From Lachnospiraceae bacterium (GTDB taxonomy: Bacteria > Bacillota > Clostridia > Lachnospirales > Lachnospiraceae), in assembly GCA_015057445.1 (NCBI GenBank), contig SVEI01000018.1:1-40314 (forward strand): DNA of 40,314 nt, written 5' to 3'. Positions 1 through 40,314 of this stretch are shown here, piece after piece; position 1 is the first letter of the stretch, and the number at the start of each line of letters is the position of its first letter. Below the pieces are notes generated by a model, which was not told where the DNA came from, did no database searches, and saw only the letters and a list, made by a program, of their open reading frames with translations. The position numbers were made by a program, and so were the translations under genes.

Positions 1-1140
1 ACTTGCATACTGCTTTCTCCTTCCTAATAAAAATCCTCCAAGTGTAAATATAACTGTCATAACAAGAAGTGTTATTATATTCTCATTAAATCTATCATAG
101 TTTTCGTATACCTTAAGGGAATATAGAGCGTCACAAAGTCTGGCTGCCGGGTTAATCTTTTCAAGGATAGGACAATACATATGAATCATAGGCTTCACCA
201 TCTGAAGCATAAGTCCACTCATAAAGCAGCTAATAAGTGAATACGCTACCGCAATAGCCTCTTTTACGCCCTCCGAAAGCTTGCCTATACTTCCTATAAA
301 GAAGCCTGAAGTAAGACCTACCATATTTCCTACAAATATAGTTAGAATAATTCTTGGAATCTCATCTCCAAAATTTACACCTATTAACAATAGGTACACA
401 AAGGCTATGCAGGTCATAGCTGAAAGTAAAATCCATATAGCCGAAAGTCCTGATATAAGCTGAGTCAAACCACCTGTATTTGATACGTTCTTTCTTGCAC
501 CTATGGTAGAGAGATTAGCTTGGTTATTAATTGTAAAAGCAACTCCTGCAAAGCTGGCGAATAGACATGACATTGCAATAAGGTTAAAGAAATAATCTGA
601 ATACGCATCCATATTTGCCTTCTTGCCCAAGCTTATCCCTTCATTGTTACTAGCTTCACTAAAAAGCTTCTCCACAGCAGCCATCTGAGCCTCAGGTCCT
701 TTACCAGAAAGGTCAGTCATAATTGTTACTATCTGATGGTAATTAGCCACTATAGTTGACAGGATACTTTCCTGAATACCGTTACCATTTACCATAAGCT
801 TTAACATTCCGTCCTCTGAATAAAAGAAGCCTATCGTATCGTCAGTAAGAAGCTCCTTGCCCTCCTCAAAGGAATCCACGTAGGTTACAGCTAAAAGCTT
901 TTCTCCACTTTCAACTATGGAAATATCCTCTATCATATCACTAAAATTCTTCTGCACCGCTTCATCATCCAAGTATACAACCACCGGAATGTTGCTCTGA
1001 AGCTGTTCAAATTCATAAGCATTTCCAAAGGTTGAATAAAACAGTGTTCCAAGAATAACTGTAAATATTAAGCTCCAGAATATCTGATCCTTACTTCTTA
1101 GTGTTATTAAAAATGTATATTTAAAGTTATGCCAAAACAT
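1..1140 (-). CDS. ABC-2 type exporter permease (3' end cut by window edge)
   Basis: This is the membrane subunit of an ABC-2 family exporter; the substrate is unknown. The frame is open from the ATG at 1140 to the window edge, giving 380 residues without a stop. One hydrophobic helix lies near residues 23-37. A long extracytoplasmic segment follows, to about residue 205. Several hydrophobic helices come next, and the visible end (GRRKQYAS) is basic just after a last helix, so only a few residues are probably missing. This layout, with one helix, a large outer loop and a C-terminal helix bundle, is typical of YhgE/ABC2_membrane_3 permeases. The start lies 3 bases after the stop of the ATPase gene, so the two are almost certainly co-translated and form one transporter. 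Drug, lantibiotic or lipid export are all possible. Confidence 0.85.
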   Translation of the reverse strand, partial: MFWHNFKYTFLITLRSKDQIFWSLIFTVILGTLFYSTFGNAYEFEQLQSNIPVVVYLDDEAVQKNFSDMIEDISIVESGEKLLAVTYVDSFEEGKELLTDDTIGFFYSEDGMLKLMVNGNGIQESILSTIVANYHQIVTIMTDLSGKGPEAQMAAVEKLFSEASNNEGISLGKKANMDAYSDYFFNLIAMSCLFASFAGVAFTINNQANLSTIGARKNVSNTGGLTQLISGLSAIWILLSAMTCIAFVYLLLIGVNFGDEIPRIILTIFVGNMVGLTSGFFIGSIGKLSEGVKEAIAVAYSLISCFMSGLMLQMVKPMIHMYCPILEKINPAARLCDALYSLKVYENYDRFNENIITLLVMTVIFTLGGFLLGRRKQYAS

Positions 1141-1143
1141 ATG

Positions 1144-2094
1144 CTATGCCTCCTTATCTCGAAGCTCTTTACCTGTAATCTCAAGGAATACATCATTTAA
1201 GGTTGGAAGCTCTGAGTAAACTCTACCACATGGAATATTGTTATCATTAATATAGTTAAGAACATTAATAAGATTGTGCTTTCCGCCACTGCACTTAACC
1301 TGAAGCTTTCCATCCTCTACATTTGCGCTATATACATGATTTATTTTACCGATTGCTTCAAGCTGTTCCTTGGTAACGTCAATCTTCTCTATATAGATTG
1401 TCTCTGTGTTCTTAATCATCTTCTTAAGCTCATCCTTGGTACCAAGGGCTAAGTTCTTGCCCTTATCCATAATGGCAATTCTGGTACAAATCTGCTCAAC
1501 CTCCTCCATATAATGAGAGGTATAAATGATTGTAGCACCATTTTTGTTAAGCTCCTCGATTCCCTCAAGAATCTTATTTCTACTCTGTGGATCAACTGCA
1601 ACAGTTGGCTCATCCATAATAATTAGCTTTGGCTTATGAGCAATACCACAAGCTATATTGAGTCTTCTAAGAAGACCTCCTGAAAGCTTCTTAGGATAAA
1701 ACTTCTTGAAATCCTCAAGACCTACAAATGTAATTGCGTCCTCTACATATTCCTTTCTCTTGACCTTATCCTTTATGTATAGTCCACAGAAGTAATCTAT
1801 GTTTTCGTATACTGTAAGCTCATCAAAAACTGCCACATTCTGCATTACCACACCGATATTTCTCTTTGCCTCATAATTGTCAGGTGTCATCTTCTTACCA
1901 AATACCTCAACCTCTCCCTTGTCATAGGAAAGAAGTGATAATATGCAATTAATTGTAGTTGTTTTTCCTGAGCCGTTAGGTCCCAAAAGTCCGAACACCT
2001 CACCCTCCTTTATCTCTAAGTTAAAGTGATCAAGGGCAAGCACCTCTTTGTATCTCTTAACCAAATTCTCTATCTTTACTACTGCTTCACTCAT
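1144..2094 (-). CDS. ABC transporter ATP-binding protein (exporter type)
   Basis: This is the ATPase subunit that powers the permease immediately downstream. The 316-residue protein has Walker A GPNGSGKT at about 38-45, an LSGG signature, Walker B LIIMDEP and an H-loop in TSHYMEE, all intact. A C-terminal extension of about 90 residues is typical of the CcmA/DrrA/NatA subfamily. The frame stays open upstream to 2235. I chose the ATG at 2094 because TTAGGAGG stands 7 bases before it, and because the upstream extension is hydrophobic, unlike the family, and overlaps the terminator at 2196-2224. Substrate unknown. Confidence 0.93.
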   Translation of the reverse strand: MSEAVVKIENLVKRYKEVLALDHFNLEIKEGEVFGLLGPNGSGKTTTINCILSLLSYDKGEVEVFGKKMTPDNYEAKRNIGVVMQNVAVFDELTVYENIDYFCGLYIKDKVKRKEYVEDAITFVGLEDFKKFYPKKLSGGLLRRLNIACGIAHKPKLIIMDEPTVAVDPQSRNKILEGIEELNKNGATIIYTSHYMEEVEQICTRIAIMDKGKNLALGTKDELKKMIKNTETIYIEKIDVTKEQLEAIGKINHVYSANVEDGKLQVKCSGGKHNLINVLNYINDNNIPCGRVYSELPTLNDVFLEITGKELRDKEA

Positions 2095-2195
2095 GTGACT
2101 ACCTCCTAATTGTTCTTGTATTATTGTATATTGCTTTCTTATTTTCCTTATACACATAATACGACTATTTAAAATGCTTTGTAAGTGCAAAATGT

Positions 2196-2224
2196 AAAAA
2201 AAGGATATGACAAATGTCACATCC
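2196..2224 (-). terminator. Intrinsic terminator after the coiled-coil gene
   Basis: Reading the minus strand, GGATGTGAC pairs with GTCATATCC (9 pairs, one G-U) around a 4-base loop. Seven T follow. It begins 14 bases after the stop of the coiled-coil gene and separates it from the ABC exporter genes. Confidence 0.85.
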
Positions 2225-2237
2225 TCCTTATACATAT

Positions 2238-3137
2238 TTACATTATACTTAGCTGTTCATTCCAAACACTAATCTCTTTATTAATTTCTGATAGGTCATT
2301 ATTTAGCTTATACTCTAACTCTCTTAACCTACATATATAATCATCCATCCTATTCATATTATTTGCAATTCTATCTCTTACCTGCATATCTGAAAAGAAA
2401 TTGTCAAAAAGCACGTCAAAGGTCCTTGTTGTTCCGTCGATGTAATCCAAATCCATATCAAACGCTATACTTATGTCACTTAATTCAGCTTTCATATTGA
2501 GCGCCGAATTCTTCATAACTGACACAGCACGACCAACCTTGTCTAATGAAGAATATTTTAATATATCAGCGAAAAGTTCCCCACCAAACATATCCCAGGT
2601 AGATGCACCATCTGCACTATGCAAATGTCTCATAACCTCATCTGCATGATATAGGGTTTCTCTTACTGCATTTATTGCCTCTTCATATTCCTTTCTTTTA
2701 TATAGGAGCTTGTTTACCTCTTCAGTATATGCCTGTGATTCATCGGAATACTGATAGCGACTCTTAATACTTCTAAGCTTTTTAGTAATCTCATTAGCAT
2801 TATTGCTTATCTGACCCTCTAGGTTAAGTACCTCCTGATTAGCATATTCAAGCTGATATACTAATTCATCATAGTGCTGCTTGGCTGATATATATTCCCT
2901 ATACTCCTTCTCAAGCTTTGCCTCGTAGTTGCCGGTAATCTTAGCAATCATTTGACTCATAGAGCTTCTCTCTAATACATCATAATCGTGCTTTTCCTTT
3001 TCCACCACGTAGCGAAACTCTTCAATCTGATTTTGTCTCTCATATAAACTTTGCTTCATATTCTCCAGCTTCTTTGTCAAAACTTTTCCATCAGCCTTAA
3101 GCTGTTCATATTCCAATAATTCCTCTTTAAATCCCAT
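2238..3137 (-). CDS. Coiled-coil protein of unknown function
   Basis: I do not recognise this 299-residue protein. It is highly charged, with long heptad-like helices at about residues 1-60, 65-125 and 130-170 and again at the C-terminus. There is no signal peptide, membrane segment or obvious catalytic motif. A short less-charged stretch (about residues 175-215, with TWDMFGGELFADILKYSS) interrupts the coils and may be a small folded domain. The ATG at 3137 was preferred over one at 3152 because GAGGAG lies just upstream of it. It has its own terminator, so it is probably monocistronic. A cytoplasmic scaffold or stress protein is possible but unsupported. Confidence 0.8.
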   Translation of the reverse strand: MGFKEELLEYEQLKADGKVLTKKLENMKQSLYERQNQIEEFRYVVEKEKHDYDVLERSSMSQMIAKITGNYEAKLEKEYREYISAKQHYDELVYQLEYANQEVLNLEGQISNNANEITKKLRSIKSRYQYSDESQAYTEEVNKLLYKRKEYEEAINAVRETLYHADEVMRHLHSADGASTWDMFGGELFADILKYSSLDKVGRAVSVMKNSALNMKAELSDISIAFDMDLDYIDGTTRTFDVLFDNFFSDMQVRDRIANNMNRMDDYICRLRELEYKLNNDLSEINKEISVWNEQLSIM

Positions 3138-3309
3138 TTTATTTCTCCTCATTAATTATATAATTATCCAAACATAAATTCATATGTAAATCCTAGCATA
3201 TCTAGTTCAAGTTTAAATTGATTACCATAAATATTATATTCTACAGGCTCCATTTCATCAAGAAATTTGTGTTTTTAATCTATTTGAGAAAAGTTTTTTA
3301 ATTAAAGGT

Positions 3310-3338
3310 TTGTAATCTATCTCATTTTATATTATATT
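3310..3338 (+). promoter_or_regulatory. Candidate promoter of citrate synthase
   Basis: TTGTAA (3310-3315) and TATATT (3333-3338) are separated by 17 bases, about 30 bases before the ribosome site AAAGGAG. The local sequence is very AT-rich, so a chance match is possible. Confidence 0.5.
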
Positions 3339-3373
3339 AATATAGATACAATAAATTAATAAAGGAGAAAAGT

Positions 3374-4741
3374 ATGGATCTTAGAGAGTTTTCAGAGGTT
3401 ACTCCTGAGCTTGTACGCTTAGCTAATATATGTGAGACCCATGACTTAATCGATACTAGCTTGTATGCTAAGTACAATGTTAAGAGAGGTCTCCGAGATT
3501 TAGATGGCAAGGGTGTACTTACAGGTATAACCGAAATTTCAACAATTAACGCATATCGCGAAATCGATGGTGTTACTACCCCTATCGAGGGTGAGCTTTT
3601 TTATCGTGGAATAAATATCTATGATTTGGTAGATGGATTTACAAGTGAAGATAGATTTGGATACGAGGAGACCGTTTATCTTCTCTTATTCGGGGAGCTA
3701 CCGAATCGTACTGAACTCGAAAATTTCCAATCAATGTTGGGACACTACAGAAAACTTCCTCGTAATTTTACTAGAGACGTTATTATGACTGCACCAAATA
3801 AGGATATTATGAATGCTCTAGCAAAAAGTATCCTCACTCTTAGTTCATATGATAAGAATACATCTGATATTAGTATTCCTAATGTACTTCGTCAGAGCAT
3901 CGAGCTTATAGCTAACTTCCCTACTCTAGCAGTATATGCTTATCTGGCACACAGACATTACAACTTAGGACGTGGAATGTATATTCATACCCCTAAGGCT
4001 AATCTTTCTACCGCAGAGAATCTTCTACGTATGTTGAGAAAGGATAAATCATTTACTGATACAGAAGCAAAACTGCTTGACCTTGCCTTGGTACTACACG
4101 CGGAACATGGTGGTGGTAATAATTCCACCTTCACAACACATGTTGTAACATCATCAGGTACAGATACATATTCATCTGTTGCCGCATCTCTTTGTTCTCT
4201 TAAGGGACCTAAGCACGGTGGCGCAAATGTAAAGGTTAAGCTTATGTTTGACGATCTTAAAGAACATGTAACTAATTGGGATGATGAATCCCAGATAAGA
4301 CAGTACTTAAGTGATATTCTTGACAAAAAGGCTTTCGACAAAGCCGGTCTTATATATGGTATGGGACATGCAGTGTATTCACTTTCTGACCCAAGAGCAA
4401 ATCTGTTTAAAAAATTTGTCAAGAAGCTTTCTGAGGAAAAAGGAAGACAAGAAGAATATGCACTGTATAAGAATGTAGCACGAATTGCAAAGGAAGTTAT
4501 TGCAGACAAGCGAAAGATATATAAGGGTGTCAGCCCTAATATCGACTTCTACAGTGGCTTCGTATACAGTATGCTGGAGCTTCCACACGAGCTTTTTACT
4601 CCACTATTTGCAGTTGCAAGAATTGCAGGTTGGAGTGCTCACAGAATCGAAGAGCTTATCAATGCTAACAAGATAATAAGACCTGCTTATATGTCCATAG
4701 CTCCTAACAGGGAGTATATACCTATAAGTAAGAGAGATTAA
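3374..4741 (+). CDS. gltA: Citrate synthase
   Basis: It condenses oxaloacetate and acetyl-CoA to citrate. At 455 residues it matches the long form common in Clostridia. The catalytic residues expected of the family are visible: His in HAEHGGGN (about 242-245), His in KHGGAN (about 281) and Asp in SDPRAN (about 339). AAAGGAG precedes the ATG. It converges on the isocitrate dehydrogenase gene. Together the two cover most of the oxidative route to 2-oxoglutarate, used in anaerobes for glutamate synthesis; aconitase is not in the window. A 2-methylcitrate synthase activity cannot be excluded from sequence alone. Confidence 0.95.
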   Translation: MDLREFSEVTPELVRLANICETHDLIDTSLYAKYNVKRGLRDLDGKGVLTGITEISTINAYREIDGVTTPIEGELFYRGINIYDLVDGFTSEDRFGYEETVYLLLFGELPNRTELENFQSMLGHYRKLPRNFTRDVIMTAPNKDIMNALAKSILTLSSYDKNTSDISIPNVLRQSIELIANFPTLAVYAYLAHRHYNLGRGMYIHTPKANLSTAENLLRMLRKDKSFTDTEAKLLDLALVLHAEHGGGNNSTFTTHVVTSSGTDTYSSVAASLCSLKGPKHGGANVKVKLMFDDLKEHVTNWDDESQIRQYLSDILDKKAFDKAGLIYGMGHAVYSLSDPRANLFKKFVKKLSEEKGRQEEYALYKNVARIAKEVIADKRKIYKGVSPNIDFYSGFVYSMLELPHELFTPLFAVARIAGWSAHRIEELINANKIIRPAYMSIAPNREYIPISKRD

Positions 4742-4743
4742 AT

Positions 4744-4775
4744 AAAAAAATCGGTTCTTTCGAACCGATTTTTTT
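4744..4775. terminator. Bidirectional terminator between gltA and icd
   Basis: A near-perfect 14-base inverted repeat (A7-TCGGTTC / GAACCGA-T7) around a 4-base loop gives a T tract on both strands. It lies 3 bases after each stop codon and serves both convergent genes. Confidence 0.93.
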
Positions 4776-4777
4776 AT

Positions 4778-5986
4778 TTATAAGCTTGCCTCAAGTGTAG
4801 TTCTAATAGCCTTAATAAAGTCCTCGCTATTAAGTACAGTAACATTCTCCAATGATGTAATAAGAGCTAAATCTTTAGTCATCTTTCCTTCCTCAATAGT
4901 CTTAATCGTTGCTGCCTCAAGCTTATCTGCAAATGTCATAAGCTCAGGAAGGTTGTCAAGTTCTCCACGCTTTCTTAATGCACCTGTCCACGCAAAAATA
5001 GTTGCAACTGAATTAGTTGAAGTCTCCTCACCAGCAAGATGCTTGTAGTAGTGTCTCTGAACGGTTCCGTGAGCTGCCTCATACTCGTACTTTCCATCTG
5101 GTGATACAAGCACTGAAGTCATCATAGCAAGCGAACCAAATGCTGATGAAACCATATCACTCATAACATCTCCATCGTAATTCTTACATGCCCAGATGTA
5201 TCCACCCTCTGACTTCATTACTCTTGCAACAGCATCGTCTATAAGTGTATAGAAGTACTCGATACCTGCTGCATCATACTTCTCCTTATACTCTGCATCA
5301 AAAATCTCCTGGAAGATATCCTTAAATGTATGGTCGTACTTCTTAGATATAGTGTCCTTAGTTGCAAACCAAAGTGTCTGCTTAGTATCAAGAGCATAGT
5401 TAAAGCAGCTTCTCGCAAAGCTCTCAATAGAACCATTAATATTATGCATACCCTGAATAATACCAGGCTCACTAAAATTATGTATAAGCTCTCTTATCTC
5501 AGTTCCATCCTCTGCTGTATATACAAGTTCTGCCTTACCAGCTGCTGGAATTTTCATCTCACTTGCCTTATACACATCACCATAAGCATGTCTTGCAATG
5601 GTAATAGGCTTCTTCCAATTCTTAACACATGGCTCAATACCCTTTACAATGATTGGTGCTCTAAATACAGTACCGTCAAGAATTGCACGAATTGTTCCAT
5701 TAGGACTCTTCCACATTTCCTTCAAATCATACTCTGTCATACGAGCAGCATTTGGAGTTATAGTTGCACACTTAACAGCAACTCCATACTTCTGTGTAGC
5801 GTAAGCTGAATCAAAGGTAACCTTATCATCGGTTTCATTTCTATACTGTAATCCAAGATCGTAATACTCTGACTTAAGATCAATAAAAGGATAAATAAGT
5901 TCATCCTTAATTATCTTCCAGAGAATTCTTGTCATCTCATCTCCATCCATCTCAACAAGCGGAGTAGTCATCTTTATCTTTTCCAT
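4778..5986 (-). CDS. icd: NADP-dependent isocitrate dehydrogenase
   Basis: It oxidatively decarboxylates isocitrate to 2-oxoglutarate. The 402-residue length and motifs such as MDGDEMTR near the N-terminus, KSPNGTIR (substrate serine region) and YEAAHGTV place it in the homodimeric, eukaryote-like NADP-IDH subfamily, not the E. coli Icd type. GGAGGC lies 6 bases before the ATG. The gene is convergent with citrate synthase and shares its terminator. The likely role is supplying 2-oxoglutarate and NADPH for biosynthesis. Confidence 0.95.
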
Positions 5987-6022
5987 ATTTGCCTCCTATA
6001 AAACCTACAAAAATCGTTTTTT

Positions 6023-6051
6023 ATTGTAACATAAACAATGAAAATTTGAAA
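6023..6051 (-). promoter_or_regulatory. Candidate promoter of icd
   Basis: On the minus strand, TTTCAA and TACAAT are 17 bases apart, and TGT directly before TACAAT gives an extended -10. The start site would be about 30 bases upstream of the icd ATG. Confidence 0.45.
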
Positions 6052-6171
6052 CATATCTTTCACATTTTTTACAATATATTTTCCATACTTTTGTCCTAAA
6101 TCTAAATTTCATTGATAAATACCTACTTTTATAATAAAATAACACTATCTTAATAATAAAAAGGAGTAATT

Positions 6172-6630
6172 ATGAGTTTTACATACACCGTACCAAAAAG
6201 AAAAACCAATAGAATCACATATCGAATAACAGGAAGCATATTTTTTCTTGTAGCATTTTGCCAATTCATTCTAGTAGCTATGGGCTACGGAAACTATAAG
6301 ATACTTGCCCTTATATTTGCCTTATTTTTAGGTTCCTATGGCATTTATTTAATCTCAGCATCTTTCAGGAAACAAGCCTTTGATATCACTTATCAATTCA
6401 ATGACGATGGATTAAAAGTCATCCATCACTACGGTGAAACACAATATTCATTTGAACAAATTGAATTCGTTACTATGGTAATTGCAGATGAAAATATGAT
6501 GTTTTATGTGCTAAATGTAAAAACCACCAAAGATGTGTATTCCATTCCATTTACAATGAAGGGAGAGCTTTGCGAGAAGATTTACGAATTTGTTAATTCT
6601 CGAATAAAGCATGACGATGATGAATCTTAA
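6172..6630 (+). CDS. Small membrane protein, possibly YcxB/PH-like
   Basis: I do not recognise this 152-residue protein with confidence. Two hydrophobic helices span roughly residues 22-42 and 45-65. They are followed by a soluble beta-rich domain of about 80 residues (ITYQFNDDG...VIHHYGETQYSF...). That layout resembles YcxB-like or bacterial PH-domain membrane proteins, but this is fold-level inference. AAGGAG stands 7 bases before the ATG. Its last 20 bases overlap the start of birA, so the two are translationally coupled, although no functional link is evident. Confidence 0.8.
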   Translation: MSFTYTVPKRKTNRITYRITGSIFFLVAFCQFILVAMGYGNYKILALIFALFLGSYGIYLISASFRKQAFDITYQFNDDGLKVIHHYGETQYSFEQIEFVTMVIADENMMFYVLNVKTTKDVYSIPFTMKGELCEKIYEFVNSRIKHDDDES

Positions 6631-7420
6631 TAGCTCACTATTTAATATACCACTTGTTAATAATGTTCTATATTATGATACCATTGATTCCACTAATAAC
6701 AAAGCCAAGGAACTAGCCAAAAGGGGTAGCGTCCATGGTAGTTTAGTTGTGGCAAAAAGTCAAACTTCTGGCAAAGGACGACTAGGAAGAAGCTTTGACT
6801 CCCTGTCAGATGATGGATTATACTTCAGTTTGATGCTTAGACCAAGAGTTAATCCTAACCATCTTTCTGGCATAACATTAGTTGCAGCCCTAGCGGTTTC
6901 CAAATCCATTGATAAAATAAGTAGCACAAAAACTTCTATAAAATGGCCCAATGATATATACTTAGGTCAAAAAAAGTTAGCAGGTATACTTACAGAAGCT
7001 GGCTCTGATTATGTAGTTTTGGGTATTGGGATAAATGTTAATACATCAAGTTTTAATGATGAACTTTTACACACGGCTACATCATTGTACCTTGAAACTA
7101 CCACTATATTTCAAAAAGAAGACTTGCTTGAGCATATATTATATGAATTTAGTGCATTATATGATCAATTTATAAAATCAGATACACTGAGTTTCATGAC
7201 AGAAGATTATAATCGCCGTTTAGGATGTCTAAACAAAGAAGTATATATTATTCCACAAAATCGTTCTTTGCAAAGCAATAATCCATCACTAATAGATGTT
7301 TCGGACTTATCTCCTATGACCTGTAATGGTATTAACTCAGAAGGTGCTCTTATATGTTATGACGAGCAAAATAAAATACATTTTATAAATTCTGGAGAGG
7401 TGTCTTTAAGAATAATCTAA
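6611..7420 (+). CDS. birA: Biotin--[acetyl-CoA-carboxylase] ligase
   Basis: It activates biotin with ATP and attaches it to the acceptor lysine of biotin-dependent carboxylases. The 269-residue protein shows the biotinyl-5'-AMP loop GKGRLGR (about 55-61), KWPNDIYLGQKKLAGIL (about 113-129) and a short C-terminal SH3-like domain. There is no N-terminal helix-turn-helix, so this is a group I ligase without repressor function. It overlaps the preceding gene by 20 bases and no good ribosome site precedes its ATG. Translation therefore probably depends on coupling; ATGs at 6617 and 6620 are alternative starts. Confidence 0.93.
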   Translation: MTMMNLNSSLFNIPLVNNVLYYDTIDSTNNKAKELAKRGSVHGSLVVAKSQTSGKGRLGRSFDSLSDDGLYFSLMLRPRVNPNHLSGITLVAALAVSKSIDKISSTKTSIKWPNDIYLGQKKLAGILTEAGSDYVVLGIGINVNTSSFNDELLHTATSLYLETTTIFQKEDLLEHILYEFSALYDQFIKSDTLSFMTEDYNRRLGCLNKEVYIIPQNRSLQSNNPSLIDVSDLSPMTCNGINSEGALICYDEQNKIHFINSGEVSLRII

Positions 7421-7467
7421 ACCATTATTACCACCTTAAAATACCTATAGCATTTCGACAAAATATT

Positions 7468-7476
7468 TGTTATAAT
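7468..7476 (+). promoter_or_regulatory. Candidate extended -10 promoter of the PilZ gene
   Basis: TGTTATAAT is a perfect extended -10 element 42 bases before the ATG at 7519. No convincing -35 hexamer lies upstream. Confidence 0.45.
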
Positions 7477-7518
7477 TAAGTATATTTATACGGATTATAT
7501 ATTCTTATGGAGGGTATC

Positions 7519-7863
7519 ATGGAAGAAAAGAGAAAATATGAGCGACTTCCTATAAAGCTTAAGCTTGAGGTATCTAACCTTTTTAAGCAGGACGGAATCA
7601 AAATTGAAAACTTAGATAGCGAGATTGAAGTATTTGATATTTCCAAAGCTGGTATAGGCTTTATGTCAGATAGCAAGTTACCTATAGACTACTATTTTAA
7701 TGCAACTATTGAATTTGAGAATACAGATGAGATTATACTTTCAGTAGTTAAAATCCTTTACATCAAGTCTATTGGTGGCTCAGGATACAGATATGGATGT
7801 GAATTTGTAGGACTTCCTTCTATGTATCATCGTTTATTTGATGAATATGCTAAAAGTCTTTAA
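7519..7863 (+). CDS. PilZ domain protein (c-di-GMP binding)
   Basis: A 114-residue single-domain PilZ protein. Both halves of the c-di-GMP signature are present: RxxxR in KRKYERLP near residue 5 and DxSxxGxxF in FDISKAGIGF near residue 43. It probably acts as a cytoplasmic adaptor that changes partner binding when c-di-GMP is bound. The frame opens at an ATG at 7507, but that codon lies in the ribosome site GGAGGG used by the ATG at 7519, so the later start is preferred. No diguanylate cyclase, flagellar or pilus gene is in the window, so the target is unknown. Confidence 0.88.
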   Translation: MEEKRKYERLPIKLKLEVSNLFKQDGIKIENLDSEIEVFDISKAGIGFMSDSKLPIDYYFNATIEFENTDEIILSVVKILYIKSIGGSGYRYGCEFVGLPSMYHRLFDEYAKSL

Positions 7864-7889
7864 GATTTGTCATTGATTCATATATGCAT

Positions 7890-7937
7890 AAAAAACCCCA
7901 CTTAAAAACAAGTTATATTGTTCAAGTGGGGTTTTTT
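7890..7937. terminator. Bidirectional terminator between the PilZ and hsp20 genes
   Basis: AAAAAACCCCACTT (7890-7903) pairs perfectly with AAGTGGGGTTTTTT (7924-7937), with a secondary AACAA/TTGTT pairing inside the loop. T runs on both strands let it end both convergent transcripts. Confidence 0.92.
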
Positions 7938-7964
7938 GTGTTTATGCTAGTATTTGTTAATACT

Positions 7965-8360
7965 TTACTGAATAGGAATTAACTTTATATCATCTCTATC
8001 CACCGACTTCTGTGGATTTGTAATAATTATACTAAGTATACCATCCTTGTATGCTGCAGTTATATCTTCCTGCTTGATTTTTGTGCCTACAAAAAAGCTT
8101 CTCCTACAACTTGTAGCAAGTCTTTCCTTAAGAATATAATTAATTTTGGTATCATCCTTTTCTAAAGTTTCTGGTTTTGAAGCTATAATAGTAAGAGTTC
8201 CATCTACCAATTCAGCGGTTACATCTTCTCGAGAAAAACCTGGAATTTCAATTTCTAATAAATAATTTCCATCTCTCTCTTGGATATCTGTTCTCATCAT
8301 ATTAGGAATAGATACAGAAGCATTGTCAAATAAGTTAAATGTTTGGTTTTCAAATATCAT
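7965..8360 (-). CDS. Small heat-shock protein, Hsp20/alpha-crystallin family
   Basis: This ATP-independent holdase binds unfolding proteins and passes them to Hsp70. At 131 residues it is a typical small sHsp: a short N-terminal arm, an alpha-crystallin domain with the AxxxxGxL element (AAYKDGILSI), and a C-terminal I/L-x-I tail (LIPI) that drives oligomer assembly. AAGGAGG precedes the ATG. It lies 58 bases downstream of the Hsp70 gene on the same strand and before a strong terminator, so it is probably the last gene of the chaperone operon. Confidence 0.93.
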   Translation of the reverse strand: MIFENQTFNLFDNASVSIPNMMRTDIQERDGNYLLEIEIPGFSREDVTAELVDGTLTIIASKPETLEKDDTKINYILKERLATSCRRSFFVGTKIKQEDITAAYKDGILSIIITNPQKSVDRDDIKLIPIQ

Positions 8361-8418
8361 ATAACTACCTCCTTATATCATTCTACAATTTTACTGCTAT
8401 ATTAAATGCTACTAATAG

Positions 8419-10110
8419 TTACATATCCTCTTCCATAGCATCTAAAAACTCTTTCAATTCTTCCCTTGCCTGACTAATTGCGTTCTTGTCCTGTTTATCA
8501 AGAATCTCTTCAAACTGAGTCATTCTCTGTTGAATAAGTCTACGTCTATCTCCTGTAGCCTCCTCATACATCCTATCTCCTCTGAACATAAGAAGCTTGT
8601 TTTCTTCCTGATCTCTAGGATGAATTTTTAGACTCTCTAAAGCTTTCATTCGCTCTTCTATCTCAGCATCAGTCATGTCGTTATCTTCATTCTTAATAAT
8701 TACCTTCTTGGTAACTTTTGTGGATATAACCTTTACAATAACTTCTAATATAGAATTGACGTCATAAGTATATGTTACATCTACAGCTTCCTGACCAGAA
8801 GGTCCAACTGGAACTGCCACAACAATATCTCCTAGATATACATTATTTCTAGCATATCTGCTTTCTCCCTGAAGAATCTTCACTCTAATCTCACTTTGAT
8901 TGTCGCTAGCTGTATAAAGTCGCTCAGTTTTACTAGTTGGAATAACTGTGTTTCGCTCAATTATAGGAAGATAGTGTCCATTTTCTTTGTAGCCACCGCT
9001 TCTTGTAACAACAACCTCAGTACCTAGAGTAAACGGACATACATCTGTAAGTATTACCTCTCGTACAGCTTCATTTCTCTCTTTCATAGCAGCTTGAGTT
9101 GCTGCTCCAACTGCAACAACCTCATCTGGATTTATATCCGTATTAGGAAGACGTCCAAATAATCTGCTGACAAATCTTCTTACGATAGGAAGCTTAGTTG
9201 CTCCACCCACCATTATTACTTCATCAATATCTGCTAGCTTGATATTTGCATCCTTCAAACTTCTCTCTATAGGTCTTTTTATCTTTGCCAAAAGAAGCTG
9301 ACATGCTTTCTCGTAATCAGACAAAGAAACCTCATATTCATAGGTTTCCTCACCTATTTTACACTTCATGATGGAAGTCTTTCCATCTTCAAATCCTATC
9401 TTGCACGCTTCAGCTTGTTTTCTAATATGAACTCTTGTCTTAACATCTAGTTCATCTAAATCAATTTCATTATCCTTAGCAAACATTTGCTCAAGAATTT
9501 CTGTAAAATCCTCGCCTCCTAAGAAGTTATCACCTGCAACAGCTCTAACCTCCATAATATTATCATAAAGCTCAAGTATTGATACATCAAATGTACCTCC
9601 ACCCAAATCAAATACCAAAAATTTTGTATCTGCATTCTTCTTATCTAATCCATAAGCAATAGCTGCAGCTGTTGGCTCACTTACTATTCTCTCTACTACA
9701 AATCCAGCCAATTCTCCCGCTTTTTTTGTAGCCTTTCTTTGAGCATCATTGAAATAAGCTGGCACACTAATCACAGCCTCTTTGACTTCCTGTCCAAGAT
9801 ACGCTTCTGCGTCTTCCTTAAGTGACTTCAATATAAGGCTAGAAAGTTCTTCTGGAAGAAACTTTCTCTCCCCCAACTCATATTCCTTAGTAGACCCCAT
9901 ACTTCTTTTAAACACGTCCGCTGTCTCACTTGGATGAGTCTGTTTTCTTTCTTTTGCAGTTTTTCCCACATATACTGTACCATCAGCATCAATACTTACT
10001 ACTGATGGAGTCAAATTATCACCAAGCTTATTTGGAATAATCTTGGCTGTATCTTCATGGAAATAGCCTATCAAACTATTAGTTGTTCCTAAATCGATTC
10101 CTACTATCAT
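8419..10110 (-). CDS. Hsp70 family chaperone, short HscC-like form
   Basis: An ATP-driven chaperone of 563 residues. The nucleotide-binding domain is complete: GIDLGTTNS at 4-12, FDLGGGTFD at about 165-175 and VGGATKLP at about 300. A beta substrate-binding domain and a short helical tail rich in acidic residues follow. It is shorter than DnaK (about 610-640) and close in size to E. coli HscC. The start was set at the ATG at 10110, which overlaps the upstream TGA stop as ATGA; an upstream ATG at 10134 is inside the preceding gene. This tight coupling to a J-like/TPR gene says the two act together. It is a specialised paralogue, not the dnaKJ-grpE copy. Confidence 0.93.
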   Translation of the reverse strand: MIVGIDLGTTNSLIGYFHEDTAKIIPNKLGDNLTPSVVSIDADGTVYVGKTAKERKQTHPSETADVFKRSMGSTKEYELGERKFLPEELSSLILKSLKEDAEAYLGQEVKEAVISVPAYFNDAQRKATKKAGELAGFVVERIVSEPTAAAIAYGLDKKNADTKFLVFDLGGGTFDVSILELYDNIMEVRAVAGDNFLGGEDFTEILEQMFAKDNEIDLDELDVKTRVHIRKQAEACKIGFEDGKTSIMKCKIGEETYEYEVSLSDYEKACQLLLAKIKRPIERSLKDANIKLADIDEVIMVGGATKLPIVRRFVSRLFGRLPNTDINPDEVVAVGAATQAAMKERNEAVREVILTDVCPFTLGTEVVVTRSGGYKENGHYLPIIERNTVIPTSKTERLYTASDNQSEIRVKILQGESRYARNNVYLGDIVVAVPVGPSGQEAVDVTYTYDVNSILEVIVKVISTKVTKKVIIKNEDNDMTDAEIEERMKALESLKIHPRDQEENKLLMFRGDRMYEEATGDRRRLIQQRMTQFEEILDKQDKNAISQAREELKEFLDAMEEDM

Positions 10111-13100
10111 TTTCCTTCTATCCTCTTTAAACATTTTACGTACAAAGCATTATGTCCACATATAGACAAGGCTTGTTTATAACACAGCCTTGCGCTTTCA
10201 TAATCTTTCATCGCTTCATAGATAAGTCCTTTCTCATATAAAGCATCATGACAACTACTATAAAAGCATCCACTGCATCGCTTCATTTTAAATGCCTTAT
10301 CTATTATTACCATAGCTTCCTTATATTTTCTTAAAGCTCTATGAAGTCTAGACATATTAATACATGCATCTGGATTAGTCATATTTGTGGGTTCAACCAA
10401 TGCCTTTTGTACATACTTTTTTAAATCCTGTCGTAATGGATTCTTCTTTTTTATAACCTCTACTAATTCACTATAATAATTTTGTTTACAATCAATGTCA
10501 AGTTTTACAGCTGTTTCATAGTGCTTAACAGCTTGGTCATAAAGTCCGTTATCCCTAAAAACTTCTCCCATAATTCCATAAAACTCTGCTTGATTTCCAA
10601 AACGATTTATAGCTAATTGAAATGTCTCGTTTGCTCTGCTAAGATATCCTTCTTCTCCATATATCGAAATAAGGCTGACTACACATTGTTTTACATTTTC
10701 ATCATAGTCGAATTTGTTGATACACTCCTCTAAAACCTTAGTGGCATAATTTATATCTCCCATTCTAAGCGAAAGTTCAGCTAAATCATAGCCAACATCT
10801 GGATTTAAACCAAACTCTTCGATGTACATATCGTATACTACCTTGCTATCGTCAAAACGATTCATACATTGCAAAGTTCTGGCTTTATATATATATAGTT
10901 GAGATTTTGCCGAATCATCACCTGTGAATTTTAAAGCTATATCATAATTATCTAAAGCCTTACAAAACTCTCTATGAGTCTCATATATTAGACCAATTCG
11001 ACTGTAACAAAAACCATTTTCAGGATCTAATTTTATAGCTTCTTCAAAATCCTCCAATGCACTCTTATATCTCTTGAAAAATCTGTTAAGTGTACCACGA
11101 TTAACATAAGAAATAACATCTGGAGCAATTTCAATTTGTCTGGTAAACATATCCATGGATTTAGTAAGTTTTCCTTGATTTTTTAGGATGATTCCCATCC
11201 TTCCACAAACATTTTTGTGATTAGGCTCTAGTTTTAATAGCTCCTCATATATCTCTAATGCTCTCTGTGACTTACCACTCATCTCATTGCAAAATGCTTT
11301 AAGTTCCATAAGTTTCACAGGGTTATCAAAATCCGTAGGATTTTCGTTGCTACTAACATTTACCGTATCTAATATTTTTATAGCCTCCTCATACTTATCC
11401 TCTGCCACTAATATTTTACCTTGACAATAATTCATTCTGTCACTGTCAATCTCCATTGCCTTGTACCTTTCTACAACACCTCTTGCACCTTCAATTTGAT
11501 TGAATTTCAGATACACTCCTATCTGTGTTTCATAAGGTTCTGCAATATATGGATATATTTCCATAGCTTTACTAGAAGCATCTATAGCTTCTTTGATAAA
11601 TTCTAACTTAAGACTAGCTTTACTTTTATAATTATATGCTATAAAACTACGTTTTTCTCTATCCAATAAGGCTTCACATACTTCTATGCATTTGCCATAG
11701 TTCTTAGTTTCATATTCTAGCTCACACATTGCTTCATAAGCCAAAACAATCTCATCATGTTCCATAGATAAAGCTATTTCTAAATACTTCCTAGCTATTT
11801 CATAATCTTTTATTTTAAGATAACAATCACCAATCAGAAAATTAACATAGCCATATCTTTTTTTCTTGTCCTTAGCTTCCTTACTCTCATCATCAGCTGG
11901 TATGGCTTCAATAGCTGATTTCCAAGTTCCAAAACACTGTAAAGCCTGATTATACTGATTAAGACATAGATATACTCTTCCCTTTAGGTTATTATACTCA
12001 CATATCTGTGCTTCATCTGGCTCAAATCCATCCAAATAAGTAATTGCATCCTTAAACTTATATATCTGATACAGTGACCAGCTAATCTCCATAGGAATTT
12101 TTTTATCCTGTGGATTTTCCTTATAATCATTCTCTAATTCCTTGATTAATTCTGTATTTGCTCGAATCATTCCTGTCCTAGCACTGTTATCATAGTGATT
12201 AATTCTAAGCAATTCCATAAATATATCCCTGGATTTTGCATACTCGCCTATACACATCTTTTGTTCGGCAATCTTGCCTTTCATTACATAATTATCAGGC
12301 TTAATCTCCAATGCTTTTTCATAATATTCCCCCGCATCTTCGTAATCACCTAAAAGCAACTTAATATCTCCACATATTCCCATAAAATTAATATCTTCAG
12401 GAAAGTCTGAGTGTAGTATAATTGCATCTTGAAACAAATCCTCGTACACACTCTTCCTGTTTTCTAATTCATTTTCTGTTTCTTGTTCAATATCTATATT
12501 TTCAAATTCTTGTAATCTTGACTTAATTTTGAGCATCTCAAAATAAGGGTGATACACATCCATATCACCAATTAAGTTAATCAATTTCTTTTGTTCTTGA
12601 TACTCATGCTTTCTTATTGCCAAATCCAGTCTAAAATACCTGTCTAAAAAGGTATCAGCCACATCGTCCCTACATTCTAACAAGGAGAAATCGAGCACAT
12701 CATCATATATTGAATTATTAATGACATACTCTATAAAATTTTCTGGATAGATTTCAGACAATTCTTTATATCTAGCCTCTATATCAAATCGCTCTACAAT
12801 CAATCTCCAAACATCCTTTGGCACAAAAAACTTGTCCATAAGAAACCTAATAAGAACATCAAATGAATCTTGAGAGCTATCCAAGGCTACAAACTCATCT
12901 CTATCTAATAATTCCTCCCACTCCATAACACTTATTCTTCTAGAATAATTGTTATATACTGATTTTATCTCTCTAAGTAAATTTGAATCATCAGTTAAAT
13001 CTTCTCTATCACCCATTACTTCTGCAAGTCTTAGCGCTTCCTCATAAGCTTCTCTAAGACGCATGAAACCTTCTGGATCATCCTCTGGATTCACAGTTTT

Positions 13101-13178
13101 TAATTGTTTTCGATATGCAATTTTAAGCATTTCCTTATCCTTGGTTTCATCACATCCAAGAATTTCCCAAATCATCAT
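10107..13178 (-). CDS. Giant TPR protein with degenerate N-terminal J-like domain
   Basis: A 1023-residue cytoplasmic protein. Residues 2-50 look like a J domain (WEILGCDET at 4-12, then AYRKQLK and a helix with GFMRLREAYEEAL). The HPD tripeptide that triggers Hsp70 ATPase is replaced by Asn30-Pro31-Glu32. From about residue 260 to the end are many TPR units of about 34 residues (for example AGEYYEKALEIKPDN), a surface for protein binding. The C-terminus holds a cysteine/histidine cluster (C968, C971, C976, H977, C999, C1007, H1009, C1016). GGAGG lies 6 bases before the ATG. It overlaps the Hsp70 start by 4 bases. The function is inferred as a client adaptor or regulator for that Hsp70, comparable with the DjlB/DjlC partners of HscC. 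Confidence 0.88.
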   Translation of the reverse strand: MMIWEILGCDETKDKEMLKIAYRKQLKTVNPEDDPEGFMRLREAYEEALRLAEVMGDREDLTDDSNLLREIKSVYNNYSRRISVMEWEELLDRDEFVALDSSQDSFDVLIRFLMDKFFVPKDVWRLIVERFDIEARYKELSEIYPENFIEYVINNSIYDDVLDFSLLECRDDVADTFLDRYFRLDLAIRKHEYQEQKKLINLIGDMDVYHPYFEMLKIKSRLQEFENIDIEQETENELENRKSVYEDLFQDAIILHSDFPEDINFMGICGDIKLLLGDYEDAGEYYEKALEIKPDNYVMKGKIAEQKMCIGEYAKSRDIFMELLRINHYDNSARTGMIRANTELIKELENDYKENPQDKKIPMEISWSLYQIYKFKDAITYLDGFEPDEAQICEYNNLKGRVYLCLNQYNQALQCFGTWKSAIEAIPADDESKEAKDKKKRYGYVNFLIGDCYLKIKDYEIARKYLEIALSMEHDEIVLAYEAMCELEYETKNYGKCIEVCEALLDREKRSFIAYNYKSKASLKLEFIKEAIDASSKAMEIYPYIAEPYETQIGVYLKFNQIEGARGVVERYKAMEIDSDRMNYCQGKILVAEDKYEEAIKILDTVNVSSNENPTDFDNPVKLMELKAFCNEMSGKSQRALEIYEELLKLEPNHKNVCGRMGIILKNQGKLTKSMDMFTRQIEIAPDVISYVNRGTLNRFFKRYKSALEDFEEAIKLDPENGFCYSRIGLIYETHREFCKALDNYDIALKFTGDDSAKSQLYIYKARTLQCMNRFDDSKVVYDMYIEEFGLNPDVGYDLAELSLRMGDINYATKVLEECINKFDYDENVKQCVVSLISIYGEEGYLSRANETFQLAINRFGNQAEFYGIMGEVFRDNGLYDQAVKHYETAVKLDIDCKQNYYSELVEVIKKKNPLRQDLKKYVQKALVEPTNMTNPDACINMSRLHRALRKYKEAMVIIDKAFKMKRCSGCFYSSCHDALYEKGLIYEAMKDYESARLCYKQALSICGHNALYVKCLKRIEGK

Positions 13179-13210
13179 AAAGTTCCTCCATTGAAGATAA
13201 ACTAAAGGAT

Positions 13211-13240
13211 AAGGACGAGGTAAATGAACTCCTCGTCCTT
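13211..13240 (-). terminator. Possible terminator after the rfbD-like gene
   Basis: A perfect 10-base inverted repeat AAGGACGAGG/CCTCGTCCTT encloses a 10-base loop, 15 bases after the rfbD-like stop. The T tract after it on the minus strand is poor (ATCCTTTAGTTT), so termination may be partial and some transcripts may read on into the chaperone operon. No good promoter is visible between this hairpin and the TPR gene. Confidence 0.5.
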
Positions 13241-13255
13241 TGACTCTCTACTCCA

Positions 13256-14089
13256 CTAAGCCAGGTACTCCTTAAGAGCATCCTCCCACTGTGGAAAGGT
13301 AAAATCTGTAGTAAGCTTTAACATATAATTGTCAAGCACTGAATAAGCTGGTCTCTTCGCTGGTGTTGGGTACTGATCTGTTGTAATATGATTAACTTTT
13401 GCATCCACACCTGCGTATTCAAATATTTTCTCTGTAAAATCAGCCCATGAACAATATCCCTCACATGTACCATGGAATAATCCATAGTTCTCAGTTGGTT
13501 CAAGAACATGAATCATCTCTGCAAGACTCTTAGCACTAGTTGGAGATCCAATTTGGTCGCATACAACACTTACTTCGCCTTTTTCTTTTCCTAGAGTGAG
13601 CATTGTTTGAACGAAGTTCTTTCCTTCTCCATAAAGCCACGCTGTTCTTATAATAAAGTATTTATCTGAAAACTTCTTAACAAATTCCTCCCCTTCAAGC
13701 TTTGTCTTACCATATGCGCCAAGTGGAGCTACCGGTGAAAACTCATTATATGGTTCTGTGTTTGTTCCATCAAATACATAATCAGTTGATACATGAATCA
13801 TCTTTGCTCCAACCTTTGTGGCTGCGATACTAAGATTTCTAGGTCCGATTGCATTAATTTTATATGCCAAATCCCACTGAGTTTCGCATGCATTTACATT
13901 TGTGTGTGCAGCACAATTAATAATTACTTCTGGTCTATGCTCTAATACAAATGAAATCACCTGATCCACATTAGTTATATCAAGCTCTGCAACATCTGTA
14001 TTGATAAGCTGCACATCCTCTCCTTCATATACTTTATTAATAGCTCTTCCAAGCTGTCCGTTACATCCTGTTACCAATATTTTCTTCAT
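13256..14089 (-). CDS. rfbD: dTDP-4-dehydrorhamnose reductase (RmlD family)
   Basis: It is expected to reduce dTDP-4-keto-L-rhamnose to dTDP-L-rhamnose with NAD(P)H. The 277-residue extended short-chain dehydrogenase has the Rossmann motif GCNGQLG at about 8-14, HVSTDYVFDG, and the catalytic YxxxK in YGKTK. GGAGG lies before the ATG. It is the last gene of a run with glmM and a sugar transferase. The other rhamnose genes (rmlA, rmlB, rmlC) are absent from the window. RmlD-like reductases for other sugars are close in sequence, so substrate confidence is moderate. Confidence 0.87.
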   Translation of the reverse strand: MKKILVTGCNGQLGRAINKVYEGEDVQLINTDVAELDITNVDQVISFVLEHRPEVIINCAAHTNVNACETQWDLAYKINAIGPRNLSIAATKVGAKMIHVSTDYVFDGTNTEPYNEFSPVAPLGAYGKTKLEGEEFVKKFSDKYFIIRTAWLYGEGKNFVQTMLTLGKEKGEVSVVCDQIGSPTSAKSLAEMIHVLEPTENYGLFHGTCEGYCSWADFTEKIFEYAGVDAKVNHITTDQYPTPAKRPAYSVLDNYMLKLTTDFTFPQWEDALKEYLA

Positions 14090-14110
14090 ATCTTACTGTC
14101 CTCCAATATT

Positions 14111-15514
14111 TTACTCATTCTTACCAGATTCATTATCTGCTTCAACTGGTACATACTCCTCAAAAACAAATTCCTCTTCCTTCTTGAAGGCTTCTGTACT
14201 ATCCTTCTTAAGAATAACAAGGGCTGTCTGGAATAGAAGTTTTATATCAAGCCAAAGGCTGTATTCCTCTATATACATTAAGTCCAAAATTAGTTTATCC
14301 TTAGGAGAAGTATTATACTTACCTGCAATCTGAGCATATCCCGTGATACCTGCTTTTACTCTTAATCGATATTCGAACTCTGGTAATACAGATGTATAAT
14401 TAAATATATTTGCAAGCATCTCTGGTCTTGGTCCTACCACACTCATATCACCCTTAAGCACATTAATAAACTGTGGTATCTCATCGACCCTATATTTTCT
14501 AAGTATCTTTCCTACCTTAGTAACTCGCTCATCATTCTCTATAACAGAATAATTCTCAACATCCTCTTTCATTGTTCTAAGCTTATACACAGAGAAAATC
14601 TTACCACCTCTAGTAGCTCGATTCTGCTTGAATATAATACTTCCTCCATCTTCTGCCTTTATTGCAATAGCTGAGATAAGCAAAAGCGGAGATGTTAACA
14701 CAAGTGCTATTACAGAAATAATCACATCAGATATTCTCTTTATAATCTTCTGCTCTAAAGTAAGTCCCTTAGAAATATTACCTAACATAGATACATCATC
14801 TAGTATAACATGCTTTGAGTTTGTCTCTATAACATCATGCATATCCGGATTAAAGAAAACATTTTTCATATTCTGATAGCAGTACTCTACAATAGCTGTT
14901 CTCTCTCTTACTGGAACATCATATATGAACACCGTATCTCTTTCATTAATATAATCCTTAAGATTAACATCTCTATAGTCAGCTATCTTTGTAACCTTGT
15001 ACTGAAGCTTATATTTTCTAATTCCCTTTATTACCTCATTAAGACTCCTTTGTGAAGATGTTATAATCACACAATCTTCAGGATCAAACAGCGTAAAATA
15101 AAGCTTATTTCCACCATAAGTAAATATAAATATGATTATAAATTGTATGAAGAATATCAAGAAAAGTAAAGCAGGTTGTTCTAGCTCAAAGGTTTTATTA
15201 TTTCGCTCATTTGTATTCATAACAGAAAGCATCAACATTGATAAAACATCTGTAAACGCTATTGTAAGAATCAAAGAATGCATAATAGGTTTACTCTTAC
15301 GCTTTCCTACATCATATCTTCCATAAATATTAGAAAACATATAGGACATTATAAGATAAGTTGCTATTACAACACCAGATGTTCTAGAAATATTAAGAAG
15401 CTGCCAGTTCTTTACTGCATACAATCCATAAAATGTCCAAAAAAGTAACACATGCATTGCAAGCTTTAGCAAAAACACTATTGAATTTTCAAGCTTTCTA
15501 AGATTCGATTTCAT
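14111..15514 (-). CDS. Polyprenyl-phosphate sugar-1-phosphate transferase (WbaP/ExoY type)
   Basis: This membrane enzyme starts a surface polysaccharide repeat by moving a sugar-1-phosphate from a nucleotide sugar to undecaprenyl phosphate. The 467-residue protein has an N-terminal membrane block of about four or five helices (roughly residues 10-140), a CoA-binding-like middle region, another helix at about 270-290, and the bacterial sugar transferase domain. Key motifs are KLRTM, RKYRVDEIPQ, MSVVGPRPE and GITGYAQI. It lies 9 bases after glmM, with AAGGGA as ribosome site. The sugar cannot be read from sequence; glucose, galactose or GlcNAc/QuiNAc derivatives are common. Confidence 0.92.
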   Translation of the reverse strand: MKSNLRKLENSIVFLLKLAMHVLLFWTFYGLYAVKNWQLLNISRTSGVVIATYLIMSYMFSNIYGRYDVGKRKSKPIMHSLILTIAFTDVLSMLMLSVMNTNERNNKTFELEQPALLFLIFFIQFIIIFIFTYGGNKLYFTLFDPEDCVIITSSQRSLNEVIKGIRKYKLQYKVTKIADYRDVNLKDYINERDTVFIYDVPVRERTAIVEYCYQNMKNVFFNPDMHDVIETNSKHVILDDVSMLGNISKGLTLEQKIIKRISDVIISVIALVLTSPLLLISAIAIKAEDGGSIIFKQNRATRGGKIFSVYKLRTMKEDVENYSVIENDERVTKVGKILRKYRVDEIPQFINVLKGDMSVVGPRPEMLANIFNYTSVLPEFEYRLRVKAGITGYAQIAGKYNTSPKDKLILDLMYIEEYSLWLDIKLLFQTALVILKKDSTEAFKKEEEFVFEEYVPVEADNESGKNE

Positions 15515-15523
15515 TGTTATCCC

Positions 15524-16882
15524 TTATAACTGTTCGTATCCCTTGTCCTTAATTACTTTTACTACAGAATCCACACATTCCTTACATATTTCATCTGTCT
15601 CAGCTTCTACCATAACTCTAATCAGTGGTTCAGTACCACTTTGTCTAAGTAAAATTCTACCATTATCGCCTAATTGTTCCTCAACCTTATTTGTAGCAGC
15701 TAACACATCTTCATCATTCATAACTGCATCCTTACTACTTACTCTCACATTCACCAAAAGTTGTGGGAAAATCTTAAGCTCTCTTGTAAGCTCTGATAAG
15801 CTACTCTTGTTTTCTATCATAACCTCCATGACTTTTAGAGAGGTTAATACTCCATCACCTGTTCTGGCATTCTTAGAGAAGATAATATGACCACTTTGCT
15901 CTCCACCTAAAATATGTCCATTTTCCATCATATTTTCATAGACATACTTATCACCTACTGCCGTCTTCTCATAACTTATGCCTTCCGCATCAAATGCCTT
16001 ATAAAGTCCTAAGTTAGACATAACAGTAGTAACAACTGTATTATTATTAAGTCTTCCCTTATCTCTTAAATACTTTCCACAAATATATAAAATAGCATCT
16101 CCATCAACTAAATTACCCTTTTCGTCTACTGCAAGACATCTGTCCGCATCTCCATCATAAGCAAATCCAGCATCAAGACTATTTTCAACAACATATTTTT
16201 GAAGATGCTCTATATGAGTTGAACCACAATTAGTATTAATATTTGTTCCATCTGGCTCATTGTTAATAACATAAGTCTTTGCTCCTAAAGCATCAAACAC
16301 AGCTTTTGCAACTGTTGATGATGCTCCATTGGCACAATCTAATCCCACCTTTAAATTCTTAAATGCTCTTGTAGGTACTGTCATAAGATACCCTATATAT
16401 CTATTTCTACCCATAGAGTAATCCGTAGTTCTACCAATATTTTCCCTAGTGGCAAGAGGTATCTCTGGAATTTCTCCATCTATGTACCTTTCGATTTCCT
16501 CTTCCACAGCAGCATCCATCTTAGCTCCGTGCTTGTTGATAATCTTTATTCCATTATCATAAAACGGATTGTGACTTGCAGATATCATAATTCCACAATC
16601 AAACTCATCAGCTCTAACAATATATGAAACACTAGGAGTTGGTGTAACATGCATAAGATATACATCAGCACCACTGGCTGTAAGACCTGCAACTAAAGAA
16701 TACTCAAACATATAGCTAGAACGTCTTGTATCCTTTCCAATTACGACCCTTGCCTTTTCTCCATCCTTTTTATCTTTACCAAAATAGTATCCCAAATATC
16801 TACCTACCTTATATGCATGCTCAACGGTAAGGTCTACATTTGCTTCTCCTCTAAAACCATCTGTTCCAAAATATTTTCCCAT
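15524..16882 (-). CDS. glmM: Phosphoglucosamine mutase
   Basis: It converts glucosamine-6-phosphate to glucosamine-1-phosphate on the path to UDP-GlcNAc, for peptidoglycan and surface glycans. The protein begins MGKYFGTDGFRG as in other GlmM proteins and has the phosphoserine loop SASHNPFYDNG, the metal loop DGDADRC, and the C-terminal RQSGTEPLIRVM phosphate site. Length 452 residues, normal for the family. The frame opens at a TTG at 16888, but the ATG at 16882 matches the family N-terminus and lies 11 bases after GGGAG. It leads an envelope-sugar operon. Confidence 0.95.
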   Translation of the reverse strand: MGKYFGTDGFRGEANVDLTVEHAYKVGRYLGYYFGKDKKDGEKARVVIGKDTRRSSYMFEYSLVAGLTASGADVYLMHVTPTPSVSYIVRADEFDCGIMISASHNPFYDNGIKIINKHGAKMDAAVEEEIERYIDGEIPEIPLATRENIGRTTDYSMGRNRYIGYLMTVPTRAFKNLKVGLDCANGASSTVAKAVFDALGAKTYVINNEPDGTNINTNCGSTHIEHLQKYVVENSLDAGFAYDGDADRCLAVDEKGNLVDGDAILYICGKYLRDKGRLNNNTVVTTVMSNLGLYKAFDAEGISYEKTAVGDKYVYENMMENGHILGGEQSGHIIFSKNARTGDGVLTSLKVMEVMIENKSSLSELTRELKIFPQLLVNVRVSSKDAVMNDEDVLAATNKVEEQLGDNGRILLRQSGTEPLIRVMVEAETDEICKECVDSVVKVIKDKGYEQL

Positions 16883-16920
16883 TAACAATAGTCTCCCTAT
16901 ATTAAAACATTATTAGTATG

Positions 16921-16949
16921 ATTATATTCCATATCGGCAAAAAAGTAAA
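16921..16949 (-). promoter_or_regulatory. Promoter of the glmM operon
   Basis: On the minus strand, TTTACT (16944-16949) and TATAAT (16921-16926) are 17 bases apart. The -35 hexamer sits in the T tract of the upstream terminator. The start site would be about 35 bases before the glmM ATG. Confidence 0.6.
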
Positions 16950-16994
16950 GCAAAAGCCCTGATATAAGCAATTGTAATATATCAGAGCTTTTGC
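16950..16994 (-). terminator. Terminator of the queuosine/lipid-kinase operon
   Basis: A 17-base arm (16950-16966) pairs with 16978-16994 with a single mismatch around an 11-base loop. On the minus strand it is followed by TTTACTTTTTT. It begins 52 bases after the lipid-kinase stop. Confidence 0.88.
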
Positions 16995-17046
16995 ATTTTA
17001 TCTTATATTTAATTATATCCTTCTTGCTAATACTAACCCTTGTTTT

Positions 17047-18042
17047 CTATATTGTATTGTCATCAAGAAGATCTTCATTATCAAATATCTCTTCCTCAGG
17101 TTCTGTAGTTGCAGCCAATTGCTTCTGATACTCATCTTCTTTATATGTGGAATCAAGATAAATATCAAATGCTTTTTTAACATTCTCTATAACAGCAACC
17201 TTTTTGTTCCCACCAAATTCTCCATCTATAGTCCAAGGAATTTCCTCCTCGCACTGTATCTCTATTCTGCTGGCCTTGCAGGAATAAAACATAGGATTTG
17301 TATCGTCAATATCATTAGTCAAAAAAGCGGTAAGAACCTGTCTAAGTTCATCCACTGTATGTGGCATCTTTACCATGAGGCAGTCAAATTTACCATCGTC
17401 TAGTATAACATGTTTTGCACCTCTAATCTTAAAGCCAGCTACTGAAAATGAATTTGTTATCATAACATAAATATACTCTCCTGTAACTGTTGCCCCATCA
17501 AGCTGTGCTTTAATGTTATATCCCTTGAAATCGGTTATATTTTTAATAGCTTCCACTACATAAGCAGCATGCCCCATATACTTTTTTAGATTCTGATTAG
17601 TGGAATATGACACATCTGTAAAAAGGCCAAAAGCTGCTATATATACGAAAAACTTGTCATCTAGTTTGCCAATATCTAAGCTAACCTTTTCACCCTTTAC
17701 AATTTGAGTTGCTGCCTCACTAGGTTTTCTTGATAATCCAACACTTCTGGCAAAATCATTTGTTGTTCCAACCGGAATATAGCCTATAGGCACCTTTTTC
17801 TCACCCATTTGCATATATCCACAAACTGTATTTTCAAGGGTACCATCTCCACCTGCACATACAATCAGGTCATAACTTACTCCATCCTCTATAACCTTTC
17901 TCTCTGCATCCTCAGGCCCTGATGTTGGATATGTAGTTACCTCGTATCCTGCCTCAGAAAATGTTACTATAATATCAAGTATATCTGTTTTTATTGCAGA
18001 TTTTCCTGCTTTTGGATTAATTATAAAAAGTAATTTCTTCAT
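17047..18042 (-). CDS. Diacylglycerol/lipid kinase, YegS/DgkB family
   Basis: An ATP-dependent kinase that likely phosphorylates diacylglycerol to phosphatidic acid, recycling lipid left by lipoteichoic acid or glycan synthesis. The 331-residue protein has the DAGK catalytic domain: INPKAGKS at about 8-15, the nucleotide motif AGGDGTLE and PVGTTNDFAR. The C-terminal beta domain ends in an acidic tail (EEEIFDNEDLLDD). The frame opens at a GTG (18051); the ATG at 18042 was chosen because GGGGTG lies 6 bases before it. It follows queC by 29 bases and ends the operon, with no obvious tie to queuosine. Confidence 0.9.
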   Translation of the reverse strand: MKKLLFIINPKAGKSAIKTDILDIIVTFSEAGYEVTTYPTSGPEDAERKVIEDGVSYDLIVCAGGDGTLENTVCGYMQMGEKKVPIGYIPVGTTNDFARSVGLSRKPSEAATQIVKGEKVSLDIGKLDDKFFVYIAAFGLFTDVSYSTNQNLKKYMGHAAYVVEAIKNITDFKGYNIKAQLDGATVTGEYIYVMITNSFSVAGFKIRGAKHVILDDGKFDCLMVKMPHTVDELRQVLTAFLTNDIDDTNPMFYSCKASRIEIQCEEEIPWTIDGEFGGNKKVAVIENVKKAFDIYLDSTYKEDEYQKQLAATTEPEEEIFDNEDLLDDNTI

Positions 18043-18071
18043 AAATATCACCCCAAGTTTTACTTAAAGAA

Positions 18072-18728
18072 CTATCTACGCTTTATATATGCGTCTAATC
18101 CTCTCTTTCTTAACTTACAGGCCGGACACTCCCCACATCCGTCACCCTTCACACCATTGTAGCATGTAAGAGTCATTTCTCTGACTATATCAAATCCACC
18201 TAACTTATCTGCCATCTCCCATGTTTCTTCTTTGTCAATCCACATCAATGGAGTAATTATATCAAAATCATAATCCATTGCCAAGTTAAGACTTGTATTT
18301 AACGATTTAATAAATACATCTCTACAGTCTGGATATCCAGAAAAATCACTCTGAGACACACCAGTAATTATATCGTTTACTCCCCTAACCTTTGCAAATA
18401 TGGCAACAAATGTAAGAAATACCATATTTCTCCCCTCTACAAAAGAATTAGGAGTACCTTCCTCTGGAGCATCCTTGTCTACAGCTATATCGTCTCTTGT
18501 AAGTGAATTTGGCGCAAGCTGATTAAGCAAGCTCATATCCATTATTATATGTTCAACATCAAGCTTTTTGCATATTTCTCTTGCGCAATCAAGCTCTAAT
18601 ACATGTCTTTGACCATAATCAAAGGACACTGCATATACTTTTTCATATTTTTTTAGGGCCCATAACAAACAAGTTGTACTATCCTGCCCACCACTAAATA
18701 CAACTACTGCTTCTTTCTTATTCTTCAT
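18072..18728 (-). CDS. queC: 7-cyano-7-deazaguanine synthase
   Basis: It converts 7-carboxy-7-deazaguanine to preQ0 with ATP and ammonia. The 218-residue protein has the PP-loop SGGQDSTT at about 13-20 and a C-terminal zinc site of four cysteines (CYNG...[11 protein letters not shown]). The ATG at 18728 follows AGGAG by 6 bases; an upstream frame-open start at 18776 would give an extra hydrophobic leader not seen in the family. It works with queD, queE and folE just upstream. Steps from preQ0 to preQ1 and tRNA insertion (queF, tgt) must be encoded elsewhere, or preQ1 may be salvaged. Confidence 0.95.
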
Positions 18729-18807
18729 AACTATCTCCTGTAAATGTAGCAGAATATAATGTATATACTCTGCCACTTATCTCATTATTTTTATTACTAT
18801 ATAGTTT

Positions 18808-19386
18808 TTATTTCAACATCAGCATAAGTCTATTTTGTAAATTAGAATCCTGTTTAAATCTACCATTTAATGTAGTAGTAACTGTCTTAGCGCCCTTACT
18901 CTTAATTCCTCTGGCAGTCATACAACTGTGACATCCTTCTATTATTACCGCAACGTCATCTGAACCAGTTGCCTTGGACATAACATATGCTATATCTGTT
19001 CCTATTCTTTCCTGAAGTTGAAGTCTTTTTGCAACCATCTCTGCGATTCTGGCAATCTTACTAAGACCTAAAACCTTTCCCTGAGGGATATAAGCCACAG
19101 ACACCTTCATATCATACATAAGAGCCATATGATGCTCACAATAACTGAACACTTCAATATTTTTTACCAAAACCATATCATCAGAAACACCTACTGGTTG
19201 TTCAAATGACTTATCAAACATAGCGGCAATTTCGTCATTACTATAATTCATCCCTTCGAAGACTTCCTCATACATACGAGCCACTCTGTCAGGTGTGTCC
19301 TTAAGCCCCTCTCTTTCAGGATCATCTCCTAATGCTATTAATATTCCCTTTATATGTTCTTTAATTGCATCTTTATCTATTGCCAT
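18808..19386 (-). CDS. folE: GTP cyclohydrolase I
   Basis: It opens GTP to 7,8-dihydroneopterin triphosphate, the shared precursor of folate and of 7-deazaguanines. The 192-residue enzyme keeps the zinc and active-site set: Cys and His in YCEHHMA, and Cys in [15 protein letters not shown] lies before the ATG. Lying between queE and queC, it supplies substrate to QueD and is placed under the same preQ1-responsive leader. A second, folate-dedicated copy may exist elsewhere. Confidence 0.95.
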
Positions 19387-19415
19387 CTTTTTCTCCCTTT
19401 TTTAATCGATTGTTA

Positions 19416-20084
19416 TTATACTCCCTTTTTGTTTGGATCCCATATATATTTGTGCATCTGAAGCTGCAATTTTACCTTGTTCAAATTATGTTGGATCATA
19501 TATTTCACTATATCCTCTGGCTTTATTACACCGAAGGAAGAACTAAGATAGATTGCTACCCTGTCAATTAATCTATACTCCTGGATAATCTCATTCGCCT
19601 TATCCAAATCCTCATAGTCCGATACCACGAATTTTACTGTATCTAACGCTCTAATCAAATCATAATTATCCATAATCATCATATGATTCATTTTACTGCC
19701 AGGCAATTTATAGTCAAGAGTAAATGTAACATTTTCCCCTATGTCAATAAATTCCTTTAAAGATACTGCACCATTGGTTTCAATCTCAATCCTTAAATCC
19801 TTATCTTTAGATAAAAGCTTAATTAGTCTTCCAATATTTTCTTGCAATAGGGGTTCTCCACCAGTAAGTGTCACGTTATTTACGTTCTGTTCCTTTATGT
19901 AAGCGTAGATTTCCTCCTCACTTAAAATTTCATAAGGTGCCGTTGATTCGTTGGCCCACTTAGTATCACAATAAGAACAATTTAAATTGCAACCAGCAAA
20001 TCTAATAAATGTAGCTAACTCACCTGCGAATCTCCCCTCACCGTTAATACTTATAAACTTTTCAACAACCTTAAATTTTCCCAT
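19416..20084 (-). CDS. queE: 7-carboxy-7-deazaguanine synthase (radical SAM)
   Basis: A radical SAM enzyme that contracts the ring of 6-carboxytetrahydropterin to 7-carboxy-7-deazaguanine. The 222-residue protein starts FKVVEKFISINGEG, has the Fe4S4 motif CNLNCSYC (CxxxCxxC) at about 32-39, and the GGEPLL motif. The size fits the compact Gram-positive QueE type. It lies 46 bases after queD and 29 before folE. The ribosome site (GTGAGAAC) is weak. Confidence 0.94.
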   Translation of the reverse strand: MGKFKVVEKFISINGEGRFAGELATFIRFAGCNLNCSYCDTKWANESTAPYEILSEEEIYAYIKEQNVNNVTLTGGEPLLQENIGRLIKLLSKDKDLRIEIETNGAVSLKEFIDIGENVTFTLDYKLPGSKMNHMMIMDNYDLIRALDTVKFVVSDYEDLDKANEIIQEYRLIDRVAIYLSSSFGVIKPEDIVKYMIQHNLNKVKLQLQMHKYIWDPNKKGV

Positions 20085-20130
20085 AATGTTCTCACTTATT
20101 TTTGTATACTTTATTTATGAACTATGTTAT

Positions 20131-20553
20131 CTATTGTTCACAGTATGAGGCACAGTTATTTGGAGTCTCATATACTGTGGACCTTGCTACACAATATCCC
20201 TTTTCAGTCATTTTAGTATAAAAATACTTTGCAAAATTCTCTGCTGTAGGGCGAAAATCCACTTGAATAATTCTAAATTCTTCCTCTGTTAAAGCTTCCA
20301 TTGTTTTTGTCTTTAGACTTCCCTCCTCTATAATTAGAGAGTGATCCAGATTATCAACTAAGCTTCCTAGGTCAGACTTTAGTGTGGAGAAATCTACTAT
20401 CATACCCCTACATTGACCTTCTGTATCTAAATTATCACTAGCAACCTCTATCAAAACGGTCCATCTATGACCATGTATGTTAGAACACTTGCCCGCATAT
20501 CCCTTTAAAAAATGTGCGCTGTCAAAGCTAGCACTGGTTTTCAAAGTGTACAT
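20131..20553 (-). CDS. queD: 6-carboxy-5,6,7,8-tetrahydropterin synthase
   Basis: It turns dihydroneopterin triphosphate into 6-carboxytetrahydropterin, the first dedicated step of 7-deazaguanine synthesis. The 140-residue protein has zinc histidines in SFDSAHFL and NIHGHRW and the catalytic cysteine in GKCSNIHG. The ATG at 20553 follows GGAGGAG; upstream in-frame residues to 20610 lie between the terminator and this ribosome site and are unlike the family. It is the first gene of the que operon. Confidence 0.94.
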   Translation of the reverse strand: MYTLKTSASFDSAHFLKGYAGKCSNIHGHRWTVLIEVASDNLDTEGQCRGMIVDFSTLKSDLGSLVDNLDHSLIIEEGSLKTKTMEALTEEEFRIIQVDFRPTAENFAKYFYTKMTEKGYCVARSTVYETPNNCASYCEQ

Positions 20554-20601
20554 AGCATTCTCCTCCTTTTTTTCATCTGTGCATGGCTCATTGCTACGCG
20601 C

Positions 20602-20636
20602 AAAAAGCACCGTAAGCAGGTATCTACTTACGGTGC
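20602..20636 (-). terminator. Terminator in the que operon leader (probable attenuator)
   Basis: GCACCGTAAG and CTTACGGTGC form a perfect 10-pair stem with a 10-base loop, followed by TTTTT on the minus strand. It ends about 50 bases before the queD ATG, and no promoter is visible between them. It is therefore best read as an attenuator for queD that also stops thrC read-through. Confidence 0.88.
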
Positions 20637-20692
20637 AATAATTCTAGTTTAGCGTACATCTATGTGTAGCCTTATGCATCATGGTAGTCCTG

Positions 20693-20730
20693 GTTTTGTT
20701 TATAGACAGGATGGTACAAACGAACTGTCT
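20693..20730 (-). promoter_or_regulatory. preQ1-I riboswitch aptamer upstream of queD
   Basis: On the minus strand P1 is AGACAG/CTGTCT and the loop starts TTC. GTTT in the loop can pair with AAAC in the A-rich tail ATAAACAAAAC, forming the H-type pseudoknot of class I preQ1 aptamers. A C stands directly before the 3' strand of P1, where the ligand-pairing C is expected. The tail closely resembles that of known class I aptamers. The que operon downstream is the expected target. Assignment is by eye, without a covariance search. Confidence 0.75.
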
Positions 20731-20753
20731 TTATATAGTTATGTAAACTTGTG

Positions 20754-20759
20754 ATTATA
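20754..20759 (-). promoter_or_regulatory. Candidate -10 element of the que operon
   Basis: A perfect TATAAT on the minus strand overlaps the thrC stop codon and would start the transcript about 17 bases before the preQ1 aptamer. No good -35 match lies 16-18 bases upstream, so the call is tentative. Confidence 0.45.
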
Positions 20760-22242
20760 CTCCAAGAAATTCCTTTACTACCTTAAGCATATCTTCCTTG
20801 TCACACACTGTATTGTGACGAACTGGAGCTGTTCTAATATCCTCGATAGCCTGTGGAACCTTTACACCTGAGAGACGGTTTAGCTCATCTACAAGATCAA
20901 AGTCACTCTGCTTATCATACTCTGAATCAATTGAATTCATAACGCTTCTTGTAAACTTATATGGGCTTGCTGTAGATGCAATAACTGTTGGAGTTGTATC
21001 TCCTGTTGCAGCTACATACTTATCGTATACATTTGCAGCAACTGCAGTATGAGTATCCATAATGTAGTTATCTGACTCATATACCTTCTTAATTGTAGCT
21101 GATGTCTCAGCCTCAGATGCATAGTTTCCGTAGAAGCTTGCAAGATTTGCCTTCATATCGTCAGTGATTGTATACTCACCCTTACTATTTAATGCTAACA
21201 TAAGCTCCTTATTCTTAACAGCATCATTGCCAGCTATCTTGTAAATAAGTCTCTCAAGGTTACTTGAGATAAGAATGTCCATAGATGGTGATGTTGTAAG
21301 TATAAAGTCTCTATTTCTATTATAGCTTCCAGTCTCGAAGAAGTCGTATAATACTTTGTTCTCATTTGAAGCACAAATAAACTTAGCTATAGGAAGTCCC
21401 ATCTCCTTAGCATAATATGCAGCCAAGATGTTACCAAAATTACCTGTTGGAACAACTACATTAATCTTATCTCCAGCCTTAATATCGCCATTTGCCACAA
21501 GTCTAGTGTATGCATATACATAGTAAACCATCTGTGGAACAAGACGTCCAATGTTGATTGAGTTAGCTGATGAGAACTGATATCCTTTAGTTCCAAGGTA
21601 ATTATTAAGTTCTACATCTGAGAACATATTCTTAACACCTGTCTGAGCATCATCAAAGTTACCTGTGATACCAACTACAAATGTGTTGTCACCCTTCTGA
21701 GTAACCATCTGTTTCTCCTGAATTGGACTAACACCATTCTTAGGATAAAACACTATAATCTTAGTACCAGGAACATCTGCAAAGCCTGCAAGAGCAGCCT
21801 TACCTGTATCACCTGAAGTAGCTGTAAGAATTACAATTTCATTTTCAACATTGTTCTTCTTAGCAGATGTAGTTAAGAGATATGGGAGAATTGAAAGTGC
21901 CATATCCTTAAATGCTATAGTTGAACCATGGAATAGCTCTAGGTAGTATGCCCCAGCCTTCTTAACAAGTGGTGCAATCTCCTTAGTGTCAAACTTATCA
22001 TCATATGCGCTGTTAATACAGTGCATTAACTCTTCCTCTGTAAAGTCAGTAAGCATAAGCTTCATAACATTGTATGCCACCTGACGATAATCCATCTTTG
22101 CAAGCTCATCTAAACTAACGTCAAATGCAGGAATGCTATCTGGAACAAAAAGTCCTCCCTCGTTAGCAAGTCCTTTTAAAATAGCCATAGATGCTGTAGC
22201 TGTCTCGTTAGCATTTCTAGTACTTTTGTATATTAACTCCAT
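20755..22242 (-). CDS. thrC: Threonine synthase
   Basis: A PLP enzyme that converts O-phosphohomoserine to threonine. The 495-residue protein matches the long bacterial/fungal-type subfamily. The PLP lysine lies in HGSTIAFKDMAL at about residue 112, and TATSGDTGKAAL and PTGNFGNILA are the cofactor phosphate and substrate loops. GAGGAG lies before the ATG. It has its own promoter and stands alone; homoserine kinase and dehydrogenase are not in the window. Confidence 0.95.
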   Translation of the reverse strand: MELIYKSTRNANETATASMAILKGLANEGGLFVPDSIPAFDVSLDELAKMDYRQVAYNVMKLMLTDFTEEELMHCINSAYDDKFDTKEIAPLVKKAGAYYLELFHGSTIAFKDMALSILPYLLTTSAKKNNVENEIVILTATSGDTGKAALAGFADVPGTKIIVFYPKNGVSPIQEKQMVTQKGDNTFVVGITGNFDDAQTGVKNMFSDVELNNYLGTKGYQFSSANSINIGRLVPQMVYYVYAYTRLVANGDIKAGDKINVVVPTGNFGNILAAYYAKEMGLPIAKFICASNENKVLYDFFETGSYNRNRDFILTTSPSMDILISSNLERLIYKIAGNDAVKNKELMLALNSKGEYTITDDMKANLASFYGNYASEAETSATIKKVYESDNYIMDTHTAVAANVYDKYVAATGDTTPTVIASTASPYKFTRSVMNSIDSEYDKQSDFDLVDELNRLSGVKVPQAIEDIRTAPVRHNTVCDKEDMLKVVKEFLGV

Positions 22243-22286
22243 AATAAAAACTCCTCATATATTTATATTAGTATTTAACCAAAAGG

Positions 22287-22315
22287 ATAATAACACATTA
22301 AATATATAAAAACAA
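22287..22315 (-). promoter_or_regulatory. Promoter of thrC
   Basis: On the minus strand TTGTTT and TATTAT are 17 bases apart, with TGT just before the -10 (extended -10). The untranslated leader would be about 40 bases, and no T-box is present. Confidence 0.65.
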
Positions 22316-22349
22316 GTAATTAATGCTTATATTCCTTTGTATTATATTG

Positions 22350-23177
22350 TTACTGAACCAAAAATACTTCAGCTCTTTGTCTACCAAAATGCAGCGCTTC
22401 TGTATGTGATTCAAAGAAAATATCTATTCGCTTTCCTTTAATTGCACTACCTGTATCTTCTGCTGTATATATCTTTCCATTGATTACAACCTTAGATCCA
22501 AATGGTATTATACTTGTATCTGTGGCAATGGTTCTTCCCTGGGTAGCCCTTGTACCACTTGCTGTGGTAGGATTTGTCATATTACTGTAGATACCACAGC
22601 ATATCGGACATGGACAGTACGCTGTAAGTTCAAACTCTCCAAGACTTGCATATGTACCATTCTCATCAGCATATGTATACTGAACATTTGATCCAGCAGC
22701 AACTGTGGTTTCAGGTATTTCAAGAGTAGGTGCGCCCTGATAATCAGGATCATAGATGGCAATTCCATCAGGTCCCATTGCTTCCATTTCCAGCGCTTCT
22801 TTAGCTGCCTCTTTTTGTCTCTCTGACTGTCTTGCGGCTAGAATATCTTGAATATCATTTTCAGTCTTCTCAATACTATCTGCCTGAGATGACTGATACT
22901 CCAAGTTAACCATTTCATCATAACTGATACCATCTACATAGAATACATTACCTGAAAACGGCTCCCTACCATCCGCCACATTGGACACGGTCATCATAAC
23001 ACCTGATGGCATCTTACTATCTGCAACTCTAGTAGCAAGGGTTGTACCACATATAACAAATAAAGTTAGCACTACAATTCCCCCACCTATATATCTTCCG
23101 TACTCTGACATTACTTCTGTGGTTTTTTCTAGTATTTTGCTTTTGATTTGAATAAGCTTTTCCTTCACTTTCTTCAC
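22350..23177 (-). CDS. Membrane-anchored 3D-domain cell-wall protein
   Basis: About 275 residues. A basic N-terminus is followed by one hydrophobic helix (about residues 33-50), then an extracellular region with a charged coiled stretch at about 95-125. The C-terminal 100 residues are a 3D domain (MltA-like double-psi barrel). Its three Asp are visible in ATDTSIIP, YTAEDTG and KRIDIFF, and the domain is preceded by FELTAYCPCPICCG. Family members such as YocH, YabE and Rpf-like proteins act on peptidoglycan. The start is uncertain: TTG at 23180, GTG at 23177 and GTG at 23168 are all possible, with AAAGG nearby. The four cysteines before the domain could form disulfides or bind metal. Confidence 0.87.
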   Translation of the reverse strand: MKKVKEKLIQIKSKILEKTTEVMSEYGRYIGGGIVVLTLFVICGTTLATRVADSKMPSGVMMTVSNVADGREPFSGNVFYVDGISYDEMVNLEYQSSQADSIEKTENDIQDILAARQSERQKEAAKEALEMEAMGPDGIAIYDPDYQGAPTLEIPETTVAAGSNVQYTYADENGTYASLGEFELTAYCPCPICCGIYSNMTNPTTASGTRATQGRTIATDTSIIPFGSKVVINGKIYTAEDTGSAIKGKRIDIFFESHTEALHFGRQRAEVFLVQ

Positions 23178-23285
23178 CAACCTTTATGTCTTACTTCTTT
23201 CAATAATGTTACAAATTAATTACATAACACTATACAGATTATAAGTTACCCTATTATTTCGGTCAAGCTTTTTCACACTTTTTTC

Positions 23286-23314
23286 TAGACATAATAGTCC
23301 ACAAGACTTATACT
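23286..23314 (+). promoter_or_regulatory. Promoter of the AP2/HNH-like gene
   Basis: TAGACA and TATACT, each 5 of 6 to consensus, are exactly 17 bases apart, about 33 bases before the ATG. A small inverted repeat AGTC-CACAA-GACT lies in the spacer and could be an operator; that part is speculation. Confidence 0.65.
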
Positions 23315-23346
23315 TTTACTATAAAAGGACAAGGATATACAATTTT

Positions 23347-24129
23347 ATGAATAATTCGGGAGTATACAAGACTAAAAAAAAGGATGGGACAACATATTAT
23401 AGGTCATCCTTCACATATAAGGGAAAACATATTAGTCTGGGTAGCTACTCATCAGATGTAGAAGCTCACCAGGCTTATTTAGATGCAAAAAATGTAGTTG
23501 AACAGGAAATCATTTCCCTTAATGATTATGGAAGTTGCAAGGTTCTTCCCCACGACAAATTTATTTCTCTCATAAACTATAGAGATAACGGAATATATAT
23601 TTCCACTCCTATATATATTAGAAAGCAATACTTCGAGTACTATCTAGATTGTAAAACCGTACTAAAATTTGACAGAGACGATTTATTCTTCTATGCATCT
23701 CACAAAATACAAAGGCGGGGTGGATATTTATTTGTAAGTGATTATGGAAGCCAATACAAGATATTAAGCAGACTGGGCATCAAACCCTTTGCAGTATATG
23801 GCAGAGATTATATTATGGCAAATGGAGACCAAAATGACTATCGATACTCAAATATTCTTATTATAAATAGTTACATAGGAGTTAGAATTGAAACAAAAAA
23901 CGGAATCAGTACCTACGCAGCATATATACATGTTAATGGAGATTATCTGGTAGGAAAATATGATTCCGAAATTAAGGCTGCCATAGCCTATAATAAAGCT
24001 GCAGATACGCTAAATAGCTTAGGATTTGAGAAAGCCTACTTACGAAACTACATAACCAGTATGAAGTCCCATGAGTACAAGGAGCTGTACAACAGCCTAA
24101 AGATTTCTAGAAAGCTGTATCATATATAA
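23347..24129 (+). CDS. Protein with two AP2-like domains around a degenerate HNH-like segment
   Basis: A 260-residue basic protein. Residues 5-50 match the AP2 DNA-binding pattern: GVYKTKKKDG, aromatic strand residues, HISLGSYSS, then a helix EAHQAYLDAKNVV. Residues 178-222 repeat it: GVRIETKNG, YAAYIHVNGDYLVGKYDS, AAIAYNKAADTL. Between them, RDYIMANGDQNDYRYSNIL at about 152-171 resembles the core of HNH endonucleases of the HNH-AP2 type, but the catalytic histidines are missing. This suggests a DNA-binding protein derived from a homing endonuclease, perhaps a regulator. It is the only plus-strand gene in its neighbourhood, with its own promoter and a weak ribosome site. Function unknown; the AP2 assignment is by pattern only. 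Confidence 0.75.
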   Translation: MNNSGVYKTKKKDGTTYYRSSFTYKGKHISLGSYSSDVEAHQAYLDAKNVVEQEIISLNDYGSCKVLPHDKFISLINYRDNGIYISTPIYIRKQYFEYYLDCKTVLKFDRDDLFFYASHKIQRRGGYLFVSDYGSQYKILSRLGIKPFAVYGRDYIMANGDQNDYRYSNILIINSYIGVRIETKNGISTYAAYIHVNGDYLVGKYDSEIKAAIAYNKAADTLNSLGFEKAYLRNYITSMKSHEYKELYNSLKISRKLYHI

Positions 24130-24135
24130 ATTGCT

Positions 24136-24201
24136 GAGCCTGTGCAATACAGTATACTGGCCGGCCTGCCGCGACAGGAATATAGTTTTTGGCACAGGCT
24201 C
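24136..24201. repeat. GC-rich palindromic element
   Basis: GAGCCTGTGC (24136-24145) pairs perfectly with GCACAGGCTC (24192-24201). The loop holds palindromes CAGTATACTG (24150-24159) and GGCCGGCC (24159-24166) and a CCTG/CAGG hairpin. It is richer in GC than its surroundings and has no T tract, so it is not a normal terminator. It may be a REP-like element, a structured RNA or a protein-binding site for the adjacent AP2-like protein. Confidence 0.6.
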
Positions 24202-24228
24202 TGTTATAATTTCCATAGAATATAGAAA

Positions 24229-24265
24229 AGGATGTACTCCTTCATATTAACCTGGCGTACATCCT
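24229..24265 (-). terminator. Terminator of the dapA-dusB operon
   Basis: AGGATGTAC and GTACATCCT form a 9-pair stem, followed by TTTTCTATATT on the minus strand. It lies 9 bases after the dus stop. Confidence 0.75.
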
Positions 24266-24273
24266 CTTTTATT

Positions 24274-25221
24274 CTATACAAGTAAGGTTGCGTCGATAAG
24301 CTCCTTCATCTCCTCATAGCTTTCAACCATATTTATACTGGCGCGAAGCTTTGCTGAATCCTTGATTCCCTGTGTGTACCAGGCTACATGCTTTCGCATC
24401 TCGTGAATTCCTGTGTACTCGCCTTTATATTCTATCATTAACTGTGCCTGACGAAGCATCATATCTCTTATTTCTTGATTTGTTGGTCTAGGCAATTCTT
24501 CCCCTGTTGCCAAATAATGCTTTATTTCCTTAAATATCCAAGGATTTCCTTTTGCTGCTCTACCTATCATAAATGAATCGCAACCTGTATCTTCCTTAAT
24601 TCGAAGTACATCTTTACCACAGGTTATATCACCATTTCCTATAACTGGAATAGATACATTTTCCTTTACCTGCCTTATAATATCCCAGTTTGCAACACCC
24701 TGATAATACTGCTCCCTAGTTCTGCCATGAACAGCTACCGCAGATGCTCCAGATTCTTGAGCAATACGAGCTATTTCTGGTGCATTTAGTTTATCAGGAG
24801 TAAACCCTGCTCTAATTTTTATAGTTACTGGAAGATTAACACTACTAACCAATGACTCTACGATACGACCTATCAGCTCTGGGTTCTTCATAAGTGCTGA
24901 CCCTTCTCCGTTATTTACAATCTTCGGTACTGGGCAACCCATATTTACATCTATAAATGAAAATCCTTTATCTTCTAAACGTTTTGCCTGTTCTCCCATC
25001 AGTTCAGGCTCGCTACCAAAGATTTGAACACCTATAGGGTTCTCTCTCTCATCAGTCATAATAAGAGGACCTGTATTTTTATTGTTATAATGCATACCCT
25101 TTGCGCTTACCATCTCTGTGTACAAAATATCAACACCCTGTTCTTTGCACAACAAACGAAATGGCAGGTCACAAATACCTGCCATAGGCGCCAGTATGAT
25201 TTTGTTCTTAAAATCCAACAT
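24274..25221 (-). CDS. dusB: tRNA-dihydrouridine synthase
   Basis: This FMN enzyme reduces specific uridines in tRNA to dihydrouridine. The 315-residue protein begins with the Dus signature LAPMAGICDLPFR and has the active-site cysteine in VNMGCPVPK and the FMN phosphate loop SFMIGRAAKGNPW. It fits the DusB/Dus1 type common in Firmicutes; the exact target position is not readable. It follows coaX by 13 bases and is the last gene before a terminator, so it is probably transcribed from the dapA promoter. Confidence 0.93.
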   Translation of the reverse strand: MLDFKNKIILAPMAGICDLPFRLLCKEQGVDILYTEMVSAKGMHYNNKNTGPLIMTDERENPIGVQIFGSEPELMGEQAKRLEDKGFSFIDVNMGCPVPKIVNNGEGSALMKNPELIGRIVESLVSSVNLPVTIKIRAGFTPDKLNAPEIARIAQESGASAVAVHGRTREQYYQGVANWDIIRQVKENVSIPVIGNGDITCGKDVLRIKEDTGCDSFMIGRAAKGNPWIFKEIKHYLATGEELPRPTNQEIRDMMLRQAQLMIEYKGEYTGIHEMRKHVAWYTQGIKDSAKLRASINMVESYEEMKELIDATLLV

Positions 25222-25234
25222 ACCAATCTCCTGA

Positions 25235-25999
25235 CTACTGTTTCTCGTATATAAGTCTTAATCCCTGAAGAGTAAGATTTGGATCGTAAACATCTATCTT
25301 ATCAGTATTTTCTGAGATAAGCTTTCCAAGACCACCTGTAGCCACAACCTTTATATCAAATAGACCTGACTCTTTCTTAATCTTCTCAATAATATACTCT
25401 GTCTGACCAATACATCCGAAGAATACACCAGCCTGCATACTTGTAACTGTATCCTTTGCAAGAATTGTATCTGGTTTAGTAATTTCAATTTCAGGAAGCT
25501 TTGCTGTTCCTGTCCATAGTGCACTAGCTGCAAGTCTAATTCCTGGTGTTGTTACCCCAGAATGAAATACACCATCTGCCAGAACTAAATCATGTGTTGT
25601 AGCAGTACCAAAATCTACTACTATAACTGGTCCTCCATAAAGCTCATAGGCAGCCACCGCATCAACAAGTCTATCCGCACCTAATGCCTTAGGATTAGGT
25701 ATTGCAACATTAATTCCTGTCTTAATTCCAGGACCTACTATAATAGGAGTCTGGTGCAAGTACTTAATAATTCCACTGGTAAGAGAATGCATAACCTTTG
25801 GAACAACAGATGAAATGATAACTGAATCTATATCATCTATTTTCATTCCACGAAGGGTAAGCCAATCCCCAAAAAACATTCCATACTCGTCTGAAGTACG
25901 GGATATTCCTGTAGTCATACGAAATGTATACTTTAGCTTATCTTTTTCAAACAAACCTACTGTTATGTTAGTATTTCCTACGTCTATTGCAAATAACAT
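25235..25999 (-). CDS. coaX: Type III pantothenate kinase
   Basis: First step of coenzyme A synthesis, pantothenate to 4'-phosphopantothenate. The 254-residue ASKHA-fold protein has the P-loop-like [12 protein letters not shown] at the N-terminus, [12 protein letters not shown] and DFGTATTHD, all characteristic of CoaX. AAAGGAG lies before the ATG. It sits 10 bases after the small upstream ORF, inside the lysine operon. Confidence 0.95.
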
Positions 26000-26009
26000 A
26001 TTAACTCCT

Positions 26010-26336
26010 TTAGTCCTCCTGAAGGAAGAACACTTTATAATACTGTTCTAACTGTTCAAAAAGTTCTTCCTTATCTCTAAGCAATTGCTTAACCTTAAGC
26101 ACACTACCTATCTCATCATAAAGTATGTCATCCTCTTCACAATGAGTCTTTAATTGCAAACTACCATTTTCATCAAATTCCAGCAGAATAATTCCACCTA
26201 CGTCTTCAGTAAACAGAACACACATAATTTGAAGTTCTTGTCTAATAAGCTCTGGAAGTCCTTCAAAATCTGGATTTAAATAATATTTCTCAGTATATTT
26301 TGATGCACTACAAAGTACTACGTTATCCTGATACAT
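26010..26336 (-). CDS. Small conserved protein, DUF6145-like
   Basis: A 108-residue acidic cytoplasmic protein. It begins [20 protein letters not shown], contains [21 protein letters not shown] and ends in a charged helix. I associate this pattern with DUF6145, a Lachnospiraceae family without assigned function; that recall is moderate. AGGTGAG precedes the ATG. It is wedged between dapB (17 bases) and coaX (10 bases), so it is expressed with lysine and CoA genes, which does not by itself reveal its role. Confidence 0.83.
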
Positions 26337-26353
26337 AATCTCACCTACCTAGA

Positions 26354-27109
26354 TTAGCCAATAACATCTGACATATTGTACATACCTGCTGGTTTGCCTG
26401 CTAAAAACTTCGCTGCCTCAACAGCTCCCTTGGCAAACACTGACTTTGAATAAGCAGTATGCTTAATTTCTATTACTTCATCTATGCCAGCAAATAAAAC
26501 TTCATGCTCACCTACTATAGTACCACCTCTAACTGCTGAGATACCAAGCTCTCTCTTATCACGCTTATTTCTAGTCTGTGATCTATCATAAATATACTCA
26601 TACTGATTATTGCTTGCCTCATTAATAGAATCTGCCAATGCTAAAGCTGTTCCTGATGGAGCATCAACCTTGAGATTGTGGTGCTTCTCAACTATTTCAA
26701 CATCATATCCTGCTGGTCCAAATACAGCTATTGCATCCTTTAACAACTTCATAATAGTGTTAATACCAAGACTCATATTAGCTGACTTTAGTATAGCTAC
26801 CTTCTCTGAAACATTTGATACCTTACTTAATTGCTCTGGTGAAAGTCCTGTAGTACAAAGTACAACTGGAATGTTCTTATTCTCTGCATAATTAAGTAAT
26901 TTGTCTACCGCCACTGCTGCAGCAAAATCCACAATAACATCTGCTTCTATATTACAGGAATCGATATCAGTAAAAACTGGATATCCATTTTCTTTATTGT
27001 CTATTACATCAATACCTGCAACGATTTCTACAGAATCATCTTCCTTACAAATACCTGTAATCACTTGACCCATCTTACCGTTACAGCCATGCATGATTAT
27101 CCTTGTCAT
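26354..27109 (-). CDS. dapB: 4-hydroxy-tetrahydrodipicolinate reductase
   Basis: Second dedicated step of the lysine/diaminopimelate route, using NAD(P)H. The 251-residue protein has GCNGKMGQ near the N-terminus (dinucleotide binding) and the DapB signature EKHHNLKVDAPSGTAL containing the catalytic His and Lys. GGAGG lies before the ATG. It starts 9 bases after dapA and is controlled by the same lysine riboswitch. Confidence 0.96.
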   Translation of the reverse strand: MTRIIMHGCNGKMGQVITGICKEDDSVEIVAGIDVIDNKENGYPVFTDIDSCNIEADVIVDFAAAVAVDKLLNYAENKNIPVVLCTTGLSPEQLSKVSNVSEKVAILKSANMSLGINTIMKLLKDAIAVFGPAGYDVEIVEKHHNLKVDAPSGTALALADSINEASNNQYEYIYDRSQTRNKRDKRELGISAVRGGTIVGEHEVLFAGIDEVIEIKHTAYSKSVFAKGAVEAAKFLAGKPAGMYNMSDVIG

Positions 27110-27118
27110 AAAAACCTC

Positions 27119-28006
27119 CTAGAACTTTAAACCAAAATTAGCCATTGCCTTTGAAAGCTTTTCAGCGTTAGCTGGCTCCATCTCAGTAAGTGGTCCTCTT
27201 ACATATCCGTCACAAAGACCCATTATTTCAACTGCCTTCTTAACTGGGATAGGATTTACCTCACAGAAAAGTGCATCACAAAGTTCAATAGACTTAAGCT
27301 GCATAGCACATGCCTTCTTAACATCTCCATCAAGATATGCCTGACATAAATCATGAGTTTCCTGTGGTGCAATGTTAGCAATAACTGAGATAACACCCTT
27401 TCCACCAAGAGACATTATAGGCACTATCTGATCATCATTACCTGAATATAAATCAATATCATCTCCGCAAAGACTCATAAGCTTAGCTGCCTGTGAAAGG
27501 TTTCCTGTAGCTTCCTTAATAGCAACTATATTCTCCACATTCTTAGCAAGATATGCAGCAGTCTCTGGTAATATATTAACACCTGTTCTACTTGGAACAT
27601 TGTACATAATAATAGGAAGTGAAACACTATTTGCTATAGCTGTGTAGTGTGCAATAAGTCCCTTCTGCGTAGCCTTGTTATAGTATGGAGTTACAATAAG
27701 TAATCCATCCACACCCGCTTTCTGGGCTTCCTGTGATAGATAGATAGCTGTCTCAGTACAGTTTGAACCTGTTCCTGCCACAACTGGAATTCTCTTATTT
27801 ACAACCTCTGCACAGAATCTAATACACTCAATATGCTCCTCGTGAGTAAGTGTAGAAGACTCGCCTGTAGTTCCACATACAATAATACAATCTGTTCCAT
27901 TAGCAATATGGAACTCGATAAGCTCTCTGAACTTATCATAATCAACCTCTTTGTTCTCCTTAAATGGTGTAACAATTGCAACACCTGATCCTGTAAAAAT
28001 TGCCAT
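27119..28006 (-). CDS. dapA: 4-hydroxy-tetrahydrodipicolinate synthase
   Basis: It condenses pyruvate and aspartate semialdehyde in the committed step to diaminopimelate and lysine. The 295-residue TIM-barrel protein has GTTGES, the Tyr in YNVPSRTG and the Schiff-base Lys in VAIKEATG at about residue 161. AGGAGG precedes the ATG. It is first in the operon dapA-dapB-small ORF-coaX-dusB, and its leader carries a lysine riboswitch. Confidence 0.97.
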   Translation of the reverse strand: MAIFTGSGVAIVTPFKENKEVDYDKFRELIEFHIANGTDCIIVCGTTGESSTLTHEEHIECIRFCAEVVNKRIPVVAGTGSNCTETAIYLSQEAQKAGVDGLLIVTPYYNKATQKGLIAHYTAIANSVSLPIIMYNVPSRTGVNILPETAAYLAKNVENIVAIKEATGNLSQAAKLMSLCGDDIDLYSGNDDQIVPIMSLGGKGVISVIANIAPQETHDLCQAYLDGDVKKACAMQLKSIELCDALFCEVNPIPVKKAVEIMGLCDGYVRGPLTEMEPANAEKLSKAMANFGLKF

Positions 28007-28050
28007 ATTAGCTTCCTCCTAGATAATCATTTTTGTCCTAAACAAAGATA

Positions 28051-28078
28051 CGGGTTAGCACGACAAAGTGCTAACCCG
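28051..28078 (-). terminator. Attenuator terminator of the lysine riboswitch
   Basis: CGGGTTAGCAC and GTGCTAACCCG form a perfect 11-pair stem with a 6-base loop, followed on the minus strand by TATCTTTGTTT. It stands between the aptamer and dapA, as expected for lysine-dependent termination. Confidence 0.88.
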
Positions 28079-28117
28079 AAATAATTTGAAATAATATATA
28101 CTCAATTATATTTCTAT

Positions 28118-28280
28118 AGTAGCGCTCCATCTTTCGATGACAGCCATACAGCTCTTAACTGCACAGCCAGGACAACAAACCTTAGACATCTATCATCCTT
28201 CGGCGATTTCCCCTTTCGTCCATATTCATCTGATCTAAGTCATCCTATGGGTTACTGATGAAACTCGCGCCTCTACCTTA
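28118..28280 (-). promoter_or_regulatory. Lysine riboswitch (L box)
   Basis: The minus strand shows the conserved L-box blocks in order: AGGTAGAGGCGCGA, a P2 region, GAAAGGGGAAATCGCCGAAG, CTGGCTGT, CTGTATGGCTGTCA and the closing GGAGCGCTACT, which pairs with the 5' block as P1. With lysine bound, the downstream terminator should form and shut off dapA. The 375-base gap between dapA and the SSB-like gene is filled by this element, its terminator and its promoter. Confidence 0.96.
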
Positions 28281-28318
28281 TATATTCATGCTTACCTTGC
28301 ACTCGTCAAGTCTTGTAG

Positions 28319-28347
28319 ATTATAACACCTGCAACGAGCATTGTCAA
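28319..28347 (-). promoter_or_regulatory. Consensus promoter of the dapA operon
   Basis: Perfect TTGACA (28342-28347) and TATAAT (28319-28324) on the minus strand, 17 bases apart. It is the best sigma-A promoter in the window and starts the transcript about 30 bases before the L box. Confidence 0.92.
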
Positions 28348-28381
28348 CGCCTCGCAAATAAACTTGCTCAGTGTTTAGCAA

Positions 28382-29011
28382 CTATTCTAAGCATTCCATT
28401 TTGCTTACAGAAACTTCATAGGCAACCTTATTAACAATTTCATCATTACCTATCTTTTTCTGATATTCTCTACTTTGGATTCTTCCCCAAATTGCCACAT
28501 GTTCACCTACAGCTAACTTTCCAGCGAAACGGGCATTTCTTCCCCAACATATACATGGAATATAATCTGACTTGCCATAAGCTCTATTTACCGCAAGTAG
28601 AATATCTGCTATTTCTCTTCCAAGTGGAGTCATACGGTATATAGGTTCCTTGCATATGTAACCGTCAAGATAAATCTGATTAGGCTTATTCTCTCTCTCA
28701 TCAGTTTCAGTTAAATTCTCTATTTCTCTAACAAAAACAGATAATATAAGTCTATTCTTATTTTCATCATGCTTGTTGTAAGATCTGAACTGACCTTTAG
28801 CTAATACCTTATCTCCGATGTGTGAACTTTCTACATCATAAAGTCTATCTGACACCATAAGGGGAATGATGTCGTGAGTATCACTTAATCTGTTCACCAG
28901 CAAATCCACCATGTAGAATCCTTCACCAAATATCTCATGGCTGAATCTAAAATCTGATGCAATTTCTCCTGCTACTACTACTTGATTGTTTGTTAAAATT
29001 TTCTCTGTCAT
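28382..29011 (-). CDS. SSB-like protein with two probable OB folds
   Basis: A 209-residue protein. Residues about 5-100 (NNQVVVAGEIASDFRFSHE...) and about 110-205 (NQIYLDGYICKEPIYRMTPLGREIADILLAVNR...) each look like an SSB/PriB-type OB domain. The second is closer to standard SSB (CICWGRNARFAGKLAVGEHVAIWGRIQSREYQ). There is no acidic SSB tail, so it is probably not the main replication SSB. Tandem-OB SSB-like proteins occur in Clostridia, but I know no defined role. GGAGG precedes the ATG, and a structured leader lies directly upstream. It is monocistronic on the evidence of flanking signals. Confidence 0.82.
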   Translation of the reverse strand: MTEKILTNNQVVVAGEIASDFRFSHEIFGEGFYMVDLLVNRLSDTHDIIPLMVSDRLYDVESSHIGDKVLAKGQFRSYNKHDENKNRLILSVFVREIENLTETDERENKPNQIYLDGYICKEPIYRMTPLGREIADILLAVNRAYGKSDYIPCICWGRNARFAGKLAVGEHVAIWGRIQSREYQKKIGNDEIVNKVAYEVSVSKMECLE

Positions 29012-29034
29012 ATTTTTTCCTCCTTCTTATGAAA

Positions 29035-29092
29035 CACCCAATTTCCCCTGGGTGCATGACCGGTTTGTTAGGGCTCCCCATAGCCACCAGTC
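29035..29092 (-). ncRNA. Structured 5' leader RNA of the SSB-like gene
   Basis: On the minus strand GACTGGT pairs with ACCGGTC (7 pairs, one G-T). It encloses the hairpin GGCT-ATGGGG-AGCC and an unpaired CTAACAA. A second hairpin CACCCA/TGGGTG with loop GGGGAAAT follows, 13 bases before the ribosome site AAGGAGG. The element is G/C-rich and begins just after the probable transcription start. I could not match it to a known riboswitch class. Confidence 0.6.
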
Positions 29093-29105
29093 TTATCCTT
29101 TTGGT

Positions 29106-29111
29106 ATAATA
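29106..29111 (-). promoter_or_regulatory. Candidate -10 of the SSB-like gene
   Basis: TATTAT on the minus strand is preceded at 17 bases by a weak TTATTC. It would start transcription about 7 bases before the structured leader. The area is AT-rich, so this is tentative. Confidence 0.4.
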
Positions 29112-29160
29112 TATATATACTCTATTACGAATAAATATATTCCAGTTTTTTGTAGATTTT

Positions 29161-29946
29161 TTATTTTTTTCTTCTCTGTCTTAAAACCTCATATGAGATA
29201 ACTGCAACAGAAGTAGCAGCATTTAAAGATTCAACTTTCCCACACATAGGTATTCTGATTAATTTGTCTGCTGTGCTACTTATGTCTGCACTAAGACCAT
29301 TGCCCTCATTACCTATCAAAAATCCACAAGAGCCTTTGAAATCCTCATCATAAAAATCCTTCCCATCAAGATGAGCTCCATATATACAAAGCCCTACTGA
29401 CTTCATTTTAGAAATATCTCCTTTGAGATTAGATGATACATAAACTGGAACTCTAAAAATAGAACCCATAGTAGATCTTATAACCTTAGGATTATACATA
29501 TCCACACAATCATTACTAAGAACAACTCCAGTGGCTCCTGCCCCCTCCGCAGTACGTATAATAGTCCCTAAGTTTCCTGGATCCTGAAGACGTTCAGCAA
29601 TAAGAATAAAATCATCCCTTCCGCTACAGACATCTTCTAAACTTGTCCCTTTCATTCTAACTAAAGCCATTATGCCTTGTGGTGTATTAGTATCCGACAT
29701 TGATGAAAAAACATGATCTGCAACAAATATAAGTTCTTCTTCAGCAACAACAGATAAGATATCTGCTTTTAACTTAATATAAGCTCCTTCTGCCACATAA
29801 ACTGAAACTATGTCTTCCTTAGGTATCTCCCTAAACATCCTAATACCTTCAACCACATATACATTCTTCTCTCTTCTGTATGATGATGATTTAATTAGCT
29901 TTTTTATTTCTTTAATTCTATCATTTGAGGCTGATGCTATAACCAT
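29161..29946 (-). CDS. TrmH/SpoU family RNA 2'-O-methyltransferase
   Basis: A SAM-dependent methyltransferase of rRNA or tRNA ribose. The 261-residue protein has an N-terminal substrate-binding domain (ASASNDRIKEIKKL) and the SPOUT trefoil-knot motifs LQDPGNLGTIIRTAEG, IGNEGNGLS and VESLNAATSVAV. An ATG at 29946 lies 9 bases after GGAG and gives the normal family N-terminus; ATGs at 29952 and 29985 are less likely. The target nucleotide is not readable. It follows dnaE on the same strand. Confidence 0.92.
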   Translation of the reverse strand: MVIASASNDRIKEIKKLIKSSSYRREKNVYVVEGIRMFREIPKEDIVSVYVAEGAYIKLKADILSVVAEEELIFVADHVFSSMSDTNTPQGIMALVRMKGTSLEDVCSGRDDFILIAERLQDPGNLGTIIRTAEGAGATGVVLSNDCVDMYNPKVIRSTMGSIFRVPVYVSSNLKGDISKMKSVGLCIYGAHLDGKDFYDEDFKGSCGFLIGNEGNGLSADISSTADKLIRIPMCGKVESLNAATSVAVISYEVLRQRRKK

Positions 29947-30070
29947 TAGCATAATCTCCTTACCTATGATTGATAATCCTATCAAAAATTCTACAGAATA
30001 ACAAGCAATAATATATACTTTTTACTGCATTTTTACTATTTTGACAAAAAATGCGGTCTCTTTGTGAATT

Positions 30071-33000
30071 TTAACCTTTAGACACTGGTCTTACAACCAC
30101 ATTTTCTTCCCCCATAAAGCCTTTCAACGCTTCTAACAATTGGTCAGAAGCCACAACTTTATACTTGTCTGGCATTCTTTTAAAGCTTCTTGGATTTCTG
30201 AGCATAACCATAGTAACAGTTCTTCCCCTATGGCTACTAAGAATACTCAGAAAATCCTGTTCTTTGACATTGAAATCATCTTCGTTATCAAAACATACCC
30301 AGACTTCTTTACTTTCTGCCTCTAAATCTTGTCTAATATCATCTAAGGTATATATTTCTGAACAAATAAGATTTCCGCCTCTGTCCGATAATGATGCATT
30401 CCCCCTAACAAGAAGCTTACTATTCTTAACAAATAATTCCTTATAGTTACTGTATTCTCTAGGAAATACAACTATCTCCAATGTTCCATACAAATCCTCT
30501 ATGGTAACAAAGGCCATATTGTCTCCACGCTTGGTAGTCTGAACTCTTACATTCTCAACCACACCTGCCACTGTGTAGAACTTTTTATCCTCCACTGCAA
30601 ATTCTCCAAACTCCTCATCTAAAACAAAATCCATAGACTTTGCAGTACATTTTTTCTCTATTACATCATAATAATCATCTAACAGATGACCACTAATACA
30701 TATACCTAAAAACTCTTTTTCCTTCGAAAGCTTTTCTTCTTTTGAAAACTCATCTACATCAGGGTATTTAACTTGAAATTCTGCCTTTTCTTCCTCTCCC
30801 AAAAAATCCATTAGAGACATCTGTCCTGACATAGCACTTTTCTTTTCTCTAGCCGCATTATCTAGTATACTTGGATATACCATCATCATCTGACGTCTAT
30901 TATATCCAAAACTATCAAATGCTCCAGAACATATAAAGCTTTCAATGGTACGCTTATTCGCTTCCTTGTTAGAAAGCCTGTTTACAAAATCCTCTAAACT
31001 CTTAAATGGTCCTCTTTCAATAACCTCTTCTCTAACTATGTCAGTTACACCCTCACCTACACTCTTAACCGCAGACAAACCGTATCTGATAGCATTTCCG
31101 GTTACAGAAAAATCACCTAAGCCCACATTAATATCTGGTGGTAAAATCTCTATGCCCATTGATTTACATATCTGAATATACTCAGCTACCTTCTCTGATT
31201 TTTCTTTTACAGACGAGATTAGTGCCGCCATATATTCTACTGGATAATGCGCCTTTAGATATGCCGTCTGATACGCAACCAATGCATATGCACCTGCATG
31301 AGATTTGTTAAACGCGTACTTTGCAAAGTCAGTCATTTCATCGAATATTTTGTTTGCAGTTTCTTCACTAACACCTCTGTTTATACAACCTGGAACGCCC
31401 TCTGCTTCATTTCCATAGACAAAGTTCTTTCTTTCCTTTGCCATAACTTCAGGCTTTTTCTTAGCCATAGCTCTTCGAACCAAATCACTTCGTCCTAAAG
31501 AATATCCAGCAAGCTCCATAACTATCTGCATAACCTGCTCCTGATATACAATACAACCATAGGTCGGAGCTAATATCTTCTCCAATGCTGGATGATCATA
31601 TACTATAGCAGACTTATTCTTCTTTCCTTTTAGATACTGTGGAATAAAATCCATAGGACCTGGTCGATACAAAGAAATACCAGCTATAACCTCCTCTATA
31701 TTCGAAGGTTTAAGTTGCTTCATGAAACTCTTCATACCTGCGCTTTCTAGCTGGAACACACCATCTGTCTTACCTGCCGATATAAGTTCAAACACCTCTG
31801 GATCATCAAGTTCCATCTTGGCAAAATCGATATCCACACCATGATTTTCTCTAATGAACCTTTTTGCATCCTCTATAACAGTCAAATTTCTAAGACCTAG
31901 GAAATCCATCTTAAGAAGGCCAAGTTCCTCTATCAAATCCTTATCATATTGGGTAACTATAGCGTCCTCCACACCACGACCAAGTGGAACATACTCCCCT
32001 ATAGGTTTCTGACCAATAACCACTCCAGCTGCATGAGTTCCTGACTGTCTAGGAAGACCTTCTAGCTTAATAGCCATATCAATCATCTTTCTGACATCGT
32101 CACTCTCATCATACATCTGCGAAAGTTCCTTACTAACCTTTAAGGCAAGTGGTATGTTTAATTTTTCATTAGCATATTCTTCTGGCAATCTAGTTGGTAT
32201 TGCCTTTGATACTTTGTCACATAAAGCATATGGAAGATCCATAACTCTTCCTACATCTCTGATACACTGTTTTGAAGCCAAAGTACCAAATGTTATAATC
32301 TGCGCTACATTGTCCTTGCCGTACTTTCGGTTTACATAATCTATAACTTCCTGTCTTCGATCTGGGCAAAAATCAATATCTATATCGGGCATAGTTACTC
32401 TCTCTGGATTTAAGAATCTCTCAAAGAGCAATTCATATTTTATAGGTTCCATGTCAGTAATATCAAGTGTATATGATACAACACTACCTACTGCTGAACC
32501 TCGGCCTGGTCCTACTGGAATACCATTTTCCTTAGCAAATCTTATAAAATCCCACACTATAAGAAAATAGTCCACAAATCCCATATCTCGAATAACACCG
32601 AGCTCATAGTCTAATCTTTCCTGAAGAGAAGGTGTTACATCCCCATATTTTCTAACAAGACCTTTGTTGCACTGCTCAGTTAAATATGAAAATGCATCAT
32701 AGCCTTCTGGTACATCAAATTTTGGCAATTTTTGTTCACCAAACACTATCTCCACATTACACATATCTGCAATTTTATTTGTATTTTCTAGTGCATCCAA
32801 TGCGTATGGAAATAGTTTTGCCATCTCATCTGCAGATTTTAGGTAATATTGTCCTCCGTCGTATCTCATACGGTCTTCATCCTTAAGCAATTTACCTGTT
32901 TGGATACAAAGAAGCACATCATGAGCCTCTGCATCATCTGCCATTATGTAGTGAGAATCGTTAGTAGCAACCATAGGAATGCCAGTCTCCTTAGACAGAC

Positions 33001-33574
33001 GCATGACACCTGCATTTACTGTTTGCTGCTCTGGCATACCATGATCCTGAAGCTCTAAATAATAATTACCCTCTCCAAATATTTCAAGGTGTTTAAGTGC
33101 TGCCATTTTAGCACCTTCATAATTATTATATCTAAGATTTGTTGCAACTTCTCCAGCCAAACAAGCACTTAAAGCAACTATACCATTGCTATATTGTTTA
33201 AGTACCTCCATATCAACTCGAGGCTTGTAATAAAATCCGTCCACAAAGCCTGCTGATACTATCTTACATAAATTATGATATCCTTCATTATTCTTGGCCA
33301 AAAGAACTAAATGATTATATCTTCCTTCTCCTTTGACTACTTCTCGATCAAATCTAGATCCTGGCGCAACATAGACCTCACAACCTATAATAGGCTTTAT
33401 ACCTGCTGACTTACATGCTTTATAAAAATTTATAGCCCCATACATAACTCCGTGATCAGTTATAGCTAACGACTTCATACCAAGTTCTTTTGCTCTAGCA
33501 ACCAGCTCTTTTATCTTTGCTGAGCCGTCTAACAAACTAAATTCTGTATGGACATGTAAATGTGTAAAATCCAT
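30071..33574 (-). CDS. dnaE: DNA polymerase III alpha subunit
   Basis: A replicative DNA polymerase of 1167 residues, full length for DnaE. It opens with an intact PHP domain (HLHVHTEFSLLDG, ITDHGVMYG). The polymerase core has YRPGPMD and the catalytic aspartates in PDIDIDFCPDRR, followed by a helix-hairpin-helix region and an OB domain (YTVAGVVENVRVQTTKRG). AAGGAAATATA precedes the ATG. It lacks the exonuclease insertion of PolC. In Clostridia and relatives DnaE normally coexists with PolC and helps extend primers. Confidence 0.97.
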   Translation of the reverse strand: MDFTHLHVHTEFSLLDGSAKIKELVARAKELGMKSLAITDHGVMYGAINFYKACKSAGIKPIIGCEVYVAPGSRFDREVVKGEGRYNHLVLLAKNNEGYHNLCKIVSAGFVDGFYYKPRVDMEVLKQYSNGIVALSACLAGEVATNLRYNNYEGAKMAALKHLEIFGEGNYYLELQDHGMPEQQTVNAGVMRLSKETGIPMVATNDSHYIMADDAEAHDVLLCIQTGKLLKDEDRMRYDGGQYYLKSADEMAKLFPYALDALENTNKIADMCNVEIVFGEQKLPKFDVPEGYDAFSYLTEQCNKGLVRKYGDVTPSLQERLDYELGVIRDMGFVDYFLIVWDFIRFAKENGIPVGPGRGSAVGSVVSYTLDITDMEPIKYELLFERFLNPERVTMPDIDIDFCPDRRQEVIDYVNRKYGKDNVAQIITFGTLASKQCIRDVGRVMDLPYALCDKVSKAIPTRLPEEYANEKLNIPLALKVSKELSQMYDESDDVRKMIDMAIKLEGLPRQSGTHAAGVVIGQKPIGEYVPLGRGVEDAIVTQYDKDLIEELGLLKMDFLGLRNLTVIEDAKRFIRENHGVDIDFAKMELDDPEVFELISAGKTDGVFQLESAGMKSFMKQLKPSNIEEVIAGISLYRPGPMDFIPQYLKGKKNKSAIVYDHPALEKILAPTYGCIVYQEQVMQIVMELAGYSLGRSDLVRRAMAKKKPEVMAKERKNFVYGNEAEGVPGCINRGVSEETANKIFDEMTDFAKYAFNKSHAGAYALVAYQTAYLKAHYPVEYMAALISSVKEKSEKVAEYIQICKSMGIEILPPDINVGLGDFSVTGNAIRYGLSAVKSVGEGVTDIVREEVIERGPFKSLEDFVNRLSNKEANKRTIESFICSGAFDSFGYNRRQMMMVYPSILDNAAREKKSAMSGQMSLMDFLGEEEKAEFQVKYPDVDEFSKEEKLSKEKEFLGICISGHLLDDYYDVIEKKCTAKSMDFVLDEEFGEFAVEDKKFYTVAGVVENVRVQTTKRGDNMAFVTIEDLYGTLEIVVFPREYSNYKELFVKNSKLLVRGNASLSDRGGNLICSEIYTLDDIRQDLEAESKEVWVCFDNEDDFNVKEQDFLSILSSHRGRTVTMVMLRNPRSFKRMPDKYKVVASDQLLEALKGFMGEENVVVRPVSKG

Positions 33575-33637
33575 TATATTTCCTTCTTTCTATTATCCCC
33601 AAACCGTTACTATCTGTCCTAACCAAACAACTAGTTT

Positions 33638-34246
33638 TTATTCTTCTATCAATCTGTACAAAAACAAAATCACCTTTTTTATACACTCTATAAAATTTTT
33701 AAATCCAGATAAACGAATGGCTTTAACTTCTCGATTCTTAATATATGCGAATGTATACTTTTCGCCTTTTTCTGCCAACATTTCTAGATACTTCTCTAAT
33801 AATGCCTGTGAATTAGGATGAAGCAACTTTCCTGAACGGCCTCTTCTGTAGTATTCAAGCGGCTGGCTCTCATTATAATTTTCCTTATTGTATATTTTGC
33901 AAGCTGCTATTCTATCACAAAACATCTCTATTACATATTTCTTGGGCATCTCCATACCAACTATACCCTTAGTTTTATCTACACTATAGTCAATCCAATA
34001 CTCTAAATGATGCTTATTTCTACCCTTATGGTGCAACCAAGCGCTAGTATAGCCCTTATCTTCTCTCTCGGCATCATTAGGGCTTCTGTTTCCTTGATAA
34101 TATTTAGCTCCCATAGAAAATTCAACCCATGAATACTTAGACAAATCATGCATTAGCCCCTGCCAGTAAAGACCTACTGCAAAACAATGTTTCATAACTT
34201 GTATCTTATGCTTATTTATAGTTTTCAAATGCTCCAACCACTTCAA
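33638..34246 (-). CDS. DUF5662-like protein with HD-like histidine motifs
   Basis: A 202-residue protein that I associate with DUF5662. Histidine/aspartate motifs in HCFAVGLYWQGLMHDLSKYS and AWLHHKGRNKHHLEYW resemble a metal-binding HD-type site, so a phosphohydrolase is plausible but unproven. The C-terminal 20 residues are hydrophobic. The preferred start is a TTG at 34246, with AGAGGTG 6 bases before it; an upstream TTG at 34282 overlaps apbE and lacks a ribosome site. It sits between apbE and dnaE with no functional hint. Confidence 0.82.
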   Translation of the reverse strand: MKWLEHLKTINKHKIQVMKHCFAVGLYWQGLMHDLSKYSWVEFSMGAKYYQGNRSPNDAEREDKGYTSAWLHHKGRNKHHLEYWIDYSVDKTKGIVGMEMPKKYVIEMFCDRIAACKIYNKENYNESQPLEYYRRGRSGKLLHPNSQALLEKYLEMLAEKGEKYTFAYIKNREVKAIRLSGFKNFIECIKKVILFLYRLIEE

Positions 34247-34266
34247 AACATTCACCTCTATATCTA

Positions 34267-35367
34267 TTATTTTTCTACCCAATTATTCTTTAATCCATCT
34301 GTAACTATGATATTTCCCTCTATGTCCATAAACACTGCTTCTGCATTATATTTATCCAAAAGTGATTTGGATTTTTCATATCCTAATACAAAACATGCTG
34401 TTGACAAACCGTCACTTACTAATCCATTTTCACACACAACTGTTACACTAAGCAGGCCTGAGTCTGATGGATATCCTGTTTTACTGTCTAAAATGTGATG
34501 GTATTCCACCCCTTGGTAAGTTTTATATTTCTCATAACCACCAGATGATGACACGCAAGTGATAGTTCCTGCAGGGAAATTTAAATATCCAATCATTGCA
34601 TTAGTATCTTCTGCTTTTAGCGGATTTCTTACTCCTATGTGCCAATCTTCCTTGGATTGTTTGTCACCATATACTAGTATACTTCCACCAACTGTAACTA
34701 ACGCTCCTTTAACTTGGTTATCATCTAGAATTTTTTTTGCTCTATCCAATGCATATCCCTTCCCGGTAGCTCCCAAATCAATAATCATATCAGCTTCCGA
34801 CAATGCAACGTAATATTTTTCATTAATTAAATCATTATTTGCATTACTATATGTCTCACTTAGGATATTTAGCTTGTTATAGTCTACTCTTTGTAAAGCT
34901 TCAGCAACGGAGTCATCATTTGGTGGAATAAATTCTCCATCAGAATGCCCTTCTATATTCCACAAAGTAGCAAGTGGTCTTATGGTAATATCAAGGGCTC
35001 CCTGACTATCTATGCACAAAGCCAGTGACTGCTTCAATATCACATAGAGTTCTGGACTAATTTCATAACCTTGATTAGGAATATAATTCTCATTAAGTTG
35101 ATTCAACTCACTTCCCGCATTTCTCCAGGAAATATATTTTTCATCTAAGTTTTTTATCTCTTGATTAATGTCACAAGTTACCTTTCCTGAATCTATCTCG
35201 TTATCATAAATTGACACCGATACAGATGTTCCCATAGCAAAACTATAATTTGTATTACCTGCATCATCAACCTTTTTTCCTTCTTCCTTTCCTATGAAAG
35301 AAAAAACTGCTATAAGACCTAATGACAGTATTATCATTTTAAGAAGAGTAACTATTTTTCTATCCAT
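34267..35367 (-). CDS. apbE: FAD:protein FMN transferase, ApbE family
   Basis: It transfers FMN from FAD to a Thr in extracytoplasmic flavoproteins such as RnfG/NqrC-type subunits. The 366-residue protein has an N-terminal membrane anchor (about residues 10-26), the FAD motif MGTSVSVSIYD, DLGATGKGYALD and the metal/FMN region HHILDSKTGYPSDSG. There is no lipobox cysteine. It lies 15 bases after the beta-glucosidase gene, and no flavoprotein target is in the window. The ATG at 35367 was chosen over a TTG two codons upstream. Confidence 0.92.
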   Translation of the reverse strand: MDRKIVTLLKMIILSLGLIAVFSFIGKEEGKKVDDAGNTNYSFAMGTSVSVSIYDNEIDSGKVTCDINQEIKNLDEKYISWRNAGSELNQLNENYIPNQGYEISPELYVILKQSLALCIDSQGALDITIRPLATLWNIEGHSDGEFIPPNDDSVAEALQRVDYNKLNILSETYSNANNDLINEKYYVALSEADMIIDLGATGKGYALDRAKKILDDNQVKGALVTVGGSILVYGDKQSKEDWHIGVRNPLKAEDTNAMIGYLNFPAGTITCVSSSGGYEKYKTYQGVEYHHILDSKTGYPSDSGLLSVTVVCENGLVSDGLSTACFVLGYEKSKSLLDKYNAEAVFMDIEGNIIVTDGLKNNWVEK

Positions 35368-35382
35368 ATTCAACCTATAATA

Positions 35383-36726
35383 TTAAGCTATATCTCCATT
35401 ACTTTCTATTAGTTTCTTAAACCAGCGACCAGATTCTTTAATTGTTCTTTTCTGAGTTTGGTAATCAACATGAATAAGACCAAATCGTTCATCATAACCC
35501 TCTGCCCATTCAAAATTGTCCATTACCGACCAGTAGAGATAACCTATTACTGGTATACCCTCATCGCTAGCCTTTTTGTATTCTCTAATATAGCGTCTAA
35601 TATAATCTATTCTTTCATAATCCAAAACTTTACCGTCTAAATCTACCCAATCTCTTGTTGATAGACCATTTTCGCCAATCATATAAGGCAATTTATATCT
35701 TTCATATATAAACTTTGCAGACCAATACATAACTTTCTCATCAACCACCCATCCAAGACTGTTTCTTGATACACCTTGATATGCATTTGAGTTATATAAA
35801 TTTGCTCTTTGGAAACTTTCACTGTAGTAAACATTTGCTGTGAAAAAATCTAATGGCTGAGATATAAGTTCCATATCCTCCTTTGTAGGATGAATCATAT
35901 CATCCCCATAAAGTTCATATGCCTCCTCTGGATATTTTCCTAGATACACTGGATCACACCACCAGGTAATAGAGAAGAATTCCTTTGTTCTTAATGCCAT
36001 AGAATCTGCCCTGGCTTTCTCCACTGCCTCTGGAGTGTCATTCTCAGGTATGTGCACTGGTGCAATAGATACAAAACTAACCTTGCACTCCTGTTTTGCA
36101 TGCTCTCTGATATACTTAACCGCTCTACCATGTGATAATAAAATATTATGAGACATTCTAATCAAATCTCTATTTGCAAGTCTTTGGAATGGCGCATGGC
36201 TACCCCTCCAATGACCACAACCTACTATACATTGTGGTTCATTCATAGTCATCCAATACTTTACTCTATCAGATAAGGCATCAACTACCACTTTAGTATA
36301 CTCCTCGAACCATAGTGGCGACTCCGGATTCATCCAATGACCTTTGCAGTATAATTCATATGGATAATCCCAGTGAAACAAAGTAATAATCGGTTCTATA
36401 CCATTGGCCAATAACTCATCTACAAGATCCGAATAAAACTTAAGTCCTTTCTCATTAACTTCTCCTACTCCATTAGGTATCACTCTTGCCCAGCTTATGG
36501 AAAATCTATAATACTTAAGTCCCATTTCCTTAAATAGCTTAATGTCTTCTTTGTATCTATGATAATGATCACATGCAATTTTAGCATCCTCTGAATATCT
36601 TACGTTCCCAGTAATCTTACTGTGCACATCCCATATATTAAGTCCTTTTCCATCTTCATTAAACGCCCCCTCTACTTGATGTGCTGCTGAAGCACCGCCC
36701 CATATAAAGTCCTTACAAAATGACAT
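35383..36726 (-). CDS. Beta-glucosidase, glycoside hydrolase family 1
   Basis: An intracellular retaining beta-glycosidase that splits cellobiose or aryl-beta-glucosides. The 447-residue TIM barrel shows the GH1 acid/base Glu in TMNEPQ (about 165) and the nucleophile Glu in MIGENG (about 350). There is no signal peptide. Absence of a PTS gene nearby, and the GH1 type usual for free cellobiose, favour a plain beta-glucosidase over a 6-phospho enzyme. GGAGG precedes the ATG. It starts 28 bases after the 76-residue gene. Confidence 0.95.
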   Translation of the reverse strand: MSFCKDFIWGGASAAHQVEGAFNEDGKGLNIWDVHSKITGNVRYSEDAKIACDHYHRYKEDIKLFKEMGLKYYRFSISWARVIPNGVGEVNEKGLKFYSDLVDELLANGIEPIITLFHWDYPYELYCKGHWMNPESPLWFEEYTKVVVDALSDRVKYWMTMNEPQCIVGCGHWRGSHAPFQRLANRDLIRMSHNILLSHGRAVKYIREHAKQECKVSFVSIAPVHIPENDTPEAVEKARADSMALRTKEFFSITWWCDPVYLGKYPEEAYELYGDDMIHPTKEDMELISQPLDFFTANVYYSESFQRANLYNSNAYQGVSRNSLGWVVDEKVMYWSAKFIYERYKLPYMIGENGLSTRDWVDLDGKVLDYERIDYIRRYIREYKKASDEGIPVIGYLYWSVMDNFEWAEGYDERFGLIHVDYQTQKRTIKESGRWFKKLIESNGDIA

Positions 36727-36754
36727 AAATTATATCCTCCTTCTCTATATTCCT

Positions 36755-36985
36755 CTAATGATGATATCCTTCCATTCTCTTAGTATAATCATCTAGTTTC
36801 GATTTTAATTTTTTATAATCTTTATCTTTTAATTCTCCTGATTTTTCCAATTCTCCAAGTCGTATTTCTGCTTTTTTTCTTGCCCCTATAGCTAAATCTT
36901 TGTAATTGTTCTCTAGATTAATCTGGATTTCATTGAATAAAGATTCTATTTCTTTTTTTGCCAACTTCCCCTTTGAATTAAACAT
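36755..36985 (-). CDS. Small helical protein of unknown function
   Basis: A 76-residue, very charged protein that is probably all helix (two amphipathic helices, about residues 8-45 and 52-72). There is no signal, cysteine or known motif. GGAGG stands 8 bases before the ATG, which supports a real gene. Being first in the run before bglA, it may share the transcript. I do not recognise the family. Confidence 0.72.
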   Translation of the reverse strand: MFNSKGKLAKKEIESLFNEIQINLENNYKDLAIGARKKAEIRLGELEKSGELKDKDYKKLKSKLDDYTKRMEGYHH

Positions 36986-37085
36986 ATATATATCCTCCGT
37001 AATGCACTTTTACTGTTACATAACCCTTCATTTGAACATTTACAAATCAATGGCCAATTGATATTTTTCTCTTGATATTATATAA

Positions 37086-37115
37086 TTGTCAAGGATTAAT
37101 CTTAACCAATATATT
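37086..37115 (+). promoter_or_regulatory. Candidate promoter of the ABC-F gene
   Basis: TTGTCA and TATATT lie 18 bases apart, leaving an untranslated leader of about 90 bases. I looked for an attenuator in that leader, as some ABC-F genes have one, and saw no clear terminator hairpin. Confidence 0.4.
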
Positions 37116-37209
37116 ATAGCATATTAATTTGGTTTAGACACCATTTTTATACCATTGGTTTGAAAGATTTTACAAGTAATTTTCTTATTATATACAAGGG
37201 AGGACAGCT

Positions 37210-39183
37210 ATGGTACTGGCTTGTCAAAACATAAGCAAATCCTATGGTGTGGTAGACATACTTAAGGATGTATCATTTCATATAGAAGATAAAGAAAAAA
37301 TTGCAATTGTAGGTATAAATGGCTCTGGTAAAACCACCCTACTTAAAATAATTATGGGCGAAGAAACTGCTGACTCTGGTCAGATAGTCGTTGCTAAAGA
37401 TACAACTATAGGTTATCTTTCCCAGCATCAGGATATTTCTTTCGATAATACTGTCTATGCAGAGATGCTTGCTACCAAACAACACATTATTGATATGGAA
37501 GCAAACATTAGAAAGCTAGAACAGGATATGAAGAATGCTACTGGTGAAGATTTGGAGAAAATTATGGAAAGTTATAATCGACTCCAAAACATTTATGACA
37601 GAGAAAATGGTTATGCATACGAAAGCGAAATTACTGGAGTATTGAAGGGATTAGGCTTTGATAAAACTGATTATGAAAGGCATATCAACACTCTTTCTGG
37701 TGGTCAGAAGATGCGAATTGCCTTGGGCCGTCTACTTCTTACAAAACCTGATATTATTATCCTAGACGAGCCAACCAATCATTTGGATATGCTTTCTATA
37801 GCTTGGTTAGAAGGTTTTTTATCTTCATATCAAGGAAGTGTAATTATAGTTAGCCACGATAGATACTTTATTGATAAAATTGCTAATAAAGTAGTTGAAA
37901 TAGATAATACAAAAGGTATTGTATATCATGGAAATTACAGCTATTACGCCAAAAAGCGTGCCGAAATCCGCTCTTCACAAATGAAAGCATACCTTAACCA
38001 ACAGGCTGATATTAAGCATCAAGAAGATGTAATAGCTAAGCTAAAACAATTCAATCGAGAGAAATCAATAAAACGAGCAGAAAGTCGCGAGAAAATGTTA
38101 GACAAGGTTGAACGACTTGACAAGCCTACGGAAGTTGCTTCAGAAATGAGATTATCTCTCTCACCATCTGTAGAAAGTGGAAACGATGTCCTTACTGTTG
38201 AAGGTCTGAAAAAAAGCTTTGGTTCCAATAATCTATTTGAAAATATGAATTTTGAGATAAAGCGCGGCGAACATGTAGCTTTAATTGGTGGAAATGGTAC
38301 TGGAAAAACTACTATACTTAAAATAATTAACCGACTTGAGTCTAAAGATTCTGGCAATATAGCGCTAGGTTCTCGTGTAAAAATTGGTTATTATGATCAG
38401 GAACATCAAGTATTGTCTCTTCACAAAACAATATTTGATGAAATATCAGACGCTTATCCTGATTTAAATAATACAAAGATAAGAAATGTACTAGCAGCCT
38501 TTTTATTTACTGGCGAAGATGTATTCAAAAAAATTGGAGATTTATCTGGTGGAGAACGTGGTAGAGTTTCTTTAGCAAAACTTATGTTGTCTCCAGCCAA
38601 TTTCCTAATCCTAGACGAGCCTACAAACCACTTAGATATACAATCTAAGGAAATTCTAGAAGAAGCTATTAAGAATTATGAAGGAACTGTTCTTTTTGTT
38701 AGCCACGACAGATATTTTATTAATAAAGTTTCTTCAAGAATCATAGAACTTAAGGATAAAAAACTTTATAACTTTATAGGTAATTACGATTATTACGAAA
38801 GTCACAAAGACAATGTATATGGCGTTTCTAATACTAATGCTAATCCATTTAGCAGTATTAGTGGGATAGATCCTTATAATGCTGATAGCAAAACCAACAC
38901 CGACAGCACATCTGATAAAACGGTTACGACATCTAGCAAGGAAGACTATCTGAAAAACAAAGAAGAGCAAGCTCGTTTAAGAAAGCGTGCTAATGATTTA
39001 AAGAAAACGGAAGCTAAAATTGCCGAAATAGAAAAAGCGTTGGATAAACTAAGCGACGAGATAAATGATCCTATTAATTCCACTAACTCTTTTAAGTTAG
39101 GTGAACTAGCAACGGAACAAGAAAAATTAGAAACAGAGCTTATGGAACTTTATGAAAAGTATTATGAATTAGAAGAGGGATAG
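37210..39183 (+). CDS. ABC-F family ATPase
   Basis: A soluble twin-ATPase of 657 residues without membrane segments. Domain 1 has GINGSGKTT at about 35-43 and LSGGQKMR. A charged linker (P-site tRNA interaction motif region, about 240-315) follows, then domain 2 with GGNGTGKTT and LSGGERGR. Walker B in both is ILDEPTNHLD, the ABC-F hallmark. The C-terminus is a charged coiled coil (about 580-650), as in YdiF/Uup-type proteins. These proteins act at the ribosome; housekeeping translation factor roles are more likely than antibiotic resistance, since no resistance context is present. GGGAGG lies before the ATG. Confidence 0.93.
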   Translation: MVLACQNISKSYGVVDILKDVSFHIEDKEKIAIVGINGSGKTTLLKIIMGEETADSGQIVVAKDTTIGYLSQHQDISFDNTVYAEMLATKQHIIDMEANIRKLEQDMKNATGEDLEKIMESYNRLQNIYDRENGYAYESEITGVLKGLGFDKTDYERHINTLSGGQKMRIALGRLLLTKPDIIILDEPTNHLDMLSIAWLEGFLSSYQGSVIIVSHDRYFIDKIANKVVEIDNTKGIVYHGNYSYYAKKRAEIRSSQMKAYLNQQADIKHQEDVIAKLKQFNREKSIKRAESREKMLDKVERLDKPTEVASEMRLSLSPSVESGNDVLTVEGLKKSFGSNNLFENMNFEIKRGEHVALIGGNGTGKTTILKIINRLESKDSGNIALGSRVKIGYYDQEHQVLSLHKTIFDEISDAYPDLNNTKIRNVLAAFLFTGEDVFKKIGDLSGGERGRVSLAKLMLSPANFLILDEPTNHLDIQSKEILEEAIKNYEGTVLFVSHDRYFINKVSSRIIELKDKKLYNFIGNYDYYESHKDNVYGVSNTNANPFSSISGIDPYNADSKTNTDSTSDKTVTTSSKEDYLKNKEEQARLRKRANDLKKTEAKIAEIEKALDKLSDEINDPINSTNSFKLGELATEQEKLETELMELYEKYYELEEG

Positions 39184-39202
39184 CATTTGCTATCCCTCTT
39201 CT
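39171..39202. terminator. Terminator between the ABC-F gene and the repeat protein
   Basis: A 14-pair perfect stem (39171-39184 with 39189-39202) with a 4-base loop overlaps the ABC-F stop codon. The T tract is short on the plus strand (CTTCTTT). The palindrome may act on both convergent transcripts. Confidence 0.7.
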
Positions 39203-39224
39203 TTAAAGATTAATTTCTAAAATA

Positions 39225-40314
39225 TTATGGCAAGTAATCGATATATAAATAATCAAGTTCGCCATTTGTGAATTCAAAAGTATAACCTGAATCACCAATG
39301 TACATCTCTGAATCTACAGTATAGTAATATGTTTTTCTAACATACTTTCCATCATCTGAAGTATAATCATATGTATCTGTTGGTGCTCCTGAATTTGCTT
39401 CTAACTCTTCCATTGTAATTGACAATGGGAAAGCAAAAGTAAGAATAGAGTTATTCTTCTCTAAATCTACAGGAAGATAAATCTCTACGATAGGACACTC
39501 ATTCATAGGCTTATTTTCTTCAGTATAATTTCCAACATATACCTGTGCACTATACCACTCATCAAGATCAATCTTAAATCCAGATGAAGAATAGTTTGGA
39601 TTAATATTATTTCCTGCGTTTGCAATATCATCCTCATCGAATGGAACGCCATCATCAATCATATCCTGTAAAGTTGTAACACCAAGAGTATATACTTTAC
39701 CATTGATTGCGAAACTACGATTGTCTAAGTCTGCATAAGTAGAGCTCAATCCATCAACAGCAGAAGTTGGTGTTGATGTTGGAGCCTCAGTAGTTGCTTC
39801 TGTTGTTGCTTCTGTTGTAGCCTCTGTAGTCTCCTCTGTAGTTGCTTCTGTTGTAGCCTCTGTAGTTTCCTCTGTAGTTTCCTCTGTTGTAACCTCTGTA
39901 GTTTCCTCTGTTTTCTTCTTATCTTTATCTTTGTCTTTGTCATCTCCACCAAGAATTAAAACAAGTCCAACAATTAAAGCAATAGCTAAAACTACACATA
40001 CAATGATAATTCCAAGCTTTCCACCCTTACCATTCTTTGGTGGATTATTATTACCGCCCTTGTTAAGACTCATCTGTGGCGCCTGACCAAATGGTGACTG
40101 TCCTGGCATTCCCTGTGGCGCCTGACCAAACTGTGGCTGTCCTGGCATTCCCTGTGGTGCCTGACCAAACTGTGGCTGTCCTGGCATTCCCTGTGGTGCC
40201 TGACCAAACTGTGGCTGTCCTGGCATTCCCTGTGGTGCCTGACCAAACTGTGGCTGTCCTGGCATTCCCTGTGGTGCCTGACCAAACTGTGGCTGTCCTG
40301 GCATTCCCTGTGGT
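39225..40314 (-). CDS. Single-pass membrane protein with Pro/Gln repeats and Thr/Glu stalk (5' end cut)
   Basis: The frame is open to the window edge, so the N-terminus is missing; 362 residues are visible. First come six 13-residue repeats (unit GQAPQGMPGQPQF), then a basic linker (KGGNNNPPKNGKGGK), one membrane helix of about 23 residues (LGIIIVCVVLAIALIVG...), a charged DKDKDK segment, a low-complexity TTEATTE stalk of about 50 residues, and a soluble C-terminal domain of about 160 residues. By the positive-inside rule, the repeats are cytoplasmic and the C-terminal domain external. The missing start may hold a zinc ribbon, as in similar Clostridia proteins, but this is a guess. Function unknown. 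Confidence 0.85.
   Translation of the reverse strand, partial: PQGMPGQPQFGQAPQGMPGQPQFGQAPQGMPGQPQFGQAPQGMPGQPQFGQAPQGMPGQPQFGQAPQGMPGQSPFGQAPQMSLNKGGNNNPPKNGKGGKLGIIIVCVVLAIALIVGLVLILGGDDKDKDKDKKKTEETTEVTTEETTEETTEATTEATTEETTEATTEATTEATTEAPTSTPTSAVDGLSSTYADLDNRSFAINGKVYTLGVTTLQDMIDDGVPFDEDDIANAGNNINPNYSSSGFKIDLDEWYSAQVYVGNYTEENKPMNECPIVEIYLPVDLEKNNSILTFAFPLSITMEELEANSGAPTDTYDYTSDDGKYVRKTYYYTVDSEMYIGDSGYTFEFTNGELDYLYIDYLP
40081..40314 (-). repeat. 39-nt tandem repeat, six units
   Basis: Six units of exactly 39 bases (40081, 40120, 40159, 40198, 40237 and 40276 onward) run to the window edge. The five distal ones are identical or differ at their last base; the proximal one has changes that turn QPQF into QSPF. 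Each encodes 13 residues in frame. Near identity points to recent expansion by slippage or recombination, so copy number may vary between strains. Confidence 0.95.

Follow-up and report, generated by a model that had tools for sequence, protein, structure and literature searches.

The window analysed here, a stretch of 40,314 nucleotides from a Lachnospiraceae bacterium, encodes a long TPR protein with a J-like N-terminus in which Asn-Pro-Glu (NPE) stands at the position of the HPD motif of J proteins. The neighbouring gene encodes an Hsp70. The locus thus raises the question of whether NPE is a broken motif or a variant that still acts on this Hsp70.

Locus layout

The features discussed below are the following.

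10107-13178, minus strand: J-TPR co-chaperone gene, 1023 aa
13017-13178, minus strand: DjlB/DjlC-type J domain, J-TPR residues 1-54 (Pfam DnaJ, AlphaFold helices)
13083-13091, minus strand: Asn-Pro-Glu (J-TPR residues 30-32) at the HPD position, codons AAT CCA GAG
12918-12938, minus strand: R-x5-W element 3' of the J domain (R81, W87)
10116-12983, minus strand: predicted all-helical hairpin array, residues 66-1021 (AlphaFold; Pfam TPR from about residue 253)
10251-10277, minus strand: C-x2-C-x4-C cluster (C968, C971, C976), C-terminal, in the loop that joins two predicted helices
8419-10110, minus strand: HscC-type Hsp70 gene, 563 aa, its ATG within an ATGA that overlaps the J-TPR stop
7965-8360, minus strand: Hsp20 small heat-shock protein (sHsp) gene (Pfam), 131 aa, a clade-limited third gene
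about 7887-7940, minus strand: terminator hairpin 3' of the sHsp gene (folding energy)
about 13211-13240, minus strand: hairpin separating an rmlD-like gene from the J-TPR gene (folding energy)

A preliminary description of this DNA had reported a J-like TPR protein of 1023 residues with NPE at the HPD site, an ATGA overlap with a 563-residue Hsp70, then an Hsp20 gene and a strong terminator. Gene, codons and coordinates bear this out. The 61 nt that contain the terminator hairpin fold at -24.3 kcal/mol (z = -6.5); the hairpin is missing from the list produced by a simple consensus scan. The mechanically longest reading frame of the Hsp70 starts at 10134 and gives 571 aa, against 563 aa from the ATGA start. 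Pfam searches of the three genes gave 442 bits for HSP70, 52 bits for HSP20 and many TPR models.

An rmlD-like gene is found upstream of the J-TPR gene. Since a second hairpin lies between the two (z = -2.5 for the whole 71-nt stretch), the J-TPR, Hsp70 and Hsp20 genes probably constitute a transcription unit of their own. Heat-shock control was considered and rejected: we found no CIRCE-like site with up to three mismatches allowed, and CtsR-like sites were rarer than expected by chance. A role as a defence system was likewise discarded, as PADLOC gave only two weak generic TPR matches and one weak match to a candidate-system model.

J domain

The J-like N-terminus was predicted by AlphaFold to have the helix order of a J domain, helix I followed by a II/III hairpin. 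The helices span residues 2-7, 15-26 and 35-62, placing the motif in the II-III loop, and pLDDT over blocks of residues 1-50 is 86-92 (80-85 in the full-length model). The Pfam DnaJ match covers residues 4-46 with E = 1.3e-4 and 22.5 bits, which is under the curated cut-off of 27.8. Foldseek aligned the J model to solved J domains with probabilities of 0.84-0.99 at E-values of 0.6-2.7; it gave no match of the model at E 0.001 or better, and the P58IPK structure 2y4t was among its matches (E 2.2).

With hhalign, a region comprising the J domain and more matched E. coli DjlB (98.8%, E 1e-16). Profiles of the post-J region alone scored no higher against DjlB and DjlC than five shuffles did. The R-x5-W element behind the J domain, however, is also present in E. 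coli DjlB and DjlC. It occurs in 113 of 116 NPE proteins (4.6 expected) and in 14 of 22 HPE rows (0.4 expected), two of the 22 being DjlB and DjlC themselves. Among 84 non-redundant long J proteins, conservation of the R81 and W87 columns is 1.00 after rounding, and the J domain is better conserved than any other part of the protein, with a mean of 0.63 over the first 40 residues versus 0.24-0.53 elsewhere.

Hsp70 partner

The preliminary description had called the Hsp70 HscC-sized. Its length indeed falls inside the range of 550-580 aa given for HscC in PMC8215388. Based on shared internal indels, we assign it to HscC. Every internal deletion of at least three residues by which E. coli HscC differs from E. 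coli DnaK (79-102, 208-211, 244-247, 286-291, 532-538 and 554-557) is also present here, and insertions occur at the same places, after 385 and 404; the latter, in L1,2 of the SBD, is +9 in the window protein and +4 in E. coli HscC. Identity is 41.5% to E. coli HscC versus 35.6% to the DnaK of the same genome. Unlike DnaK, the protein thus lacks the GrpE-signature loop around position 290, where GrpE makes contact, the D208-D211 loop of the NBD and parts of helix B (532-538 and 554-557). HscC-like bit scores in the phylum sample fall from 671 to 488 with none between, and family matches at 542-690 bits are less certain members.

As in the DnaK/DnaJ/GrpE system, the window Hsp70 keeps P143, R167, E171, D393 and L484 (DnaK numbering). 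Among 74 non-redundant Hsp70s encoded beside NPE proteins, R167, V218, D393 and P419 are kept in all, E206 and E217 in 73, L391 in 71 and Q378 in 65. The K48-D477 salt bridge of the DnaK pair is impossible here, the residues being Met39 (by-eye alignment) and Thr448. That the Hsp70 residues touching HPD are conserved would fit a variant motif that makes the usual stimulating contact better than the non-standard or regulatory contact of the preliminary description.

Pairing of the genes

We found 140 pairs of adjoining, same-strand J and HscC-like Hsp70 genes, a redundant set that takes in genomes reached via two collections; the named-genome scan contributed from its best 80 matches. In 299 genomes of the family, 48 had both genes, one only J-TPR, 13 only the Hsp70 and 237 neither, so that an HscC-like Hsp70 is present in 48 of 49 J-TPR genomes. 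Eleven of the 13 Hsp70-only genomes have matches of only 551-688 bits. The J-TPR search threshold of E <= 1e-20 missed at least one genome (G257), whose NPE-bearing J-TPR (L137) was read later. Among 162 stretches examined, 11 had an HscC-like Hsp70 for which no J gene was found, five of these being short contigs, with a detector that was trained on the window protein, DjlB and DjlC and then iterated, and that would therefore miss very divergent J domains. Conversely, nine rows are NPE proteins without an adjoining Hsp70, three of them short or broken frames.

The gene neighbourhoods argue strongly for a dedicated J/HscC pair. Of the dedicated chaperone machine proposed earlier, the pair thus stands, by linkage and by the HscC indels, and the conserved set of three genes does not: an sHsp gene adjoins the Hsp70 in only eight of the 140 pairs, two of these from one genome. 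The sHsp is a clade-limited extra. When 801 neighbouring reading frames from 94 loci were clustered for a third conserved partner, the widest cluster was an NADP-isocitrate dehydrogenase at 18 loci, which we read as local synteny and rejected as a partner.

NPE motif

In the 140 paired J genes, again counted redundantly, the motif is NPE in 116, HPE in 20 and another sequence in four, and HPD was read in none. Odd motifs in a few pairs are SPE in L136, DQD in L151, NNN in L157 and NPV in L175. NPE is thus kept in homologues and is not a local mutation, a distinction the preliminary description had left to an alignment. In the 84 long J proteins, conservation is 1.00 for P31, 0.99 for E32 and 0.89 for N30.

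The Hsp70 tree comprises 95 non-redundant rows, among them the window protein and E. coli HscC. On it, the codon of residue 30 shows at least three Asn/His exchanges and at least 20 synonymous third-base changes, and by these counts the motif is under purifying selection. Being guarded by evolution, NPE is probably a working variant and not a broken motif. It should be noted that this is a quick tree with an unsure root, and that E. coli HscC, L151, L149 and DnaK form long branches; as rooted, it would imply a change from HPE to NPE, with reversion to HPE on two branches. The departure from HPD is itself half known, since the partners of E. coli HscC carry HPE.

TPR array and cysteine cluster

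By prediction, the 1023-residue protein joins a J domain of the DjlB/DjlC type to a long TPR superhelix. A TM-like segment (hydropathy >1.9) is absent from J-TPR and from all 116 NPE proteins. The highest 19-residue hydropathy is 0.82 in J-TPR, compared with 2.39 in DjlB and 1.99 in DjlC, both near the C-termini. Eight of 11 paired J proteins shorter than 800 aa have such a segment, as called from hydropathy alone; two of the 11, L139 and L151, are truncated frames or extend into masked sequence.

The loop that carries the cysteine cluster is 12 residues long and joins two of the final helices in the prediction. A C-terminal cluster is present in 103 of 116 NPE proteins, compared with 2.6% of shuffled C-termini. 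The missing TM-like segment and the C-terminal cluster of the NPE proteins are, we suggest, new features.

Proposed mechanism and alternatives

We consider it likely that the product of the locus is a dedicated, soluble HscC machine in which the J-TPR co-chaperone triggers the ATPase of its own HscC. The sequences would best be read as a soluble, TPR-bearing offshoot of the DjlC/HscC system in which NPE still drives its Hsp70. In brief, the J domain would dock on the NBD, linker and SBD of HscC. Asn30 would replace His33 in a hydrogen bond to the backbone of linker Leu354 (DnaK L391), Glu32 would replace Asp35 in contacting Arg141 and Gln339 (DnaK R167 and Q378), and docking would trigger ATP hydrolysis. 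The TPR superhelix may supply a client or docking partner, replacing the membrane tail anchor of DjlB and DjlC. Nucleotide exchange may be independent of GrpE, since the loop that contacts GrpE is missing, as it is from HscC. The sHsp, where present, may hold clients for the same machine. Speaking against this reading, E. coli HscC is recounted in PMC8910936 as showing no ATP-dependent binding or refolding of clients, and perturbed allostery is speculated there.

Against a working NPE, an H-to-Q change abolishes J function in the DnaK-type systems tested (PMC8215388; PMC13254874), and the latter, a 2026 review, names HPE as the sole replacement seemingly tolerated. The NPE protein could instead be a regulatory pseudo-J of type IV, like Pam16, that recruits, holds or blocks HscC while an HPD protein of the cell stimulates it; the same genome has two, DnaJ and a 260-aa J protein. 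We regard this as unlikely, though the least so of the three alternatives. According to PMC8215388, DnaJ and CbpA do not stimulate E. coli HscC. P31 and E32 are nearly invariant, the Hsp70 retains its residues facing P and D/E, and the two returns to HPE fit a working site, though the root is uncertain. If instead the J domain now served the TPR scaffold purely as a structural cap, NPE could drift almost neutrally, and the odd motifs in a few pairs agree with this. Such drift, already disfavoured, is highly improbable, given at least 20 third-base against three amino-acid changes at the Asn/His codon and a J domain that is the best conserved part of the protein. In addition, the L151 pair looks as if it decays together, its motif being lost along with R167, although this is one case and L157 retains R167.

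The protein might also be mainly a metal or redox sensor, with the cysteine cluster binding zinc or another thiophilic metal and gating the contact between J domain and HscC. The frequency and loop position of the cluster speak for this, as does the cadmium sensitivity of E. coli lacking hscC, or both djlB and djlC (PMC8215388). The cluster of the window protein has three cysteines only, however, no fixed fourth ligand was seen in the alignment, and the cluster is missing from 10 of 11 long HPE and 13 of 116 NPE proteins, which leaves a primary sensor role very improbable.

DnaK position 170 is Ser in the window Hsp70 and its first 15 relatives and Asn in E. coli HscC, a difference that at first resembled a compensating change for NPE. 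A strict coupling of NPE with N170S was rejected, as the combinations are mixed (redundant counts: NPE/Ser 106, NPE/Asn 10, HPE/Ser 14, HPE/Asn 6) and the three independent tree pairs mostly lack a difference in the second trait. Twelve Hsp70 columns are fixed differently between the HPE clade (L198-L208 except L203 and L204; six non-redundant rows) and 13 NPE relatives. Residue 181 of the window Hsp70, adjoining the E206 contact, is a weak lead for a compensating position: it is Gln in the HPE clade and Arg in a second HPE lineage (L204), and its equivalent is Lys or Arg also in five of 74 NPE partners.

Comparison with known systems

The window system shares with E. coli HscC and DjlB/DjlC the type of Hsp70, the J domain type with a non-HPD motif ending in Pro-Glu, and closely placed J and Hsp70 genes. 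It differs in having Asn in place of His, and in a J protein of twice the length with a TPR superhelix and a cysteine cluster. Furthermore, djlC and hscC are encoded on opposite strands, whereas the window genes overlap by 4 bases. Type IV J proteins, in which HPD is non-conservatively replaced (Pam16, DNAJB13; PMC13254874), likewise have a J fold whose HPD site is altered; J-TPR, in contrast, keeps Pro and an acidic residue, and its NPE has been retained by purifying selection across a large clade in a gene paired with its own Hsp70. Compared with DnaJ, J-TPR gave no match to the other DnaJ domains among the best 25 of 35 Pfam families.

P58IPK/DNAJC3 and DNAJC7 are eukaryotic TPR J-proteins, and they too join a TPR array to a J domain. 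The window J domain, however, is N-terminal, lacks HPD and is followed by about 950 residues of helical hairpins, and we found no evidence that the two combinations share descent.

Implications

The two-gene NPE machine is carried by some gut bacteria, Lachnospiraceae and their kin.

On balance, we favour the view that an Hsp70 can be switched by a second working "password", NPE, a natural histidine-free J motif selected through a clade of soluble HscC co-chaperones in which a TPR superhelix with a C-terminal cysteine cluster replaces the membrane anchor. If so, the HPD rule would be a rule for DnaK-type Hsp70s and not for J proteins as such. The family is one in which His to Asn is kept by purifying selection, the likely Hsp70 partner is known from gene pairing, and HPE sister proteins serve as natural controls; the question can therefore be tested directly with purified proteins. 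Lachnospiraceae and bacteria related to them would provide a soluble form of HscC, whose task is little known.

Organization of the locus and its genome

The three chaperone genes lie on the minus strand of the window and probably form an operon:

10107-13178, minus strand: J-TPR gene, 1023 aa
8419-10110, minus strand: Hsp70 gene, 563 aa, with its start within the J-TPR stop (ATGA)
7965-8360, minus strand: Hsp20 gene, 131 aa

A strong terminator hairpin (z = -6.5) follows the Hsp20 gene. A plus-strand ORF of 118 aa (7507-7863) runs convergent with the operon; its match to PilZ, at 20.8 bits, falls short of the 22.5-bit cut-off. Among 18 related loci, 17 have an NADP-isocitrate dehydrogenase gene upstream of J-TPR and on the same strand (median distance 58 bases, all 18 counted); in the window this gene (4778-5986) is found 2.4 kb downstream instead.

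The window genome (82% complete) also encodes a normal DnaK and DnaJ and a 260-aa J protein, the latter two both with the HPD motif. A second NPE copy of the J-TPR gene, with the motif NPEDN, is located on another contig (G000:C52:3511-6400, locus L041). This copy is split: a J part of 204 aa and a TPR part of 769 aa are read in different frames that overlap. The 12 kb read there contains no Hsp70. It is a broken gene, a split pair or an assembly error.

The Hsp70 is an HscC

On sequence grounds we assign the window Hsp70 to HscC. In a 96-row alignment including E. coli DnaK and HscC, it differs from DnaK by deletions of residues 79-102, 208-211, 244-247, 286-291, 532-538 and 554-557 and by insertions after residues 385 and 404, and E. 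coli HscC has every one of these at identical places. The 79-102 deletion is not diagnostic, since the cell's own DnaK has it too. PMC8215388 counts the GrpE loop, the D211 loop, the L1,2 insertion and the helix-B deletion among the features of HscC. The window Hsp70 is 41% identical to HscC and 36% identical to the cell's own DnaK. The places of the indels are shared with the E. coli system; in the J motif, the window J-TPR protein has Asn for the His of DjlB and DjlC, which are both HPE.

Predicted structure of the J-TPR protein

The preliminary description likened the N-terminus to a J domain, and structure prediction agrees. The AlphaFold2 model (19 rows, 259 residues, mean pLDDT 90.8) has the helix order of a J domain, with helices at 2-7, 15-26 and 35-62 and NPE (30-32) in a loop. 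A Foldseek search with this model gave no match at E 0.001; it retrieved several solved J domains with probabilities of 0.84-0.99, TM (target) scores of 0.39-0.61 and E-values of 0.6-2.7, which are high because the J domain makes up little of the model. Pfam DnaJ matched 18 of the 19 alignment members at E <= 0.01, the window's own match being below the cut-off. For the entire protein (27 rows, mean pLDDT 90.6) the model predicts helical hairpins from 66 to 1021.

NPE is the family state

It had been proposed to check whether homologues share the NPE motif, and most of them do. Among 140 J genes adjoining an HscC-like Hsp70, a redundant set, 116 encode NPE, 20 HPE, one each SPE, NPV, NNN and DQD, and none HPD. 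Of these pairs, 75 were collected by scanning named genomes with the Hsp70 C-terminus as anchor and are therefore not picked by J motif; drawn from the best 80 loci, they comprise 65 NPE and 10 HPE, and no J gene was found in the other 5 loci. Named NPE members include Catenibacillus scindens, Eubacterium ruminantium and Anaeromicropila populeti. Five HPD rows, two of them from one genome, occur in the stretches read, none directly beside HscC.

Locus L059 (6550-9525) holds a solo long J-TPR gene with HPE and no adjoining Hsp70; its genome, G111, has an NPE/HscC pair elsewhere (L164). In two sister J/HscC pairs, L151 (2631-4795) and L157 (4969-7952), the motif is wholly lost (DQD and NNN). The L151 Hsp70 has R167 replaced by Gly and Q378 by Tyr, and the L157 Hsp70 keeps R167; the L151 J frame runs into masked bases.

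Linkage of the three genes

The preliminary description regarded the three genes as a linked set; the J/Hsp70 pairing stands and the Hsp20 gene drops out. A search of 299 family genomes found J-TPR in 49: both genes were present in 48, J-TPR only in 1, the HscC-like Hsp70 only in 13 and neither in 237 (Fisher p = 3e-42, kinship ignored). In the sole J-TPR-only genome, G205, both genes are in pieces. Of the 13 Hsp70-only genomes, 11 have only Hsp70 matches of 551-688 bits, and one, G257, in fact carries an NPE J-TPR (L137) that the search threshold excluded. HscC-like Hsp70s were found in 34 of 344 genomes of the order (E <= 1e-160) and in 9 of 398 genomes of the phylum (>= 671 bits), the other 68 listed phylum genomes being below 490 bits and read as DnaK. 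The J gene precedes the Hsp70 gene in 123 of the 140 pairs; 11 of the 17 reversed pairs have a motif other than NPE. An sHsp gene adjoins the Hsp70 in 8 of the 140 rows, two of which (L044 and L187) are one genome, and is a local addition.

Selection on the motif and conservation of its putative Hsp70 contact

The sequences indicate that the NPE motif is under purifying selection and not in decay. Across 84 non-redundant long J proteins, conservation is 1.00 for P31, 0.99 for E32, 0.93 for D33 and 0.89 for N30, and 1.00 for F38 and R42; the value of 1.00 for Asn in the codon-comparison set reflects the choice of rows. On an Hsp70 tree built by a quick method (95 rows and a DnaK outgroup), Asn and His were exchanged at least 3 times, and third-base changes number at least 20 in the Asn/His codon, 18 in the Glu codon and 37 in the Pro codon. 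As Asn and His codons are one base apart, mutational distance would not account for the rarity of the exchange. Rooted on DnaK, the deep branches would be HPE, with a single switch to NPE and two reversals to HPE within the NPE clade (L204, and the clade L198-L208 without L203 and L204).

In the DnaK-DnaJ complex, as described in PMC8215388, HPD is touched by R167, Q378, L391 and P419. The window Hsp70 has R, Q, L and P at these positions (DnaK numbering), and the 74 non-redundant NPE partners keep them in 74, 65, 71 and 74 cases, respectively. E206 and E217 are each kept in 73 of the 74 and V218 in all; residues D208-D211 are missing, and each of the 74 has Thr in place of D477. N170 (window residue 144), which is Asn in E. 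coli DnaK, E. coli HscC and the cell's own DnaK, is Ser in 65 of 74 NPE and 11 of 16 HPE partners (non-redundant).

Topology and a cysteine cluster

The pattern of TM-like segments and a Cys cluster are two features beyond the earlier finding. A TM-like segment is present in 8 of the 11 paired J proteins below 800 aa (7 HPE and the NNN protein) and likewise in DjlB and DjlC. None was found in the 116 NPE proteins, all of at least 800 frame residues, and of the 129 long proteins just one, with SPE, exceeds a hydropathy of 1.9. Judging from these segments, the long TPR proteins are probably soluble. Motif and topology are not strictly tied, since the HPE forms in L204 and in the L198-L208 clade are likewise long and have no such segment.

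A C-x2-C-x3-6-C cluster, mostly 53-63 residues from the C-terminus, is found in 103 of 116 NPE proteins, 1 of 11 long HPE proteins and 1 NPV protein (shuffled ends, 2.6%). In the window it is located as follows:

10251-10277: C-x2-C-x4-C (C968, C971, C976), in a loop of 12 residues between two predicted helices near the J-TPR C-terminus

The cluster is possibly a metal or redox site. It is absent from the HPE clade L198-L208 and also from the NPE neighbour L213, so its loss is not strictly tied to the motif. About 50 residues after the motif, R-x5-W occurs in 113 of 116 NPE and 14 of 22 HPE proteins, the latter including DjlB and DjlC (4.6 and 0.4 expected). This may point to a relationship that extends past the J domain, though a profile comparison of the post-J region was not significant.

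Proposed mechanism

The motif of the Lachnospiraceae J-TPR lies one step beyond HPE, with His changed to Asn. On structural grounds, the Asn could supply the hydrogen bond that His33 makes to the linker backbone, and the Glu could reach Arg167 and Gln378. The TPR superhelix most likely stands in for the membrane anchor that places the machine in E. coli. Nucleotide exchange is probably unaided because the GrpE loop is missing. Counter-evidence comes from E. coli HscC, for which an absence of ATP-dependent client binding or refolding is reported, as recounted in PMC8910936.

The HscC/J-TPR NPE family is not named in the open literature searched; the bacterial J-protein survey of Barriot et al. 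2020 (cited in PMC8215388) may list such proteins. The locus represents a known system in a variant form that is conserved and kept by purifying selection. We consider it fairly likely, from the sequence comparisons, that NPE is a working J motif of this HscC, and the NPE/HscC pair allows the HPD rule to be tested clearly.
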